64,000 nt of DNA from Acidovorax sp. GBBC 1281 (GTDB lineage: Bacteria; Pseudomonadota; Gammaproteobacteria; Burkholderiales; Burkholderiaceae_C), in the NCBI RefSeq assembly GCF_028473645.1, contig NZ_CP097269.1, positions 2,436,001 through 2,500,000 of the forward strand, in the 5' to 3' direction. Positions 1 to 64,000 of this stretch are shown here, piece by piece (positions within the stretch are counted from its first letter, which is position 1; every line of letters begins with the position of its first letter). The position numbers were made by a program, and so were the translations under genes. The notes beneath the pieces were generated by a model that was not told the DNA's origin, did no database searches, and saw only the letters and a program-made list of their open reading frames with translations.

Positions 1-63
1 TTCAAGTTCAACAATCCCAACGAGCGAGACCGGTGTGGCTGCGGAGAAAGCTTCCGGGTTTGA
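1..63 (+). CDS. iscA: iscA 3' end (partial)
   Basis: The first 20 codons in frame end in a CGCGESF tail followed by TGA. This is the C-terminal signature of A-type Fe-S carrier proteins (IscA), whose two closely spaced cysteines bind iron or a cluster. Only the last 20 residues are in the window; the start lies to the left. The position directly upstream of hscB is the normal isc operon order (iscS-iscU-iscA-hscB-hscA-fdx). ErpA is excluded mainly by this context. Confidence 0.85.
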   Translation, partial: FKFNNPNERDRCGCGESFRV

Positions 64-89
64 CCTTTCTATCCACGCTGGTTGCAATG

Positions 90-123
90 AACCGCCAACG
101 CGTTCCGTGCTGGCGGTTTTTTT
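90..123 (+). terminator. Hairpin with T-run between iscA and hscB
   Basis: AACCGCCA pairs with TGGCGGTT around a 13-nt loop and is followed by six T residues, the form of an intrinsic terminator. It ends seven bases before the hscB ATG, so it may act as an attenuator that lowers hscBA-fdx expression relative to iscSUA. Confidence 0.7.
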
Positions 124-129
124 CTTGAC

Positions 130-648
130 ATGAACCTTCAATCCGACGACTTCGAACTCTTCGGCGTGCCGCGCCAATTCGCGCAGGATCGCCCGGCCCT
201 GGATGCCCGTTGGAAAGAGTTGCAGCGCGAAGCCCATCCTGATCGATTTGCCATGCATGGCCCCTCGGCGCAGCGCCTGGCAATGCAATGGTCGGTGCGC
301 ATCAACGAGGCATACCAACGCATCAAGGACCCCCTCAAGCGCGCGGCCTATCTGTGCGAACTGGGCGGTGCGTCGATCCGGGCCGAAGACAACACGGCCA
401 TGCCCACCGATTTTCTGATGCAGCAGATGGAATGGCGCGAGGCGCTCGACGACGCGGCAGATCCCTCTTCGCTCGATGCGCTGGACCAAGCCGTTCGAGA
501 TGCGCGCGCTGCTGCGCTGCAGCGTTGTAAACAGCTTTTGGATGGGCAGCGCGACTACGCCGCCGCCGCGAACGAAGTCAGAGCCCTCATGTTCATTGCG
601 CGATTTGCCGACGATATCGATCGCCGCAGAGACGCACTGGGACAATAG
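130..648 (+). CDS. hscB: Fe-S assembly J-domain co-chaperone HscB
   Basis: This 172-aa protein has the N-terminal J domain of HscB/Hsc20 with the HPD motif at residues 36-38, which stimulates the ATPase of the partner Hsp70 HscA. The C-terminal half (from about residue 90) is the helical domain that binds the scaffold IscU. Length matches the family (about 170 aa). It lies between iscA and hscA in the conserved order. The ATG sits just after a terminator-like hairpin, and no strong Shine-Dalgarno is visible, which suggests modest translation. Confidence 0.95.
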   Translation: MNLQSDDFELFGVPRQFAQDRPALDARWKELQREAHPDRFAMHGPSAQRLAMQWSVRINEAYQRIKDPLKRAAYLCELGGASIRAEDNTAMPTDFLMQQMEWREALDDAADPSSLDALDQAVRDARAAALQRCKQLLDGQRDYAAAANEVRALMFIARFADDIDRRRDALGQ

Positions 649-725
649 CGTCTGCCTTTATTGATTGATCGATCGAATGGATGCGGCAGCCAGTGCATGC
701 CGCCTCCCACCTAGAAAAAGACCCC

Positions 726-2597
726 ATGGCGCTTTTGCAAATTTCAGAACCCGGCCAATCTCCTGACCCGCACCAGCGGCGCATTGCCGTGGGCATCGAT
801 TTGGGCACCACCCATTCCCTGGTGGCGGCTGTGCGCGACGGCATGGCCGAGTGCCTGCCCGACGACCAGGGCCGCGTGTTGCTGCCATCTGTCGTTCGCT
901 ACTTGGCAGAAGGCCGCCGCCAGATCGGCTACGAAGCGATGGCAGCCCAGGCGCAGGACGCGGGCAATACCATTGCGTCGGCCAAGCGGTTCATGGGGCG
1001 CAGCCTGCAGGATATTGCCCATCCCGAAAAGCTCCCCTACGACTTTGTTGAAGCGCAGGATGAAGGCGGCGGTGGCATGGTCTCCCTGAAAACCGTGGAC
1101 GGCGCTAAGTCGGCGGTGGAGGTCAGCGCGGAGATCCTGGCGACGCTGCGTTTCCGTGCCGAAGACAGTTTTGACGACGAGATTTTCGGTGCGGTCATCA
1201 CCGTCCCGGCTTATTTCGATGATGCGCAGCGCCAAGCCACCAAGGACGCAGCGCGTTTGGCGGGCTTGAATCTGCTGCGGCTCATCAACGAGCCGACCGC
1301 CGCCGCCATTGCCTACGGCCTCGACAATGCCAGCGAAGGCGTCTATGCGGTGTATGACCTCGGTGGTGGCACGTTCGATGTGTCGATCCTGCGGCTGACC
1401 CAAGGGGTGTTCGAAGTGATCGCCACGGGGGGAGACTCCGCTCTGGGGGGCGACGATTACGATGCGGCGCTGGCCGATTGGGTGCTTCAGCAAAAGGGTT
1501 TGGTGGCCGTTACGGCTCAGGAGAAGGCCGCCGTTCGGCTGGCCGCACGCGCGTGCAAAGAGGCTCTCAGCGCTGCCGAGACTGCGGCCTTCGTCGCCGA
1601 GGTATCGGGCGCCAGCATCGACGTCCCCGTGCACCGGGCCGATCTGGAAGCGGCCACGGCGGCGCTCACCCAGCGTTCGATTGCGGCGGCGCGCCGCACC
1701 CTTCGCGATGCGCAGCTGTCTCCCGAGGAGGTGCAAGGCGTGGTGATGGTGGGTGGCTCCACGCGCATGCCGCAAGTGCAGCGCGCCGTGCAAGCGTTCT
1801 TCGGAACGGAGCCGCTGAACAACCTGAATCCGGACGAGGTCGTCGCACTGGGCGCAGCCCTTCAGGCAAACCAGTTGGCAGGCAACAATCCATCGGGCGA
1901 CATGCTGCTGCTGGACGTGATTCCTTTGTCGCTCGGCATCGAAACCATGGGCGGGCTGGTCGAACGCATCGTGTCTCGCAACGAAACCATTCCCACCGCC
2001 AAGGCGCAGGACTTCACCACTTACAAGGACGGCCAGACCGCCCTGGCCATTCATGTGGTGCAAGGCGAACGCGATCTGGTGGCGGATTGCCGGAGCTTGG
2101 CGCGGTTCGAGCTGCGTGGCATTCCACCGATGGCCGCAGGCGCGGCCAGAATCCGGGTCACGTTCACCGTCGATGCCGATGGCTTGCTCAACGTGAGCGC
2201 GAAAGAGCAGGGCAGTGGCATCGAAGCGCGTGTCGACGTCAAGCCTTCCTACGGCCTGTCGGACGACCACATTGCACGCATGTTGCAGGAGGGTTTTGCA
2301 ACGGCCGCGCAGGACATGCGGGCGCGGTCGCTGGTCGAGGCGCGGGTGGATGCCGATCGCATGTTGATGGCCACCCGCAGTGCGCTGGATGCCGATGCCG
2401 ATCTGCTCGAAACCGACGAACGCGAAACCATTGAAGCACTGATGCTGGCCTTGCAGCAGGCGCGTGAACTGGACGACGCGGCAGCGATCGAGGCGGCGAC
2501 CCAGGCACTGGCCCACAGGACCGAGGCATTCGCGGCGCACCGCATGAATCGCGGCATCCAGCAAGCCCTTGGCGGCAAGAACGTGCAAACTCTTTAA
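726..2597 (+). CDS. hscA: Fe-S assembly Hsp70 chaperone HscA
   Basis: The 623-aa Hsp70-family ATPase works with HscB to release clusters from IscU. It shows the IDLGTTHS phosphate-binding motif near the N-terminus, [10 protein letters not shown] around residue 220, and the GGSTRMP motif. A substrate-binding domain and helical lid follow. I chose the ATG at 726 because the product then begins [10 protein letters not shown], the usual HscA start; an in-frame codon at 681 would add 15 untypical residues. fdx follows after 16 bases. Confidence 0.95.
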
Positions 2598-2613
2598 ACG
2601 ACGATCCAGCCCC

Positions 2614-2952
2614 ATGCCCGTCATCAAAATACTGCCCCATCCCGAGTACTGTCCCGCGGGCGCCGACATCACCGCGCCCTCCGGTACCTCGATCTGCGAA
2701 GCCTTGCTCGACAACGGCATCAAGATCGAGCATGCCTGCGACATGAGCTGTGCCTGCACGACCTGCCATGTGATCGTGCGCGCCGGAGGGGCTTCCCTCA
2801 ACGAGGCCGAAGAAGAGGAAGAGGATCTGCTCGACCGCGCCTGGGGACTGGAGCCACAGTCGCGCCTGAGTTGCCAGGCGATTCTTGCCCAGAGCGACGT
2901 GACGGTGGAGATCCCCAAGTACACCATCAACCACGCCAAGGAGAACCACTGA
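2614..2952 (+). CDS. fdx: ISC-type [2Fe-2S] ferredoxin Fdx
   Basis: A 112-aa adrenodoxin-type ferredoxin of the ISC pathway, thought to supply electrons for cluster assembly on IscU. Ligands are visible as C42-x5-C48-x2-C51 and C87, with an extra Cys46 that is common in this family. The acidic EEEEED stretch near residues 66-71 is typical of partner docking. The ATG at 2614 gives the standard N-terminus; an in-frame extension from 2569 overlaps hscA and is unlikely. Its TGA overlaps the next ATG (TGATG), suggesting coupling with the exonuclease gene. Confidence 0.95.
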   Translation: MPVIKILPHPEYCPAGADITAPSGTSICEALLDNGIKIEHACDMSCACTTCHVIVRAGGASLNEAEEEEEDLLDRAWGLEPQSRLSCQAILAQSDVTVEIPKYTINHAKENH

Positions 2953-3680
2953 TGTCGCGTCAGATCGTTCTGGACACGGAAACCACCGGCCTGTCGGCCG
3001 AAGGCGGCGACCGCATCATCGAACTGGGATGTGTGGAGTTGCTGAACCGCAAGCTCACCGGCAACAACCTGCACCTGTACTTCAATCCGGGGCGCGACAG
3101 CCATGAAGACGCGCTCAAGGTGCACGGCATCAGCAACGAATTCCTGCGGGACAAGCCGAAGTTTGCGGAGATGGCCGACGACATCCTGCAGTACCTGCAG
3201 GGTGCGGAAATCATCATCCACAACGCAGCCTTCGACGTGGGCTTCCTCAACAAGGAATTGGAACTGACGGGCCGCCCCGGCTTCAAGACGTACGTCGAAA
3301 GCGTGACCGACACGCTGGTGATGGCCAAGGAGATGTTCCCTGGCAAGCGCAATTCGCTGGATGCCCTGTGCGACCGGCTCGGCGTCGACAATTCCGGCCG
3401 CACGCTGCACGGCGCACTGCTGGATGCGGAACTGCTGGCCGACGTCTACATCAACCTGACGCGCGGGCAGGACCCGTTGCTGATCTCTGACGAAGAAAGC
3501 GACACCAAGTCCGGCATTCGTGTGGCGCCGATCGATCTGAGCGCGCTGGTGTTGCAGGTGCTCACCGCCAGCGAGCAGGAATTGTCGTTGCACGAAGAGA
3601 CGCTGGCCCACATCGACAAAGCCAGTGGTGGAAAAACAATTTGGCGAATTGAGTCTTCGGTCGAAAAAGCTGTGCAATAA
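2952..3680 (+). CDS. dnaQ: DnaQ-family 3'-5' exonuclease (DNA polymerase III epsilon)
   Basis: The 242-aa protein begins with Exo I motif LDTETTGL (D8, E10). HGISNEFL and HNAAFDVGFLN form Exo II, and HGALLDAELLADVY is the Exo III epsilon (H-x4-D) motif. This is the proofreading subunit type, and the length matches bacterial DnaQ. The start overlaps the fdx stop by one base. The unconserved C-terminal tail (after about residue 180) would bind the polymerase alpha subunit. Position behind fdx is a betaproteobacterial arrangement rather than the enteric rnhA-dnaQ pair. Confidence 0.9.
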   Translation: MSRQIVLDTETTGLSAEGGDRIIELGCVELLNRKLTGNNLHLYFNPGRDSHEDALKVHGISNEFLRDKPKFAEMADDILQYLQGAEIIIHNAAFDVGFLNKELELTGRPGFKTYVESVTDTLVMAKEMFPGKRNSLDALCDRLGVDNSGRTLHGALLDAELLADVYINLTRGQDPLLISDEESDTKSGIRVAPIDLSALVLQVLTASEQELSLHEETLAHIDKASGGKTIWRIESSVEKAVQ

Positions 3681-3705
3681 TCATGGGCTTGTCGCAAGAC
3701 AACAC

Positions 3706-3780
3706 GGGTGATTAGCTCAGCGGTAGAGCACTGCCTTCACACGGCAGGGGTCACATGTTCGATCCATGTATCACCCACCA
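3706..3780 (+). tRNA. tRNA-Val (anticodon CAC), copy 1
   Basis: A 75-nt cloverleaf: acceptor GGGTGAT pairs with ATCACCC, the anticodon stem CTGCC/GGCAG encloses TTCACAC with anticodon CAC (reads GTG), and the T arm contains TTCGATC. CCA is encoded. It is identical to the copy 41 bases downstream. Confidence 0.97.
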
Positions 3781-3787
3781 GTGTTTT

Positions 3788-3820
3788 TTGAATCAGAAGT
3801 GCATCGCATGGCTGATTCAA
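3788..3820 (+). other. Inverted repeat in the spacer between the tandem tRNAs
   Basis: TTGAATCAG pairs with CTGATTCAA across a 15-nt loop. It ends one base before the second tRNA. In a bi-tRNA transcript this would fold between the two cloverleafs and could serve RNase processing; that role is inference. It lacks a following T-run, so it is not a terminator. Confidence 0.5.
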
Positions 3821-3821
3821 T

Positions 3822-3896
3822 GGGTGATTAGCTCAGCGGTAGAGCACTGCCTTCACACGGCAGGGGTCACATGTTCGATCCATGTATCACCCACCA
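3822..3896 (+). tRNA. tRNA-Val (anticodon CAC), copy 2
   Basis: A base-for-base copy of the upstream tRNA-Val, 75 nt with encoded CCA and anticodon CAC. A strong terminator follows directly, so both tRNAs probably form one transcript. Confidence 0.97.
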
Positions 3897-3900
3897 CATC

Positions 3901-3934
3901 AACCCCTGCAGGCTTTGTCTGCAGGGGTTTTTTG
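3901..3934 (+). terminator. Intrinsic terminator of the tRNA-Val pair
   Basis: AACCCCTGCAG pairs perfectly with CTGCAGGGGTT around a 7-nt loop, followed by a run of six Ts. It lies five bases past the CCA end of the second tRNA. Confidence 0.9.
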
Positions 3935-4042
3935 TTGCCTGCTTAGCGATGGATGAGGCCTCGCCGGATGCCCGCCGCCCATGTGTTCGGCGCGCTGCGT
4001 TCGGCCACAATCGATGGTTTCGATTCCCAAGGCCGCCAGACG

Positions 4043-5098
4043 ATGCTCACCTTTCACAATCCCCTGCACAACGCCCATGCCCCGGTGCATGAGTTCTTTC
4101 GTGGCGAACGGGTGCCGTGCTTCGAGAAGCCGGCGCGCCAGGATTATGTGGAGCAGCGTCTGAAAGAGTGCGGCCATGCGCTCCTGGCACCCAATGTCGA
4201 CAGCGCTGCCGTGTTGAATCAAATCCATGCCGAGCGTTACCTGTCCTTCCTCCAGACCGCGTGGCCGCAATGGCTGGCGCAAGACCCGGCGAATGCCACT
4301 GTTCAGCCGTTTCCCTCCGTGTGGCCGGTTCGCACGTTGCGGTCGGACATCGAACCCGCGAATTTCACGGCGCGCTATGGCCTGTATTCCATGGACAACG
4401 GGACGCCGCTGGCCGAAGGCACCTGGGCCGCAGCCAAGGCCGGCGCGGACGCGGCTGCCAGTGCCGCGTCCGCGATGGCCAGCGGTGCCGCGGGTGCCTC
4501 CTTTTGCGTGACGCGGCCGCCCGGCCACCATGCGGGGCCGGACTTCATGGGAGGCTACTGTTTTCTCAACAACGCGGCCGTCGCAGCCCAGACGCTGCGC
4601 AACTCCGGCATGCCTCGCGTGGCGGTGCTGGATGTGGATTACCACCACGGCAATGGCACCCAAAGCATTTTCTACGAGCGTTCGGACGTGCTGTTCATCA
4701 GCATCCATGGCGACCCGATGACCGAATACCCTTTTTATCTGGGCCATGCGGACGAGACCGGCCACGGTGCCGGAGCAGGCTTCAACCTGAATCTGCCGCT
4801 GCCCGCCGGCACCGGGTTCGACGCATGGTTTGCTGCGTTGGAAAAGGCCTGCACTGCCATCCTGGCTTACGGTCCGCAGGCGGTGGTGGTCTCCCTGGGC
4901 TTGGATACGTTCGAGGGGGATCCCATCTCGCGCTTCTCCTTGGCATCCCAGGACTTTTCTCGGATCGGGCAACGCCTGGCACAACTGAACCTGCCGACCG
5001 TGTTCGTGCTGGAAGGCGGCTATGCCGCGGCGGAGCTGGGCCTCAACGCGGTGAACGTGATCGATGGGTTCGAAGCGCAAGGCAGGCAGCCATCATGA
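4043..5098 (+). CDS. Histone deacetylase-family amidohydrolase
   Basis: A 351-aa zinc hydrolase of the HDAC/acetylpolyamine amidohydrolase superfamily. Visible motifs are RPPGHHAGP around residues 157-165 (catalytic His pair), [11 protein letters not shown] (zinc Asp and His), GLDTFEGDP (zinc Asp) and [10 protein letters not shown] near the end. Bacterial members deacetylate polyamines, lysines or other small amides, and the substrate cannot be read here. The ATG at 4043 gives the common MLTFHNP start; an upstream extension is possible but overlaps the space behind the tRNA terminator. The gene overlaps the following oxidoreductase by four bases (ATGA). Confidence 0.85.
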
Positions 5099-6198
5099 CC
5101 GAGTCGGTGGATTGCGTCATCGTTGGCGCGGGGGTGGTGGGGCTGGCCGTTGCGCGTGCCCTGGCCTTGCGGGGGCGCGAGGTGCTGGTGCTTGAGGCCG
5201 CCAATGCGATTGGCACGGGAACCAGTTCCCGCAACAGCGAAGTGGTGCATGCGGGGATTTACTACCCCCAAGGATCGCTCAAGGCCCGGCTGTGCGTGCA
5301 GGGCCGCGACATGCTCTACGCGTACTGCGAGGCGAGGGGCATCGCGCACCGGCGCTGCGGCAAGCTGATCGTTGCCACGTCGGACGAGCGGCGGGCATCG
5401 CTGGAAAGCATCCAGCAAAAGGCGCATGCCAATGGCGTCACCGACCTGCAATGGCTGACGCGGGAGCAGGCCCGGGCCTTGGAGCCCGCGCTGGAATGCG
5501 TGGCCGCACTGCTGTCGCCCAGTACCGGCATCGTGGACAGCCATGCATTCATGCTCTCGCTCCAAGGCGATCTGGAGCACCAGGGCGGCATCGTGGCACT
5601 GAATTTGCCTCTGGAGCATGCAGTACTAGGGGGTGATGCTATCGTTTTGAAAGCAAGCGACGGCACGCGCTTGAGTGCCCGCACGCTGGTGAATGCCGCA
5701 GGCCTGCAGGCGCCCGATCTGGCCAAACGGTTCCATGGCCTCGATCCGCACCATGTACCAACGGCCCGGTACGCAAAGGGTAGTTACTTCACGCTGACGG
5801 GCTCATCGCCGTTTTCCCGCTTGATCTACCCTGTTCCCGAAGCGGCCGGGTTGGGCGTGCACCTGACACTGGACATGGGCCACCAAGCCAAGTTCGGTCC
5901 CGACGTGGAGTGGGTGGGCTCGGCCGACGACCTGTCGGTCGATCCCGCGCGCGGCGAGGCGTTCTATGCGGAGGTGCGCCGGTATTGGCCCGGACTGCGG
6001 GATGGCGCCCTGGTGCCTGGCTATGCAGGCATTCGGCCCAAGATCCACGGGCCGGGCGAGCCCGCAGCGGACTTTTGCATCCAAGGCCCTGAAACGCATG
6101 GCATGGGTGGGCTCATCCAGCTGTTCGGCATCGAGTCGCCAGGCCTTACCAGTGCCCTGGCACTGGGCGAGCATGTCGCAGATCAAGTCTCCCGCTGA
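5095..6198 (+). CDS. FAD-dependent oxidoreductase (L-2-hydroxyglutarate oxidase-like)
   Basis: A 367-aa protein of the DAO/glycine oxidase superfamily. The N-terminus has the dinucleotide motif [26 protein letters not shown] (about residues 43-54) and the C-terminal [12 protein letters not shown] resemble the L-2-hydroxyglutarate dehydrogenase LhgD group (usual length about 370-400). It is translationally coupled to the deacetylase-like gene upstream. The codons near 5622-5660 are AT-richer than the rest and resemble a small repeat (see findings). Exact substrate is not certain. Confidence 0.8.
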
Positions 6199-6323
6199 CT
6201 TTCTCATCCAAGCGGCCATGGCCTACGGCCGTATGTAAAGCGTGTGACTAAGATGTGGCATCCGCCTACAGCCCGGCTGTATGGGGCGGATTACCTTTAT
6301 TCCATGCTATGAAAGGCTTCTTC

Positions 6324-6632
6324 ATGACTTCTGCATCCAACACGCTTTCTTCCGCACAAAACGAACTGGAAAAGCTGGTTTCTGACTTGCGTGGCCTTTT
6401 GTCCAGCAAGGATCTGGACAGCGTTCCGGAAATCAAGCAACTGCGTCAGCGCCTGGACGATGGCATCCACTCGGTGCGTGACTCCGCTGTGCGCGCCGCC
6501 CAGGATGCGGCCTACCAAGCCAAGGAAGCCGCACGCGCTGCTGACCAATACGCCCATGACGAACCTTGGCGTGTGGCCACCGCTGCCCTGGCAGCAGGTG
6601 CCCTGGTCGGCTTCCTGCTGGCACGCCGTTAA
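6324..6632 (+). CDS. DUF883-family membrane-anchored protein (ElaB/YqjD-like)
   Basis: A 102-aa protein with a long amphipathic helical region rich in Ala, Gln and charged residues, then a C-terminal hydrophobic segment ending GFLLARR. This is the layout of the DUF883/ElaB-YqjD family, C-tail-anchored inner-membrane proteins that associate with ribosomes in stationary phase in E. coli. The start at 6324 has GAAAGG seven bases upstream; an ATG at 6309 is less likely. It heads a three-gene set with two further small membrane proteins. Confidence 0.85.
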   Translation: MTSASNTLSSAQNELEKLVSDLRGLLSSKDLDSVPEIKQLRQRLDDGIHSVRDSAVRAAQDAAYQAKEAARAADQYAHDEPWRVATAALAAGALVGFLLARR

Positions 6633-6675
6633 TCCCGTTTAAAAACAATGACCTGATGGCTCAAGAGAGGCTCGC

Positions 6676-7071
6676 ATGAATTGGTTGGCACTTCTGGGAT
6701 TGGACGGCTGGGTTGCGCGATGGCGCGCTGCTGTCATCGAAGGGGCCATTGCTGCGGAAGACCGGCTGGATCTGGTGAGGCTCGAATGGGCCGAGCAGAA
6801 GCGGCGCTTGGGCTTGATGGTCATGCTGGTGGTTGCTGTGGGCGGTCTCACAGTCGTCACCCTGGTGCTCGCGTCACTCGCTGTGTTGGTGCAATTCTGG
6901 GATTCGCCCCAGCGCACGATGGTGGGATGGCTGGTCGCCGGCACATGGCTCGTGCTGTGGGCCGGTGCCTTGATCGGATTGATCTCTGTGGCCAAACAGG
7001 CGGGCAATGCATTTGCGCTGACGCGGCAAGAACTGGCGCAGGACTGGCGCGACATCAAGGAAAGGCTCTGA
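6676..7071 (+). CDS. Phage holin superfamily III-type membrane protein (YqjE-like)
   Basis: This 131-aa protein has an N-terminal amphipathic region (ARWRAAVIEGAIAAEDRLDL) and two transmembrane segments at about residues 53-75 and 88-110. It fits the chromosomal Phage_holin_3_6/YqjE group found beside DUF883 genes, as in the E. coli yqjD-yqjE-yqjK set. Despite the family name there is no phage context here. It stands 43 bases after the DUF883 gene. Confidence 0.75.
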   Translation: MNWLALLGLDGWVARWRAAVIEGAIAAEDRLDLVRLEWAEQKRRLGLMVMLVVAVGGLTVVTLVLASLAVLVQFWDSPQRTMVGWLVAGTWLVLWAGALIGLISVAKQAGNAFALTRQELAQDWRDIKERL

Positions 7072-7075
7072 GCCC

Positions 7076-7393
7076 ATGACATCCAGATCACCAGATGGCT
7101 CTGCTTCCCTGAGCGATCGACAACAAAAAGTTTTAGAGCGCATCGCCATGCAACGCCAGCGTCTGCGGGCAAGGCGCGCCGCGCGATCCCAGGCCATGCA
7201 AGTGCAGGCCGCACAAGAGGAACGGCAAGCTGCCGACTCAGACACCTCGATGACCATCCGGCTGCTCGCCTTCGCGCGATCGCATCCCGCCGCCGTTGCC
7301 GTGGTGGCTGGACTGGCGGTGGTGGCGGGGCCGGCCCGGCTGATTCGGTGGGCGAGTCTGGCCATGCCGCTGATCATGCAAATGCGGCGTTGA
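7076..7393 (+). CDS. Small hypothetical protein, YqjK-like position
   Basis: A 105-aa protein, starting four bases after the holin-like gene. The N-terminal half is highly basic (residues 18-45 rich in Arg and Gln). One hydrophobic stretch at about residues 72-88 should span the membrane. Sequence and position fit the third member (YqjK-like) of the DUF883 set; I do not see a catalytic motif. Confidence 0.65.
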   Translation: MTSRSPDGSASLSDRQQKVLERIAMQRQRLRARRAARSQAMQVQAAQEERQAADSDTSMTIRLLAFARSHPAAVAVVAGLAVVAGPARLIRWASLAMPLIMQMRR

Positions 7394-7440
7394 GGCCGCG
7401 CGTCGCACGCGTCGTAGCCTTGAAAGCGTAAAACATTAGA

Positions 7441-7464
7441 AAGGACCCTGTTGGGTCCTTTTTG
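7441..7464 (+). terminator. Intrinsic terminator between convergent genes
   Basis: AAGGACCC pairs with GGGTCCTT around TGTT, followed by TTT. It terminates the rightward three-gene set and faces the 3' end of pyrD nine bases further on. Confidence 0.8.
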
Positions 7465-7472
7465 CATTGGCT

Positions 7473-8543
7473 TCAGCGCATGGCCTTGATAGCGCGGGCC
7501 GCCTGCGGAACCAGCGAAGGGCCTTGGTAGATGAGGCCTGTGTATATCTGCACTACATCGGCGCCCGCCTTGATCTTGCTCACCGCGTCGTCCGCACTCA
7601 GAATGCCGCCCACGCCGATGATCGGAAATTGCGACCCCAGTGCCTGCCGCAATTGGCGGATCACTCGATTGCTCGCTTCCAGCACCGGCGCGCCGCTGAG
7701 CCCGCCGGTTTCCTCGGCATGCTGCATTCCCTTGACGGCATCTCGGGCAATTGTGGTGTTGGTGGCCACGACGCCGTCCATCCCGTGGCGCTGCAGCGTC
7801 GCCGCAATCAGTTCAACCTGGGCCGCGTCCAGATCGGGGGCGATCTTGACGAACACCGGCACGCGGCGAGGAGTCCCCTGGGCATTGGCATGGCGCTGGG
7901 CCAGGGCTTCCCGGCGCTCGGCGATCGCGCCGAGCAGCCCGTCCAAGGCTTCATCGCTCTGCAGGGCGCGAAGATTCTGCGTGTTCGGTGAGCTGATGTT
8001 CACCGTGACGTAGTCCGCATGGGGATAAACGCCGTCCAGGCAGGCCAGGTAGTCCGCAGTGGCATTCTCGATCGGCGTGGTGGCGTTCTTCCCGATGTTC
8101 AATCCCAGCAGCATGGGGTGTTTGCGCGCCTGGGTGCGAAAGCGCGCCTGCTGCACGTTGTGCAGGAAAGCGTCCAGCCCTTCGTTGTTGAATCCCAAGC
8201 GGTTGATGAGCGCGTTGGCCTGCGGCAGCCGGAACATGCGTGGCTTGGGGTTGCCCGGCTGGCCCTTGGGCGTGACGGTGCCGACCTCGACGAAACCGAA
8301 GCCCATGGCACCCAGTGCGTCGATGCAGCGGGCGTTCTTGTCGAGGCCCGCGGCCAACCCGACCCGGTTGGGAAAGGTCAGGCCGGCCAGCGTCACGGGA
8401 TCGTCCACGGTGTCGTTGCACCAGGCCCATTGCAAGGGCGTGCGTTGGCCGCGCGACAGCATGTCCATGGTCATGTCGTGGGCGGCTTCGGCATCCATGC
8501 CGAAAAGAAGAGGGCGGGCGAGGGCGTAGGGGATCAAGGACAT
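7473..8543 (-). CDS. pyrD: Dihydroorotate dehydrogenase (quinone)
   Basis: A 356-aa class 2 dihydroorotate dehydrogenase, the membrane-associated quinone-dependent enzyme of pyrimidine synthesis. Visible features are the N-terminal amphipathic segment, AGLDKNARC, the [12 protein letters not shown]-site motif, and VNISSPNT with the catalytic Ser region. GVGGI is near the C-terminus, where the phosphate of FMN binds. Length fits the class (about 340-360). It is divergent from rpiA with 36 bases between the two start codons. Confidence 0.95.
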
Positions 8544-8579
8544 GGGGATAATTCGGTGAACTACTCCCGATTTTCCCCC

Positions 8580-9269
8580 ATGACGACACCTTCACCCCTC
8601 ACCCAAGAAGAACTCAAGGCCCTGGTCGGCCAGGCGGCCCTGCAATACGTCGTGCCCGACGAGATCGTCGGCGTCGGCACCGGCTCCACGGTGAACCATT
8701 TCATCACCGCGCTGGCCACCATCAAAGACCGCATCCGGGGCGCCGTGTCCAGTTCCGAAGCCAGCACCCAGCGGCTGAAAGCCTTGGGGATTCCCGTGTT
8801 CGATGCGAACGAAGTCGAGTCCCTCGCGGTCTACATCGACGGCGCCGACGAGATCGACGGTCAGGGCCACATGGTCAAGGGCGGCGGCGCTGCGCTCACG
8901 CGCGAAAAGATCGTGGCGGCGCTGGCCCGGCAGTTCGTGTGCATTGCCGACGAGTCGAAGCGGGTGGATGCACTGGGCCAGTTTCCGCTGCCCGTGGAAG
9001 TGATTCCCATGGCGGCTCAGCAGATTGCCCGCCGCTTCTCGGCCCTTGGCGGCCAAGCCACGCTGCGCCATAAAGACGGCGCGCCTTTGGTGACGGACAA
9101 CCAGCAGCACATTCTGGATGTGCGTGGCCTGCGCATCACCGATCCACTGGCTTTCGAGTCGGAGGTGAACCAGTGGCCGGGCGTCGTGACCGTGGGCGTG
9201 TTCGCGCACCAGAAAGCCCATGTGTGCCTGCTGGGTACCGCGCAGGGCGTGCGCACCGTTCAATACTGA
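8580..9269 (+). CDS. rpiA: Ribose-5-phosphate isomerase A
   Basis: A 229-aa enzyme that interconverts ribose-5-phosphate and ribulose-5-phosphate. Family motifs are [12 protein letters not shown] (about residues 31-42), SSEAST, DGADEID and [12 protein letters not shown]. The length is standard (about 220-230). I chose the ATG at 8580; the open frame continues upstream only because it runs antisense through pyrD. The short divergent gap with pyrD must hold both promoters. Confidence 0.95.
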
Positions 9270-9386
9270 AAACCTTCAGGGCCGGGCCGCCGCCGGCCTG
9301 ATGGCCCGGTACCGAATGGCACTGCAGACCGTGTTGCAATCTGCGGGAGTGACGCAGCACCCGGCCTGCAGGTGCCGGATGTTGCG

Positions 9387-10022
9387 TCAGAACGTGATGC
9401 CTGCCGGGTTGCTTGGCGTTCTGCCACCATTGCCGCTCGGTGCGGCGGGGCGAGGTGCTTCCGCCGGCGCGGCAGGTGCCGCAGCAGCAGCGGGGGCTGC
9501 CGGCTTGGCCGCGACCATCGGCGCCGTGGGGGCACGGCGATAGTTCGGAGGCAGCTGCGATTGCTTGGGGTAGCCTGCCGCGTCGAGGTACTGCACCCAT
9601 TCGCTGTCCGAAAAACCCACGAGCTGTTGCGAGCCGATGGTGCCGAACGGCAGATTGGTCGAGCCGCTGAGGCGCTTGAGCGCATCGGCATCTTCTTCGG
9701 TGTTCACCGTGCGTTCGGTGAATGGTACGCCGCGGTTCACCAGCAGGTTGCGCGCGCTCACGCACGGCGCGCAGTCGTTGCCGGTGTAGAGCGTGACCGG
9801 GAAACGGGTGGCGACCTGCTGCAGTTCATAAGGCAGGGCCGGGCCGCTGGCGCGTCCGCCGCCGACCTGGGCCGGTGGCGTCTTGGCATCGGGCGCGCGG
9901 TCCGAGAAGGTCACTTTTCCATCGGGGCCGACGATGCGGTATACCTGCTGTGCCTGGGCGGGCAGGGCGGTCACGGCCAGGAAGGTCGAAGCCAGCGCGA
10001 GGGCGAAGAGCGGTTGCTTCAT
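9387..10022 (-). CDS. Exported glutaredoxin-domain protein with DUF4124
   Basis: A 211-aa protein with a cleavable signal peptide (residues 1-23, ending AQAQQ), then a DUF4124-like segment (VYRIVGPDGKVTFSD). A glutaredoxin-like thioredoxin fold follows, with CAPC at about residues 86-89 in TGNDCAPC. The tail after residue 160 is a low-complexity Ala/Pro stretch. It is probably a periplasmic thiol-disulfide protein. The ATG at 10022 is preceded by GGAG at nine bases; an upstream in-frame codon is less likely. Confidence 0.8.
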   Translation of the reverse strand: MKQPLFALALASTFLAVTALPAQAQQVYRIVGPDGKVTFSDRAPDAKTPPAQVGGGRASGPALPYELQQVATRFPVTLYTGNDCAPCVSARNLLVNRGVPFTERTVNTEEDADALKRLSGSTNLPFGTIGSQQLVGFSDSEWVQYLDAAGYPKQSQLPPNYRRAPTAPMVAAKPAAPAAAAAPAAPAEAPRPAAPSGNGGRTPSNPAGITF

Positions 10023-10064
10023 GTCGTAGGACTCCAAAGGGAACAGTCTCGGGTATCGATGGGC

Positions 10065-12104
10065 TCAGGCGTTGCTGGCCATGCCCTGGTGGCGCAGCAG
10101 CGCATCCAGGCTGGGCGCTCGGCCGCGGAACGCCTTGAACGACTCCATGGCCGGACGGCTGCCGCCCGCTTCCAGAATGGCCTGGCGGTAGCGGCGCCCG
10201 GTCTCGGCGCTGGGCAGGCCGTCCGCGCCGGCCGTCTCCTCGAACGCGGCGTAAGCGTCCGCGCTGAGCACTTCGGCCCATTTGTAGCTGTAGTAGCCTG
10301 CGGCATACCCGCCTGCGAAGATGTGGCTGAAGGTGTGGGCGGTGCGGCTGAAGGCCGGCGGCGTCAGCACCGACACCTCGCTGCGGACCTGGGCCAGCAG
10401 GGGCATGAAGTCCTGCGACGGGTCGTGCGAAGTGTGCAGCAGCATGTCGAACAGCGCGAATTCGATCTGCCGCAGCGTGCCCATGCCGCTCTGGAAATTC
10501 TTCGCCGCGATCATCTTGTCGAACAGCGCGCGCGGCAGCGGCTCGCCAGTCTCCACATGGGCGGTCATGTGCTTGAGCACGTCCCACTCCCAGCAGAAGT
10601 TTTCCATGAACTGGCTGGGCAACTCGACCGCATCCCATTCGACGCCGCTGATGCCCGAGACATCGCGCTCGTTGATCTGGGTGAGCATGTGGTGCAGGCC
10701 GTGGCCGAACTCGTGGAACAGCGTGATGACGTCGTCGTGGGTCAGCAGCGGCGGCGCGCCGTTCACGCCTTCGGCGAAGTTGCACACCAGGTGCGCCACG
10801 GGCGTTTGCAGCTTGCCCGTGTCGGGGCGCAGCCAGCGGGTGCGCACATCGTCCATCCAGGCGCCGCCGCGTTTGCCGTTGCGCGCTGGCTGGTCCAGGT
10901 AGAACTGTCCCACGAGCTCCGTGCCGCGCTCGATGCGATAGAACTCCACGGCCGGGTTCCAGACGGGCGCGCTGTCGCGGCGAATGGCCACTTCGAACAG
11001 CGTCTCAACGATCTTGAACAGGCCGGCCAGGGCCTTAGGCGCGGTGAAATACTGTTTGACCTCCTGCTCGCTGAAGGCGTAGCGCGCTTCCTTGAGCTTC
11101 TCGGAGATGTAGGGCCAGTCCCAGGCCTGCGGATCGGCAATGCCGAGATCCTTCGCTGCGAACTCGCGCATGTCGGCGACGTCTTTTTCGGCGTAGGGCC
11201 GGGCACGGCGGGCCAGGTCACGCAGGAAATCGATCACCTCCTGGGGCGAGTCGGCCATCTTGGCGACGACCGATACCTCGCCGAAATTGGCGTAGCCCAG
11301 CAGTTGCGCCTCTTCTTTGCGCAGGGCGAGGATCTCGCGGATGAGGGCGCTGTTGTCGAAGCGTTTGGCATCGCCTTCGGCCTGGTCCGAGGCGCGGGTG
11401 ACATAGGCGCGGTACAGCGTTTCGCGCAGGGCGCTGCTGCGGGCGAACTGCATCACCGGCAGATAGCAAGGCATCTTGAGGGTGAGCTTGTAGCCAGCCT
11501 TGCCCTCGGCTTGCGCCGCGGCCAGTGCGGCCTGCTTCACGTCGTCGGGCAGTCCGTCGAGCTCGTCTTCCCGGGCGTAGTAGGCGAAGGCGTCGGTGGC
11601 GTCGAGCGCGTTTTCGCTGAACTTCTGGCTGAGTTCCGCCTGGCGCTCCTGGATCTGCGCGAAGCGTTCGCGCGCCGCGCCCTGCAGCTCGGCGCCCGAC
11701 AGCACGAAGTTGCGCACGGCGTTGCGCAAGGCCTGGCGCTGCTCGGTGTTCAGCGTCTGCGGATCGATGGCCTTGTACTTGGCGTACAGGCGTTCATCGG
11801 CGCCCAGGCGGGTCCAGAACTCGGTGACGCGGGGCAGGGCCTCGTTGTAGGCCGCGCGCAGTTCGGGGGTGTCGGCCACGCTGTTGAGGTGGCTCACCGC
11901 GCCCCAGGAGCGGCCCAGCGCTTCGGTCGCGACATCCAGCACCTCGGCGATCGATTCCCATCGCGCCGGAAAGTCGGGCGCCGTGACGGTTTCCAGTGCC
12001 GCGCTCGCACGCTGCAGCAGCACATCGACTGCCGGGGCCACGTCGCTGGGCTGGATGCGGTCGAACAGGGGGAGGTCGGAGGGGGCGAGGAGGGGATTGC
12101 TCAT
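10065..12104 (-). CDS. prlC: Oligopeptidase A (M3 metallopeptidase)
   Basis: A 679-aa M3 zinc peptidase that degrades short peptides, including cleaved signal peptides, in the cytoplasm. The zinc motif HEFGHGLHH starts at about residue 464, and the third ligand lies in SGVEWDAVELPSQFMEN. Length matches PrlC/OpdA (about 680). It is the fourth gene of a leftward run (kinase, regulator, folD, prlC), 58 bases behind folD. Confidence 0.95.
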   Translation of the reverse strand: MSNPLLAPSDLPLFDRIQPSDVAPAVDVLLQRASAALETVTAPDFPARWESIAEVLDVATEALGRSWGAVSHLNSVADTPELRAAYNEALPRVTEFWTRLGADERLYAKYKAIDPQTLNTEQRQALRNAVRNFVLSGAELQGAARERFAQIQERQAELSQKFSENALDATDAFAYYAREDELDGLPDDVKQAALAAAQAEGKAGYKLTLKMPCYLPVMQFARSSALRETLYRAYVTRASDQAEGDAKRFDNSALIREILALRKEEAQLLGYANFGEVSVVAKMADSPQEVIDFLRDLARRARPYAEKDVADMREFAAKDLGIADPQAWDWPYISEKLKEARYAFSEQEVKQYFTAPKALAGLFKIVETLFEVAIRRDSAPVWNPAVEFYRIERGTELVGQFYLDQPARNGKRGGAWMDDVRTRWLRPDTGKLQTPVAHLVCNFAEGVNGAPPLLTHDDVITLFHEFGHGLHHMLTQINERDVSGISGVEWDAVELPSQFMENFCWEWDVLKHMTAHVETGEPLPRALFDKMIAAKNFQSGMGTLRQIEFALFDMLLHTSHDPSQDFMPLLAQVRSEVSVLTPPAFSRTAHTFSHIFAGGYAAGYYSYKWAEVLSADAYAAFEETAGADGLPSAETGRRYRQAILEAGGSRPAMESFKAFRGRAPSLDALLRHQGMASNA

Positions 12105-12162
12105 GCGCGGATAGATGGCGTTGGATGGGTCAGGTTCAAGCCGGCCGTGGCAGCAAAAATGG

Positions 12163-13014
12163 TCAGGCGGCTGCGCGCTCCGCAGCTTCGAGCGTGTTGA
12201 CGAGCAGCATGGTGATGGTCATGGGGCCGACGCCTCCGGGCACAGGGGTGATCCAGCCGGCCACCTCGCTCACGCCGGCAAAGTCCACGTCGCCGCAGAG
12301 CTTGCCTTCATCGTTGCGGTTCATGCCCACGTCGATCACCACCGCGCCGGGCTTGACCATGTCGGCCGTGAGCACGTTGCGCTTGCCCACGGCGGCCACG
12401 ATCACGTCGGCCTGCAGGGTCTGCGCCTTCAAATCTTGCGTGGCGCTGTGGCACACGGTCACGGTGGCGTTCTTTTGCAGCAGCATGAGCGCCATCGGCT
12501 TGCCCACGATGTTGCTGCGGCCGATGACCACCGCATGCTTGCCCTGCAGCGAGTAGCCGATGGATTCGAGCATCTTCATGCAGCCATAGGGCGTGCAGGG
12601 CCAGAAACCGGGCATGCCGGTCATGAGCGCGCCGGCGCTGGCGATGTGAAAGCCGTCCACGTCCTTGGCGGGCGAGATCGCCTCGATGACCTTCTGCGCG
12701 TCGATGTGCGCGGGCAGCGGCAACTGCACCAGGATGCCGTGGATGGCCGGGTCGTTGTTCAGGGCCTCGACGCGGGCGAGCAGTTCGGCCTCGCTCATCG
12801 TGGCATCGTACTTTTCCAGCACCGAATGCAGCCCGCTGTCCTCGCAGGCCTTGACCTTGTTGCGCACGTAGACCTGGCTGGCAGGGTTGTCGCCCACCAG
12901 CACCACGGCCAGGCCGGGGACGGTGCCGCGCGCTTTCAGGGCAGCGGCGCGCTGGGCCACTTCGGTGCGCAGTTGGCGGGAGAGGGCGTTGCCGTCGATC
13001 AGTTGGGCTGTCAT
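12163..13014 (-). CDS. folD: Bifunctional methylene-THF dehydrogenase/cyclohydrolase
   Basis: A 283-aa FolD that interconverts 5,10-methylene-THF, methenyl-THF and 10-formyl-THF with NADP. Motifs include the catalytic Tyr and Lys in [18 protein letters not shown], and [14 protein letters not shown] for the cofactor domain. The C-terminus has [15 protein letters not shown]. Length is standard. Confidence 0.96.
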
Positions 13015-13063
13015 TCGTCGAGAAACTCAGGTTGGCAATGAAAACGGCTGCCTGCCGGCGGTT

Positions 13064-13099
13064 TGATTGTGCTGGCAGCTATCAAATCAGGAGCAATCA
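13064..13099. repeat. Short AT-rich palindromic interspersed repeat
   Basis: TGATTG and CAATCA bound a segment containing GCTATCAAATCAGGAGC between folD and the response regulator. Its low GC stands out from the surroundings. I recall similar elements scattered through Comamonadaceae genomes; that link is memory, not a search. It overlaps the regulator stop. Confidence 0.45.
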
Positions 13100-13723
13100 G
13101 CCTTTGGGCGCATTTTGGCCGAGGGCGATCTTGAGCAGGTCGGCCACGGTGTTGGCGTTCAGCTTTTCCATGATGTTGGCGCGGTGCGCCTCCACGGTCT
13201 TGATGCTGATGCCCAGGTCGTCGGCGATCTGCTTGTTCAGGCGGCCGGCGACGATGCGCTCCAGCACCTGGGCTTCACGGCCGGTGAGCTTGGACAGCAG
13301 GGCGTCGCGGCTGGCGGCCTGCTGGTGGCCGGCGAACGATTCGCGCGCCCGGTCGAGCATGCGGTCCACCAGGCCCACGAGCTCTTCCTCGTTGAACGGC
13401 TTCTGGATGAAATCGAGCGCGCCTTTCTTCATGGTGTTCACGGCCATGGGCACGTCGCCGTGGCCGGTGATGAAGACGACGGGCAGGGGGGACTTGCGTT
13501 CGAGGAGCCGGTCCTGCAATTCCAGGCCGGTCATGCCGCCCATGCGGATGTCGACGATGAGGCAGGCGACTTCGCGGGGGTCGTAGCGCGAGAGGAAGGA
13601 TTCCGCCGAATCAAAGCAGCGCACCCGATAGTCCTTGCCTTCCAGCAACCACTGCAGGGAGTCGCGGACGGCTTCGTCGTCATCCACGACGTAGACGGTG
13701 CCTTTTTTCGGAATCAAGCTCAT
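13097..13723 (-). CDS. FixJ/LuxR-type response regulator
   Basis: A 208-aa two-domain regulator. The receiver domain shows VVDDDEAVRDSL, the phospho-acceptor Asp in LIVDIRMGG (about residue 56), and the conserved Lys in FIQKPF. A LuxR-type HTH fills the C-terminus (LTGREAQVLERIVAG, then KTVEAHRANIMEKL). It overlaps the 3' end of the kinase gene by four bases, so the two form a cognate pair. Similar pairs (FixLJ, TtrSR, DctSR-like) control redox or carboxylate use; the target is not evident. Confidence 0.9.
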   Translation of the reverse strand: MSLIPKKGTVYVVDDDEAVRDSLQWLLEGKDYRVRCFDSAESFLSRYDPREVACLIVDIRMGGMTGLELQDRLLERKSPLPVVFITGHGDVPMAVNTMKKGALDFIQKPFNEEELVGLVDRMLDRARESFAGHQQAASRDALLSKLTGREAQVLERIVAGRLNKQIADDLGISIKTVEAHRANIMEKLNANTVADLLKIALGQNAPKG

Positions 13724-16278
13724 GCAGGGGTCCTTGGATGTGATGCGTTTGCTACAGAATTCGTAGTGGCATCCGCAGGCTGCGCCAGCGGAAGCCAGAA
13801 GGAGAACCGGCAGCCGGTGACCTCCGGGCCATTGTAGAGGTTCTCCGCCTGCATCCTCCCCTGGTGGGACTCGACGATGCTGCGGCACAGGTTCAGGCCC
13901 ATGCCCATGCCTTCCTGCTTGGTGGAGAAGAAGGCCTCGAACAGATGCTCCAGCACTTCGGGGGCCAGGCCCTTGCCGGTGTCCTGCACCGTGAACTCGA
14001 TCACTTCGCGGCCTTCGAGCTGGCGGGGCACGACGCGCAGCTCCACGCTGCGCCGGGGCGGCGGGCGCTGGGCGTGCTCGATGGACTCGGCGCCGTTCTT
14101 CATCAGGTTGACCAGCACCTGCTCGATCAGGATGGTGTCGGCCATCACCTGGGGCAGCCGCGCCGCCACGTAGTGGGTCAGGCGCACGTTGTGCCGGCGC
14201 AGTTCGATGTCGGCCAGCTCGACCGCCTCGCTGACCATGGTGTGGACGTCCGCCAGTGCGCGATTGGGCTCGCTGCGCTTCACGAAGGCACGGATGCGCT
14301 GGATGATCTGCCCCGCGCGTTGCGCCTGGTGGGCGGTCTTTTGCAGCGCGGACAACAGCGCCTCTTCGGTGATCTGCCCGCTTTCGATGCGCGAGACCAT
14401 GCCGCTGCAGTAGTTGCTGATGGCGGTGAGCGGCTGGTTCAGTTCGTGCGCCACGCTGGAGGCCATCTCTCCCATGGTGATGAGCCGGCTGACCGACTGG
14501 GCCCGCTCGGCCTGCCGCGCGGCCTGTTCCTCGGCCTGGCGGCGCGGCGTGATGTCGGTGGCGATCACCATCTGGGCCAAGCGCCCGTCCACCCAGTTCA
14601 GGTAGCGCGATCGCACTTCGAGCCACTTGCCCAGGTCCGGCAGGTAGATCTCGGCGTTTTCGGACCGGGCGCTGGTGAGCGGATCGGTCGGCAGGCCCAT
14701 CAGCCCGTCCTCGTCGTCCATGCCGCGCGCGCTGGCGGTGGTGGAGGGCAGCACGCCCGCCTGCGCGACCAGTTGCAGGTGCCCGCCCGTCTGCGAGCCG
14801 AACCACTGGCGGTACAGCTTGTTGGCGAACAGCAGCTCCTCACTGCCCAGCGGTGCGACCGACACCGAGGCATCGAGCGACTCCAGCACGATGGTGAAGC
14901 GCTCGTGCGATGCGGACAACTGCTCGCGCACGCGGTTGGGCTCGGTGATGTCGGTCATCGACGTCATCCAGCCGGTCTGGTGGCCATGGGCGTCGATCAG
15001 GGGCGAGACATACAGGCGCGCGTCGAACAGCGTGCCGCTCTTGCGCTTGACCCGCACCTGGAACCCGCCCAGCGTGACCTTGCCGCTCAACTCGTCGCGC
15101 AGCTTGGCGTGCAGCGCTTCGTGGTCGCTCTCGGGCCAGTAGGTGTAGGGCGGCGACTGGCCGACCAGATCGGCCTCGTTCCAGCCGGTCATCTGGCAGA
15201 ACGCGGCATTCACGTAGGTGATGCGCCCCTGCATGTCCAGGGCGCGCATGCCGGTGAGGATGGAGTTTTCCATCGCCCGGCGGAAGTTGGTTTCGGCCAC
15301 CAGCGCCTGCTGGGCCTGCATGCGCCGGCGCGTGTGGCGCCAGGTGGCGATCAGCAGCCAGGCCGTCATGGCGCTCAGCGTGCCCACCAGCCAGAACAGC
15401 CCGCTGCCCACAACGCCGAGCGAGGTGCGGTAGGCCTGCGCGCGCAGCACCAGCCCGTTGCCCACGGGCGAGACCGGCACCTCGTATTCGTTGGCGCGCG
15501 CGGTCCACGGCAGCAGCCCGGAGGCGCTGCGCGGCGTGAGCGCGCTGCCCGCCAGCACCTGGTCGTGCCCATCCAGCATGGTGACGGCGTAGCGCGCCAG
15601 CACCTCGGTCGGCGTGCCGTAGCGCAGCAGGCTGTCGATGGAATATTCCGCCAGCACCACGCCGGTGAACTTGCCCTGCGCGGCCAGCGGCACCTGCAGC
15701 TGCAGCAGCGGGGCGGTTTCGCCTTCGGTGCCGTTGGGCTGGGCGTACACGGGCTGCTGCAGGTCCCGGGCGAGGCTGAAGGTGTCGGCGGTGTCGCCGT
15801 TCTTGAGCACCTCGCCCGCCACGCGCAACTGGCCGCTGGTGACGGTGGGCGCCGCATGGCTGGCGCGGATGCGGCGGCGGTCGTCGATCCAGCTGATGGC
15901 CTGCAGTTCAGGGTACTGGCTGATGAGGCCTTCGGCGCGCGCCACGAAGTCGGCGCGCTCCAGGTCCTGGTTGGAGAGGTCGCGCGCGATGCGCATGATC
16001 TGCTCCTGCCGCTCCAGCAGGCGCAGCCGCACGCGCTGCTGCGCGTATTCCACGTCGCGCTTGAGGGCTTCCTGCTCGCGCTCGCCTTCTTCCATGCGCA
16101 AATACCAGAACGCCGCCACGATGGCCGCCAGGAACATCAGCACGGCGGCCAATGGCGCGAGGGCCGCGAAGCGGTCCTGGCGGGTGGGGGAGAGGCTGCG
16201 CCACCAGGTGCGCCACCAGCGCACGGGGGCGACCACAGCGGGCCCGGTGGCCGGGGGCGGAGAAGGCGGACGTTCCAT
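13720..16278 (-). CDS. Membrane PAS sensor histidine kinase
   Basis: An 852-aa kinase. Transmembrane helices at about residues 38-60 and 300-322 flank a roughly 240-aa periplasmic sensor domain. Two PAS-like domains follow (about 335-460 and 470-600), then HisKA with SSVAHELNQPLTAI and an HATPase domain with NLMKNGAESI and DTGKGL. The H-box is of the DctB/FixL kind. I chose the ATG at 16278 rather than an upstream codon. It pairs with the overlapping FixJ-type regulator and is divergent from the pyruvate dehydrogenase operon, which it might regulate. Confidence 0.88.
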   Translation of the reverse strand: MERPPSPPPATGPAVVAPVRWWRTWWRSLSPTRQDRFAALAPLAAVLMFLAAIVAAFWYLRMEEGEREQEALKRDVEYAQQRVRLRLLERQEQIMRIARDLSNQDLERADFVARAEGLISQYPELQAISWIDDRRRIRASHAAPTVTSGQLRVAGEVLKNGDTADTFSLARDLQQPVYAQPNGTEGETAPLLQLQVPLAAQGKFTGVVLAEYSIDSLLRYGTPTEVLARYAVTMLDGHDQVLAGSALTPRSASGLLPWTARANEYEVPVSPVGNGLVLRAQAYRTSLGVVGSGLFWLVGTLSAMTAWLLIATWRHTRRRMQAQQALVAETNFRRAMENSILTGMRALDMQGRITYVNAAFCQMTGWNEADLVGQSPPYTYWPESDHEALHAKLRDELSGKVTLGGFQVRVKRKSGTLFDARLYVSPLIDAHGHQTGWMTSMTDITEPNRVREQLSASHERFTIVLESLDASVSVAPLGSEELLFANKLYRQWFGSQTGGHLQLVAQAGVLPSTTASARGMDDEDGLMGLPTDPLTSARSENAEIYLPDLGKWLEVRSRYLNWVDGRLAQMVIATDITPRRQAEEQAARQAERAQSVSRLITMGEMASSVAHELNQPLTAISNYCSGMVSRIESGQITEEALLSALQKTAHQAQRAGQIIQRIRAFVKRSEPNRALADVHTMVSEAVELADIELRRHNVRLTHYVAARLPQVMADTILIEQVLVNLMKNGAESIEHAQRPPPRRSVELRVVPRQLEGREVIEFTVQDTGKGLAPEVLEHLFEAFFSTKQEGMGMGLNLCRSIVESHQGRMQAENLYNGPEVTGCRFSFWLPLAQPADATTNSVANASHPRTPA

Positions 16279-16442
16279 GGGCGGAGTGTAGGGGAGCACT
16301 GGAGGCCTTCTTCCGGGATGAAAAATGTGCACTTGCAGCAATATTTTGCATTATGAAAATGAAAAGCACAATTTGAAATACCAAAAAAATATGAGACACT
16401 CGCCCGAAATTTCCAACGCCAGCACCCATAAAGGAGACAGGC
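16279..16442. promoter_or_regulatory. Divergent promoter region, kinase/aceEF-lpdA
   Basis: This 164-base gap is markedly AT-rich in its middle (16330-16400), unlike the flanking genes, and must carry the aceE promoter and that of the sensor kinase. An ideal ribosome site, AAGGAGA, lies seven bases before the aceE ATG. I do not see a clear regulator palindrome. Confidence 0.6.
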
Positions 16443-19166
16443 ATGTCAGCTCAGACCGACCCCCAGGCCGGAAACCCGGCGTCGTCCACCCCCGACACCG
16501 ATCAGCAGGAAACCCGTGAGTGGATGGATGCGCTGAGCGCCGTCATCGACAAGGAAGGTGCAGAGCGCGCCCACTTCCTGATCGAGCAACTGCTCGAACA
16601 TGCCCGCCAAAGCAGCATCGACCTGCCTTTCTCCGCCAATACCGGCTACGTGAACACCCTGGAGTCGAACCAGGAAGCCCGTTGCCCCGGCAACCTGGAA
16701 ATCGAAGGCCGCCTGCGCGCCTACATGCGCTGGAACGCCATGGCCATGGTCGTCAAGGCCAATCGCCACCATCCGCCCGAAGGCGGCGACCTGGGCGGCC
16801 ACATCGGCTCGTTCGCCTCGCTGGCCAACATGTTCGGCGCCGGCTTCAACCACTTCTGGCACGCCGAGAGCGAAAACCACGGCGGCGACCTGCTGTACAT
16901 CCAGGGCCACGTGTCGCCCGGCATCTACGCCCGCGCTTACCTGGAAGGCCGCCTGTCCGAAGAGCAACTGCTCAACTTCCGCCAGGAAGTGGACGGCAAG
17001 GGCCTGTCCAGCTACCCGCACCCCAAGCTGATGCCCGAGTTCTGGCAGTTCCCCACGGTGTCGATGGGCCTGGGCCCGCTGATGGCGATCTACCAGGCGC
17101 GCTTTCTCAAGTACCTGCATGCCCGCGGCATCGCCAACACCGAAAACCGCAAGGTCTGGGTGTTCTGCGGCGACGGCGAGATGGACGAGGTCGAATCGCT
17201 GGGCGCCATCGGCCTGGCCGCCCGCGAGAACCTCGACAACCTGATCTTCGTCATCAACTGCAACCTGCAGCGCCTGGACGGTCCGGTGCGCGGCAACGGC
17301 AAGATCATCCAGGAGCTGGAGAGCGAGTTCCGCGGCTCCGGCTGGAACGTCATCAAGCTGCTGTGGGGCAAGGGCTGGGACGACCTGCTGGCGCGCGACA
17401 AGGACGGCGCACTGCGCAAGATCATGATGGAGTGCAACGACGGGGACTACCAGTCGTTCAAGGCCAACGACGGCGCCTACGTGCGCAAGCACTTCTTCGG
17501 CCGCGATCCGCGCACGCTGAAGATGGTCGAGCACATGAGCGACGATGAGATCTGGAACCTGCGCCGCGGCGGCCACGATTCGCAGAAGGTCTATGCCGCC
17601 TTCCACGCCGCCAACGAGCACAAGGGCCAGCCCACCGTGCTGCTGGTCAAGACCGTCAAGGGCTTCGGCATGGGCAAGATCGGCGAGGGCAAGAACACCG
17701 TCCACCAGACCAAGAAGCTCGGCGACGAGGACATCAAGGCCTTCCGCGACCGCTTCAACATCCCGATTCCGGACAGCCAGATCGCCGACCTGCCGTTCTA
17801 CAAGCCGGCCGACGACACCCCCGAAATGAAGTACCTGCACGAGCGCCGCAAGGCCCTCGGCGGCTACCTGCCCAAGCGCCGCGTGAAGGCCGACGAGAGC
17901 TTCACCGTGCCCGCGCTGGAAACATTCAAGGCCATCCTCGAGCCCACACCCGAAGGCCGCGAAATCTCCACCACGCAAGCCTACGTGCGCTTTCTCACGC
18001 AGTTGCTGCGCGACCAGGCCCTGGGCCCGCGCGTGGTGCCCATCCTGGTGGACGAGGCCCGCACGTTCGGCATGGAAGGCCTGTTCCGCCAGATCGGCAT
18101 CTACAACCCGCACGGTCAGCAGTACACCCCGGTCGACAAGGACCAGGTCATGTACTACAAGGAAGACAAGGCCGGCCAGATCCTGCAGGAAGGCATCAAC
18201 GAAGCCGGCGGCATGAGCAGCTGGATCGCGGCCGCCACCTCGTACAGCACCAACAACCGCATCATGGTGCCGTTCTACGTGTACTACTCGATGTTCGGCT
18301 TCCAGCGCATCGGCGACCTGGCCTGGGCGGCGGGCGACATGCAGGCGCGCGGCTTCCTGCTGGGCGGCACCTCGGGCCGCACCACGCTGAACGGCGAAGG
18401 CCTGCAGCACGAAGACGGTCACAGCCACATCCTGGCCGGCACCATCCCCAACTGCGTGAGCTACGACCCAACCTTCGCCCACGAAGTCGCGGTGATCATG
18501 CACGACGGCATGAAGCGCATGGTGGAGCGCCAGGAAAACGTCTTCTACTACCTCACGCTGCTGAACGAAAACTACTCGATGCCCGGCCTGCAGCCCGGTA
18601 CCGAAGAGCAGATCATCAAGGGCATGTACCTGTGCAAGCAGGCCCCGGCCCTCAAGAAGGACGCCCCCACCGTGCAACTGCTGGGTAGCGGCACCATCCT
18701 GCGGGAGTCGTTCTTCGCGCAGGAACTGCTGGAAAAGGACTGGGGCGTGGCCGCTTCCGTGTGGAGCTGCCCGAGCTTCAACGAGCTGACCCGCGACGGC
18801 CAGGACGCCGACCGCTGGAACCTGCTGCACCCCACCGAAACGCCGCGCGTGCCGTTCGTGGAGGAGCAGTTGTCCAAGACCACCGGCCCGGTCATCGCCT
18901 CCACCGACTACATGAAGGCCTACGCCGAGCAGATCCGCCCCTTCATCCCCAAGGGCCGCGCCTACAAGGTGCTGGGCACCGACGGGTTCGGGCGCAGCGA
19001 CTTCCGCCGCAAGCTGCGCGAGCACTTCGAGATCAACCGCCACTACATCGTCGTGGCGGCGCTCAAGGGCCTGGCGGACGACGGCGTGGTGCCGGCAGCC
19101 AAGGTGGCCGAGGCGATCCAGAAGTACGGCATCAACACCGACAAGATCAACCCGCTCTACGCGTAA
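16443..19166 (+). CDS. aceE: Pyruvate dehydrogenase E1, homodimeric type
   Basis: A 907-aa thiamine-diphosphate enzyme that decarboxylates pyruvate and acetylates the lipoyl group of AceF. The ThDP motif GDGEMDE begins the GDG-x(~27)-N signature, with NLIFVINCNLQRLDGPVRG following. HQTKKLGDED and the C-terminal transketolase-like domain are present. Length fits (about 890-910). First gene of aceE-aceF-lpdA, with a strong ribosome site. Confidence 0.97.
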   Translation: MSAQTDPQAGNPASSTPDTDQQETREWMDALSAVIDKEGAERAHFLIEQLLEHARQSSIDLPFSANTGYVNTLESNQEARCPGNLEIEGRLRAYMRWNAMAMVVKANRHHPPEGGDLGGHIGSFASLANMFGAGFNHFWHAESENHGGDLLYIQGHVSPGIYARAYLEGRLSEEQLLNFRQEVDGKGLSSYPHPKLMPEFWQFPTVSMGLGPLMAIYQARFLKYLHARGIANTENRKVWVFCGDGEMDEVESLGAIGLAARENLDNLIFVINCNLQRLDGPVRGNGKIIQELESEFRGSGWNVIKLLWGKGWDDLLARDKDGALRKIMMECNDGDYQSFKANDGAYVRKHFFGRDPRTLKMVEHMSDDEIWNLRRGGHDSQKVYAAFHAANEHKGQPTVLLVKTVKGFGMGKIGEGKNTVHQTKKLGDEDIKAFRDRFNIPIPDSQIADLPFYKPADDTPEMKYLHERRKALGGYLPKRRVKADESFTVPALETFKAILEPTPEGREISTTQAYVRFLTQLLRDQALGPRVVPILVDEARTFGMEGLFRQIGIYNPHGQQYTPVDKDQVMYYKEDKAGQILQEGINEAGGMSSWIAAATSYSTNNRIMVPFYVYYSMFGFQRIGDLAWAAGDMQARGFLLGGTSGRTTLNGEGLQHEDGHSHILAGTIPNCVSYDPTFAHEVAVIMHDGMKRMVERQENVFYYLTLLNENYSMPGLQPGTEEQIIKGMYLCKQAPALKKDAPTVQLLGSGTILRESFFAQELLEKDWGVAASVWSCPSFNELTRDGQDADRWNLLHPTETPRVPFVEEQLSKTTGPVIASTDYMKAYAEQIRPFIPKGRAYKVLGTDGFGRSDFRRKLREHFEINRHYIVVAALKGLADDGVVPAAKVAEAIQKYGINTDKINPLYA

Positions 19167-19214
19167 ACACCGACCGGAGACGCACGGTGAACCCCCACGC
19201 TCATATTCATTCGC

Positions 19215-19248
19215 TGCCCCCCAAGGGGGCACATGCCTCCTTTGAGGC
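19215..19248. repeat. Paired hairpins in the aceE-aceF spacer
   Basis: TGCCCCC/GGGGGCA and, three bases later, GCCTC/GAGGC form two adjacent small hairpins. No T-run follows. A similar CTGCCCCC/GGGGGCAG hairpin occurs at 41315-41333, so this looks like a dispersed GC-rich palindromic element that could tune the aceE:aceF transcript ratio. Confidence 0.5.
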
Positions 19249-19269
19249 GGCTCGGCAGGAGGCATAAAC

Positions 19270-20973
19270 ATGGCATTGGTAGATATCCAGGTCCCGGACA
19301 TCGGGGATTTCGACGAAGTGGGCGTGATCGAGTTGCTGGTCAAGCCCGGCGACACGGTCAAGGCCGAGCAATCGCTCATCACGGTGGAATCGGACAAGGC
19401 CTCGATGGAAATCCCATCGAGCCACGCCGGCGTGGTGAAAGAACTGAAGGTCGCGGTGGGCGACAAGGTCAAGCAAGGCTCGGTCATCGTGGTGGTCGAG
19501 GCCGCTGGCGAGGCAGCCTCTGAGTCAAAACCGGCTCCAGCGCAATCAGAACCAGGGGGCGGCGCTACTAAATCGGTCGCATCCGCGCCTGCGCCTGCCG
19601 AGGCACCCGCCGCCGCACCGGCAGCGGCGCTCGCTGCGTCGGGCCCCGTGGAAGTGCACGTGCCCGACATCGGCGACTTCAAGGACGTGGCGGTCATCGA
19701 ACTCCTGGTCAAGGTGGGCGACACGGTCAAGGCCGAGCAGTCGCTGTTCACCGTCGAATCCGACAAGGCGTCGATGGAAATCCCGTCGCCCGCGGCCGGC
19801 GTGATCAAGGAACTCAAGGTCAAGATCGGCGACAAGCTCAACGTGGGCGATCTCGTGGCGATCATGGAAGGCGCCGCAGGTGCAGCCCCCGCGGCGACTG
19901 CGGCCCCTGCGCCTGCAGCTGCGGCCCCCGCACCGCAGGCCGAGCCGAAAGCATCGGCCGCCGAAGAGGCTGCGCCCCAGGCCAGCGCCAAGCCGGCTGC
20001 AGCGCCCGCGCCGCACGCCCCGGGCGCCGCGCCCGTCGGCCTGCCTCACGCCAGCCCCTCGGTGCGCAAGTTCGCCCGCGAACTCGGCGTGCCGCTCGAA
20101 GAGCTCAAGGGTTCCGGCCCCAAGGGACGCATCACGCAGGACGACGTGCAGGCCTTCACCAAGCAGGTGATGAGCGGCACCACGCAGACCAAGGCCCAGG
20201 CCGCCAAGGCCCCGGCCGGTGGTGGCGGCTCCGGTGCCGGGCTGGACCTGCTGCCCTGGCCGAAGGTGGATTTCGCCAAGTTCGGCACGGTCGAGCGCAA
20301 GGACCTGTCGCGCATCAAGAAGATCAGCGGCGCCAACCTGCACCGCAACTGGGTGATGATTCCCCACGTCACCAACAACGACGAGGCCGACATCACCGAG
20401 CTGGAAGCCTTCCGCGTCTCCACCAACAAGGAGAACGAGAAGTCCGGCGTGAAGGTGACCATGCTCGCCTTCGTCATCAAGGCCGTGGTGGCCGCGCTCA
20501 AGAAATTCCCTGAGTTCAACACCAGCCTGGACGGCGATACGCTCGTCTACAAGCAGTACTACCACGTCGGCTTCGCGGCGGACACGCCCAACGGCCTCGT
20601 GGTGCCGGTGCTGAAAGATGCCGACAAGAAGGGCATCCTCCAGATCAGCCAGGAAATGGGCGAACTGGCCAAGAAGGCCCGCGACGGCAAGCTCGGCGCA
20701 GCCGACATGCAGGGTGGCTGCATGTCGATCAGCTCGCTGGGCGGCATCGGCGGCACGCACTTCACGCCCATCATCAACGCGCCCGAAGTGGCCATCCTCG
20801 GCCTCTCCAAGGGCCAGATGAAGCCGGTGTGGGACGGCAAGGCCTTCGTGCCGCGCCTGGTGCTGCCGCTGTCGCTGTCGTACGACCACCGCGTGATCGA
20901 CGGCGCCAGCGCCGCGCGCTTCAACGCCTACCTCGGCCAAGTGCTGGCGGATTACCGCCGCATCCTGCTGTAA
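19270..20973 (+). CDS. aceF: Dihydrolipoamide acetyltransferase (PDH E2)
   Basis: This 567-aa core subunit transfers acetyl groups from E1 to CoA. Two lipoyl domains (about residues 1-78 and 120-195) each carry [12 protein letters not shown] with the lipoyl Lys. Ala/Pro linkers connect them to a peripheral-subunit-binding domain ([13 protein letters not shown], about 260-295). The catalytic acetyltransferase domain ends with [10 protein letters not shown] (HxxxDG active site). Start ATG has AGGAGG nearby. The first linker is unusual in base composition (see repeat at 19519). Confidence 0.97.
19519..19575 (+). repeat. Repeat-like insert in the first AceF linker
   Basis: This stretch encodes [23 protein letters not shown] linker and is less GC-rich than its surroundings. 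It parallels the segment at 21281-21345 in lpdA base by base in several blocks (GAGYCAAAACmGGCTCCAGC, then CAATCA). Either the linkers share ancestry or a small interspersed repeat was domesticated in both genes. Confidence 0.4.
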
Positions 20974-20986
20974 AGGAGCATCCCCT

Positions 20987-22858
20987 ATGGCAGTGATCGA
21001 CATCAAGGTGCCCGACATCGGCGACTTCGCCGAAGTGGGCGTGATCGAAGTGCTGGTGAAACCCGGCGACACCATCAAGGCCGAGCAGAGCCTGGTTACC
21101 GTGGAGTCCGACAAGGCATCGATGGAAATCCCGTCGAGCCATGCCGGCGTGGTGAAGGAGCTCAAGGTCAAGATCGGCGACAAGGTCGCGGAAGGCTCCG
21201 CGCTGCTCACGCTGGAGGCGTCCGACGCCGCCAGTGCGCCGGCCGCGGCGCCCGCACCCGCAGCAGCGCCTGCGGCAGCTTCTGAGCCAAAACAGGCTCC
21301 AGCACAATCAACACTAGGGCATACTGCTATAAAAAGCGTAGCAACCGCTCCGGCGGCCAGCTACGGCGGCACGGTCGACCTGGATTGCGACGTGCTCGTG
21401 CTGGGCGGTGGCCCCGGCGGCTACAGCGCCGCGTTCCGTGCGGCCGACCTGGGCCTCAAGGTGATCGTGGTCGAGCGCTACGCCACCCTGGGCGGCGTCT
21501 GCCTGAACGTGGGCTGCATCCCCTCGAAGGCGCTGCTGCACGTGGCGGCGGTGATCGACGAGGTCAGCCACCTGAAGGCGGCGGGCATCGATTTCGGTGC
21601 GCCCAAGGTGGACATTGACACGCTGCGCGGCCACAAGGAAAAGGTCATTGGCAAGCTGACGGGCGGTCTCGCAGCCATGGCCAAGATGCGCAAGGTGACC
21701 ACCGTGCGCGGCGTGGGCCAGTTCGTGGGCGCGAACCACCTCGAAGTGGAAGAGACCACGGGCGCCACGGGCCAGGAGAAGACCGGCAGCAAGAAGGTCA
21801 TCGCCTTCAAGAACGCCGTCATCGCCGCCGGCTCGCAGGCTGTGCACCTGCCTTTCATGCCCAAGGACCCGCGCGTGGTGGACTCCACCGGCGCTCTGGA
21901 ACTCAAGTCGGTTCCCAAGCGCATGCTCATCCTGGGCGGCGGCATCATCGGCCTGGAAATGGGCACGGTGTACAGCACGCTCGGCGCGCGCCTGGATGTG
22001 GTCGAGATGATGGACGGACTGATGCAGGGCGCCGACCGCGACCTCGTCAAGATCTGGCAGAAGATGAACGCCAAGCGCTTCGACAACATCATGCTCAACA
22101 CCAAGACGGTGGGCGCCGAAGCCACGCCCGAGGGCATCAAGGTGACGTTCGCTGCAGCGCAAGAGGGCGGCACCGCGCCGGAACCCCAGGTGTACGACCT
22201 GGTGCTGCAGGCCGTGGGCCGCACGCCCAACGGCAAGAAGATCGGCGCCGACAAGGCCGGCGTGGCCGTCACCGACCGCGGCTTCATCGACGTGGACATC
22301 CAGATGCGCACCAACGTGCCGCACATCTTCGCCATCGGCGACATCGTGGGCCAGCCCATGCTGGCGCACAAGGCCGTGCACGAGGCGCACGTGGCGGCGG
22401 AAGTCATCGCCGGCGAACTGCAGGGCAACAAGGAGCTGGCAGCCGCCGCCTTCAACGCCCGCGTGATCCCGAGCGTGGCCTACACCGACCCCGAAGTGGC
22501 CTGGGTGGGCCTCACGGAAGACCAGGCCAAGGCGCAAGGCATCAAGGTCAAGAAGGGCCTGTTCCCCTGGAACGCCTCCGGCCGAGCCATCGCCAACGGC
22601 CGCGACGAAGGCGTGACCAAGCTGCTGTTCGACGATTCGCCCGAGGCCCATGGCCACGGCCGCATCCTGGGTGGCGGCATGGTCGGCACGCATGCCGGCG
22701 ACATGATCGGCGAGATCGCCCTGGCGATCGAGATGGGCGCCGACGCGGTGGACATCGGCAAGACGATCCACCCGCACCCCACGCTGGGCGAGAGCATCGG
22801 TATGGCGGCCGAGATCGCGCACGGCAGCTGCACGGACGTGCCGCCGCAAAAGAAGTGA
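20987..22858 (+). CDS. lpdA: Dihydrolipoyl dehydrogenase with N-terminal lipoyl domain (PDH E3)
   Basis: This 623-aa E3 reoxidises the dihydrolipoyl groups of AceF and makes NADH. An N-terminal lipoyl domain (residues 1-80, [12 protein letters not shown]) precedes the FAD domain, a fusion common in betaproteobacteria. [10 protein letters not shown] binds FAD, and [13 protein letters not shown] holds the redox-active cysteines. [10 protein letters not shown] is the NAD site, and the C-terminal HPHPTLGE contains the catalytic His. It starts 13 bases after aceF with AAAGGAG upstream. Confidence 0.97.
21281..21345 (+). repeat. AT-richer repeat-like insert in the LpdA linker
   Basis: The segment encodes [19 protein letters not shown] between the lipoyl and FAD domains. 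Blocks such as CACTAGGGCATACTGCTAT are atypical in a gene of this GC content. Partial matches occur in the aceF linker and at 5622-5660. It probably derives from a small interspersed palindromic element that stays in frame. Confidence 0.4.
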
Positions 22859-22889
22859 GTCCGGCGCCACTGCGGCGCCCGCATTCTGC

Positions 22890-22914
22890 AAGGCAGCTTC
22901 GGCTGCCTTTTTTC
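22890..22914 (+). terminator. Terminator of aceE-aceF-lpdA
   Basis: AAGGCAGC pairs with GCTGCCTT around the stable TTCG tetraloop, followed by a T-run. It lies 31 bases after the lpdA stop. Confidence 0.92.
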
Positions 22915-23065
22915 ATGGGCCGGAAGGTCGCGATTGGCCGGGGCGGAGGCGCCGAGGGGTCGCCAGCGGCGGCCTATCATGGGTCGAAGTTCGGGCCCGG
23001 CGCAACAATGCACTTGCCGTCACGCGCTGCGATGGACTCGAATCCACCACAGGAGACCTTTCCCC

Positions 23066-24031
23066 ATGCGATTGAAATTCTGCGCGCCGGCCGTTCTGCT
23101 GGCGCTGTCCAGTGCCGCCATGGCGGCCTGGCCCGAAAAGTCCATCACCCTGGTCGTTCCCTTTCCGCCCGGCCAGGCCACCGACATCTTCGCTCGGGCG
23201 CTGGCAGAAAAGCTGGGCAGCCGCCTGGGACAGCCGCTGGTCGTGGACAACAAGGCCGGCGCGGGCAGCAACATCGGCACCGAGCAGGTGGTGCGCGCCA
23301 AGGCGGACGGCTACACGTTGGTGATGGCCGGCAGCGCGATGGCGGTCAACCAGACGCTGTACCGCAAGGTCAACTTCGATCCGCGCAAGGATCTGCAGGG
23401 CGTCAGCCTCGTCGCCAAGGTGCCGCTGGTGTTCCTGGCGCACCCCCAGTCCGGCATCAAGACCATGCAGGACCTGGTGGACAAGGCCCGGGCCGAGCCG
23501 GGCAAGCTGAGCTATGCCAGCGCAGGCATCGGTGGCACGCAGCACCTGAGCGGGGAAATGGTCAAGGCGCGTGCCAGGATCGAGATCGAACACATTCCCT
23601 ACAAGGGCAGCGGGCCGGCGCAGGCCGATTTCATCGGCGGGCAGGTGCCCTTGATGGTGGATTCGGTGACGGCGGGCCTGGCCACCATCCAGGCGGGCAA
23701 GGCCGTTGCGCTGGGTGTCACCTCTGCCACGCGCTCCAGCCAGTTGCCGAACGTGCCGGCGATTGCCGAAACCGGCCTGCCGGAGTTCAAGGGCTTTGAA
23801 GCCGTGGGCTGGCTGGGCCTGATGGCACCCAAGGCCACGCCGCGTGCCATCGTGGACCGCTTGAACCACGAGGTGGTGGACATCCTCTCCAGTGCCGAGA
23901 TGCAGAAGTTCATCCGTGACCGCGGCTCCGAGCCGTCGCCCAGCACGCCCGAGGCCATGGACCAGTTCGTCGCCCGCGAAATCGTGGAGTGGGGCAAGGC
24001 CGTCAAGCAGTCCGGCGCGTCGGTGGACTGA
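23066..24031 (+). CDS. Bug/TctC-family tripartite tricarboxylate binding protein
   Basis: A 321-aa periplasmic protein with a signal peptide (residues 1-21, ending AMAAW). The family opening is [34 protein letters not shown] and [16 protein letters not shown] are ligand-pocket motifs. These proteins bind carboxylates for TctAB-type transport or sensing, and betaproteobacteria carry large orphan sets. No transporter genes lie next to it, so it is an orphan with unknown ligand. AGGAGA precedes the ATG by nine bases. Confidence 0.88.
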
Positions 24032-24255
24032 TCCGATGCGCTCGCGGGGCGGGCCGGGCAAGGGATGGCCAGGGTGAAAGCGTGAGCAGGCGGCCCTGCG
24101 CTTCGGAGTGGCCGCAGTTCGTTGGCGCACCGGCCCGCGAACGCGATGGGTGGGCACACCAGGGATGGCGGTTGCTATGGAATTGGTAGCTGGTGGGTTC
24201 GGATCGGCAAGCGGCGGAGGGCTTTTCGCCCTGGTTTCTTTGCCACAATTGCACC
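24032..24255. other. 224-base gap without a gene
   Basis: No supported coding sequence or terminator with a T-run was found. The segment GGTTGCTATGGAATTGGTAGC near 24170 resembles the small interspersed repeats seen elsewhere in the window. The last 30 bases (TTTGCCACAATTGC) may contain the promoter of the methyltransferase gene. Confidence 0.4.
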
Positions 24256-25206
24256 ATGCAACCCTTGCTTGACGCCATCGCCACGATGGCCCTCCCCACG
24301 GACGCCCAGCGCATCTTCCACGGACGCGGCGGCCGGTTTCCCGGCTGCGAACATTGGTCGCTGGATGCCTACCCGCCGGTCTTCGTGCTCACCAGCTTCC
24401 AGCCCGTGGCCGAAGAAGACCTCGCCACCATCGGCGCCGCATTGCAAAGCCGATGGGAGGCGATCGCGCCGGGCGAGCCGCTGAACTGGGTGTTCCAGTG
24501 CCGCCACGAGCCACTGCGGTTGCAGGGCCGCGCAGAAACCAGGCTGATGGCAGGCGCCGTGCCGGACCCGCATGTGGTCACGGAGCAGGGCGCGCGCTTT
24601 CGCGTGCACGTGCTCAAGGGGCAGAACCACGGCCTTTTCCTGGACATGGCGGAAGGCCGGCGCTGGGTTCGGCAATGCGTTGCAGCGCACCAGGCACGCG
24701 AACTGCGCGGTGCCAAGGTGCTGAACCTGTTCGCCTACACCTGCGCGTTTTCGGTGGTGGCACTGCAGGCAGGCGCCCGGCAGGTAGTGAACGTGGACAT
24801 GAGCCACGGCGCCATCGCCATCGGGCAGCAGAACCACCAGCTCAATGGACTGACCACGGGCGCAGGCTTTCTGGCCCATGACATCTTCAGCACCTGGGGC
24901 AAGATCACGCGCGGCGGCCCCTACGGCCTGGTGATCGTGGACCCGCCCAGCTACCAGAAGGGCAGCTTCGTCGCCACCAAGGACTACGCGCGGCTCATGC
25001 GGCGGCTGCCGGACCTGCTGGCGCCGGGCGGGCACGCGCTGCTGTGCCTGAATGCGCCGGAGCTGGGCCTGGATTTCCTGAAAGGGCAGATGCAGGCGCT
25101 GGCGCCGGACTTGGCGTTGGTGGAGCGGTTGGCCAACCCCGCGGTGTTCGCGGACGTGCAGGCGGAGCGGGCCCTGAAGGTGCTGGTGTACAAAGCGCCG
25201 GATTGA
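24256..25206 (+). CDS. Class I SAM-dependent methyltransferase (RlmI/RlmK-like)
   Basis: A 316-aa protein with a Rossmann methyltransferase domain: VLNLFAYTCAFSVVALQAGA is the SAM motif I region (about residues 155-175). VIVDPPSYQKG is the DPP[ST] catalytic-loop motif of the COG1092 23S rRNA cytosine methyltransferases. It lacks the N-terminal PUA domain of RlmI, and the N-terminal 90 residues are shorter, so the exact target is open. An upstream in-frame start at 24193 is possible but gives an untypical leader. Confidence 0.8.
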   Translation: MQPLLDAIATMALPTDAQRIFHGRGGRFPGCEHWSLDAYPPVFVLTSFQPVAEEDLATIGAALQSRWEAIAPGEPLNWVFQCRHEPLRLQGRAETRLMAGAVPDPHVVTEQGARFRVHVLKGQNHGLFLDMAEGRRWVRQCVAAHQARELRGAKVLNLFAYTCAFSVVALQAGARQVVNVDMSHGAIAIGQQNHQLNGLTTGAGFLAHDIFSTWGKITRGGPYGLVIVDPPSYQKGSFVATKDYARLMRRLPDLLAPGGHALLCLNAPELGLDFLKGQMQALAPDLALVERLANPAVFADVQAERALKVLVYKAPD

Positions 25207-25270
25207 AGCCCGGTAGAGGGCTCATGCCTCTGCGCGGGAGGCCCGCAGCGCGCTTCGTGGGTGGGCCGCG

Positions 25271-26167
25271 TCAACCGATCTGGATATAGCGCGTGAGGCC
25301 CGCCGCCAACGCGGCGAAGGTGGCAGCGCAGCGCGGGCTCTCGCGCAGGTCCTCATGCATGGCGATCCAGGTGTCCAGCGCGGGCGAAAACGCCGGCTGA
25401 AGCACGCGCACCAGCGACTTGTCCCGGGCCGCCAACCCGACCTGGCAGGCACCGATGCCGAAGCCTGCCCGGATCGCTGCCAGTTGCGCCAGATCGCTGT
25501 CTGCCCGAAACGCGAGCCCGGGGCGAGCGAACACCGGGAAATGCGCCTGCATCCTGCGCAGAAAGGGCGTCTCGTGGTCAAACCCGATCATCGCGTGGCC
25601 GGCCAGGTCGTCCATCGACTTCGGCACACCGTGGGCCGCCAGATAGCGCTTGTGCGCATACAGCCCCAGTCGCACGGCGCCGATGCGCCTGGCCACCAGG
25701 GCGTCCTGTGTGGGCTGGAACATGCGCACGGCAATGTCGGCCTCCCGGTGCAGGAGGTCGTCCGCCGCATTCGACAGCACCAACTCGATGATCAGTTGCG
25801 GGTGTGCGCTGCGCAGGGCCGACAGAATCGGGGGCAGCACCTCGACCCCGACGATCTCGCTGGCCGTGAGGCGCACCGTGCCGCGCACGCCGGATCCATG
25901 GCTGCTGGCCACGCGGCGCAGCGCAGCCGCGGTGGACGCCAGGCCGGCCGCATAGGGTTGCAGCTCCAACGCGGCTTCGGTGGGTTTGAAGCCATCGAAC
26001 GAGCGCGTGAACAGCTTCAAGGCCAGGGCGTTTTCCAGGCTGTCGACATGGCGGCCAACGGTGGGCTGCGTCAAGCCCATCGCCCGGGCGGCCGCCGACA
26101 GCGAACCGGTTTCCAGCACCTGCAGGAAGGTCCGGTACCACTCCCAACTCGGTTCGGGATCGGCCAT
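25271..26167 (-). CDS. LysR-family transcriptional regulator
   Basis: A 298-aa regulator. The winged HTH is at residues 5-65 with LSAAARAMGLTQPTVGRHV and LFTRSFDGF. The rest is the periplasmic-binding-like effector domain. It is divergent from the epimerase-like gene with a 122-base gap, the usual arrangement for a LysR protein and its target. Alternative start at 26176 adds three residues. Confidence 0.88.
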   Translation of the reverse strand: MADPEPSWEWYRTFLQVLETGSLSAAARAMGLTQPTVGRHVDSLENALALKLFTRSFDGFKPTEAALELQPYAAGLASTAAALRRVASSHGSGVRGTVRLTASEIVGVEVLPPILSALRSAHPQLIIELVLSNAADDLLHREADIAVRMFQPTQDALVARRIGAVRLGLYAHKRYLAAHGVPKSMDDLAGHAMIGFDHETPFLRRMQAHFPVFARPGLAFRADSDLAQLAAIRAGFGIGACQVGLAARDKSLVRVLQPAFSPALDTWIAMHEDLRESPRCAATFAALAAGLTRYIQIG

Positions 26168-26289
26168 GGTATGCATTGATGAATAGTGGGGATGCGATTT
26201 TAGGCAATTTTCTTTTGCCCACCCCGCTCGCAAACTGCAGGCTCGCACCGCTGAAGCACCGGCGGTCCACGATTCAGCAGGACACCACC

Positions 26290-27240
26290 ATGCCCCCCAT
26301 CGCACTCTTCGGCGCCGCAGGCGCCATTGGACAGAGCATCGCCGCTGCGCTTCGCGCCAGAGGCCAGCCCTATCGCGTCGTCGGCCGGACCCGAGCCAGC
26401 CTGAGCCAGGCTTTCGGCGCCGATCCGCTGGCCGACATCGTGACCTGGAATCCCGACCACCCGGCTTCGGTGCAAGCGGCCGCGTCGGGCGTGGAGACGC
26501 TGGTCTACATGGTGGGCGTGAACTACTGGCAGTTCAAGCTGCACCCGGAAGTGATGCGCAAGACGCTGGCGGGCGCCATCGCGGCCGGCGTCCGGAACAT
26601 CGTTCTCATCGGTACGGTGTATCCGTATGGCCGCCCGCGGACACAGCCGGTGCGCGAAGACCACCCCCGGGCGCCGCAGACGTTCAAGGGCCGGATGCGC
26701 AAGTCGCAGGAAGACCTGGTGATGCAAGCCCATGCCGAGGGGCGCATCCGCGCGACGGTGCTGCGCCTGCCGGATTTTTATGGCCCCGGCGTGCAGGCCA
26801 GCCTGCTGCATGGGGCCGCACAGGCTGCCGTGCAGGGCGGCACCGCCGACATGGTGGGGCCCATCGACCGCCCGCACGAGTTCGTCTACGTGCCGGATGT
26901 GGGCCCGGTGGTCGTCCAGCTGGCGAACACCCCCGCTGCATTCGGCAAGATCTGGAACCTGGGCGGAGCCGGCGTGACGACGCAGCGTGAGATGGTGTCC
27001 GAAATGGAGCGCCAGACCGGCATGGCGCTCAAGCGGCGGGTGGTGGGCAAGACGATGCTGCGCCTGATCGGCCTGTTCAACCCGTTCATGCGCGAGATGG
27101 TGGAGATGCACTACCTGCTCACCGACCCGGTGCTCATGGACGACTCGGCCCTGCAGGAACTGCTGGGGCCGATCCACAAGACGCCTTATGCGCAAGGCAT
27201 CCGGCAGACACTGGCGGCCGCGGCAGGGCGAGGGGGCTGA
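26290..27240 (+). CDS. NAD-dependent epimerase/dehydratase-family protein
   Basis: A 316-aa atypical/extended SDR with an N-terminal GAAGAIGQSIA nucleotide motif. VGVNYW and GTVYPYG mark the active-site region, where Y-x3-K would be expected; YPYGRPR lacks a clear Lys, so catalysis is unsure. The divergent LysR gene probably regulates it. Substrate unknown. The ATG at 26290 gives the typical MPPIALFG beta-strand start. Confidence 0.78.
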   Translation: MPPIALFGAAGAIGQSIAAALRARGQPYRVVGRTRASLSQAFGADPLADIVTWNPDHPASVQAAASGVETLVYMVGVNYWQFKLHPEVMRKTLAGAIAAGVRNIVLIGTVYPYGRPRTQPVREDHPRAPQTFKGRMRKSQEDLVMQAHAEGRIRATVLRLPDFYGPGVQASLLHGAAQAAVQGGTADMVGPIDRPHEFVYVPDVGPVVVQLANTPAAFGKIWNLGGAGVTTQREMVSEMERQTGMALKRRVVGKTMLRLIGLFNPFMREMVEMHYLLTDPVLMDDSALQELLGPIHKTPYAQGIRQTLAAAAGRGG

Positions 27241-27275
27241 TGTCTGCACCTTTCATGCAGGGCGGCCCAGCCGGT

Positions 27276-27830
27276 TCAGACGGTGGCCGGGTGCCTGGCG
27301 TACAGCACATCCGAACGCAGCACGTACTTGGTGCCTTGCACCAGGGTGCCGCCTTCGTGCCAGGTGTCGTGGATGAACAGGAGGGCCATGCCTTGCGTGG
27401 GTTGCACCTGAAAGGTCTTGAAGTCGGTGGCGCCTCCCTCGAAGCCTTCGTTCAGGTACACGAGGAAAGTCAGCGCGCTGGTCAGGCCGCCTTCCTGCCA
27501 CGGCCCGTCCTTGTGCATCTTGAACCGCTGGCCGGGCGTGTATTGGTAAAAGCGCAGGTCCTTGGGCAGGCCCACGGCGCGGGCACCCTCGATCTCCGAC
27601 AGTTCCACCTGCGACAGCCGTTGCCACAGCAGCGCCACCCAACTGGCGCTTTCCACCATCGCGCGCTGGTTGTTTCGCACCTGGGGCATGGGTCGGGGCC
27701 CACCGTGGGTGCGCACCTGCGCCGCGATGAAACCCGTGTCTCGCGCCAGTTGGATGAGTTGACCGCATTCGGCGGGCGTCAAAAACTGGGGGATGGTGAA
27801 AGCGCGAGGACTCAGTGTCACCCGATGCAT
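27276..27830 (-). CDS. Fe(II)/2-oxoglutarate-dependent oxygenase (prolyl 4-hydroxylase-like)
   Basis: A 184-aa single-domain dioxygenase. The metal triad is readable as H106-x-D108 (MHKDG) and H158 (WHEGG). R172 (KYVLRSDVLY) is placed to bind 2-oxoglutarate. It resembles the P4Hc group of small bacterial oxygenases. GFEGGATDF is the typical core strand. Convergent with the epimerase gene; substrate unknown. Confidence 0.85.
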   Translation of the reverse strand: MHRVTLSPRAFTIPQFLTPAECGQLIQLARDTGFIAAQVRTHGGPRPMPQVRNNQRAMVESASWVALLWQRLSQVELSEIEGARAVGLPKDLRFYQYTPGQRFKMHKDGPWQEGGLTSALTFLVYLNEGFEGGATDFKTFQVQPTQGMALLFIHDTWHEGGTLVQGTKYVLRSDVLYARHPATV

Positions 27831-27932
27831 GGTTCGATCTCCGCCTAAAAACCGTCCAACGCGCAGCCGAAGGCCAGCGCGCAGGCTGCGTGTGTCGATG
27901 GTCTCACAGTGCGTGAAGATGCCGGCTTTGGG

Positions 27933-28700
27933 CTACTGCACATGCCCATCCGCACTGGCGGCGATGCTGGCTTGCAGCTCGCCAAGGGCTGCGCTGAGTC
28001 GCTGCTGCGCCTCGGGATTGTCCTCGGCGTGCGCCTGGTCCATGCCCGCTTCGACGACGGCCTGCGCGCGCTCCGCGAAGTCGCGCCACGCACCGGGCTC
28101 CAGCAGAGCATGGGCCGCCTGCAGGCAATCGCAAGGGGGCGAGTAGGCGATGGACAGCTTGCGCACGGCGTTGAGCGCGAACGGCGGGCACAGGATCGAT
28201 TGCACCGCCACCGAGCGCGCGGTGTGCCTTGGCGCATGGCCGCGCCGCCCCTGCCGCAGGGCCAGCAGCGCGATCCAGAGCGCGAACCCGTAGATCAGCG
28301 CGAGGCAGCCCAGTTGCGCGGCCTCGCTCGGCCACAGGAGCAGCGCCGCAGGCAGCAGCATGAACAGGGTGGCTCCGAGGCCATACAGCGGCCACGCGAA
28401 GCCGGCGAAACCCGTGGCGTGCTGGCGTAAGTCCTCCGTGGCTCGCGCATTGCCCGGCAGGTGGACACGCTCCGCGTCCCACCGCAGCGTGTAGACCGGC
28501 TGGTGCGGCAGCAGCAGAGCAGGCCAGGCCAGGTAGGCCCAGCGGACCTCGAAACCCTGCGTGGCCAGCAATCCGTGCCAACGCCGCCGGCCCCGGCGCA
28601 GCAGGCCGGCGTTTGCGGCCATCGGCACGCAGGCGTCATACCCGTAGAAGGCGCAGATGGCGAGCATCACCTGCGCTTCGGGGCCCAGCAGCGTGAACAC
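27933..28700 (-). CDS. Hypothetical membrane protein
   Basis: A 255-aa protein I do not recognise. Two clear transmembrane segments lie near residues 102-145 (GFAWPLYGLGATLFMLLPAA and CLALIYGFALWIALLAL). The C-terminal 90 residues are soluble with a cysteine pair (PPCDC) and a helical end. N-terminal residues 1-60 are probably peripheral. It follows the DUF2167 gene on the same strand after 45 bases. Confidence 0.6.
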   Translation of the reverse strand: MFTLLGPEAQVMLAICAFYGYDACVPMAANAGLLRRGRRRWHGLLATQGFEVRWAYLAWPALLLPHQPVYTLRWDAERVHLPGNARATEDLRQHATGFAGFAWPLYGLGATLFMLLPAALLLWPSEAAQLGCLALIYGFALWIALLALRQGRRGHAPRHTARSVAVQSILCPPFALNAVRKLSIAYSPPCDCLQAAHALLEPGAWRDFAERAQAVVEAGMDQAHAEDNPEAQQRLSAALGELQASIAASADGHVQ

Positions 28701-28745
28701 GGGGGGACGGGGGTTGGCGGCGAGGGGGCGTAGCGGGCGACGTGC

Positions 28746-29609
28746 TCAGGCTTCCTTCTTGCCGCGGCCGAACAGCTTGCCGATGGCACCGAAGACGGCG
28801 GCCACGCCGACGAGCAGGAACTTCCAGAACGCGGCGATGAAACCGCCGATGACCGTCCACAGGCCCTTCTTGGACGCCACGGCCGCCGCGCCGCCCAGCA
28901 CCAGCGCACCCAGGCCGATCTTGGCGAGCTTGTCGCCGTTCTTGAACTCGGCATAGGTCTGGCCGCTGTTGTAGTTGAAGCCCGTGAGCACCTGCTTGAA
29001 CTGCTCGGTGTCCTTCGCGAGGTTTTCGGGATCGGACACGAGGATGGCGCTCATCACGCCGGTGCGGCCCAGAATGCGCGAGGTGTAGTTGATCGCCTGG
29101 TGGCCGCTTTCATCGCGCAGGCGCAGGCCCCATTCCAGGCGCTTGCTCTGCGCGTCGTAGTGCGGCTCGACCTGCCAGCCCTCGGTGTACAGGGCCTCCA
29201 TGCCCAGCTTCTTGCGCTACTGGTTGCCCTCCGCATCCGCGGCCTTGATGGACGACAGCAGTTCGGGGGCGTTGATCTTCTCGTCGTCCTTGATGTAGCC
29301 GGTATCGTCGAACGAGAACACCGCGAACCAGTCCAGCGAACGCGGGGCGATCAGGTAATGGTTCGGCGTGGGCGGATTGCCATACAGCTGCAGCAGTTTG
29401 GCCGTGTCCTTGTCGTCCAAAAAGGCGTATCCCTTCGGGATCTTGACGGTGGCGTTACTGCCGATTTCGCCCTGGCCCTGGTCGATCCAGTGCAGTGCCT
29501 TGACTTGCTCCGCGAGTTTTTCCTGGCGCTGCTGCGATTCCGGCGCCTGGGCCCAAAGGGCCATGGACATGCTGATGCCCAAGATGGCCGTAGCCAACGA
29601 CTTGATCAT
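28746..29609 (-). pseudogene. DUF2167 membrane protein gene with in-frame amber stop
   Basis: Two parts lie in one frame and together make a 286-residue DUF2167 protein. The first 130 codons give a signal peptide and a domain ending AADAEGNQ. Then TAG stands at 29217-29219. The frame continues RKKLGMEALYTEGW through the rest of the domain to C-terminal transmembrane segments and RGKKEA. In DUF2167 proteins this junction is normally continuous (EGN..RKK). One substitution, such as CAG or GAG to TAG, explains it. Either a fresh nonsense mutation or a base-call error. Confidence 0.85.
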
Positions 29610-30117
29610 TTCTTACCCTGTTATGAATTGGTTTTTGGAGTGTGCGCACAGGCCTTCCGCCCAGCCCGTAGCTGGAGCAGACACCTCTCCCGCCCGGCGC
29701 CACGGCAAATGTACCCGGTGCGCCACACCACCCAACCGCCCCGGACAGGGCACGAAGATAGCCATGATCCGGTCGGCATCGAAGGGTTGCCTCAGGGCGT
29801 TGTCGAAATCCGGAATGCCCTTGTGCTGCGCTGCGCCACTGCTGCAACGCACTCGAGTAGGCCAGCGGCAGAGGGGGCATTTCGTTCGGCACGAGGTCAA
29901 GAATGACTACAGCGAAATGGCCACCGGGCGCCTGCGGCAGCCCCCGCCGGCTATCGTAAGCTGGCCTGCGCGGACCAAACGGGATTTCAAGTCATCGGCG
30001 GTTTGCGGAGCAGGCCTGCGCAGTCACGGTGCCCATCGACACCACCCCGCGTTCGGGCTTCATCTTGTCTCGGTAACCACCACGTTACTTATCGTTAAGG
30101 CCGATAGGAGTATTGCC
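29610..30117. other. 508-base gap without a supported gene
   Basis: Open frames exist here on the minus strand but none has a recognisable domain, ribosome site or convincing codon use. The right end carries the kinase ribosome site and an AT-richer stretch (ACGTTACTTATCGTTAAGG) that could be a promoter. The DUF2167 promoter must lie at the left end. Confidence 0.5.
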
Positions 30118-31239
30118 ATGCGCCTTGCGCAGTTCATTCGCCACGCTCGGGAAGAAATCCTCGCCGAGTCATTTGCCTACGCGACCCGCATCCCCGCGCT
30201 GCAGGGCTCGGCTGCAAGCGTCTTGCGCAATCACCTTCCGCTGGTGCTGGACGCCATCGCACTTGACCTGGAGCAGCCGCAAAGCCGGGAGCAGTCCATC
30301 GACAAATCCCTGGGGCATGCCGCGCCTCCTGCCGAGGAGTCCGCCGCGCAGTCCCATGGCACGCTGCGGGCCCGCATCGGACTGGACATAGAGCAACTGG
30401 TGGCGGAGTACCGCGTGATTCGCTCCTGCGTGCTGCGCCTGTGGATGGAATCCGGCCAGCCGACCGCCTTCGCGATGGACGACACGGTGCGCTTCAACGA
30501 AGCCATCGATCAGGCGGTCGCGGAGTCGGTGGCGTTCCATGCGGCTGAGGTCGCCAAGTGGCGGCATATCTTTCTCGGCGTGCTGGGCCACGATCTGCGT
30601 GGCCCCCTGAACGCCATGCTGCTGACCGCGCAATTGCTGGAGCGGGTCGGGAGCCAGAACCCTGAGCAGGCGACATACCTGGTCGGCGCATTGCTGCGCA
30701 ATGGCCGCCACCTGAATGTGCTGCTCGACTCACTGCTGGAATACAACAAGGCCACGCTGGGCGTGGGCACGCCGCTGCATCGCCAGGCGGTCGACTTGGG
30801 CGCGGCCTGCCAGGAAGAATTAGAGATGCTGCAGCAGGCTTTTCCCAAGCGCCGGATCCGCTGGCAGATCACGGGCGATGCCCGGGGCGACTTCGACCCG
30901 TCGCGTGTGCGGCAGGCGGTCTTCAACCTGGTATCGAACGCAGCCCAGCACAGTCCGGAGGGCAGCGAAGTCGCCGTGATCGTCGTAGGGCAAGCGGCAG
31001 CGGTGGAGATCACCACGGAGAACCTGTCCGATCCGATTGCCCCGGAAGTGCTCGATACCTTGTTCGACCCCTTGCGACGCAACGCCAGCCCTTCAGGGGC
31101 TGCGTCGGGGCACCTGGGCCTGGGCTTGTTCATCGTGCGGGAGATTGCCAAGGCGCACCAGGGCGAGGTGACCGCCTCGACGGCGGACGGCGTCATCCGG
31201 TTCAAGATGGTGTTGCCAAAATCTTCGAAGGCGGCCTGA
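30118..31239 (+). CDS. Soluble sensor histidine kinase with RsbRD-like N-terminus
   Basis: A 373-aa kinase without transmembrane segments. Residues 1-140 are helical and resemble the RsbRD-type N-terminal domain (LDIEQLVAEYRVIRSCVLRLW). HisKA shows LGHDLRGPLNAMLL with the phospho-His at about residue 161. The HATPase domain has NLVSNAAQHS and ends GLGLFIVREIAKAHQG; its G1 box appears degenerate. AGGAG precedes the ATG by eight bases. No response regulator is adjacent, so it is an orphan. Confidence 0.85.
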   Translation: MRLAQFIRHAREEILAESFAYATRIPALQGSAASVLRNHLPLVLDAIALDLEQPQSREQSIDKSLGHAAPPAEESAAQSHGTLRARIGLDIEQLVAEYRVIRSCVLRLWMESGQPTAFAMDDTVRFNEAIDQAVAESVAFHAAEVAKWRHIFLGVLGHDLRGPLNAMLLTAQLLERVGSQNPEQATYLVGALLRNGRHLNVLLDSLLEYNKATLGVGTPLHRQAVDLGAACQEELEMLQQAFPKRRIRWQITGDARGDFDPSRVRQAVFNLVSNAAQHSPEGSEVAVIVVGQAAAVEITTENLSDPIAPEVLDTLFDPLRRNASPSGAASGHLGLGLFIVREIAKAHQGEVTASTADGVIRFKMVLPKSSKAA

Positions 31240-31282
31240 GGCCCCTGCGCGCGCTACCCGATCGCAGTAGCGCGCTTTGGTG

Positions 31283-31966
31283 CTATGAGGTGGGCCCAAT
31301 GGCCAACGCCAGTTGGTCGATGGCGCGGTCGATGATTGCCTGCCGTTCCTCCTCGGCAAAGGCCTGCAGGAAGCCTGCAGTTCCTTCGATCAACAGGTAG
31401 GAAAGGCCGTGGACAAGGCCCCAACTGGAAGCCACCGCCGTGGCCGCCTCGACAGGCGAGGCGGCGGGCCCCAGGGCAGCCTCGATGCACGATCGCAGCA
31501 GTGCAAGCGGGTTGGCAGGTCCTTGGGGTGCGCATTCCGTCGGCTCCTGGGGAAGGCGCTGGCCGAAGAACATCAGCCTGAAAAGCTGTGGATGGGCCCG
31601 CGCAAACATGACGTAGGCCCTTCCAGAGGATGCCAATCGCGCTTGGGGACCAGGTTTGCCTTGCGCCATTTCGCGCTCCATCGCCTCCGACAACTGGTCA
31701 AAGCCCCGATGCGCCAGTGCGGACAGCAGGGCTTCGGTGTTCGGGAAGTGGTGCGCGGGCGCCGCGTGGCTGACTCCCGCGCGCCGTGCCGTGCCGCGTA
31801 GCGAAAAGCCCGCGATGCCCTTGTCGTCGAGTTCGGCCGCGGCCGCATCGAGCAATGCGGCACGCAGATCGCCGTGGTGATAGCCGCGCGGCGCTGGCAG
31901 TGGGGCCGGGGCGGGCCGGGTGCGTCGCTTCGCCGTGACAACTGCGGGTGTCTTGCTGGTGGGCAT
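31283..31966 (-). CDS. TetR/AcrR-family repressor
   Basis: A 227-aa regulator. The HTH lies at about residues 30-75 (IAGFSLRGTARRAGVSHAAP then HHFPNTEALLSAL), with a C-terminal WHG-type ligand domain. The ATG at 31966 is preferred; a TTG at 31981 would add five residues. It is divergent from two membrane genes across a long palindrome (32011-32048), which is the likely operator. Confidence 0.88.
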   Translation of the reverse strand: MPTSKTPAVVTAKRRTRPAPAPLPAPRGYHHGDLRAALLDAAAAELDDKGIAGFSLRGTARRAGVSHAAPAHHFPNTEALLSALAHRGFDQLSEAMEREMAQGKPGPQARLASSGRAYVMFARAHPQLFRLMFFGQRLPQEPTECAPQGPANPLALLRSCIEAALGPAASPVEAATAVASSWGLVHGLSYLLIEGTAGFLQAFAEEERQAIIDRAIDQLALAIGPTS

Positions 31967-32010
31967 GTCTTGCTTGTCCAAAAACGTCAGGCGTGAAAAA
32001 ACCGAGTTTA

Positions 32011-32048
32011 TCTAGACGATGTAAAAATTAATGTTTACAGTGCCTAGA
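32011..32048. promoter_or_regulatory. Candidate TetR operator, nested palindrome
   Basis: TGTAAA (32020-32025) and TTTACA (32034-32039) share exactly the same centre as TCTAG (32011-32015) and CTAGA (32044-32048). This makes a 38-base two-layer palindrome in an AT-rich gap between the TetR gene and its divergent neighbour. TetR dimers bind such sites, and autoregulation plus control of the membrane pair is inferred. Confidence 0.65.
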
Positions 32049-32084
32049 TTCAATGCTTTTAACCGAATCCATCTGAAGCCTGCC

Positions 32085-32516
32085 ATGACACTGGACTCCA
32101 TTTTTTCAATCTCCTCCGGGCTGGCTCTGCTGGGCTGGATGGTCCTGGTGGTCAGCCCGGTCATGCCCCGATGGTCCAACCGCCTGGCGGCCTGGGTGAT
32201 TCCCTCGTTGCTTGCCACGCTCTATACAGCGCTCATGCTGGCGCATTTCGCCGCAGCGCAGGGCGGTTTTTCCTCGCTCGATGACGTGGCGCGCCTGTTC
32301 ACTTCAAGGCCGGTGCTGCTGGCGGGTTGGTTGCATTACCTTGCCTTCGATCTGGCCATCGGTGCGTGGGAAGTGCGGGATGCGCGCCGGCGATCGGTCA
32401 GGTTCTGGCTCGTCCTGCCCTGCCTGGCGGCCACCTTTCTGTTCAGCCCGGCCGGCTTTCTCCTGTACCTGATCGTGCGCAGCACCTCGCCACGGCGCCA
32501 GACCGAGGCAGGCTGA
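32085..32516 (+). CDS. ABA4-like (DUF4281) membrane protein
   Basis: A 143-aa integral membrane protein with about four hydrophobic segments. HYLAFDLAIGAWEVRDA in the middle and FSPAGFLLYLIVR at the end are typical of the ABA4-like family, named after a plant neoxanthin-synthesis protein. The bacterial role is not established. ATG at 32085 chosen; the frame also opens at 32031 inside the operator, which is unlikely. The next gene begins two bases after its stop. Confidence 0.8.
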   Translation: MTLDSIFSISSGLALLGWMVLVVSPVMPRWSNRLAAWVIPSLLATLYTALMLAHFAAAQGGFSSLDDVARLFTSRPVLLAGWLHYLAFDLAIGAWEVRDARRRSVRFWLVLPCLAATFLFSPAGFLLYLIVRSTSPRRQTEAG

Positions 32517-32517
32517 C

Positions 32518-33375
32518 GTGTCCGATACAAGCACTATGGCTGTCGCTACTGAATTCACCCCGTCTCTGCGACAACCCTGGCGTTCGTCGCTCGCGCAGTG
32601 GGATGGCCCAATGGTCCGGCTCGGTGGCGCGCTGCTGGCCGGTCTGCCCGTGCTGATGCTGGCCTGGCTTCTGGACGCCCGGGAATGGCACGGGCTTACG
32701 CTGTGGACGAAGCCGATCAAGTTTGCGATCGGCTTTGCCCTCTACCTCATGAGTCTGGGCTGCTTTGCCGCCTTCATCGACCCGGCTTGGCGACAGCGGC
32801 GGGTGTTCCGGGTGACTATCTTTGCCGGCCTGTTGGCCATCGCCATGGAGCAGGCCATCATCACCCTGCAGTCGGCGCGGGGCGTGGGCTCGCATTTCAA
32901 CATCACCACGGCCTTCGACGCGGCGCTTTACAGCGCAATGGGTGCGGGTTCCCTGGTGCTCCTGGCCATGGTGCTGCCCATTGCATGGGGCCTTGCACGC
33001 CATCCCGGCACCCGGCCGCTATCTGCGAGCATGCGCCACGCGCTGGTTGCCGGACTGCTGTTGACTTTCGGGCTCACGCTGATCACCGCCGGGACCATGG
33101 CGGTGGTGGGAAGCCACCGTGTCGGTGCAGTGCCCGGCACCAACGAGGCGATGGCGTGGATGGGCTGGCTGCGACATGCCGGCGACTTGCGCGTGCCGCA
33201 TTTCTTCGCCACCCACGCCATGCACGCCGTCCCGCTCGCGGTGCTGATGCTGGGCCCGCTAATGCGGTTAGGCCAGCGCGGCGCCGTTGGCGTGGCTGCG
33301 ATCTACGGCGCTGTCGTCCTGGCGGTGTTCGTGCAGGCTTTGCAGGGCCATGCGTTTCTTGCGTTCATCGGATAG
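32518..33375 (+). CDS. Multi-pass membrane protein of unknown function
   Basis: A 285-aa protein with about seven predicted transmembrane segments starting near residue 36. Notable is WTKPIKFAIGFALYLMSLG and conserved-looking His residues (HFFATHAMHA near 225-235). It starts with GTG at 32518; an ATG at 32536 is an alternative. It forms an operon with the ABA4-like gene and probably shares the TetR control. I do not recognise a transporter family. Confidence 0.7.
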   Translation: MSDTSTMAVATEFTPSLRQPWRSSLAQWDGPMVRLGGALLAGLPVLMLAWLLDAREWHGLTLWTKPIKFAIGFALYLMSLGCFAAFIDPAWRQRRVFRVTIFAGLLAIAMEQAIITLQSARGVGSHFNITTAFDAALYSAMGAGSLVLLAMVLPIAWGLARHPGTRPLSASMRHALVAGLLLTFGLTLITAGTMAVVGSHRVGAVPGTNEAMAWMGWLRHAGDLRVPHFFATHAMHAVPLAVLMLGPLMRLGQRGAVGVAAIYGAVVLAVFVQALQGHAFLAFIG

Positions 33376-33445
33376 CGCGCACCATCGGCTTCGAAGGACC
33401 GTGCACCCATGGCGCGGGCGAGGGGGAGTCGGCTACCTGGCCGCA

Positions 33446-34312
33446 TCAGACATAGCGCTGCTCCAGGGCGTCCCACGCCGGCTTGCCCACCAGGCGCTGG
33501 CGCTCTGCAAAGGGGGCCACCAAGGCCGGGTCTTCGCCGAGGCACTTCGTCTCGCGCAGCACGGTGAGCGCCTTTTGCATGCCGGCCACCGCGCCCTGCA
33601 GCGCTGCGTTGGCATACAGCACGATGCCGTAACCCAATTGGCCCAGCTCCTCGGCCCCAACGATGGGCGTGCGCCCGCCGATCACCATGTTCATGAGCTG
33701 GGGCTTGGCCAGGCGCCCGGGCAGCGCGCGAATGTCCTCGGCCGTCGTGACGGCCTCGACGAACAGAAGATCGGCCCCGGCTTGAGCGAAGCGCTCGGCA
33801 CGCTCGATGGCCGCCTCCAGGCCCAGCGTCGCGGCCGCGTCGGTGCGCGCCATGATGAGCAGGTCGGGATCGGTGCGCGCATCCACCGCCGCCTTGATCT
33901 TGCCGACGGCCTCTTCGCAGGCGATCACCTCCTTGCCGGCAAAGTGCCCGCAGCGCTTGGGCGCGACCTGGTCTTCGAGCTGGATGCAATCGGCGCCGGC
34001 CCGTTCCAGCACGCGCACGGTGTGCCGCACGTTGAGTGCGTTGCCGAAGCCCGTGTCGGCATCGACGATCAGGGGCAGGGTGACCGCGTCGCGGATGCGC
34101 GCCGTGTGGTCGGCGATCTCGTGCAGGCCCATGAAGCCCTGGTCCGGCAGGCCGAACCACATGTTGGTCACACCGGCACCGGTGACGTAGAGCGCTTCGA
34201 AGCCCAGGTCTTCGACGACCCGGGCCGACAGCGCATTGAAGGCGCCCGGCACCAGCACGCCGCGGCGGGCCTCCACCAGTGCGCGCAGGTGTTTGCGTGG
34301 GTTGTGGGCCAT
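33446..34312 (-). CDS. Isocitrate lyase/PEP mutase-family lyase (PrpB-like)
   Basis: A 288-aa TIM-barrel enzyme of the ICL/PEPM superfamily. PLIVDADTGFGN binds metal, and KRCGH around residue 120 is the catalytic-loop motif of methylisocitrate and isocitrate lyases. Placement after prpC and prpD suggests cleavage of 2-methylisocitrate to pyruvate and succinate. Oxaloacetate decarboxylase or a carboxyphosphonate mutase cannot be excluded, because the loop after KRCGH differs from classical PrpB. Confidence 0.82.
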   Translation of the reverse strand: MAHNPRKHLRALVEARRGVLVPGAFNALSARVVEDLGFEALYVTGAGVTNMWFGLPDQGFMGLHEIADHTARIRDAVTLPLIVDADTGFGNALNVRHTVRVLERAGADCIQLEDQVAPKRCGHFAGKEVIACEEAVGKIKAAVDARTDPDLLIMARTDAAATLGLEAAIERAERFAQAGADLLFVEAVTTAEDIRALPGRLAKPQLMNMVIGGRTPIVGAEELGQLGYGIVLYANAALQGAVAGMQKALTVLRETKCLGEDPALVAPFAERQRLVGKPAWDALEQRYV

Positions 34313-34316
34313 GGCG

Positions 34317-35768
34317 TCAGATCACGTAGAGGTCGATGTATTCATGCACCGGCAGCGCCTCCAGCGTCTGCGCATCGAGCGAGACCGCCAGGATCGCGTC
34401 CTGCTGCTTCGGGGGGAAGCTGCGCGCGAGATTGCGGCGGAACTTGGCCTCCAGCAATGGAATGCCTTCGGCGCGCCGACGCCGGTGGCCGATGGGGTAT
34501 TCGACCGCCACTTCGGGCAGGGCGCTGCCGTCGTTGAACACTACGGTCAGCGCATTGGCGATGCTGCGCTTTTCCGGGTCGTGGTAATCGGCGGTGTAGC
34601 GGGGGTCTTCCACGCAATGGATCTTGGCGCGCAGCGCGTCGATGCGCGGATTGGCCGCCACGCCGGCTTCGTAGTCGGCCGCGGTGAGCCGGCCGAAAAT
34701 CAGCGGCACCGCCACCATGTACTGGATGCAGTGGTCGCGGTCCGCCTCGTTGTTCAGCGGGCCCTGCTTGTCGATGATGCGGATGCAGGCCGCGTGCGTG
34801 CGGATGGTGATGCGCTGCACGTCGTCCACGGTCTTGCCTGCGTCCCGCAATTGCTGGTGCAACGCCATGGCGGCTTCTACCGCGGTCTGGCTGTGGAACT
34901 CGGCCGGAAAGCTGATCTTGAACAGCACGTTCTCCGCCACATAACTGCCGTAGGGGCGCTGGAAGCGGAACGGCTGGCCCTTGAAGGACACGTCGTAGAA
35001 GCCCCAGGTTTTCGCGGTCAGTGCCGAGGGGCAGCCCATCTCCCCGGTCTGCGCGATCAGCGCCAGGCGCACGGCACGGCTGGTGGCGTCACCTGCCGCC
35101 CAGCTCTTTCGGCTGCCTGCGTTGGGCGCGTGGCGGTAGGTGCGCAGGCTTTGTCCATCGACCCAGGCCAGCGACACGGCGGCCAGCGTCTCATCGCGCG
35201 ACAGGCCCAGCAATTGGGAGACGACCGCGGTCGATGCCACCTTGACCAGCACCACATGGTCGAGCCCGACCTGGTTGAAGGCGTTTTCCAGCGCGATGAC
35301 GCCCTGGATCTCGTGGGCCTTGACGATGGCGGTGAGCACATCGTGCATCACCAGCGGTGGCTTGCCCGCCGCCACGGCGGTGCGGCTGAGCCAGTCGGCC
35401 ACGGCCAGGATGCCGCCCAGGTTGTCCGACGGATGGCCCCATTCGGCGGCCAGCCAGGTGTCATTGAAGTCGAGCCAGCGGATCAGCGCACCGATGTTGA
35501 ACGCGGCCTGCACCGGGTCGAGCTGGAACGGGGTGCCCGGCACCTTGGCGCCATGGGGTACCGACGTGCCCTTGACGATGGGACCGATGAGCTTGCGCGC
35601 CGCGGGGTATTCCAGCGCCTCCAACCCGCAGCCCAGGGTGTCGATGAGGATGTGGCGGGCGGTGGTGAGCGCGAGGTCCGAGGTCACCTCGTAGCGGAGC
35701 GCGTAGTCGACGATATCGACGATGACCTGGTCGTATTCGGGGCGGATGTTACTGATGGGCGCGGACAT
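34317..35768 (-). CDS. prpD: 2-methylcitrate dehydratase PrpD
   Basis: A 483-aa MmgE/PrpD-family enzyme that converts 2-methylcitrate to 2-methyl-cis-aconitate. RWLDFNDTWLAAEWGHPSDN and KAHEIQG are the typical active-site motifs, and length matches PrpD (about 483). It lies four bases upstream of the PrpB-like gene and 54 bases after prpC, giving a compact operon. Confidence 0.93.
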   Translation of the reverse strand: MSAPISNIRPEYDQVIVDIVDYALRYEVTSDLALTTARHILIDTLGCGLEALEYPAARKLIGPIVKGTSVPHGAKVPGTPFQLDPVQAAFNIGALIRWLDFNDTWLAAEWGHPSDNLGGILAVADWLSRTAVAAGKPPLVMHDVLTAIVKAHEIQGVIALENAFNQVGLDHVVLVKVASTAVVSQLLGLSRDETLAAVSLAWVDGQSLRTYRHAPNAGSRKSWAAGDATSRAVRLALIAQTGEMGCPSALTAKTWGFYDVSFKGQPFRFQRPYGSYVAENVLFKISFPAEFHSQTAVEAAMALHQQLRDAGKTVDDVQRITIRTHAACIRIIDKQGPLNNEADRDHCIQYMVAVPLIFGRLTAADYEAGVAANPRIDALRAKIHCVEDPRYTADYHDPEKRSIANALTVVFNDGSALPEVAVEYPIGHRRRRAEGIPLLEAKFRRNLARSFPPKQQDAILAVSLDAQTLEALPVHEYIDLYVI

Positions 35769-35822
35769 GGGGCAGGGTGTCAGTGGTGTTGAACAAAGAA
35801 GGGGGGATGCGCCGATGCGGCT

Positions 35823-36986
35823 TCAAGTGCGGTCCGCCAGCGCGACGAAGGCCTGGTCTTCGGGCCCGGTGTAATTCGCGCTGGGCCGGATGATCTTGTT
35901 GTCGATGCGCTGCTCGATCACGTGCGCGGCCCAGCCGCTGGTGCGGGCGATGACGAACAGGGGCGTGAACATGGCCGTGGGCACGCCCATCATGTGGTAG
36001 CTCACGGCGCTGAACCAGTCCAGGTTGGGGAACATGTTCTTGGCCTCGCGCATCACGGCCTCCAGCCGTTCGGCGATGTCGAACATGCGGGTCGATCCCG
36101 CCTCCTGCGACAGGGTTTTGGCCACGCCCTTGATGACCGCGTTGCGCGGATCGCTCACGGTGTAGACCGGGTGCCCGAAACCGATCACCACCTCCTTGGC
36201 CTCGACGCGGCGGCGGATGTCGGCCTCGGCCTCGTCGGGGTTGTCGTAGCGCTTCTGGATCTCGAAGGCCACCTCGTTGGCGCCGCCGTGCTTGGGGCCG
36301 CGCAGCGCGCCGATGGCGCCCGAGATCGACGAATACAGGTCGCTGCCGGTGCCGGCGATGACGCGCGCGGTGAAGGTGGAGGCATTGAACTCGTGCTCGG
36401 CATACAGGTTGAGCGAGGTGTGCATGGCGCGCTCCCAGCTCGCCGGCGGCTTGCGGCCATGCAGCAGGTGCAGGAAGTGCGCGCCGATGGAGTCGTCATC
36501 GGTTTCGACATCGATGCGCCGGCCCTGGGTGGACCAGTGGTACCAGTACAGCAGCATCGAGCCGAGCGATGCCAGCAGCCGGTCGGCGATGTCGCGCGCG
36601 CCGGACGTGGGATGTTCGTCCTTTTCGGGCAGGGTGCAGCCCAGCGCCGACACGCCGGTGCGCATCACGTCCATCGGGTGGGCATGCGCGGGGATCTGCT
36701 CCAGCGCCGACTTGACGCTGGCCGGCACCTCGCGCATCGCCCGGAGCCGGGCCTTGTAGGCGCGCAGCTCCGCGGTGGTCGGCAGCTTGCCGTGCACCAG
36801 CAGGTGGGCGATTTCCTCGAACTCGCAGACCTCGGCGATGTCGAGGGTGTCGTAGCCGCGGTAGTGCAGGTCGTTGCCGGTCCGCCCGACGGAGCACAGC
36901 GCCGTGTTGCCGGCCGTGACGCCGGACAGCGCCACGGATTTCTTGAAACGGGCGCCCTGGGGCGCGGTGGGGGTCGCGAGGGTCAT
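35823..36986 (-). CDS. prpC: 2-methylcitrate synthase
   Basis: A 387-aa citrate synthase-family enzyme condensing propionyl-CoA and oxaloacetate. [13 protein letters not shown] and [14 protein letters not shown] hold catalytic residues, and [12 protein letters not shown] closes the site. Length fits PrpC (about 380-390) rather than GltA. AAGGA precedes the ATG by six bases. In the ancestral arrangement the start overlapped the stop of the upstream thioesterase; an IS now lies 39 bases upstream, so transcription may be altered. Confidence 0.95.
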
Positions 36987-37016
36987 GCGATTTCCTTTGC
37001 AAAGGGGAGGGGATCG

Positions 37017-37025
37017 TTGGGCAAT
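37017..37025. repeat. 9-bp target-site duplication of the IS903-group element, left copy
   Basis: TTGGGCAAT, repeated exactly at 38077-38085 on the other side of the element. Nine bases is the duplication length of IS903-group IS5 elements. Confidence 0.92.
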
Positions 37026-38076
37026 GGCTTTGTTGCACAAATCGCGATGCTGATGCCCGTAGACTGACTGCGTGACAGAGACGAAGAACAGGCAGCGGAG
37101 CAAGTACCGCACGACGAACTGGAAGGCGTACAACGCGGCGCTGAAAGCGCGAGGCTCGTTGACGATGTGGCTAGATGAGGGCATGCAGTGGTTTGGCACG
37201 CCGACCGGCAGGCGTGGACGCAGCCGAACCTTCTCGGACGCAGCAATCCAGTTCTGCCTGAGCATCAAGTGCCTGTTCGGCCAGCCCTTGCGACAGGCGC
37301 TGGGCATGGTGCAGAGCCTGCTGCGGCTGGCAAAGCTGGACTGGCCGGTACCTGACTTCAGCACTGTTTGCCGGCGCCAAAAGACCTTGCAGGTCGAACT
37401 GAGCTACCAGCGAACCAACTCGCCGCTGCAGTTGCTGGTGGACAGCACCGGCATCAAGTTCCTGGGCGAAGGAGAGTGAAAACGCAAGAAGCATGGTGCT
37501 GAATACCGGCGCGAATGGCGCAAGGTCCATCTGGGCATCGACGCGCAGACGCTGGAAATACGCGCCATCGAGGTGACCAGCAACGCCATTGGGGATGCGC
37601 CGATGTTGCCCGGGTTGCTGGCTCAGATTCCCACTGACGAATCCATCGAAAGCGTCAGTGCCGATGGCGCCTACGACACGCGCGCCTGCCTGGACGCCAT
37701 TGCCGAGCGGCACGCGATGGCGGTGATCCCGCCCCGCAAGAACGCCAGCCATTGGAAGAAGTCGAGTCCGGGCTCGGCGCATCGTAATGAGGCCATTCGG
37801 GCGTGCCAGCGCCTGGGTCGCGGCATTTGGAAGAAGTGGAGCGGCTACCACCGGCGCAGCCTTGTGGAGACGAAGATGCACTGCTTCAAGCGACTGGGCG
37901 AACGGGTGATCGCGCGCACGTTCGACCGCCAGGTTGTGGAGCTGCATGTCCGCGTGGCCTTGCTCAATCGGTTCAGTCAGATCGGCCGTCCTCACACCGT
38001 GTCGGTGACTGCTGTGGCATAGGTCCGTCTGGGGTTGGGGTCATGCCGTCTGCAATTCGATTTGTGCAACAGCGCC
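37026..38076 (+). mobile_element. IS5-family (IS903 group) insertion sequence
   Basis: A 1051-bp element. The left end starts GGCTTTGTTGCACAAATCG and the right end is its inverted form with two mismatches (CGATTTGTGCAACAGCGCC). A single rightward transposase fills it. TTGGGCAAT flanks both ends. Length, terminal repeats and 9-bp duplication match the IS903 group. It is inserted in the 3' part of the thioesterase gene, and its transposase carries an internal stop. Confidence 0.95.
37072..38022 (+). pseudogene. IS5-family transposase with in-frame TGA
   Basis: A 317-codon DDE transposase starting with GTG. It has [10 protein letters not shown] at the N-terminus, LLVDSTGIKF (first Asp) and SVSADGAYDTR (second Asp), with the YHRRSLVETKMHCFKR Y-x2-R-x3-E-x6-K signature. 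TGA at 37477-37479 interrupts GEGE*KRKKHGAEYR, where Trp (TGG) is expected. No other lesion is seen, so the element is probably non-autonomous unless the stop is a base-call error. Confidence 0.88.
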
Positions 38077-38468
38077 TTGGGCAATGCGGCATCGGAGCGG
38101 GGGATGGGTGCTGGGCGCCCGGCGGCGTCCACCGCCACCATTTCGAACACGCCCCGAAGCACCTCCTGCTGCGGCCCACCCAGGGCCTGCGCCAGGCCGG
38201 TCACGCAGACGGTCATCGAACTGCGGCCGACCCGGCTCACGCGGGCCTGCAGCGTGAGCACTTGGCCCACCGGGACGGGCGACACGAAGTCGATGCCGGC
38301 CACGCCGGCCATCACCACATCCCGCTGGACCGCGCTGCGTCCCACGAGGAACGCCGCTTTGGCCATGGATTGCAGGGCATGGCCTGCGAACAGCGTGCCG
38401 TGGTGGTTCGCCTGGCTGGGAAAGACGATGTCCTGGAACGCGAAGAGGGGGCCGCTGGGGGTTGTCAT
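37992..38468 (-). pseudogene. Acyl-CoA thioesterase truncated and fused to IS sequence
   Basis: A hotdog-fold YciA/BFIT-type thioesterase: FPSQANHHGTLFAGHALQSM and MAGVAGIDFVSPV are family motifs. Codons up to DAALPK are native, and the last 29 are read from the IS. Joining 38077 directly to 37016 (one copy of the duplication) gives a native end [13 protein letters not shown] and a 141-aa protein whose TGA (36983-36985) overlaps the prpC ATG. The catalytic half is intact, so the fusion may retain activity. Hydrolysis of propionyl- or related CoA is inferred from context. Confidence 0.85.
38077..38085. repeat. 9-bp target-site duplication, right copy
   Basis: TTGGGCAAT, identical to 37017-37025; within the coding sequence of the thioesterase. 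Confidence 0.92.
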
Positions 38469-38521
38469 GCTTCGCAATCTACGCACAATGAAGGCATTGA
38501 TAAAGCACTGAAAAGGCGAAG

Positions 38522-38562
38522 ATTTGCGAATGAAAAACAGCCAGTTTGCAAATTCTGCGAAT
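38522..38562. promoter_or_regulatory. Candidate operator sites of the fatty acyl regulator
   Basis: ATTTGCGAAT (38522-38531), TTTGCAAA (38545-38552) and CTGCGAAT (38555-38562) are related near-palindromes in the divergent gap. RamB/ScfR-type regulators are known to bind TTTGCAAA-like sites, so these probably mediate autoregulation and control of the thioesterase-prpCD-prpB operon. Confidence 0.6.
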
Positions 38563-38588
38563 CTTTCTTCTGGGTGGCGGGCGACGCG

Positions 38589-40049
38589 ATGAAGAAAACC
38601 TTCATGGGGGTGCGCCTGCGCAAGCTGCGCGCCGAGCGTGGCCTGTCGCAGATCGCCATGGCGCAGGCGCTGGGCCTGTCGCCCAGCTACCTGAACCAGC
38701 TGGAGCAGAACCAACGGCCGCTCACCGTGGCCGTGTTGCTCAAGGTCAGCCGCACGCTCGGGGTGGACGTGCAGCAGTTCTCCGAAGACGAAGAGGCGCG
38801 CATGGTGGCGGGCTTGCAGGAGGCGCTGGCGGACAACCCCGGGGGCGAGTCGGTCGCGCTGCCAGAGCTTCGGGAGATTGCCTCGCAGATGCCGGCCGTG
38901 GGCCGCGCGCTGCTGGCGCTGCACCGGCGCCACCTCGAAGCGACGCAGCGGCTGGAGGCACTCGCCGTGCGCCTGGGCGACGGCCGGGGAGAAGGGCCGG
39001 ACACCGGCCATGCCCCCCTTGCACCCGTGCAGCCCATGGCCTTCGAGCGCGTGCGTGACTTCTTCCTCTCGCACCAGAACTACCTGGATTCCATCGACCG
39101 CGCCGCCGAGCAACTGGCCGCCGAGGCGCAGGCCGAGGGCGGTCTGCTGTCCGACTGGCTGGCGCGGCGCCTGCAACAGCAGCACGGCGTGCGCACCGTG
39201 CCATCGCAGGACAACATGGGCACGCACCTGCGCAGCTATGACCCGGGCAGCAAGGTGCTGCGGCTGTCCCCGTCGCTCGACCCCGGCCAGATCGCGTTCC
39301 AGCTGGGCACGCAGTGGGCGCTGCTGGCGCATTCAACGCTGCTTGATGCGCTGGTGGACCTGCCGGAATTCCGGCACGACCCGCAGGCGCGCGCACTCGG
39401 GCGCATCGGCCTGGCCAACTACTTCGCTGGTGCCTTGCTGCTGCCCTACGCCGTGTTTCTGCAGGCCGCCGAAACCACGCGCTACGACATCGACCGCCTG
39501 GCGCGGCGCTTCGGAGTGGGCTTCGAGACCATCTGCCACCGGCTCAGCACGCTGCAGCGGCCCGGCGCGCCGGGCGTGCCGTTCTTCTTCATCCGCGTGG
39601 ACCGGGCCGGCAACATCTCCAAGCGCCAGTCCGCCACCCATTTCCATTTTTCGAAGACGGGTGGCACCTGCCCGCTGTGGAACGTGTACGAGGCGTTTTC
39701 GCAGCCCGGCAAGATCCTGCCGCAACTGGCGCGCATGCCGGACGGACGCAGCTACCTCTGGATCGCCCGGACGGTCTCCACGGGCCAAGGCGGCTTCGGC
39801 GCGCCGAGCAAGACCTTTGCGGTGGCCCTGGGCTGCGACATCCGCCATGCGCCCCGGCTGGTCTATTCGCGTGGCATGGACCTGGACGATCCTGAGATCG
39901 CCACGCCCATCGGAATGGGCTGCAAGGTGTGCGAACGCATCGGCTGTCCGCAACGGGCCTTCCCATTCTTGGGCCGGCCGCTGGATGTGAGCGAGAACGA
40001 AAGCCGCTTCACCCCGTACCCGGCAGGGGACACGGCGGGCCGTGGGTAG
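38589..40049 (+). CDS. Short-chain fatty acyl-CoA responsive regulator (RamB/ScfR-like)
   Basis: A 486-aa regulator. An XRE HTH at residues 7-61 (LSQIAMAQALGLSPSYLNQLE) is followed by a helical linker and an IrrE/M78-like domain (about 215-330). The C-terminal DUF2083 domain has cysteines (GTCPLW, GCKVCERIGCP). Such proteins sense propionyl- or acetyl-CoA-type signals and regulate methylcitrate or glyoxylate genes. It is divergent from the thioesterase-prpC-prpD operon. The prophage begins about 75 bases past its stop. Confidence 0.9.
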   Translation: MKKTFMGVRLRKLRAERGLSQIAMAQALGLSPSYLNQLEQNQRPLTVAVLLKVSRTLGVDVQQFSEDEEARMVAGLQEALADNPGGESVALPELREIASQMPAVGRALLALHRRHLEATQRLEALAVRLGDGRGEGPDTGHAPLAPVQPMAFERVRDFFLSHQNYLDSIDRAAEQLAAEAQAEGGLLSDWLARRLQQQHGVRTVPSQDNMGTHLRSYDPGSKVLRLSPSLDPGQIAFQLGTQWALLAHSTLLDALVDLPEFRHDPQARALGRIGLANYFAGALLLPYAVFLQAAETTRYDIDRLARRFGVGFETICHRLSTLQRPGAPGVPFFFIRVDRAGNISKRQSATHFHFSKTGGTCPLWNVYEAFSQPGKILPQLARMPDGRSYLWIARTVSTGQGGFGAPSKTFAVALGCDIRHAPRLVYSRGMDLDDPEIATPIGMGCKVCERIGCPQRAFPFLGRPLDVSENESRFTPYPAGDTAGRG

Positions 40050-40124
40050 CCGTGCGCCGTGGCGCCGGCGGATGAGCGCATCGGCGAACATGGTGAGGGG
40101 AGTTGAGATAAACCCAGCCCTCGG

Positions 40125-40217
40125 TGTGCGAAAAATCGAGATTTAGGGGGATGAGGCGAAACTAACCGAAACGGGCCGCTGAAATCGCATTGCAACCCGT
40201 GTAACCCGCCGGTGGGG
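40125..40217. other. Probable prophage left end with transposase sites
   Basis: After host sequence ending CCCTCGG the DNA reads TGTGCGAAAAATCGAG, with repeated GCGAAA/CGAAAC words at 40128, 40156 and 40165. Mu-like ends start with TG and carry transposase-binding repeats of this sort. No duplication can be tested because the other end is missing. Confidence 0.5.
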
Positions 40218-40622
40218 TCAATCGAGCCCTGATTCGGGGTCGGGATGCCCAAGCATATCGAGTTGGCCTGGGGCTGCAATCGCTTTGCGCTGCTCTTTGA
40301 TCCGCGCATTGATCCTGGCAATCAGCTTGCGCATGCCGCGCGGGGTCATATTGAATCGGCGGGCCAACTGGTCGTGATTGTCGCCTCTAAAGAGGCTCCA
40401 AACCTCTAGTTCTTTGAGCGTGAGCTTGTAGCACGCATCCTTCGGGAACGACACCACTTGGCCCGCCCAATAGGTGCTCAGGTAGTCAACCAGATAAGCG
40501 GCCACCAAACCTGCCGCCTCTGCAGGCACGCCAACATCAACCAGTTGGCGCTCGACTACGTCCAGCATCTCCGCTAGCAATTCGTGTCGCTTCAGCAGCG
40601 CCCGAGAGACGTCAAGACTCAC
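40218..40622 (-). CDS. mor: Mor-family middle/late transcription activator
   Basis: A 134-aa protein with an N-terminal dimerisation region and a C-terminal HTH (NHDQLARRFNMTPRGMRKL). This matches the Mor/C family that activates Mu middle and late promoters. It is the last gene of the leftward early operon, overlapping gemA by four bases. In Mu this gene would be followed by lysis genes; here it abuts the phage end, so it must act in trans on the rightward late operon. Confidence 0.88.
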   Translation of the reverse strand: MSLDVSRALLKRHELLAEMLDVVERQLVDVGVPAEAAGLVAAYLVDYLSTYWAGQVVSFPKDACYKLTLKELEVWSLFRGDNHDQLARRFNMTPRGMRKLIARINARIKEQRKAIAAPGQLDMLGHPDPESGLD

Positions 40623-41290
40623 TGCACGACCTCCTGCCGGGGCAGCGCGGCCAGATCAGCCGCTACAGGCCGCTCCAGAGCCGCCATGAGGCATTCCCAA
40701 GCCCACCAGTGCATATCGAAGCCCTCGCCACGGTTCAGATAGCGCTGCGCCTGCAATGCCAGATCAGCACGCGCCGGAGACAGGGGCGAAGCACGATGTG
40801 CCGCGATGACTTCATCGCGCAGTGCGGCCACGGCAGCAGGTAGGCAGCGCATGGCCCATTTCTTCAGGGTCTCGATGAGCTTCTCGACCCTGTCGCCACG
40901 CGCCCAGCGCAGATCATCGACCTTGACCGTGCGGCGCACGTAGGCGGCCAGGGCCTGCTCGGACGGATCGCTGACCGCACCGAGTGCATGCAGGAAGAGC
41001 CACAGCGCGCGTACTTTGGACGCGTCCGGGTTGACCACCATCGGGCGCGAGCCGGCCGGCTTGCGCACTTTGAAACCGGCGCGCTTGAGGCGCTCCAGTG
41101 CCGCCTTGAGGTCCGCGTAGCTCATCGCGGCCGCCGAATCGTGACGCCCACCCGAAGCCGCGCGCAGGATGTCACGGTAGCCCGGCTCGTCCAGCGTTCC
41201 CGCGCGCTCCAGGTCACGCCGTGCCACGTGAACCAGCTTGATGAGGCGGACGCGGCCGGCATCGGCGGAAGGTTTTTGCTTTGTCGTCAT
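40619..41290 (-). CDS. gemA: GemA/gp16-family regulatory protein
   Basis: A 223-aa DUF1018-family protein. Hallmarks are an N-terminal IKLVHVARRDL and YRDILRAASG, and a central MVVNPDASKVRALWLFLHAL. In Mu, GemA alters host gene expression and DNA supercoiling. Start ATG at 41290; overlaps mor. Confidence 0.85.
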   Translation of the reverse strand: MTTKQKPSADAGRVRLIKLVHVARRDLERAGTLDEPGYRDILRAASGGRHDSAAAMSYADLKAALERLKRAGFKVRKPAGSRPMVVNPDASKVRALWLFLHALGAVSDPSEQALAAYVRRTVKVDDLRWARGDRVEKLIETLKKWAMRCLPAAVAALRDEVIAAHRASPLSPARADLALQAQRYLNRGEGFDMHWWAWECLMAALERPVAADLAALPRQEVVQ

Positions 41291-41314
41291 GGCTTGGGTC
41301 CAGGTGGCTCACCA

Positions 41315-41333
41315 CTGCCCCCAGCGGGGGCAG
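41315..41333. repeat. GC-rich hairpin between gemA and HU genes
   Basis: CTGCCCCC/GGGGGCAG with a 3-base loop. There is no T-run on either strand. It resembles the hairpin in the aceE-aceF spacer, so a chromosomal-type repeat may have entered the prophage. Confidence 0.5.
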
Positions 41334-41349
41334 CAGAAAGCCGGCTGGC

Positions 41350-41622
41350 TCAGTTCAGCGCATCCTTCAGCGGCTTGCCCGCGGTGAACTTCGGTGCCTT
41401 GCTGGCCTTGATCTTGATGGCCTCGCCCGTCTTCGGATTGCGCCCCGTGCGTGCCGCTCGCTTGGTCACCGAGAACGCGCCGAAGCCCACCAAGGACACG
41501 CTGCCGCCCTGTTGCAACGTGTTCCGGATGGATGCCAATGCAGCGTCCAGGGCGGCGCCCGCAGCCACTTTGGTAATGCCGGCCTGGTCGGCCATGTGTT
41601 CGATCAATTCAGACTTGTTCAT
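41350..41622 (-). CDS. HU-family DNA-binding protein
   Basis: A 90-aa HU-type protein: [15 protein letters not shown] start, [18 protein letters not shown] arm with the conserved Arg-Asn-Pro tip, and [16 protein letters not shown] end. HU bends DNA and is needed for the Mu transpososome. A phage-encoded copy could free the phage from host HU supply. Upstream in-frame codons were rejected because the family start fits at 41622. Confidence 0.92.
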
Positions 41623-41757
41623 TCGCTTCTTTCGAGGGTTGGAGAATCCCGGTGAACGGCACCGGGGACCGGATTGGTCAGCGAACTGGAACGCCCCGAC
41701 CTGCGGCAGTTGCGGCCTTGTCAAGGCCGTGGCACACACCGCTTGCCACGTCTTTCT

Positions 41758-42462
41758 TTAGGACGGCAGCAGTGGCTGCGCTGCGCGCCCCTCCATGCCC
41801 CGGGCCAGTTCGGCCGCGCGACCCGCTTGCAGGCCCCGATGCCAGTCGTTGTCCGTGACGTTCCTTCCCTTCACGCGGCTGCCGACGTCAGCGGGTTGCA
41901 TGTCGGGGTGGCGCTGCTCCATGTACTGGGCTGTCAGCGCAATGTCGCGTTCATTGCCAACCAGGGGATACAGCTTGTCCTGCACCCCGGAAAGCCAGCC
42001 TTCGGCGTACAGGTCGCCGCGGGCCACCTTCGTGCTGGCCTTGCAGTTCTTGCTCTGCAGGCCGATGTATCGACGGCGATCCCGCGCACACTGACGGGTC
42101 AGCACCTCGAAGGCATAGCCCGCGACCTCGGGCGCCGGACCGACGCCGACGAAGACGTAAAAGCGTTGTTGGCGGACCTGTAGGCTATTTCCAAACTTGG
42201 GACGCTGGATCGTGAAGGTGTGGCATCCGAACGCCTGCGCCACCATCCAGGCCAGGGACAGCTCCCACCGCACCATGGGCGCGTTCTGCGCAGGCTGGCG
42301 GACCTCGGAGACGTCGGCCAGCGTCACGTCCATCTCGGTGAGGCCGTATTGCGCCATGAGCTTTTGTGCCTGGCGCAGCGCGGCGGCGGCTTCGTGCGGC
42401 TCTGGGCTGGCGGCCAGCGCCAGGCACTTCCTGATCTTGTCGAGTGCTTCGTCGCGGGTCAT
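41758..42462 (-). CDS. DUF2786-domain phage protein
   Basis: A 234-aa protein with an N-terminal DUF2786 domain (EALDKIRKCLALAASPEPHEAA, then AQKLMAQYGL). A C-terminal domain with YAFEVLTRQCARDRR and YAEGWLSGVQ follows. Common in Mu-like and other phages; function unknown. The ATG overlaps the stop of a preceding small frame (ATGA) and has AAGGAAGG upstream. Confidence 0.8.
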   Translation of the reverse strand: MTRDEALDKIRKCLALAASPEPHEAAAALRQAQKLMAQYGLTEMDVTLADVSEVRQPAQNAPMVRWELSLAWMVAQAFGCHTFTIQRPKFGNSLQVRQQRFYVFVGVGPAPEVAGYAFEVLTRQCARDRRRYIGLQSKNCKASTKVARGDLYAEGWLSGVQDKLYPLVGNERDIALTAQYMEQRHPDMQPADVGSRVKGRNVTDNDWHRGLQAGRAAELARGMEGRAAQPLLPS

Positions 42463-42563
42463 GCAGCACCGCCTTCCTTGCGCACGATGCGGACCAAGGG
42501 GTAGCGAATGCTGTCGGTTGAGCTCGCATCACCAGGGGTCTTGTAACGCAGCGTGCCGCCCAA
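42459..42563 (-). CDS. Possible 34-aa protein ending KEGGAA
   Basis: A short frame starting at TTG 42563 gives MGGTLRYKTPGDASSTDSI and ends RIVRKEGGAA. Its TGA overlaps the DUF2786 ATG. The 3' end (AAGGAAGGCGGTGC) is nearly identical to the end of the 43517-43954 gene. It overlaps the preceding gene's end by 35 bases. The frame itself may be real or only a carrier of the ribosome site. Confidence 0.35.
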   Translation of the reverse strand: MGGTLRYKTPGDASSTDSIRYPLVRIVRKEGGAA

Positions 42564-42894
42564 CCACCAGCTTCTCGTGATCGATGACCACGTTGCCGCA
42601 CCATATCGACGCCTGGAAGGGCTCGCACCCGATCACCGTGCCATTTGCATCAAGTTCCCAGCGGAGGAAGTCCTGGCCGTGGTCCTCAAAGGCCACCACC
42701 GTAGCCACCCTGTCCAGATGGCGGATGCGGCGATGCACAGCGCTCGCCACGGTCTTCTGCAGGCCAGGCACGAGCAGCGCCGCGTCGCACTGAGCCCGTT
42801 CAAAAGAGCCCACAAGGCGCAGGCGGTCGTCCGCCGTGACGTGATAGGTCGGCACGCCGTCATAAGCGCCGGCCTTGAAAGGGTTGTTGGTCAT
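42529..42894 (-). CDS. Hypothetical phage protein
   Basis: A 121-aa protein with mixed beta-rich composition and no domain I recognise. GGAGG lies six bases before the ATG at 42894. It overlaps the wHTH gene upstream by four bases (ATGA), so it is part of the leftward early operon. Confidence 0.65.
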   Translation of the reverse strand: MTNNPFKAGAYDGVPTYHVTADDRLRLVGSFERAQCDAALLVPGLQKTVASAVHRRIRHLDRVATVVAFEDHGQDFLRWELDANGTVIGCEPFQASIWCGNVVIDHEKLVVGRHAALQDPW

Positions 42895-43520
42895 TCGGTC
42901 CTCCAAACCCGGATTCCGGTGTCGAGCGTGCGGGTCGTGAGGGTCTTGCCCGTCGCGTCCTTGTAGGCCTTCACGGCGGTGCTGATCGAAGACCGGGCGG
43001 CATAGGGAACGAGGAACGAATCGCCCGGTTCCAGCTTTTCCAGCAGCGGCGACCAGTCCATGACCTTCACGCCCGATGGCAGGGGCACGCCCTTCTCAAT
43101 GGGCACTGTCCGCGCATCCATCGTGAAGCGCGGGGCCGGCTTCCTGCGTTGCGGGGTTGGAGCGGTGGTTGCAGGGGGCGGAGTGGTGGCTTCGGCACGG
43201 CGCGCAGCACTACCTTCCGCCGATGTCTTGCCCTTTCGCTCCAGCCAGCCATGGAACCCGCCGCCAGGTGCGGCCGTCATCGCCTGCGGTCCCTTCTGGC
43301 CTGCCCGATACACCAGTTCCCCGGCCTCCAGGTCCTCGGCCCGCGTCAGCAAGCCAGCCTGCACGGCGGGGCCGAGCAGCGTGTGGACGTTGCGGCGGTC
43401 GCAATCGCACTTGGCTGCGATCAGATCAGCGTCGAGCTGGTGATCGCGGTGAGCGTGCAGGAACTGGACGATCTTCCAAGCGACAGAGTTTTCGCGCGGG
43501 GTGTAGTCAGTAGCGCTCAT
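42891..43520 (-). CDS. Phage protein with N-terminal winged helix
   Basis: A 209-aa protein. Residues 1-70 look like a winged helix (AWKIVQFLHAHRDHQLDADLI, then DRRNVHTLLGPAVQAGL). A Pro/Thr-rich linker (about 105-130) connects to a small C-terminal domain ending TLDTGIRVWRTE that recurs in phage proteins. DNA binding is likely but the role is unknown. ATG overlaps the upstream stop and is preceded by AAGGAAGG. Confidence 0.7.
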   Translation of the reverse strand: MSATDYTPRENSVAWKIVQFLHAHRDHQLDADLIAAKCDCDRRNVHTLLGPAVQAGLLTRAEDLEAGELVYRAGQKGPQAMTAAPGGGFHGWLERKGKTSAEGSAARRAEATTPPPATTAPTPQRRKPAPRFTMDARTVPIEKGVPLPSGVKVMDWSPLLEKLEPGDSFLVPYAARSSISTAVKAYKDATGKTLTTRTLDTGIRVWRTE

Positions 43521-43954
43521 GCTGCACCGCCTTCCTTGACCTCGCCTTGGGTGAGCTCCTGCCGCACCTGCAGCAGGCGTTGCGTGAGCAGGCCGAGCTT
43601 GGACTCGCGGCCCCAGTCGCCGGGCCGGCCTGCGTACCTGAGCATCGGGTCCAGCACGTTGATCCATCTGGCGCGCTCTTCGATGGAGAGTCGGCTGGTG
43701 GCCAGTGGCAAGCCCTCGAAGCCAAGGGGAGCCTTTTCAGTGGTCTTCAGGCCCCGGATGCCCTCGGCAATCTCTGCCAGCTCGGCGCTGTACTCTTCCC
43801 TGGCCTGCGCGTGTGGCCCGGTACCGTACTCGAAGGTCCCGGTGTCGGGGTCGGTGTGGCCATGCTCGGCGTCGTATTTAGAGCGCCGCTGATCCACCCA
43901 GCGTGCGGCAGCTTCGAGACCAGGGGTCAGTTCGGAGGTGGTGGGCGTGCTCAT
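43517..43954 (-). CDS. Hypothetical phage early protein
   Basis: A 145-aa, mostly helical charged protein without recognisable domain; a middle motif ARWINVLDPMLRYAGRPGDWG may be functional. It ends KEGGAA, and the encoding bases double as the ribosome site of the next gene. Overlaps gam by four bases. Confidence 0.65.
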   Translation of the reverse strand: MSTPTTSELTPGLEAAARWVDQRRSKYDAEHGHTDPDTGTFEYGTGPHAQAREEYSAELAEIAEGIRGLKTTEKAPLGFEGLPLATSRLSIEERARWINVLDPMLRYAGRPGDWGRESKLGLLTQRLLQVRQELTQGEVKEGGAA

Positions 43955-44478
43955 TGCGCCACCTCGGCCGCAGCCTCGAACGGCGTGACGATGAAGTCCT
44001 CGACGCCCGTCACGATGTTGATGCCGGCAATGCCACGCACCGCTTCAGGCTCGTTCAGCATCGCCTCTTTGTTGGGCTCGTTCTTGACTCGCACGAAGCG
44101 GCCCAGGCCCATGCGCAGCAGCGTGTCCAGCACGGTGTCCACGCCTCGGATGGACACGCTGGGCGGGCGCTGCCGCCAACTCACTTCCCCGGTGACCAGG
44201 TTGGCCGTCTTGCCCAGCTTGTCGGCCTCGCCGCACAACTCGACCCGGTGCGCTTCGCACCAGGCCTGGACGCCCGCCTGCAGGGCCTCGACCCGTTGCG
44301 CCAGATCGGACAGCGCGGGCTGGTGCTGCTGGGTGATCGCCGCAATGGCGTCGTTCATGGTGGCGCGCTCGCGCTCGAACTGGCGCTGCAGGTCACCGAT
44401 CAGGCGGATGGATTCGGCGCAATCGTTCTTGCTCTGGGGCACTGCGGCCAGGGTCTTGGATTTGATTCGGGTGGCCAT
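43951..44478 (-). CDS. gam: Mu Gam-like host-nuclease inhibitor
   Basis: A 175-aa protein of the Mu Gam family. Helical N-terminus (LIGDLQRQFERERATMNDAI) and the central TGEVSWRQRPPSVSIRG match the Ku-like DNA-end-binding fold. Gam protects linear phage DNA from RecBCD. Length is usual (about 170). Confidence 0.88.
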   Translation of the reverse strand: MATRIKSKTLAAVPQSKNDCAESIRLIGDLQRQFERERATMNDAIAAITQQHQPALSDLAQRVEALQAGVQAWCEAHRVELCGEADKLGKTANLVTGEVSWRQRPPSVSIRGVDTVLDTLLRMGLGRFVRVKNEPNKEAMLNEPEAVRGIAGINIVTGVEDFIVTPFEAAAEVAQ

Positions 44479-44493
44479 GGTGGCTCCTTTCTT

Positions 44494-44757
44494 TCAATGA
44501 ACGGCGTTGCAGCCGGGGATGGGGGTGGCGGTCGAGGCTTGGAGCATCTCGCCGGCAAGCTGGCCCAGGGTCATGGCGCACACGCCGATGCCGTGGGGCG
44601 ACAGTGACTGCACATGGATGCGATAGAGCATTACCAGGGCCTCCAGGACCACCACGGTGCGCGGCGGCTCCGGCTGGCGCAGCACGCAGTCGATGATTTG
44701 GGTTGCGAGGGCCCCTGCTTCGTTCTGCAGGTCGGCCGTTGTGAATTCTTTGGGCAT
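44494..44757 (-). CDS. Small phage early protein
   Basis: An 87-aa protein, MPKEFTTADLQNEAGALATQ at the start, with a helical centre (VVVLEALVMLYRIHV). No family recognised. The next gene (gam) starts 15 bases downstream, and the ATG at 44757 fits the operon spacing. Confidence 0.55.
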   Translation of the reverse strand: MPKEFTTADLQNEAGALATQIIDCVLRQPEPPRTVVVLEALVMLYRIHVQSLSPHGIGVCAMTLGQLAGEMLQASTATPIPGCNAVH

Positions 44758-44776
44758 AGGTTTTCCTGTCAGAGAG

Positions 44777-45034
44777 TCAGTGCCGCGGAGGAACGGCGAT
44801 GCCAGAGGCCAGGGCCTTGGCGATCGACTCCACGGTGCGCAGCAGCACCTCGGGGGTTTCGTGCAGCCGCCCCGTTTGCTGGGCAACCGTGAGGTAGGTG
44901 GCGAGCAGTGCGTCCAGCGTGATATGCACCAGCTCCTTTTTTTCCGCGAGGCATTGCTGGATGGACAGGGACAGCACCATCACGCGCTCATGCGCCTCGG
45001 CGCGGTCGATTTCGATGGTCGTGACTTCGGTCAT
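44777..45034 (-). CDS. Small phage early protein
   Basis: An 85-aa helical protein (MTEVTTIEIDRAEAHERVMV) without recognised domain. Its ATG overlaps the stop of the membrane-anchored gene upstream (TGATG). Confidence 0.55.
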   Translation of the reverse strand: MTEVTTIEIDRAEAHERVMVLSLSIQQCLAEKKELVHITLDALLATYLTVAQQTGRLHETPEVLLRTVESIAKALASGIAVPPRH

Positions 45035-45261
45035 CAGAGCAGCCCTCCACTGATGCGGCGGGCCGGCAGCCGGTCCAGCTCGGGCTGGATGCCCAAGCAC
45101 ATTTGCTGGCCCACGGCCATGCCCTGCAGATGCACGCGGTCCATGCGGGCTTCCAGCGTGACGATCTCGGTCACGGCGATCTGCAGCGCAGAGGTCAGCA
45201 AGATGACCAGCGCGGCCAGCACCACCACCAGGGGCACACGGGGATAGCGGCGCGTCTTCAT
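45034..45261 (-). CDS. Small single-pass membrane protein
   Basis: A 75-aa protein: basic start (MKTRRYPR), one hydrophobic segment at residues 9-30, then a soluble tail. It might anchor or modify the membrane during infection, which is inference. ATGA overlap with the upstream 49-aa gene. Confidence 0.6.
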   Translation of the reverse strand: MKTRRYPRVPLVVVLAALVILLTSALQIAVTEIVTLEARMDRVHLQGMAVGQQMCLGIQPELDRLPARRISGGLL

Positions 45262-45407
45262 GCGGCCTCCCTGCGCGGCACAGCGGACACCACGCCATCC
45301 AGGCACAGCGCCGCGTCGATAGCTTCCCAGTCGGTGCAGAAGATGCCTCGCATCCGGCCGCAACTGCCGTCGTCCATCGTGATCAAGACAAGGTAGGACT
45401 TCATCAT
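45258..45407 (-). CDS. Small 49-aa phage protein
   Basis: MMKSYLVLITMDDGSCGRMR opens a short protein with DWEAIDAAL near the middle. It looks like a one-domain beta-alpha fold of unknown role. Its start overlaps the ATPase stop and its stop overlaps the next start, so it is clearly embedded in the operon. Confidence 0.6.
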   Translation of the reverse strand: MMKSYLVLITMDDGSCGRMRGIFCTDWEAIDAALCLDGVVSAVPRREAA

Positions 45408-46654
45408 TTCCCCCTCGCTGCCGCCAGAATCAGCGGCGCCGACACCTTGGGGGCGCCGATCTTCACGGCTTCGTTCATCGCCAGCGTGACGAGGTTGTTC
45501 ACGGCCAGCGGATGGCACAGCGACTTCTCCCGCACCTCGCGCTGGCCGCGATGGGTGCGCGTCTCGGAGATGCGCAGTGCATCGCGGATGGCATCGATCG
45601 CGCTCGGCTCCAGCACCGAGGCCATGTCCACATCGGCCCGCGTGAACTTGTGCTGCAGGTAGGCGTGCACATGGTTGTCCAGGGCCGGCAAGTGGATCAG
45701 TTCGCAGCGCTGCACCACTTCGCGCACTTCGGGGTCGTTCTCGCTGAGCTTTTCTTCCAGCTCCGTTTGGCCGATCAGCATGATCGCAAGCAGCTTCTTG
45801 AAGCCGTCCTCCAGCTCGTAGAAGCGCTTCAGGCACTTGATGGTGGGCTTGGCCAGGGCATGGGCCTCTTCGATGATGACGACGTGCTTGCGCCCCACCT
45901 GGGATGCGCCCTGCAGGACGCGCTTCATCTGGTCGCTGCGGTCGTCCAGGCGCTGGCGCAGCGCCGTGCCGGGTGCCACGTTGCGGATCACCGACGCCAC
46001 GATGTCAGCGGCCTTCAGCGGCGTGCCGTCGCGTTCGTTGGCGGCCATGCCCAGCACGAAAGGCTCGATCACCGTGATCGGCTCGCCCGTGTCGGCGATC
46101 CACTGGTTCAGGTCTTTGCGCAAGATGCTCTTGCCGCCGCCCGACTCGGCCACCACGGCCAGCATGCCGCCGTACTTGGCGGTTTGGCGCATGGCGCTGC
46201 GCACGTAGCGGATTTCGTCAGTCACGAACACATCGCCCTCGTCGCGCATTTCATCGACGAAGGGGTCGCGCGGAATCTTGAAGTGGCGCCGCGCGTCCGG
46301 GGTCAGTTTGTAGTGCCGTAGTAGCATGAAGGGGTCCTCTCCTTGGGTAGTGCCTGGCTGGGGGCCGGAGTGAGTGGCTTGCGCCATCGCCTGCAGCTCC
46401 GCGTTGGCGCGCGGGGCTGTAGGTGCTTCGTCGAACGTCGCTGCCACCATTTCCGGGGAGGCGCCGCACGCCGTGAGGTATTGGCGAATGCGCTCCTTGA
46501 GCGCGGCTTCGCCCCCGCAGGCCTTGGGCCAGCGGTCGTAATTGATAGCCAGTGAAATCGTCGCGGTGCTGACGCCGGTGTGGCGGGCACAATCAGCCGC
46601 CGAGCGCCCCACCGCGGCCAGGTCGGCGCGAAGGTTCAACATCGCTGCCACCAT
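45404..46654 (-). CDS. Transposition AAA+ ATPase (MuB/ExeA-like TnpB)
   Basis: A 416-aa target-selection ATPase. An N-terminal HTH (residues 15-60, HTGVSTATISLAI) precedes the AAA+ core. Walker A is AESGGGKSIL and Walker B is VVIIEEAHAL, with QTELEEKL as sensor region. It is like MuB but closer to the ExeA-type B proteins of BcepMu phages. The start ATG shares a base with the transposase stop. Works with the transposase encoded just upstream. Confidence 0.88.
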   Translation of the reverse strand: MVAAMLNLRADLAAVGRSAADCARHTGVSTATISLAINYDRWPKACGGEAALKERIRQYLTACGASPEMVAATFDEAPTAPRANAELQAMAQATHSGPQPGTTQGEDPFMLLRHYKLTPDARRHFKIPRDPFVDEMRDEGDVFVTDEIRYVRSAMRQTAKYGGMLAVVAESGGGKSILRKDLNQWIADTGEPITVIEPFVLGMAANERDGTPLKAADIVASVIRNVAPGTALRQRLDDRSDQMKRVLQGASQVGRKHVVIIEEAHALAKPTIKCLKRFYELEDGFKKLLAIMLIGQTELEEKLSENDPEVREVVQRCELIHLPALDNHVHAYLQHKFTRADVDMASVLEPSAIDAIRDALRISETRTHRGQREVREKSLCHPLAVNNLVTLAMNEAVKIGAPKVSAPLILAAARGK

Positions 46655-48447
46655 CACACTGCCCTCAGCCCGCCAGCGGCGCGCATGGGTTGCGGTGCTT
46701 CATCCAGGCCGGCGTATTGCGCGATCAGCGCATCCACCTGGTCTTCCGGCACGCCGGCCTCGTAGCGCTTCATGAAGAAGGCGTTTTCTTCGGGCGCCAG
46801 ATGGCGGCCGATGGCCTTGACGATGCGCAGCATCGCGGTCACCGGGTCGAGCAGTTCGGGCCCTGCCGGGGCGGCGTGTGCCGGCGTGGCGATCTCGGCG
46901 CCCTGCCGTGGCAGGTAGGCCGGCAGTGCCACGTCCTTGAGGTAGCCGTGGGCGTTGAGCTGACCGCCGAAAGGCGTGGCGCGCTTGGCGCGGGCTGCTT
47001 TGACTTCGTCCACCGACAGGCCGGGATATGCCGCCTCGTCCATCGAGGTCGCCGCATGCTCGGCGCCGGTCTTGGTCGTGCGCTTGTACTCGGCGCCGAT
47101 CTCGGCGGCATCGGCGGCTTGGCCGAACTCGTCGAAGTCCACCGACGGCTCCACCCGGTACAGCAAGGGCTCGCCGTTGTAGCGCTCCACTTGCACCTGC
47201 ACCGCGCAGTCGCCATAGATGAGGCCGCGCACCAGTACGCTGTCGCCCGCATTGATGCCGTCCAAGCCGCGCAGGCTGTAGGGCAGCGTCCGGCCAGCCG
47301 AAGGGTGGCGGAAGGTGATGGACAGATCGCCGCGCACTTGGCGCGCATCCTCCTTGCTGCGCATGAAAGCCTGGCACACCTCGACAGGCGGTAGCACACG
47401 CAACTGATCAGCAGCGATAAGCTGCCAGAGGTCATACCTTGCGGTCGGCGCCGTCAGGCCGGCGCGGCGCAGGCGCGTGTCCTGGCCGGGGATCAGGTTC
47501 GCGCAATAGGCGTTGGCCCAGGCGGAGGCCGCAGCGTTGAGCTGCTCGACGTTCTCCACCGGCTGAAACCGCAACCGGCTCTCGAACTGCGTCTCCACGA
47601 TGTTGTTGCCGTTCTCCACCCCGCCTTTGGCGCGGCTGTTGCCGGCCGCGTGGGTCAGGTGGGTAACGTTCAACGCGCTCAGCAGCGACTGGATCGCCGT
47701 CGCCTTGTTGGCGCTGCCCTTGTCCCACAGCAGAAACTGCGGCACTCCGTGGAACGGGCGACCTGGCTGCACACCCCATGCGAACATCAGGAAGCGGAAC
47801 AGGTTGTGCTGGTCCTCGCCGAGGGCTTCGGTGTACCAGGGCACCACGGTGGCGCTGGCCTTGTCGTAGCACACGTACCGATAGCACTTGAACTTGAGCT
47901 TGGCGATCTTGTCCAGCTTGTTCTTGTAGAACTCATCGTCGCGGATGATGTATTGCCGCCCTTTGAGGTAGTACACCAGGCACAGAGAGGGGTCGATCTG
48001 GTGGGTGTGATTGGGGTATGGGGCGCGCAGCGCCTGCACCGGATCGGCCACCCGCTGCGCGGCCACATTCAGCTTGCGGTCGCGCATCAAGCGGTTCAGT
48101 TGGCCGTTGCTCACGCCGAAAGCCACGCCGTTTTGCTCCAGCATGCCGCGTGCCGTGGTGGTGAACAGGGTTTGCTTGCCGTTCTCCCGCACGGCTTCAC
48201 GCTGCGCAGCGCCCAGGGTGACCAGCGCCTCGGCCGTCACGCTGGTGGAACCTTTGTCGGATCGCGCCTTGCGGCCCGAAGACTAGCCGGCCACGCTCTT
48301 GAGGTGCCGGTACATCGTCTGCACCGACAGGCCCAGGAACGCCGCGGCTTCCTGCACGATGGCCGTGGCACCCCCATGCTGGGCCGTGTCCAGGCGCCGG
48401 GCCGTCTGGCGCACGTAGTCGCAGGCTTCGGGGGAGAGTGCAGCCAT
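46654..48447 (-). pseudogene. DDE transposase A with in-frame amber codon
   Basis: One frame of 598 codons. Codons 1-54 encode the N-terminal HTH (FLGLSVQTMYRHLKSVAG). Then TAG (48283-48285) interrupts, and the frame resumes SSGRKARSDKGST into the rve catalytic core, with D152 (HQIDPS), D242 (LLWDKG) and E278 (KGGVEN). The C-terminal Mu-type domain is complete. A TGG to TAG change at a Trp is the simplest cause. Internal re-initiation (GTG near 48240) would give a core lacking the DNA-binding domain. Confidence 0.85.
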
Positions 48448-48460
48448 GTCGTCCAACCCC

Positions 48461-49462
48461 TCAAGCGGCTGCATCCGCAGCCTCGGGCACTTGCATGAGG
48501 TACTGGCGCGCTTCGGCCAGGTCATCACCGAAGCGCTCGGCAAAGGCGTGCTGCGCGGCGCCCACCAGCTCCGCCAGGCGGTTCAGGCTGTCCTGCAGGC
48601 TCAGTGCCACCAGGGCCACGCTGCGCGGCAGCGGCGCCGGCTCCGTGGGGTCGTAGCTCTCCGCCTGGGTCACCTCATCCGTCCACCATTGCTCCAGCGC
48701 CAGCGTGGCCTGGTGGTGGGCTTCGATGCCGCTCTCGATCAGGGATTGGCGATCGGCGATCTCCCCTTTGAAGGGCAGGATGCGTTCGTCCAGGGGAACG
48801 ACCACCGGGCGCTTGCCGGCGAGCTTCTTCTCGGCTTTGTCGGCGCGCTCGTCGGCCTTGGCGCGCTTCTCGTTGGCGAACTTCACATCCTGCTCGGACT
48901 GGCGCAGCCGCTCGCGCAACTGGCTGGCACTCAGACGGTCAATGTCGTCCATTTCGGAGAGGTTCTCCAGCACGTCATCGTCGTGGGTGACGAGTTCGAG
49001 GAACGCGCTGGCGCTCTTCACCTGGGTGCTCAAAAGTGCCAAATTGGCACTTTTGGACGTTTTGGCAGCTGCCTGCATAAAGCGAGCAGCGCTGCGATAT
49101 CCGAAACCAAGCATTTCCACCCGTTGCTGAAACTCGCCATGGGGCGTCAACTCACGCAGCAAAAGCAAACGCTTGCCGCATTCCAGCAATGCCTCCACGC
49201 TGCGCCGCTGATAGAACCGAATCTCGTCCTCGATCGAGCCTACCGTCAGCGCACCCTGGTAGCCCAGTTCCTGCGCCATGGCCGCAGCCTTCGCTTCCAC
49301 AACCTCTAGCGCACCGCGCGCCGCGGCCTCCTGGACCGCCATGTCGGCGGGAGTTGCGCCCACGAAGTCGGGTCCGCTCTGCTCGGCAGGGGGCAAGGCC
49401 TTGCGGCCTTTCTTGAGAAAGCGCTCTTCGATTTGAGCGTCGGACAGTTGGGGTCGTGCCAT
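48461..49462 (-). CDS. DUF3102-domain phage protein
   Basis: A 333-aa protein. The central DUF3102-like helical region (EIRFYQRRSVEALLECGKRL, then RSAARFMQAA) resembles relatives of ParB/KorB-type HTH proteins. A long coiled coil lies at about 180-225 (rich in K/E/A/D), and a helical C-terminus follows. Probably DNA-binding and linked to replication. It ends 13 bases before the transposase start. Confidence 0.7.
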   Translation of the reverse strand: MARPQLSDAQIEERFLKKGRKALPPAEQSGPDFVGATPADMAVQEAAARGALEVVEAKAAAMAQELGYQGALTVGSIEDEIRFYQRRSVEALLECGKRLLLLRELTPHGEFQQRVEMLGFGYRSAARFMQAAAKTSKSANLALLSTQVKSASAFLELVTHDDDVLENLSEMDDIDRLSASQLRERLRQSEQDVKFANEKRAKADERADKAEKKLAGKRPVVVPLDERILPFKGEIADRQSLIESGIEAHHQATLALEQWWTDEVTQAESYDPTEPAPLPRSVALVALSLQDSLNRLAELVGAAQHAFAERFGDDLAEARQYLMQVPEAADAAA

Positions 49463-49491
49463 TGGGCTATTTCCTCTCTTGATGGGGTGAT

Positions 49492-49800
49492 TCAGATGGC
49501 GCGCGTGTAGCGCTGGTCGATGTCGTCGATGCGCTGGCGCACACGGCGCATCTCGTCGTCATGGGCGCGGGCGAGCTGGATCAGCTTCGGCGTCAGGCGC
49601 CAGCACTCTTCGTTGCCGGGAATTCGCTCCGCCACGCCTTCGTCTGCCAGCAGTTCAAGGTCGCGCAGCGCCATGGGCGGCGAGACCTTTAGCGCCTCCG
49701 CCACTTGTTTCAGGCGCAGGCCGTCGAACGCATGGCCCTGCAGCAGCCAGAGCAGGCGCAGCGCGCGGCGCACGGGTTGGTGGTGCTGCGGGTTGCTCAT
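49492..49800 (-). CDS. Small winged-helix regulator
   Basis: A 102-aa protein with an IclR/MarR-like wHTH (ALRLLWLLQGHAFDGLRL, QVAEALKVSPPMALRDLELL) and a charged helical tail. It probably regulates early transcription. It overlaps the upstream gene by four bases. Confidence 0.7.
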   Translation of the reverse strand: MSNPQHHQPVRRALRLLWLLQGHAFDGLRLKQVAEALKVSPPMALRDLELLADEGVAERIPGNEECWRLTPKLIQLARAHDDEMRRVRQRIDDIDQRYTRAI

Positions 49801-50075
49801 GCGGGCACCTTGCGACCAGCCTGCAGCTGTTCCACGGCCTGGACTGCTGCCTCGGCCGCGGCGCGTTCCGCAGGGGTCGGCCCGTACCAGTGCTGGAACA
49901 CCACGGTGCAGCCGCTCGGGTCGCGCGCCGTCTTCGTCAGCAACGGGCGGTCGGGGTTGGCCGCGCCGTGGTCCGTTGCCGGCAGGGAAAGGTGGTCGAA
50001 CTCATCGCGCTTGACGATGCCGACATACACGTAGTCGGGCGTCATCACTCTGGCCCAGTTGGAATCGATGGTCAT
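49797..50075 (-). CDS. Hypothetical phage protein
   Basis: A 92-aa protein. MTIDSNWARVMTPDYVYVGI suggests a small beta-rich domain followed by a helix (PAERAAAEAAVQAVEQL). Unknown role; tightly packed with its neighbours. Confidence 0.6.
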   Translation of the reverse strand: MTIDSNWARVMTPDYVYVGIVKRDEFDHLSLPATDHGAANPDRPLLTKTARDPSGCTVVFQHWYGPTPAERAAAEAAVQAVEQLQAGRKVPA

Positions 50076-50077
50076 GG

Positions 50078-50548
50078 TCAAAGCTCCAGTTCCGGCGCGG
50101 CGTAGCGCGCCACGTTGTGGTGATGGAAGGCCACCTGCTCCAGGTGCGTGCGAAGCGCGTCCAGGGTGGCGGTGGGGTCGGCCGCAGAGGGATCGGCGTA
50201 GAACGCCGTCAGCAACTGCAGCGCGGCGGCGCAACTGCTGTTGACCGCCAGCAGATCGGCTTGGCCCACGTTGCGTCCCGTGGGCATGGGAATGGAAAGG
50301 CGCCCCGCTGCCGCGGCATACCAGTCGGTCACGTAGTGACACCCGCAGGCGAGCTCGTAGGCCGGCACCAGGATGGCCGGCATGCGGCCGGTGCCCAGCC
50401 ACTTGTAGAGGCTGTCGTGGGTCACGCCCATTCGGTCGGCAATGCGTTCCACCGAAAGGTTCCGGCGCTCCTGTGCGAACTCTTTGCACAGGCGCAACGC
50501 ATGCACCAGGCTGTTGGCGCGCAGGTGTTTCCAGTTGCGGCGGCTCAT
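50078..50548 (-). CDS. CII-like phage regulatory protein
   Basis: A 156-aa protein with an N-terminal HTH (FAQERRNLSVERIADRMGVT then DSLYKWLG) followed by a helical domain with YELACGCHYVTDW, a combination seen in phage CII-type or regulatory proteins. ATG at 50548 chosen; the frame upstream is weaker. It probably acts on early/lysogeny promoters. Confidence 0.65.
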   Translation of the reverse strand: MSRRNWKHLRANSLVHALRLCKEFAQERRNLSVERIADRMGVTHDSLYKWLGTGRMPAILVPAYELACGCHYVTDWYAAAAGRLSIPMPTGRNVGQADLLAVNSSCAAALQLLTAFYADPSAADPTATLDALRTHLEQVAFHHHNVARYAAPELEL

Positions 50549-50659
50549 TGGAAGAACCTCCGCGAAGCGGCGTCCAAACAAATGCCGGCTGTGCCACGCG
50601 CCGCTACCGTTGGCGGGCCGTACAGTCCGGCACCAACACCACAAGCCAAGGGGCCAGCA

Positions 50660-50956
50660 ATGGACAGCGACGAAGACTTCATCCGACTCAGCGACAGTGA
50701 CGACGCGCTATACCGTGCCTTGGGCGTACTGGTCGCGCAGTTGCACCGAGCGCGAATCATTGAGGCCTCCGCGCTGACTTCGGAGATGCGGCAGTTGGCG
50801 AGCAAGATGGAGCGGGATGAGCCTGATCGTCCAATGAGTGCGCAGGGCTTACGCCAGATTGCGGCGTCGATTGATGGAGCGATTCCGGGTTGGGATGAAC
50901 TGCGCGCTGTGCAAGACCTGTATCGCCCAGGTCTTCCATGCTCAAGGAGCCGGTGA
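50660..50956 (+). CDS. Small rightward protein inside the early block
   Basis: A 98-aa acidic helical protein (MDSDEDFIRLSDSDDALYRA), opposite in strand to its neighbours. AAGGGG lies nine bases before the ATG. No family recognised. It may be a regulatory or cargo gene with its own promoter. Confidence 0.5.
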   Translation: MDSDEDFIRLSDSDDALYRALGVLVAQLHRARIIEASALTSEMRQLASKMERDEPDRPMSAQGLRQIAASIDGAIPGWDELRAVQDLYRPGLPCSRSR

Positions 50957-51010
50957 AAGGGGCGCAGCGCAGAGCACGAGCGCCAGTAAGATGCTTACCG
51001 GACATACCGC

Positions 51011-51259
51011 TCATGCCGCCGCCAGCTGCATGCGGGGCTTGGCCTGCTGCCGCGAAACCTGGCCCTGTTTGAGGCCCAGTTCCACGGCGATGTTGTGGCT
51101 CTCGCCCCGCAGGCACTTGCGCTGGGGAGCGCGGTCGTCGTCGTTGACGATCATGCAAACCAGCGCGGCCGAATAGCCGCGCTGCTTGGCCCAGTCCGAG
51201 TAAGACCAGCCACGGCTGGCGAACTCGTTGCGGACTTGTTGACGGGTTTTTAGGGGCAT
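51011..51259 (-). CDS. BcepMu gp16-family / Ner-like DNA-binding protein
   Basis: An 82-aa protein with EFASRGWSYSDWAKQRGYS and the diagnostic KCLRGESHNIAVELGLK of the BcepMu gp16 family (Ner-like HTH). It is the first gene of the leftward early operon and probably controls the early promoter. It is divergent from the XRE repressor. Confidence 0.8.
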   Translation of the reverse strand: MPLKTRQQVRNEFASRGWSYSDWAKQRGYSAALVCMIVNDDDRAPQRKCLRGESHNIAVELGLKQGQVSRQQAKPRMQLAAA

Positions 51260-51370
51260 GGTGGTGCGTCCTGCTTTGTTGTCACCAGTTGGCGCTGGTG
51301 ATGTGGTGTGAAAACGTGTTGGATAAATTATGATGAACAAACGTGCAACTTTCAATATCAAGGTGAACGA
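51260..51370. promoter_or_regulatory. Lysis/lysogeny control region (repressor/ner divergent promoters)
   Basis: TCACCAG (51282-51288) and CTGGTGA (51295-51301) form a perfect inverted repeat with a 6-base spacer close to the ner-like start. ACGTGTTG and a partial inverse AACAAACGT flank an AT-rich core (TAAATTATGAT) that fits a -10 region. AAGGTG lies five bases before the repressor ATG. These are likely repressor and Ner operators. Confidence 0.6.
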
Positions 51371-51724
51371 ATGAGCAACATTGGGCCGAGGCTGCGCAGT
51401 GAACGCGAGAGGCTTGGTCTGACCCAGGACGCTCTGGCTGACGCAGTTCAGGTGTCAAAGCGCGCGCTCATCAACTACGAAAAAGGCGATCGCAGCCCGG
51501 ACGCAGATTTGCTGGCTGCCGCCGCATCTGTTGGCGTGGATGTGCTGTACGTCCTTACGGGTCAGCGCAGCCAACCGGCACCCGCGACGAGCGCTCTGAC
51601 AGAGGGAGATCGCAAGTTGCTGGAAAACTTCCACGCAGCGCCCCAGCAGGTGCAGGCGGGGGTAAAGACCACGCTAGGCGCGTTCGATCCTTCGGCGGGC
51701 GCTCGGCGCGGAAAGGCCGCGTGA
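51371..51724 (+). CDS. XRE-family phage repressor
   Basis: A 117-aa protein with a cI/XRE HTH at residues 5-62 (LGLTQDALADAVQVSKRALI, then YEKGDRSPDADLL) and a short C-terminal region, no protease domain. It reads rightward from the control region and is the probable immunity repressor. The cargo pair follows after 37 bases. Confidence 0.82.
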   Translation: MSNIGPRLRSERERLGLTQDALADAVQVSKRALINYEKGDRSPDADLLAAAASVGVDVLYVLTGQRSQPAPATSALTEGDRKLLENFHAAPQQVQAGVKTTLGAFDPSAGARRGKAA

Positions 51725-51761
51725 CGCGGCTAACGAGAACTACATTTAAAGGGGGAAAAAT

Positions 51762-52745
51762 ATGTCTTTGCCGCTGCGCAAACGCACGGTGCATTTCTAT
51801 GAAATCCACTTGCACTCGTTTACGAAAGCCGCCGTTAAGAATCCGTCGTGCGCTTCCCTAACGGATCTACTTAAACACTTCGCCTTGCTGGCCTCAGGCA
51901 GCAAGCTCCCGCGCACTGTTAGGCAATCCTCGCAGTTGCATACTGTTCTCGCTGACTGGAGTTACGATGAAAACAACAACTGCTATGAACTGTTGGTGAG
52001 TAAAGCCAACGCAGCGTTGTCGGACGTGGCTCTGCGCGACTTGGGGACAGCCAGACTACGAAGGGCGAATAAGACAAAAGTCGAAGGTATTGAGGTTTCT
52101 GCTCACGTGCTTATCCGCCCGAATGCGGACCGCAAGAGAGCAGCCCTACTATTGACGATGGGGGCTGGCGTATCGTCCAAAGACATCGAGGTGTTGTTAA
52201 GGCAACTCTCCCGGTTGGCCGCGAAAGATCCTCGCAGCAGGGCCCTCTTTTATTTCGATGAACCTTCTGGCGCCAGAGGGCCTGATGGCAAACCGCTGCA
52301 ATACAAAGTTCAGTATGGTTTTGCAGCCTTTGGCCATCAAGGCCAAACCCTCGCGACTGCCCTGAGAACGGGGGAATTCGAGAGCATGGAATTGATCGCA
52401 CACGAACAAGAGAAGTTCGATGCTGGCGGAAACTTGGAAATCGTGGAGCGGAGCATTGGCATTCAGGCCAAGCTTCCCAAAACGGTCACGGGCGCATCTG
52501 TCCGAAATGCAGTGCGTTCATTTCAGCAAACTCCCGATGGAGCCTTGTATGACAAACTGAGGCTTCATTACAAGACGGTTGCAGGCAAACGAACCAGCGC
52601 AGTTTTGGATATCAAGAACTTGGATGCTGCATTCACGCTCAAAGAACACATCGAGTTTGACTCGGATGTGGACGCACAACAGGAAAAGCTTGAATCTGTC
52701 ATTCTCAGAGGCATGAAGCCGCTGTTGCAACTGGTACCCCTGTAA
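51762..52745 (+). CDS. Unrecognised 327-aa cargo protein
   Basis: A soluble 327-aa protein in a region of visibly lower GC than the phage genes. It opens RKRTVHFYEIHLHSF. Mixed alpha/beta composition, with an extended basic segment (LRDLGTARLRRANKTKVEG, about residues 90-108) and an acidic C-terminal part. No catalytic motif that I can name. A strong AAGGGGG precedes the ATG. It forms an operon with the four-helix membrane protein 11 bases downstream. The two-gene architecture is reminiscent of small defence or exclusion systems; function is not shown. Confidence 0.75.
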   Translation: MSLPLRKRTVHFYEIHLHSFTKAAVKNPSCASLTDLLKHFALLASGSKLPRTVRQSSQLHTVLADWSYDENNNCYELLVSKANAALSDVALRDLGTARLRRANKTKVEGIEVSAHVLIRPNADRKRAALLLTMGAGVSSKDIEVLLRQLSRLAAKDPRSRALFYFDEPSGARGPDGKPLQYKVQYGFAAFGHQGQTLATALRTGEFESMELIAHEQEKFDAGGNLEIVERSIGIQAKLPKTVTGASVRNAVRSFQQTPDGALYDKLRLHYKTVAGKRTSAVLDIKNLDAAFTLKEHIEFDSDVDAQQEKLESVILRGMKPLLQLVPL

Positions 52746-52756
52746 ACGTAAACGAC

Positions 52757-53320
52757 ATGCTGGACCTTATCAGGCCCTTCTCATTCCTCACCATCAAGCA
52801 TCCATCACGGTTACCGTTGTGGGTGAACTGGGTGTTGCCCGTCGTCCTGACGGCGCTGGTGATGGTTGGACTTTGGTTGCTGAAAACTCCAGTGAACATC
52901 TTCGGAGCGCAAGGTTTGCTTGAGCGTGTGCTCGGCTTCGTGCAAACATTGGCAGGCTTTTACATCGCGGCATTGGCCGCGGTCTCGTCTTTCAATAGCC
53001 CGCATCTGGATCGTGAAATGCCTGCTCCTGCTCCCACGATGTACATCAAGTACAACGGAGTCATGCAAAACGTGACAGCGACCAGACGACGTTTTTTGAC
53101 GTCGATGTTCGCGTACCTCACCGCTTTGAGCATTGTCCTCAGCCTAGTGGCGATAGCCGTTCTAGTTCTTGCTCCTGCCATCACAGTGACTTGGCCAGAC
53201 TCTGCAGCGAAGTTACATTGGGCTGGGCTTTTCGGGTTTCTTTCCGCACTTTTCCAGATGACGTGCGTTACTTTCTGGGGCCTTTTCTACCTTGGCGAAC
53301 GCATGCTTACTCCAGATTGA
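52757..53320 (+). CDS. Unrecognised 187-aa four-helix membrane protein
   Basis: Four hydrophobic segments at about residues 21-43, 60-81, 113-138 and 155-178 predict a small inner-membrane protein. A loop of about 30 residues (HLDREMPAPAPTMYIKYNGV) lies between helices 2 and 3. Low GC and cargo position match its partner upstream. In prophages such membrane partners often act as effectors or exclusion proteins. The pair size recalls Kiwa (KwaA/KwaB), but gene order is reversed and I see no sequence match. Confidence 0.72.
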   Translation: MLDLIRPFSFLTIKHPSRLPLWVNWVLPVVLTALVMVGLWLLKTPVNIFGAQGLLERVLGFVQTLAGFYIAALAAVSSFNSPHLDREMPAPAPTMYIKYNGVMQNVTATRRRFLTSMFAYLTALSIVLSLVAIAVLVLAPAITVTWPDSAAKLHWAGLFGFLSALFQMTCVTFWGLFYLGERMLTPD

Positions 53321-53654
53321 GTTTCGGCGCTGAAAATAGGGTCCCGGTTCCCAATACACGAAACGCCCCTCTGCAGACACTGACGCCTTACCCCTCAAGG
53401 GGCCGTCACTGCCTGCCCAGGAGGGGCCATGCAACTCAGAGATTCCATCCCCGTTTGGCTGCGCGCGCCACGCAATTCGCTTTGGCTCGTCCTCGCCATC
53501 GTGTTGATCGCATTGATCGCGGCAATCGCCCCGCAAAAGCTCAGCCTCACGATCTACAAGTCTTCGCTCGTCGCGCTTGCCGCCGTCATGGGCTACTGGC
53601 TGGACCGGGCCCTGTTCCCGTATGCCCGGCCCGACAGCTACTTGCACAAGGACT

Positions 53655-53662
53655 GGCGCCTG
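53655..53662. repeat. 8-bp target duplication of the IS66 element, left copy
   Basis: GGCGCCTG, repeated at 56842-56849. Eight bases is the standard duplication of IS66-family elements. Confidence 0.92.
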
Positions 53663-53709
53663 GTAAGCGCCGTCTCAGCCCCCCTCTTGACGCGGGATCG
53701 ACGGAAGAA
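53663..53709. repeat. IS66 left terminal region
   Basis: Starts GTAAGCGCCGTCTCAG. The right end, inverted, reads GTAAGCGTCTTCTTAG, a match at 13 of 16 positions. GTAA is the conserved tip of this family. Confidence 0.85.
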
Positions 53710-53865
53710 CTACAGCAGGTCGCTCTCACCGTCGCGACGCACGAGCATGGCCAGGCAGTTGCTGCCATCGGCGGCCGTGGCGACGCACTCGTGCGGTGGC
53801 AGCGCACCGATCGTGATGTCGCCGCCGTCCTCGATCAGGGCCTTGATGTAGTTCGTCCGAGACAT
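53710..53865 (-). CDS. 51-aa passenger protein of the IS66 element
   Basis: MSRTNYIKALIEDGGDITIG begins a 51-residue acidic protein ending in TAG. It starts seven bases after the pRiA4b-like gene stop, so both are co-transcribed. No domain recognised; HECVATAADG is a possible conserved core. Confidence 0.55.
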   Translation of the reverse strand: MSRTNYIKALIEDGGDITIGALPPHECVATAADGSNCLAMLVRRDGESDLL

Positions 53866-53871
53866 CGTCGC

Positions 53872-54453
53872 TCAGACCTTGATCGCGGCGAGCCGGTCGT
53901 TGATCTCGATGCTGTCGAAGGCCAACGGGTCCCAGGTATCGGCACCGATCCATTCGACCAGGTTGTCGTGCTCGGGATCGTCAGGGTTCGCCATGGCCCG
54001 CACGAACTCCGCATAGCCCGGTGCGCCTCCGCAATCCTCCGGCGGCGTTGCACAGGCACCGCCGGCACAGAACGGGAGCACGAACTGCGGCATCGGTGCG
54101 ATCTTCTTCTCGACCTTGATGCGGTGGTCCCAGTAGTCCCCGAAGTCGTAGACGTAGCTCAGCGTCGACCGGTTCAGGGCAGTGGTCAGTCGCGTGCTTT
54201 CGCTGGTGATCGAGCCAGGCTCGTCGTGCATCGGGTCTGGCGTGCCATAGCGCTCGCCGTCGCCAGCGATGAACTCGTGCAGATGCGAGTGGCCCCAGCC
54301 GAAGGCAGCCTGGACCACAAGATGCAGCTTGGCCAGGGTGATCGTCTCTGGCACCAGGACGCGGCGCCAGACCTTGGGCTTGGTGCCGCGCAATTCAATG
54401 TGCAGTTGCAGGATCGCCGCTGGTGCCTTGATCCGTTGGACCTTGCTCGCCAT
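53872..54453 (-). CDS. Plasmid pRiA4b ORF-3-family protein
   Basis: A 193-aa protein of the pRiA4b ORF-3 family: LQLHIELRGTKPKVWRRVLV at the start, HLHEFIAGDGERYG, then YVYDFGDYWDHRIKVE. The family is often found within transposable elements and has no proven role. The ATG follows the tnpC stop by two bases, so it is a passenger co-transcribed with the transposition genes. Confidence 0.88.
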   Translation of the reverse strand: MASKVQRIKAPAAILQLHIELRGTKPKVWRRVLVPETITLAKLHLVVQAAFGWGHSHLHEFIAGDGERYGTPDPMHDEPGSITSESTRLTTALNRSTLSYVYDFGDYWDHRIKVEKKIAPMPQFVLPFCAGGACATPPEDCGGAPGYAEFVRAMANPDDPEHDNLVEWIGADTWDPLAFDSIEINDRLAAIKV

Positions 54454-54455
54454 GC

Positions 54456-55912
54456 TCAAGCTGCTTGTCGTTGGTCTTCGGCGTGTCGGCCGATGTTCCA
54501 CGGCAGCAACTCGTCGATGCGATTGATCGGATGGTCCGCAATGCGCCCGAGCACATCGCGCAGGTAAGCCTCGGGGTCGAGCCCGTTCAGCTTGGCCGTC
54601 TCCACCAGGCTGTAGATGGCCGCGGCGCGCTCGCCCCCAGCGTCCGAGCCCATGAACATGAAGTTCTTGCGGCCCAGGCTCACGCCGCGCAGCGCGCGCT
54701 CGGCGGCGTTGTTGTCGATCTCGATGCGACCGTCGTCACGGTAGCGCGTCAACGACCGGAGCCGTGTGAGCGTGTAGCCGATGGCGCGTGCGAGTTCCGA
54801 CTTGGCACACACCTGCCCGAGCATCCCTCGCAACCAGGCGAACAGTTCCTCGAGCAACGGCCCGGCTCGCGCCTGCCGCTCCCGGCAGCGCTCATCCGGT
54901 GGGCGGCCGCGGATGTCGGATTCGATCGCATACAGCGCACCGATGCGCCGAAGGGCCTGTTCTGCAACCGAGCCCTGCGCCCGCCCCTGGCTCTCGTGCA
55001 GATCCCAGAATGGTCTGCGCGCATGCGCCCAGCACGAAGCCTCGATGACGTTGCCGTTTGCATAGAGCTTGGCGAAGCCGGCATACGCATCGGCCTGCAA
55101 CACGCCCTTGAAGTTCTTCAGGTGCGCCTGAGGATGTTCACCCTTGCGGTCGGGCGAGTAACGCAACCACGCCGCGGGCGCGTCTGCACTCGCAGATGAC
55201 CGATCGTCACGCACGTAGACCCAGAGCCGCCCGGTCTTGGTCTTGCCCCGCCCGGGCGAGAGCACCGCCACTGGCGTGTCGTCGGCGTGGAGCTTGGAGC
55301 CCGCCAGCACGTAGCGCCCGAGCGCTGCGACCAGTGGGTGCAAGAGCTTCTCGCTCTGGCCGACCCAGCCAGCCATCGTGGAGCGCTCGATCAGGACGCC
55401 CTCGCGTGCGTAGATCCGGCTCTGGCGGTACAGCGGTTGGTGGTCGCAATACTTGGCGACCAGCACGTGGGCCAGCAGCCCGGGGCCGGCCACGCCGCGT
55501 GCGATGGGCCGGCTGGGCGCTGGCGCCTGGAAGATCGATTCGCACGCCATGCAGGCGAGCTTGGGGCGCACGTGGCGGATCACCTTGAAGCGCGAGGGCA
55601 CGTACTCCAGTTGTTCCGAGACGTCCTGGCCGATCTGCCGCAGCCGACCACCACATGCGCTGCAGCCGCAGGCCTGGCCGGCGGCATCGCGCCGCGCATC
55701 CGATGTCTCGGGCCGGTACACATGGTTCTCCCGCGGCAGGTGTGTGGGCAGGCTGCGGTCGAAGCCTTCGCTGTTGGCCGCTTGCGCCTTCGGTGTCTTG
55801 CCGACCGGTGCGAGTTCATGAGCAGTTTGAGCAGGGCGACTTCCGCGTCACGGGCCTGCACGACACGCAGCAGCGAGTCGACGGTGTGGGGTGCGTTGGC
55901 GGTGTTCGGCAC
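54456..55912 (-). pseudogene. IS66 transposase TnpC with N-terminal deletion/frameshift
   Basis: The catalytic part (frame 54456-55840) is complete, with the zinc-finger region [20 protein letters not shown], the DADAYAGF-type core (LQADAYAGF), [12 protein letters not shown] and [12 protein letters not shown]. The true N-terminus ([20 protein letters not shown], from about 55912) lies in another frame. The usual coiled segment with RxQFGRSSE is missing between them. An out-of-frame internal deletion of roughly 100 bases near 55820 explains this. Start codon of the original gene is uncertain (GTG at 55912). Confidence 0.8.
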
Positions 55913-55989
55913 GCCATCTACTATGCCATCGGACCTACCCGGAATCGACCGCGACCAGCGCGTTCAGAAGACGAATTCTTGAGCCCAGT

Positions 55990-56337
55990 TCAAGCTGCGA
56001 GCGCAGGCTGATCTGTGCGCATCGGCATGCGCCAGTCGATGCCTTCGAGCAGCATCGAGAGCTGTGCCGGCGTGAGCGAGACCTTGCCGCCTTGCGCCTG
56101 CGGCCAGACGAATCGGCCGCGCTCCAGGCGCTTGGCCAGCAGAAGCAATCCCTGGCCATCGAACCACAGCACCTTGAGCATGTCGCCGCGCCGGCCGCGG
56201 AAGACGAAGACGTGACCGCAGAAGGGGTTGGCCGCCAGCGCCGTCTGCACCATCGCAGACAGGCCGTTGAAGCCCTTCCTCATGTCGGTGTGGCCGGCAA
56301 CGATCCAGACGCGGGTGCTCGTGGGAAGGCCGATCAC
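55990..56337 (-). CDS. tnpB: IS66 accessory protein TnpB
   Basis: A 115-aa IS66 Orf2-like protein: VWIVAGHTDMRKGFNGLSAM and FVFRGRRGDMLKVLWFDGQG are the family signatures. It starts with GTG at 56337, overlapping the tnpA stop (GTGA). Needed together with TnpA and TnpC for transposition. Confidence 0.92.
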   Translation of the reverse strand: MIGLPTSTRVWIVAGHTDMRKGFNGLSAMVQTALAANPFCGHVFVFRGRRGDMLKVLWFDGQGLLLLAKRLERGRFVWPQAQGGKVSLTPAQLSMLLEGIDWRMPMRTDQPALAA

Positions 56338-56735
56338 GCCAGCGCCTTGAGCGTCTGCAGGACATGGCGCACGCTGGCTTCGTCGACTGCACCGCGCAAT
56401 CGCACCCTCGCCCCGCCGACATCGATCTCGATGGTCCCGCCAGGCTGACGAGGCGCCGCCGCCGTGGGTGAAGGGCATGGCGCAACCGGAGCAGCTTCGA
56501 TGGTGACGGGCAGCAACATCGGCGAGGGCTGCGGCGGCGCTGGCGTCTGGGGCTGCTCTTGCGTGCTCAGGTGCATCCGGCGCCATGCGAACAGCAGGTT
56601 CGAGTTGATGCCGGCCTGCAGCGCGACGGCGGCCACTGACGCGCCGGGCACCAGGCTTCGTGCGACCAGCTCGCGCTTGAACATCGGGCTGTGCTCGCGC
56701 CGACGGCGCTTGCTCGGGGTGTCTTGATCGTTCAT
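56334..56735 (-). CDS. tnpA: IS66 accessory protein TnpA
   Basis: A 133-aa protein with an N-terminal HTH_Tnp-like domain (RRREHSPMFKRELVARSL, then VALQAGINSNLLFAWRRM) and a Pro-rich middle. The C-terminal segment is a short IEIDVGGARVRLRGAVD. First gene of the IS66 operon. Confidence 0.92.
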   Translation of the reverse strand: MNDQDTPSKRRRREHSPMFKRELVARSLVPGASVAAVALQAGINSNLLFAWRRMHLSTQEQPQTPAPPQPSPMLLPVTIEAAPVAPCPSPTAAAPRQPGGTIEIDVGGARVRLRGAVDEASVRHVLQTLKALA

Positions 56736-56841
56736 TGATGTGCATTAGCGGTTCTTCATGCACACCATCGCAGCGTACATGGACCACCGAGCCTGCACAT
56801 CAGCCCTCAGCAAAAACAGAGGGTACTAAGAAGACGCTTAC

Positions 56842-56849
56842 GGCGCCTG
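56842..56849. repeat. 8-bp target duplication of the IS66 element, right copy
   Basis: GGCGCCTG, identical to 53655-53662, in the holin reading frame. Confidence 0.92.
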
Positions 56850-56983
56850 GGCACCACAGAGCCCGAACATGACGCCGACTTTCCCGTGGTGCAGCCCTAC
56901 CTGCGCGCCTTCTGCGCGGCGCAGTTGCGCCGGGCCATCGTGGTCGCCGCGGTGGTCATCGGCGTGGCCCAGGGCATCTAGCC

Positions 56984-57583
56984 ATGCGCCGCCGCGTGCT
57001 TTGCTTGGCGCTGGCTGCAGCGTTCGCGCAGTGGCCTGTCGCCCGCGCCCAGGTGCCGGATGACGCCCTGCGCTACCGCTCCCTGCTGATCCGTGTGGCG
57101 CAGGCCGAATGGGGCCTGCAGGCGCCCGTGGCGGCCTTCGCTGCCCAGGTGCACCAGGAGTCCGCATGGAACCCTGATGCCGTCTCTCGGGTGGGCGCTG
57201 CGGGCTTGGCCCAGTTCATGCCGGCAACGGCGCGCTGGATGCCGTCGATCCGCCCCAACCTTGCCAACCCGCAGCCCTACAACCCCGCGTGGGCGTTGCA
57301 GGCGATGGTGGCCTACGACCGCTGGCTGTACGACCGCACGCCCGCCCGTTACAGCCCGCTGGATCGCATGCACGTGGCCCTGCGCAGCTACAACGGCGGC
57401 CTGGGCCACTGGCAGCAGGAAGCCGCCGCCACGGGCCTGCGCTTGCCCGATCGCCTGCAGGTCGATGCGGCTTGCGGGCTGGCCCGCCGAGCGCCCGTGC
57501 ACTGCGCGGAAAACCTGGGCTATCCCCACCGCATTCTGGTGGTCTTGGAGCCGCGCTACGCCGCGTGGGGGCCTGGGCTATGA
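56984..57583 (+). CDS. Lytic transglycosylase (phage endolysin)
   Basis: A 199-aa SLT-type muramidase. A signal peptide (residues 1-23, ending ARAQV) exports it. The catalytic Glu lies in VHQESAWNP, then GAAGLAQFMPATA and RSYNGGLG complete the lysozyme-like fold. It starts two bases after the holin stop. With its own signal peptide it may partly bypass the need for the broken holin. Confidence 0.92.
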   Translation: MRRRVLCLALAAAFAQWPVARAQVPDDALRYRSLLIRVAQAEWGLQAPVAAFAAQVHQESAWNPDAVSRVGAAGLAQFMPATARWMPSIRPNLANPQPYNPAWALQAMVAYDRWLYDRTPARYSPLDRMHVALRSYNGGLGHWQQEAAATGLRLPDRLQVDAACGLARRAPVHCAENLGYPHRILVVLEPRYAAWGPGL

Positions 57584-57717
57584 GCATGGCATTCCTGGTC
57601 TTGGCTGTGGGCTGCGTGCTGGCTATGGCGGCCAACGACGGGGTGTTTTTGGAAGCCGTGCTCGTGTTGAGCCTCATCGCCGTGGTGGTGTCTTGTGCGA
57701 AGGAGCACGCCGCATGA
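57580..57717 (+). CDS. Small 45-aa membrane protein in the lysis cassette
   Basis: Two short hydrophobic stretches (AFLVLAVGCVLAMAA and AVLVLSLIAVVVSCA) with overlapping ATGA junctions on both sides. It could be an accessory holin, antiholin or pinholin-like protein; this is a guess from size and location. Confidence 0.6.
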   Translation: MSMAFLVLAVGCVLAMAANDGVFLEAVLVLSLIAVVVSCAKEHAA

Positions 57718-58247
57718 CCAATCCACCCTATCGCCTCATCGGCATTGCCCTGCTGATCTGCGCGGCCATCTACGGCGTCAAGCGCTGGGAAGCCCGGCTC
57801 ATCGCCCGCGGCGATGCCCAGGGCGCAGCCCGCGTGCAAACCGACTGGGACGCCCAGGAAAACGCCCGCAACGCCGCCACCGCCCGCGACAACGCCACCA
57901 AGTTCCGCAACGCCGAAAGAGTCGCCCATGAAGATGCCCAACGCGAGGCCAAGCGCCTGGCCCGTGATGCTGCTGCCGCTGGTGCTTTGCGCGGGTTGCG
58001 CGCCGAGATTGCCCGCCTCAACCAGCGCCCCGATCCCTACCCAGCAGGAGATGCCGGCCTTGCCGCCTGCACTCGCGAAGCCGCCACCGCCCGAGAGCTT
58101 CTCGGAGAAAGCAGCGCTGCGTATCAAGGGCTGGCAGAAGAGGCTGACGGACTCCGAGACCAAGTGACCGGCTTGCAGGACTTCGCCCTCAACGTGTGCC
58201 GCGCAGGACGGCCGGCCGGGCTGCAGGGAGTCGCTCTTGGCCGATGA
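57714..58247 (+). CDS. Rz-like inner-membrane spanin (DUF2514-type)
   Basis: A 177-aa protein with an N-terminal signal anchor (LIGIALLICAAIYGV), then a long Ala/Arg/Glu-rich coiled coil (residues 40-105). This is the i-spanin layout. The C-terminal part has Cys at about 120. The o-spanin gene lies fully inside it in another frame. Confidence 0.82.
   Translation: MTNPPYRLIGIALLICAAIYGVKRWEARLIARGDAQGAARVQTDWDAQENARNAATARDNATKFRNAERVAHEDAQREAKRLARDAAAAGALRGLRAEIARLNQRPDPYPAGDAGLAACTREAATARELLGESSAAYQGLAEEADGLRDQVTGLQDFALNVCRAGRPAGLQGVALGR
57928..58167 (+). CDS. Rz1-like outer-membrane spanin lipoprotein, embedded in Rz
   Basis: A 79-aa product read +1 relative to Rz. MKMPNARPSAWPVMLLPLVL is a lipoprotein signal ending LCAGC with the lipidated Cys. 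The mature part is Pro-rich (PALPPALAKPPPPE), typical for o-spanins. Wholly nested in the Rz gene, as in lambda Rz/Rz1. Confidence 0.78.
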   Translation: MKMPNARPSAWPVMLLPLVLCAGCAPRLPASTSAPIPTQQEMPALPPALAKPPPPESFSEKAALRIKGWQKRLTDSETK

Positions 58248-58473
58248 CATCGACCGCGCCAGCGAGCGCGAGGAAGAAGACCTGGCCATCGCACTGCGCG
58301 AGCAGGCGCGCCGCGCGGGCCTGGCCGGAAAGACCCTGGCCGACTCGGCCACGGTCTGCCAGCAGGCCGGGTGCGATGAGCCGATACCACTGGTGCGCCG
58401 CCAGGCGCTGCCGGGGTGCCAGCTGTGCGTGGACTGCCAGGCACGGCGAGAAAGAACCAAGGGACGGCGATGA
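58237..58473 (+). CDS. TraR/DksA-type zinc finger protein
   Basis: A 78-aa protein with DDIDRASEREEEDLAIAL and a C4 zinc finger (CQQAGC then CQLCVDC), matching phage TraR/DksA proteins that modulate RNA polymerase. It starts with TTG at 58237, with GGGAG six bases upstream, overlapping the end of Rz. Confidence 0.82.
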   Translation: MADDIDRASEREEEDLAIALREQARRAGLAGKTLADSATVCQQAGCDEPIPLVRRQALPGCQLCVDCQARRERTKGRR

Positions 58474-58901
58474 ACATACAAGTGGACTTTTGGCAGTTGG
58501 TGGGCCTGCTGGTGGCCTTCCTGGGCGCTTGCGGTGCTGGCGGTGGGCTGCTGCTCAGTCAGGTGCAAAAGCACTTGGACGAGCGCTTCGCGATGCAGGA
58601 AAAGATGCGCGAGGAACGCTCCGCGAGCCAGGACAAGGCCCGCGAAGACCAGCACAAGCAGCTGACCGTGCGGCTCGATGGCCTGGAGCAAGTAAACCGC
58701 GACGAGACGCTGCAGTGGCAGCGCGTGGAACGGGAATTCTTGAAGCACATGGCGGAACTGCCCGTGAAGTACGTCATGCGTGACGACTACATCCGGGGCC
58801 AATCGATCATCGAAGCCAAGCTCGATGGGCTGGCCGGCAAGCTGGAAAACGCCCAGCTGCGCGCCGTCATCAACCACAACCAGGGAGCCTCCCACCTATG
58901 A
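58470..58901 (+). CDS. Membrane-anchored coiled-coil phage protein
   Basis: A 143-aa protein: one N-terminal helix (WQLVGLLVAFLGACGAGGGL) then a long charged coiled coil (about 35-90) and a helical end. It occupies the position of Mu gp25/DUF2730-like genes ahead of the terminase. Function unknown. Confidence 0.65.
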   Translation: MNIQVDFWQLVGLLVAFLGACGAGGGLLLSQVQKHLDERFAMQEKMREERSASQDKAREDQHKQLTVRLDGLEQVNRDETLQWQRVEREFLKHMAELPVKYVMRDDYIRGQSIIEAKLDGLAGKLENAQLRAVINHNQGASHL

Positions 58902-59212
58902 ACCCCGCCATTGACCAGGCACGCATCCGGCGCGAAGCATTGCGCTGGCTTGTCCTGCTCACACTGAACAACGCCCGCCCGATCGGCGCGTTCGAGGGTC
59001 CGATCCTTTCCGTTGCGCAGAGCGAATACCCGGACGCTACGCCCATCGAGCTGCGCCGCGAACTGGACTACCTTGCCGACCGCGAGCTGGTGCGGATCGA
59101 CAAGCAGCCTTCGGGCAGATGGCACGCTGACCTCACGCGCTTCGGCACCGACGTGGCGGAGTACACCATCACCTGCGAGCCGGGCATCGCACGTCCCGCC
59201 AAGTACTGGTAG
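58898..59212 (+). CDS. Mu gp26-like small wHTH phage protein
   Basis: A 104-aa protein with ALRWLVLLTLNNARPIGAFE and ELRRELDYLADRELVRI, a winged-helix pattern. Found between the coiled-coil gene and DUF3486 in Mu-like phages. ATGA overlap with the previous gene. Confidence 0.7.
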   Translation: MNPAIDQARIRREALRWLVLLTLNNARPIGAFEGPILSVAQSEYPDATPIELRRELDYLADRELVRIDKQPSGRWHADLTRFGTDVAEYTITCEPGIARPAKYW

Positions 59213-59219
59213 GCGTCGC

Positions 59220-59804
59220 ATGGGAAGAAAGAGCACCGTGAGCCGCCTGCCGGCCGACATCAAGACGTACATCGAGGCCATGCTCGCCACGGGCGCGCAG
59301 ACTCTCGACGAGATGATCGCCGACCTCCAGGAACGGTTTCCCGGTGAGGCGAGCGCGGGCCAGTTGCCCAGCCGCGCCGCGTTGCACCGCTATGGCTCCA
59401 AGCTGGACCGGCGCCTGGCCGCGATCCGCGCCAGCACCGAAGCGGCCAAGATCATCCAGGCGCACGCGGGCGACGACCAGGACGCCCGCAGCGGAGCGCT
59501 GACCGCGCTTATCCAGACTGAACTGTTCGAGGCCATTCTGGAGGTGCAGGAGGCTGCGGACGATCCCGAGAACCCCATCGATCCCGCCGAGCGCGTGGGA
59601 ATGTTGTCGGCCGCGGCGAAGAACATCGCCACGCTCACCCGTTCGAGCATCAATCTCAAGGAATTCCAGTCCAAGGTGGAAGAAGCCACCCGACGCAAGA
59701 TGCTGGCCGAGCAGCAGGCGAACCTGCAGAAGATCGCCAAGAGCCAAGGCATGAGCCAGGAGCAGCTTGATTTCTGGATTCGGGACTTCCTCGGGGTGCG
59801 CTGA
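59220..59804 (+). CDS. DUF3486 protein, terminase small subunit-like (Mu gp27)
   Basis: A 194-aa protein: GRKSTVSRLPADIKTYIEAM start and ASAGQLPSRAALHRYG form an N-terminal HTH, with a helical remainder ending QLDFWIRDFLGV. DUF3486 proteins sit before the large terminase and are taken as the small subunit. TGATG overlap with terL. Confidence 0.85.
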   Translation: MGRKSTVSRLPADIKTYIEAMLATGAQTLDEMIADLQERFPGEASAGQLPSRAALHRYGSKLDRRLAAIRASTEAAKIIQAHAGDDQDARSGALTALIQTELFEAILEVQEAADDPENPIDPAERVGMLSAAAKNIATLTRSSINLKEFQSKVEEATRRKMLAEQQANLQKIAKSQGMSQEQLDFWIRDFLGVR

Positions 59805-61474
59805 TGGCCGAAGTGATCCAGCCGCTGGCGAGCACCGTCCGCGTCGTCGAATGGGACGAGCTGCCGGCCCGTGCCCGATCGATCCCGGCCAACCTGAACC
59901 CGGTGGCCGAGGGCGTGCTGATGCTGCACCAGCGCCAGGCCGTGGCGCTCCCGCATTCGATCATCGCCATCCCGAAGGGCCGGCGGACCGGCATCACGTT
60001 CGCGGTCATGCTGCGCAAGACGCTGGTGGCGGCCGCCAGCAAGGAGGCCGGTGGCGATAACGTCTACTACATCGGCGACACCAAGGAAAAGGGCCTGGAG
60101 GCCATCGGCTACTGCGCCAAGTTCGCACGCGTGATCGCCAAGGCCTAGGGCCAGGTCTCGCAGATTGAAGAGTTCCTGTTCGAGGACCAGGACCCCGCCA
60201 CTGGCAATACCCGCCACATCACGGCGTACCGAATCCGGTTCGCCAGCGGCTTCCAGATCTGCGCGCTGTCCAGCCGACCCGCCAACATCCGCGGCCTGCA
60301 GGGCCACGTCGTCATCGATGAGGCCGCATTCCACATGGACGTGCAGGGCGTGCTCGATGCGGCCACCGCGCTGCTGATCTGGGGCGGCCAGATCACGGTC
60401 ATCAGCTCGCAGAACGGAAAGAACAACCCGTTCGCACAGTTCGTGAGAGACATCGAGGCCGGCCGGTACGGCGAGGACGCCGCGGTGTTCACGGTCACCT
60501 TCGATGAAGCGGTGGCGAACGGGCTCTATGAGCGCGTGTGCTGGATGAAGGGCAAGACCCCTACGGCCGAAGATAAGGCCAAGTGGTACGCCAAGATTCG
60601 CAATGGCTACGGGGTGCGCAAGGCGGCCATGCGCGAGGAGCTGGACGTGATCCCGCGCGACGGCAACGGCGTGTGCCTGCCCGGCGTCTGGATCGAGAAC
60701 GCCATGACGCTGGAGCCCAAGCGCGTTCTGCGCCTGGCGCTGGACGATGACTTCTTGCTCAAGAGCCCGGCAGAGCGCGAGGCCTGGACGAAAGACTGGA
60801 TCGAGCGCAACCTCGACCCCGAGTTGCGGCGACTGGACCCGCAACTGCGCCACGTATTCTCCCAAGACTATGCGCGGCATCGTGAATTTTCCGTCTGGGG
60901 CGCCATCTCGCTGGGGGCCGGCATGCGCCGCCAGCTGCCGCTGTGCATCGAAATGCACAAGGTGCCCTATGCCCAGCAGCGGCAAATTATTTGGCACGCG
61001 ATCCAACACCTGCCGCGCCAGTGCGGCGGTGCCATGGATGCCACGGGTTCCGGCGAGACGCTGGCCGAGGAAACCGCCGACAAGTTCGGCCGCAGCCGCG
61101 TTCACCAGGTCAAGCTGAACCGGGGTTGGTACGGCACCTGGATGCCCAAGCTGGTTCAGGCCTTCGAGGACGGGGTGATCGAGATTCCGGCCGACCCCGA
61201 TATCGCGGGCGATCTGCGTGCCATCGAGGAGGTGGACGGCATTGCCATGGTGACCAAGGCCCGCCGCAAGGACATCAAAGACCCTGACCTGTACCGCCAC
61301 GGCGACGCCGCCGTCATGCTTTGCCTTGGCTGGTTCGCCACGCTGCATCTGAGCGCGGCCTTCGACTTCATCCCCGTGCCCGCGCTGCCGCGCGGCTTCG
61401 ACAACCTCGGCGCGGAAGGCGAGGACCAGGACGACGACCTCCTGGCCCACGCAGAAGCGCACGCCACCTGGTAG
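59804..61474 (+). pseudogene. Terminase large subunit (Mu gp28-like) with in-frame amber codon
   Basis: One 557-codon frame. The ATPase N-terminus has IIAIPKGRRTGITFA as Walker A, then TAG (60146-60148, codon 115) interrupts AKFARVIAKA*GQVSQIEEF. The frame continues through HVVIDEAAFH (Walker B), VISSQNGKNNPFA and the nuclease domain with GGAMDATGSGE and HGDAAVML. All other parts are intact. A TGG to TAG change is the simplest explanation. As written no functional packaging motor would form. Confidence 0.87.
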
Positions 61475-61478
61475 AGCC

Positions 61479-63074
61479 ATGGCAACCTCCCGCATCCTCG
61501 GCCCTGACGGCCAGCCCATCACCACGCCCGACCTGAAAGAGCCGCAGACCTCGCGGCTCTTGCACTTGCAGGGCGAACTGCAAAGCCACCCCACGCGCGG
61601 CCTCACGCCGACCCGGCTCGCGCGCATCCTGGACGCAGCGGAACAGGGCGACCTCACTGCCCAGTTCGAGCTCTTCGAGGACATGGAGGAAAAGGACGGC
61701 CACATCGCCAGCGAGATGAGCAAGCGCCGCCGTGCCTGCGTTCTGGACTGGGAGGTGGTCGCGCCTCCCAACGCCAGCACGGCCGAATCCAAAGCCGCCG
61801 AGCAGCTGGGCGAGCTCATGACCGAGATTCCGGATTTCGAGGACATGGTGTTCGACGTGACCGACGCCATCGGCAAAGGCTTTGCCTGCCTGGAACTGGA
61901 GTGGCACCGCGTGGAACGCTGGTGGGTTCCCAAGACCATCACGCACCGCCCGCAGAACTGGTTCAGCCTGCACCGCGGCTACCGCCAGGAACTGCGCCTG
62001 CGCTCCAACACCACCGAGGACGGCAAGCAGGGCGAGGCCCTGCAGCCCTTCGGCTGGATCACGCACGTGCACAAGGCCAAGAGCGGCTACCTGGAGCGGT
62101 CGGCGCTCTTTCGGCAACTGGTCTGGACCTACCTTTTCAAGAACTACTCCGTGGGCGACCTGGCCGAGTTCCTGGAGATCTATGGCATCCCCCTGCGCGT
62201 GGGCAAGTACCCGGCCAGCGCGAGCGAAAAGGAAAAGGCCACCCTGCTGCGCGCCCTGGTGGGCGTGGGCCACAACGCCGCGGGCATCGTGCCCGAGGAC
62301 ATGGTGATCGAGTTCCACAACGCGGCCACGGGCGACCCGAAAGCCTTCGAGCTCATGATGAGCTGGTGCGAGAAAAACCAGAGCAAGGTGATTCTGGGCG
62401 GCACGCTCACCAGCGGCGCCGATGGCAAGAGCAGCACCAACGCGCTGGGCAACATCCACAACGAGGTCCGCATGGACCTGCGCGACGGCGACGTACGCCA
62501 GTGCAATACGACGCTGAGCCGTGACCTTGTCTATGCGATCGCCGCCCTCAACGGGCTGGCCCCGGGCGGCATGCGGCGAGCCCCCCTCATGCGGCTCAAC
62601 GCGCAAGAGCCTGAGGACCTCACGGCGTATGCCGACGCGCTGCCCAAGCTCGTGGCCATCGGCGTGCGGCCCACCGTCCAGTGGGCCCACGAGCGGCTGG
62701 GCATTCCCGTGGCGCAGGACGGTGAGCCGGTGCTTGGCATGCCTGCCGCTCCGTCGCTGCCTGTGCCTGCGGTCCCGACCGGCACCGCGGCCACCACGGC
62801 GGTGGTGCCGACCGGCCAGGCCATGACGCGGCCACCTTCGGCGCTCATGCAGCCCCAACTGGCGCAGAACGTGGCCCCGGCCGTGGCGGGTTGGATCGAC
62901 CAGGTGCGCGAGCTCGTGCAGCGCGCGCAGTCCCTCGCGGAAATCCGCGATGGCCTCGATGCGCTGCTGCCTGGCATGACCCTGGACCAGTACGCCGCAG
63001 CCATGGCCGAGGCACTGAGTGCCGCCCAGCTCGCAGGCCGCTACGAGGTGCTGCAGGAGGCCGCCAATGCCTAA
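61479..63074 (+). CDS. DUF935 portal protein (Mu gp29-like)
   Basis: A 531-aa protein. TSRLLHLQGELQSHPTRGLT at the start, FELFEDMEEKDGHIASEMSK, and LEIYGIPLRVGKYP are DUF935 hallmarks. It forms the head portal through which DNA passes. Length is standard (about 510-540). The C-terminal Ala/Pro-rich stretch (415-455) is a linker. Confidence 0.92.
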   Translation: MATSRILGPDGQPITTPDLKEPQTSRLLHLQGELQSHPTRGLTPTRLARILDAAEQGDLTAQFELFEDMEEKDGHIASEMSKRRRACVLDWEVVAPPNASTAESKAAEQLGELMTEIPDFEDMVFDVTDAIGKGFACLELEWHRVERWWVPKTITHRPQNWFSLHRGYRQELRLRSNTTEDGKQGEALQPFGWITHVHKAKSGYLERSALFRQLVWTYLFKNYSVGDLAEFLEIYGIPLRVGKYPASASEKEKATLLRALVGVGHNAAGIVPEDMVIEFHNAATGDPKAFELMMSWCEKNQSKVILGGTLTSGADGKSSTNALGNIHNEVRMDLRDGDVRQCNTTLSRDLVYAIAALNGLAPGGMRRAPLMRLNAQEPEDLTAYADALPKLVAIGVRPTVQWAHERLGIPVAQDGEPVLGMPAAPSLPVPAVPTGTAATTAVVPTGQAMTRPPSALMQPQLAQNVAPAVAGWIDQVRELVQRAQSLAEIRDGLDALLPGMTLDQYAAAMAEALSAAQLAGRYEVLQEAANA

Positions 63075-63192
63075 CCCTGACATTGGCCGATTTAAGCCCG
63101 GTCGGCGAGCCGCCGCCCCCGTCGCCCATCCTCGCGCGCCGACAGGCGCTGTAAACGCCTATAAACGGGTTTGCCGGGGGTCCGGTGGCTGA
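63067..63192 (+). CDS. Possible 41-aa protein between portal and MuF genes
   Basis: The ATG at 63067 has GGAGG about six bases upstream and opens a basic frame (MPNPDIGRFKPGRRAAAPVA) ending just inside the next gene. It may serve translational coupling rather than encode a functional protein. Confidence 0.35.
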   Translation: MPNPDIGRFKPGRRAAAPVAHPRAPTGAVNAYKRVCRGSGG

Positions 63193-64000
63193 TGCAGCCT
63201 ACGGCAGTCTGCCGTTCCGCGAACAGGCGGAATTCTTTCGCCGCAAACTCAACCTGCCCACCGATGGCTGGACCGACCTCTACAACGGCGAACACGACTG
63301 GTCCTTCGTCGTGGCCGGCGCCAACCGGGATGCGATCGTGGCCGACTTCCGCGCCGCGGTGGAGCGGGCCATCTCGGGCCGGTCCACGCTGGAGGACTTC
63401 CGCAAGGACTTCGACCGCATCGTGACCACGCACGGTTGGGACTACAACGGCGGGCGCAACTGGCGCAACTGGCGCAGCCGCGTGATCTACGACACCAACC
63501 TGTCCACCAGCTACGCGGCCGGGCGCTGGCAGCAGCTGCAAGCGGCGCCGTACTGGCAGTATGAGCACCAGGACTGGGTGGAACACCCACGGCCGATCCA
63601 TGTGAGTTGGAACGGTATCGTCCTGGAGAAGGGCGATCCTGCCTGGGAGGTCATGTTTCCGCCCAACGGCTGGGGATGCCATTGCAAGGTGCGCGGCCTG
63701 TGGCTGCGAGACTTGGTGCGCCTGGGCAAGTCCGGCCCCGACCAGGCGCCCACCTTCAACTACGTCGAGCGCACCATCGGCCAGCGCAGCCTCAATGGCC
63801 CGCGCACGGTGCGCGTGCCCGAGGGCATCGATCCTGGCTTCGAGTACGCACCGGGCGCGGCCCGCATGCGCAGCGCTGTCCCGCCCGAGCGTCCCGGCCC
63901 CCTGGTGCCAGGCAGTGCGGGCGGGCCCGGCGTGCCCAACCGCGGCCCGGTCGATCCCCTGCCACCGCCGCGGCTGCTGCCGGCCTCCGAACTGCTGCCC
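63185..64000 (+). CDS. MuF-like minor head protein (Mu gp30), partial
   Basis: The frame opens at GTG 63185 (ADAAYGSLPFREQAEFFRRK) and stays open to the window edge (272 codons). NLSTSYAAGRWQQLQ and FPPNGWGCHCKVRGL are signatures of the phage Mu F/SPP1 gp7 head morphogenesis domain. It follows the portal gene as in other Mu-like phages. The 3' end is outside. Confidence 0.85.
   Translation, partial: MADAAYGSLPFREQAEFFRRKLNLPTDGWTDLYNGEHDWSFVVAGANRDAIVADFRAAVERAISGRSTLEDFRKDFDRIVTTHGWDYNGGRNWRNWRSRVIYDTNLSTSYAAGRWQQLQAAPYWQYEHQDWVEHPRPIHVSWNGIVLEKGDPAWEVMFPPNGWGCHCKVRGLWLRDLVRLGKSGPDQAPTFNYVERTIGQRSLNGPRTVRVPEGIDPGFEYAPGAARMRSAVPPERPGPLVPGSAGGPGVPNRGPVDPLPPPRLLPASELLP

Follow-up and report, generated by a model that had tools for sequence, protein, structure and literature searches.

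Rex exclusion has been known for about 70 years, and to our knowledge its trigger is still unsolved. In phage lambda, a soluble protein (RexA) and a membrane protein (RexB) are encoded in the order cI-rexA-rexB, and RexA and its relatives make up the Pfam family PF15969. A system of the same type, RexABpp (PP_5643/PP_5644), is carried by prophage P1 of Pseudomonas putida, and a report from January 2026 demonstrated that it blocks phages (PMC12894663). According to that report, RexABpp consists of a soluble DNA-binding protein and a membrane protein with four transmembrane segments, phage exclusion requires both rexA and rexB, and P. putida RexA binds DNA non-specifically. Overexpression of the A protein was toxic only in the presence of B, and 7 of 38 sequenced survivors carried mutations in rexB. 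Substitution of RexBpp Y181 relieved toxicity, and F35, L55, and S145 were also found substituted. Membrane permeability increased with no measurable depolarization, no contact between A and B was detected in a two-hybrid assay, and the repressor gene and rexAB were on one transcript (PMC12894663). The authors counted only five RexAB-like systems. PADLOC-DB 2.0.0 holds a candidate system of two adjacent genes, PDC-M53, that is listed without description or attached function.

We analyzed a 64-kb stretch of DNA, hereafter the window, in which a prophage carries two genes designated A and B (Table 1). Both reading frames reported in the initial annotation were intact, the sole in-frame stop of each being the terminal one. 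They are separated by 11 nt, are both encoded on the + strand, and lie between a repressor gene and a holin gene as originally placed: A starts 37 nt after the end of an HTH_3 gene, and a holin gene (Holin_2-3 in Pfam; phrog_1528) starts 108 nt after the end of B. The repressor start given in Table 1 applies if the ATG is used; the list of open reading frames places it at 51308. The base composition of the pair, which had been described as unlike that of the flanking genes, is 52.5% GC, compared with a mean of 65.4% (SD 2.7%) for 1249 segments of 1559 nt within the 64-kb stretch, and the segment on A-B itself is the only one of the 1249 with a GC content this low. The repressor gene is itself lowish in GC (59.5%), making the compositional edge gradual on that side.

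Table 1. Features of the prophage region that carries the A-B pair (window coordinates)
Feature	Position	Strand	Description
Prophage repressor (HTH_3)	51371..51724	+	Pfam HTH_3, E = 1.1e-10; probably first gene of the transcript
Gene A	51762..52745	+	327 aa; PDC-M53A, predicted RexA-like DNA-binding sensor
Gene B	52757..53320	+	187 aa; PDC-M53B, predicted RexB-type four-helix membrane effector
Holin gene, 5' part	53429..53662	+	Holin_2-3, E = 3.5e-26; context, outside the system
Insertion element, 3179 bp	53663..56841	-	IS66-like by eye; GGCGCCTG flanking both ends

The holin gene is interrupted at 53663 by an insertion element bordered by an 8-bp direct repeat. With its holin gene split, the prophage is probably lysis-defective, and the exclusion pair is intact. 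The prophage had been called BcepMu-type; by transposase identity, B3-like fits at least as well. Among the matches listed, from a collection that does not include BcepMu, the transposase was 60% identical to that of Pseudomonas phage Komp_PAO1_1, 44% to that of Bise, and 33% to that of B3.

Both proteins were assigned to PDC-M53. A matched the PADLOC model PDC-M53A with an E value of 8.9e-37 (residues 7-322 of 327, model positions 5-318 of 320), B matched PDC-M53B with an E value of 3e-55 (residues 3-186 of 187), and the two genes are adjacent on the same strand (+), as in the two-gene definition of the system. In broad alignments of the two proteins, every one of the 68 A members matched PDC-M53A models at E ≤ 0.1, and every one of the 82 B members matched PDC-M53B models at the same cut-off. 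PADLOC includes models for Kiwa, and a PADLOC scan extended to E = 10 as a check for that system returned only PDC-M53A models for A and only PDC-M53B and 2TM Effector (E = 9.5) for B. Neither protein matched a Pfam or NCBIfam family significantly, nor a PHROG of known function; the PHROGs that did match, phrog_35178 for A (E = 1e-4) and phrog_8257 for B (E = 3e-37), are of unknown function. Homology to a phage structural, lysis, or regulatory family, the result that would have spoken against the initial annotation, was sought, and neither protein gave a significant match. The weak matches below the cut-off all concerned B (Far-17a_AIG1, E = 0.02; a tail protein, E = 0.66; an effector family, E = 0.37).

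One family member, L060, shares with RexABpp its layout, protein mass, and six of seven named residues. Because we take L060 as the RexABpp locus, similarity to its proteins is read as homology to RexApp and RexBpp. B is 37% identical to the RexBpp-like B protein of L060 (E = 9e-36), A is 21% identical to the L060 A protein over 251 residues (E = 1e-5), and an alignment of window-like A proteins matched that of the L060 (RexApp) clade over 310 columns (probability 99.6, E = 5.5e-25). The window pair lies 3' of a prophage repressor (37 nt), and RexABpp has homologous A and B genes, identical gene order, and the repressor upstream; the window proteins are likewise predicted to be a soluble DNA-binding protein and a membrane protein with four transmembrane segments. 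The two loci differ in phage type, and two genes separate the RexABpp repressor from A, whereas none do so in the window. RexBpp Y181 corresponds to Y178 of window B and is tyrosine in 74 of the 82 aligned B proteins; F35, L55, and S145, at which substitutions were also found, vary across the alignment. Four B positions (G67, F68, R111, and G175) are invariant in all 82 members, and S113 and H115 of A are near-invariant, each conserved in 66 of 68.

A search of the open-licence literature, preprints excluded, found no paper naming PDC-M53, and the main text of PMC12894663 mentions neither PADLOC nor PDC. Judged by that literature, the link between PDC-M53 and RexAB appears to be new.

The structure model of A resembles the fold group of RdgC, lambda RexA, and Iml3, and that of B (pLDDT 90.7) contains long helices at residues 19-42, 54-78, 110-145, and 147-182, in agreement with its earlier description as a four-helix protein. 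Like lambda RexAB, the window pair follows the repressor in the order A-B and is predicted to combine a soluble and a membrane protein; the model of A bears a resemblance to RexA. At the sequence level, the window A protein had no match to PF15969 up to E = 1, and none of the 68 A members matched this family up to E = 0.1. An expanded RexA alignment reached A with an E value of 0.003 and a probability of 10 over 90 C-terminal columns and gave nothing against the L060 clade. Comparison of B with the single lambda RexB sequence by hhalign was not significant (probability 0.5, 26 columns); lambda RexB has 144 aa versus 187 aa for B. Action like that of RexAB is supported, whereas membership in the lambda sequence family is not; in the comparisons made here, the pair is not lambda RexAB by sequence.

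The distribution of the family was analyzed in 97 loci with B, comprising 17 genome contigs and 80 loci kept from 124 confirmed viral-contig matches; many are near-identical, and at 85% they fall into 67 B clusters and 57 A clusters. An A gene or A fragment adjoins B in 95 of the 97 loci; the count was 92 with a first profile, and the profile that raised it was built partly from the counted loci, excluding the three gained. The two loci with no A are L046, which is cut by a contig edge, and L015. In L015 (3510 bp; 371-2268), a transposase ORF was seen by eye just 5' of B, and this may be a broken copy. Elsewhere, the A sequence of L091 is limited to a fragment at the start of the contig, A is short in L036 and L044, and B is split in L028. 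The gap between A and B ranges from -32 to 26 nt in all loci but one, the exception of 143 nt being due to a split B. Distances among A proteins correlated with those among B proteins (r = 0.90 for 67 non-redundant pairs), and none of 2000 permutations was as high (largest, 0.14), as expected of genes that travel together. The family is sporadic, occurring in 2 of 17 genomes in the genus and 3 of 299 in the taxonomic family.

Recurrence of the pair as a unit, anticipated in the initial annotation, extends to unrelated phages, including Shigella phage SfII, Moraxella phage Mcat23, and a tailless Vibrio phage. For SfII and Mcat23, tblastn identified B relatives, each with an adjacent upstream gene of the size of A. 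In SfII (L098; 4281-5895), the pair corresponds to SfII_50/SfII_49, annotated as hypothetical, is flanked by Q and the holin, and is encoded on the strand opposite the lysis genes, far from cI; an SfII-type pair (L073) matched the A profile with an E value of 1.2e-10. Close copies of the SfII pair were present in 9 of 5426 E. coli genomes, in each case on the chromosome. In Mcat23, the pair, also annotated as hypothetical, follows a co-oriented gene of 237 aa, and its A counterpart is recognized by size. In Vibrio phage 10N.286.54.C7_PE001 (L099; 14.6 kb, tailless, Vinavirales), the pair (11753-13298) adjoins the integrase.

The suggested survey of the repressor-holin slot found a relative of the window holin 3' of the pair in 10 of 108 loci searched, with own copies excluded and L001, L019, and L108 looking like one locus, indicating that related transposable prophages share this slot. 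Its counterparts in B3 and Komp_PAO1_1 are filled by other small genes. Same-strand ORFs just 5' of A (120 ORFs from 79 of the 95 loci after duplicate removal, not one gene per locus) included HTH_3 (13), Peptidase_S24 (10), and antiterminator Q (7) proteins. Neighbors were also scanned at 13 chosen genome loci, with genes called as the longest non-overlapping ORFs rather than by a gene finder. Families listed there included integrases, conjugation proteins, ArdC, SspH, DrmMII, and type III and IIG restriction-modification proteins, few of each; these scans covered 78 of the 104 called neighbors with no background control, list 25 families from the top of totals of 88 and 97 without the locus of each match, and allow a single methyltransferase to match many models. 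Among genome loci L003-L017, some copies are not in an evident prophage but have restriction-modification, integrase, and conjugation genes nearby. Genes of equal size (434 aa) are found directly 5' of the pair in L009 and L012, and MgsA_C was matched by two members.

The window pair is probably a PDC-M53-family, RexAB-type abortive-infection (superinfection-exclusion) module in which sensing by A leads to membrane damage by B. Homology, fold resemblance, genetic linkage, and location were computed for the pair itself. By analogy, it would act like its P. putida relative, with repressor, A, and B most likely on one transcript in the lysogen; sharing a transcript with the repressor would place both proteins in the cell before any superinfecting phage arrives. 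A, whose model resembles RdgC/RexA, probably dimerizes in a clamp-like manner and would bind DNA nonspecifically. A DNA or DNA-protein state particular to the phage, for example a replication or recombination intermediate, would alter A, which would then switch on B, presumably by contact. B, probably an oligomeric four-helix protein of the inner membrane, would injure that membrane and stop growth before the phage cycle is completed, aborting the infection. The initial annotation had read the pair as prophage cargo, a soluble protein plus a membrane effector, serving in exclusion or defense; the matches to PDC-M53 and RexABpp leave this defense reading well supported. The system was not undescribed, as had been claimed, since PADLOC already has PDC-M53 and experiments have shown one family member to be an anti-phage system of the RexAB type.

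The position directly behind the repressor would also suit a modulator of the lysogeny switch, in which A tunes the repressor through operator DNA, B antagonizes this, and exclusion is a side effect. Such a role has been proposed for lambda RexA, which biases the bistable switch according to PMC11077077. We consider it unlikely here, however, because expression of the P. putida repressor gene was unchanged by rexAB deletions (PMC12894663), Q and the holin, rather than cI, are the neighbors of the SfII pair, and the pair of the tailless Vibrio phage adjoins an integrase. The integrase-linked Vibrio locus also argues against a lysis accessory, with B as an antiholin or second holin and A as its regulator, as does the location of the SfII pair on the strand opposite the lysis genes. 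B is predicted to be a small membrane protein, and the pair precedes a holin and lysozyme in the window and a holin relative in 10 further loci of 108; nevertheless, B has no lysis-family match and is placed by PADLOC in a defense candidate, and we regard a lysis function as the least likely of the alternatives.

Tight linkage of the two genes (95 of 97 loci) would be compatible as well with a toxin-antitoxin-like or reversed arrangement, in which one protein restrains the other at rest and infection releases it. The RexA-like protein is in fact the effector in the Butters gp30/gp31 pair of a mycobacteriophage, as the authors of PMC12894663 discuss. For the P. putida relative, by contrast, the same source reports that A activates B: overexpressed A was toxic only with B, and rexB mutations were present in 7 of the 38 survivors that were sequenced. 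Role reversal seems to us even less likely than a switch modulator.

The reading of the window pair as a RexAB-type exclusion module bears on PDC-M53 as a whole. We tentatively propose, as a possibility short of an even chance, that PDC-M53 represents a mobile and widely distributed family of RexAB type, with an RdgC/RexA-fold DNA sensor and a membrane effector that has no relationship to lambda RexB. If this is true, one sensor fold would be coupled to different membrane-damaging effectors, and the pair would be a stand-alone immunity module found in transposable, lambda-like, and tailless phages and also in bacterial loci with restriction and conjugation genes in the vicinity. The type of system is already known; the value of the finding lies in the recognition of PDC-M53 as RexAB-type and in the breadth of the family. 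Through its link to RexABpp, a database candidate that had no name becomes a family of which one member has been tested, and many natural variants are gained, among them that of Shigella phage SfII. The conserved positions of A and B offer concrete sites at which infection sensing by A and membrane harm by B may be probed.
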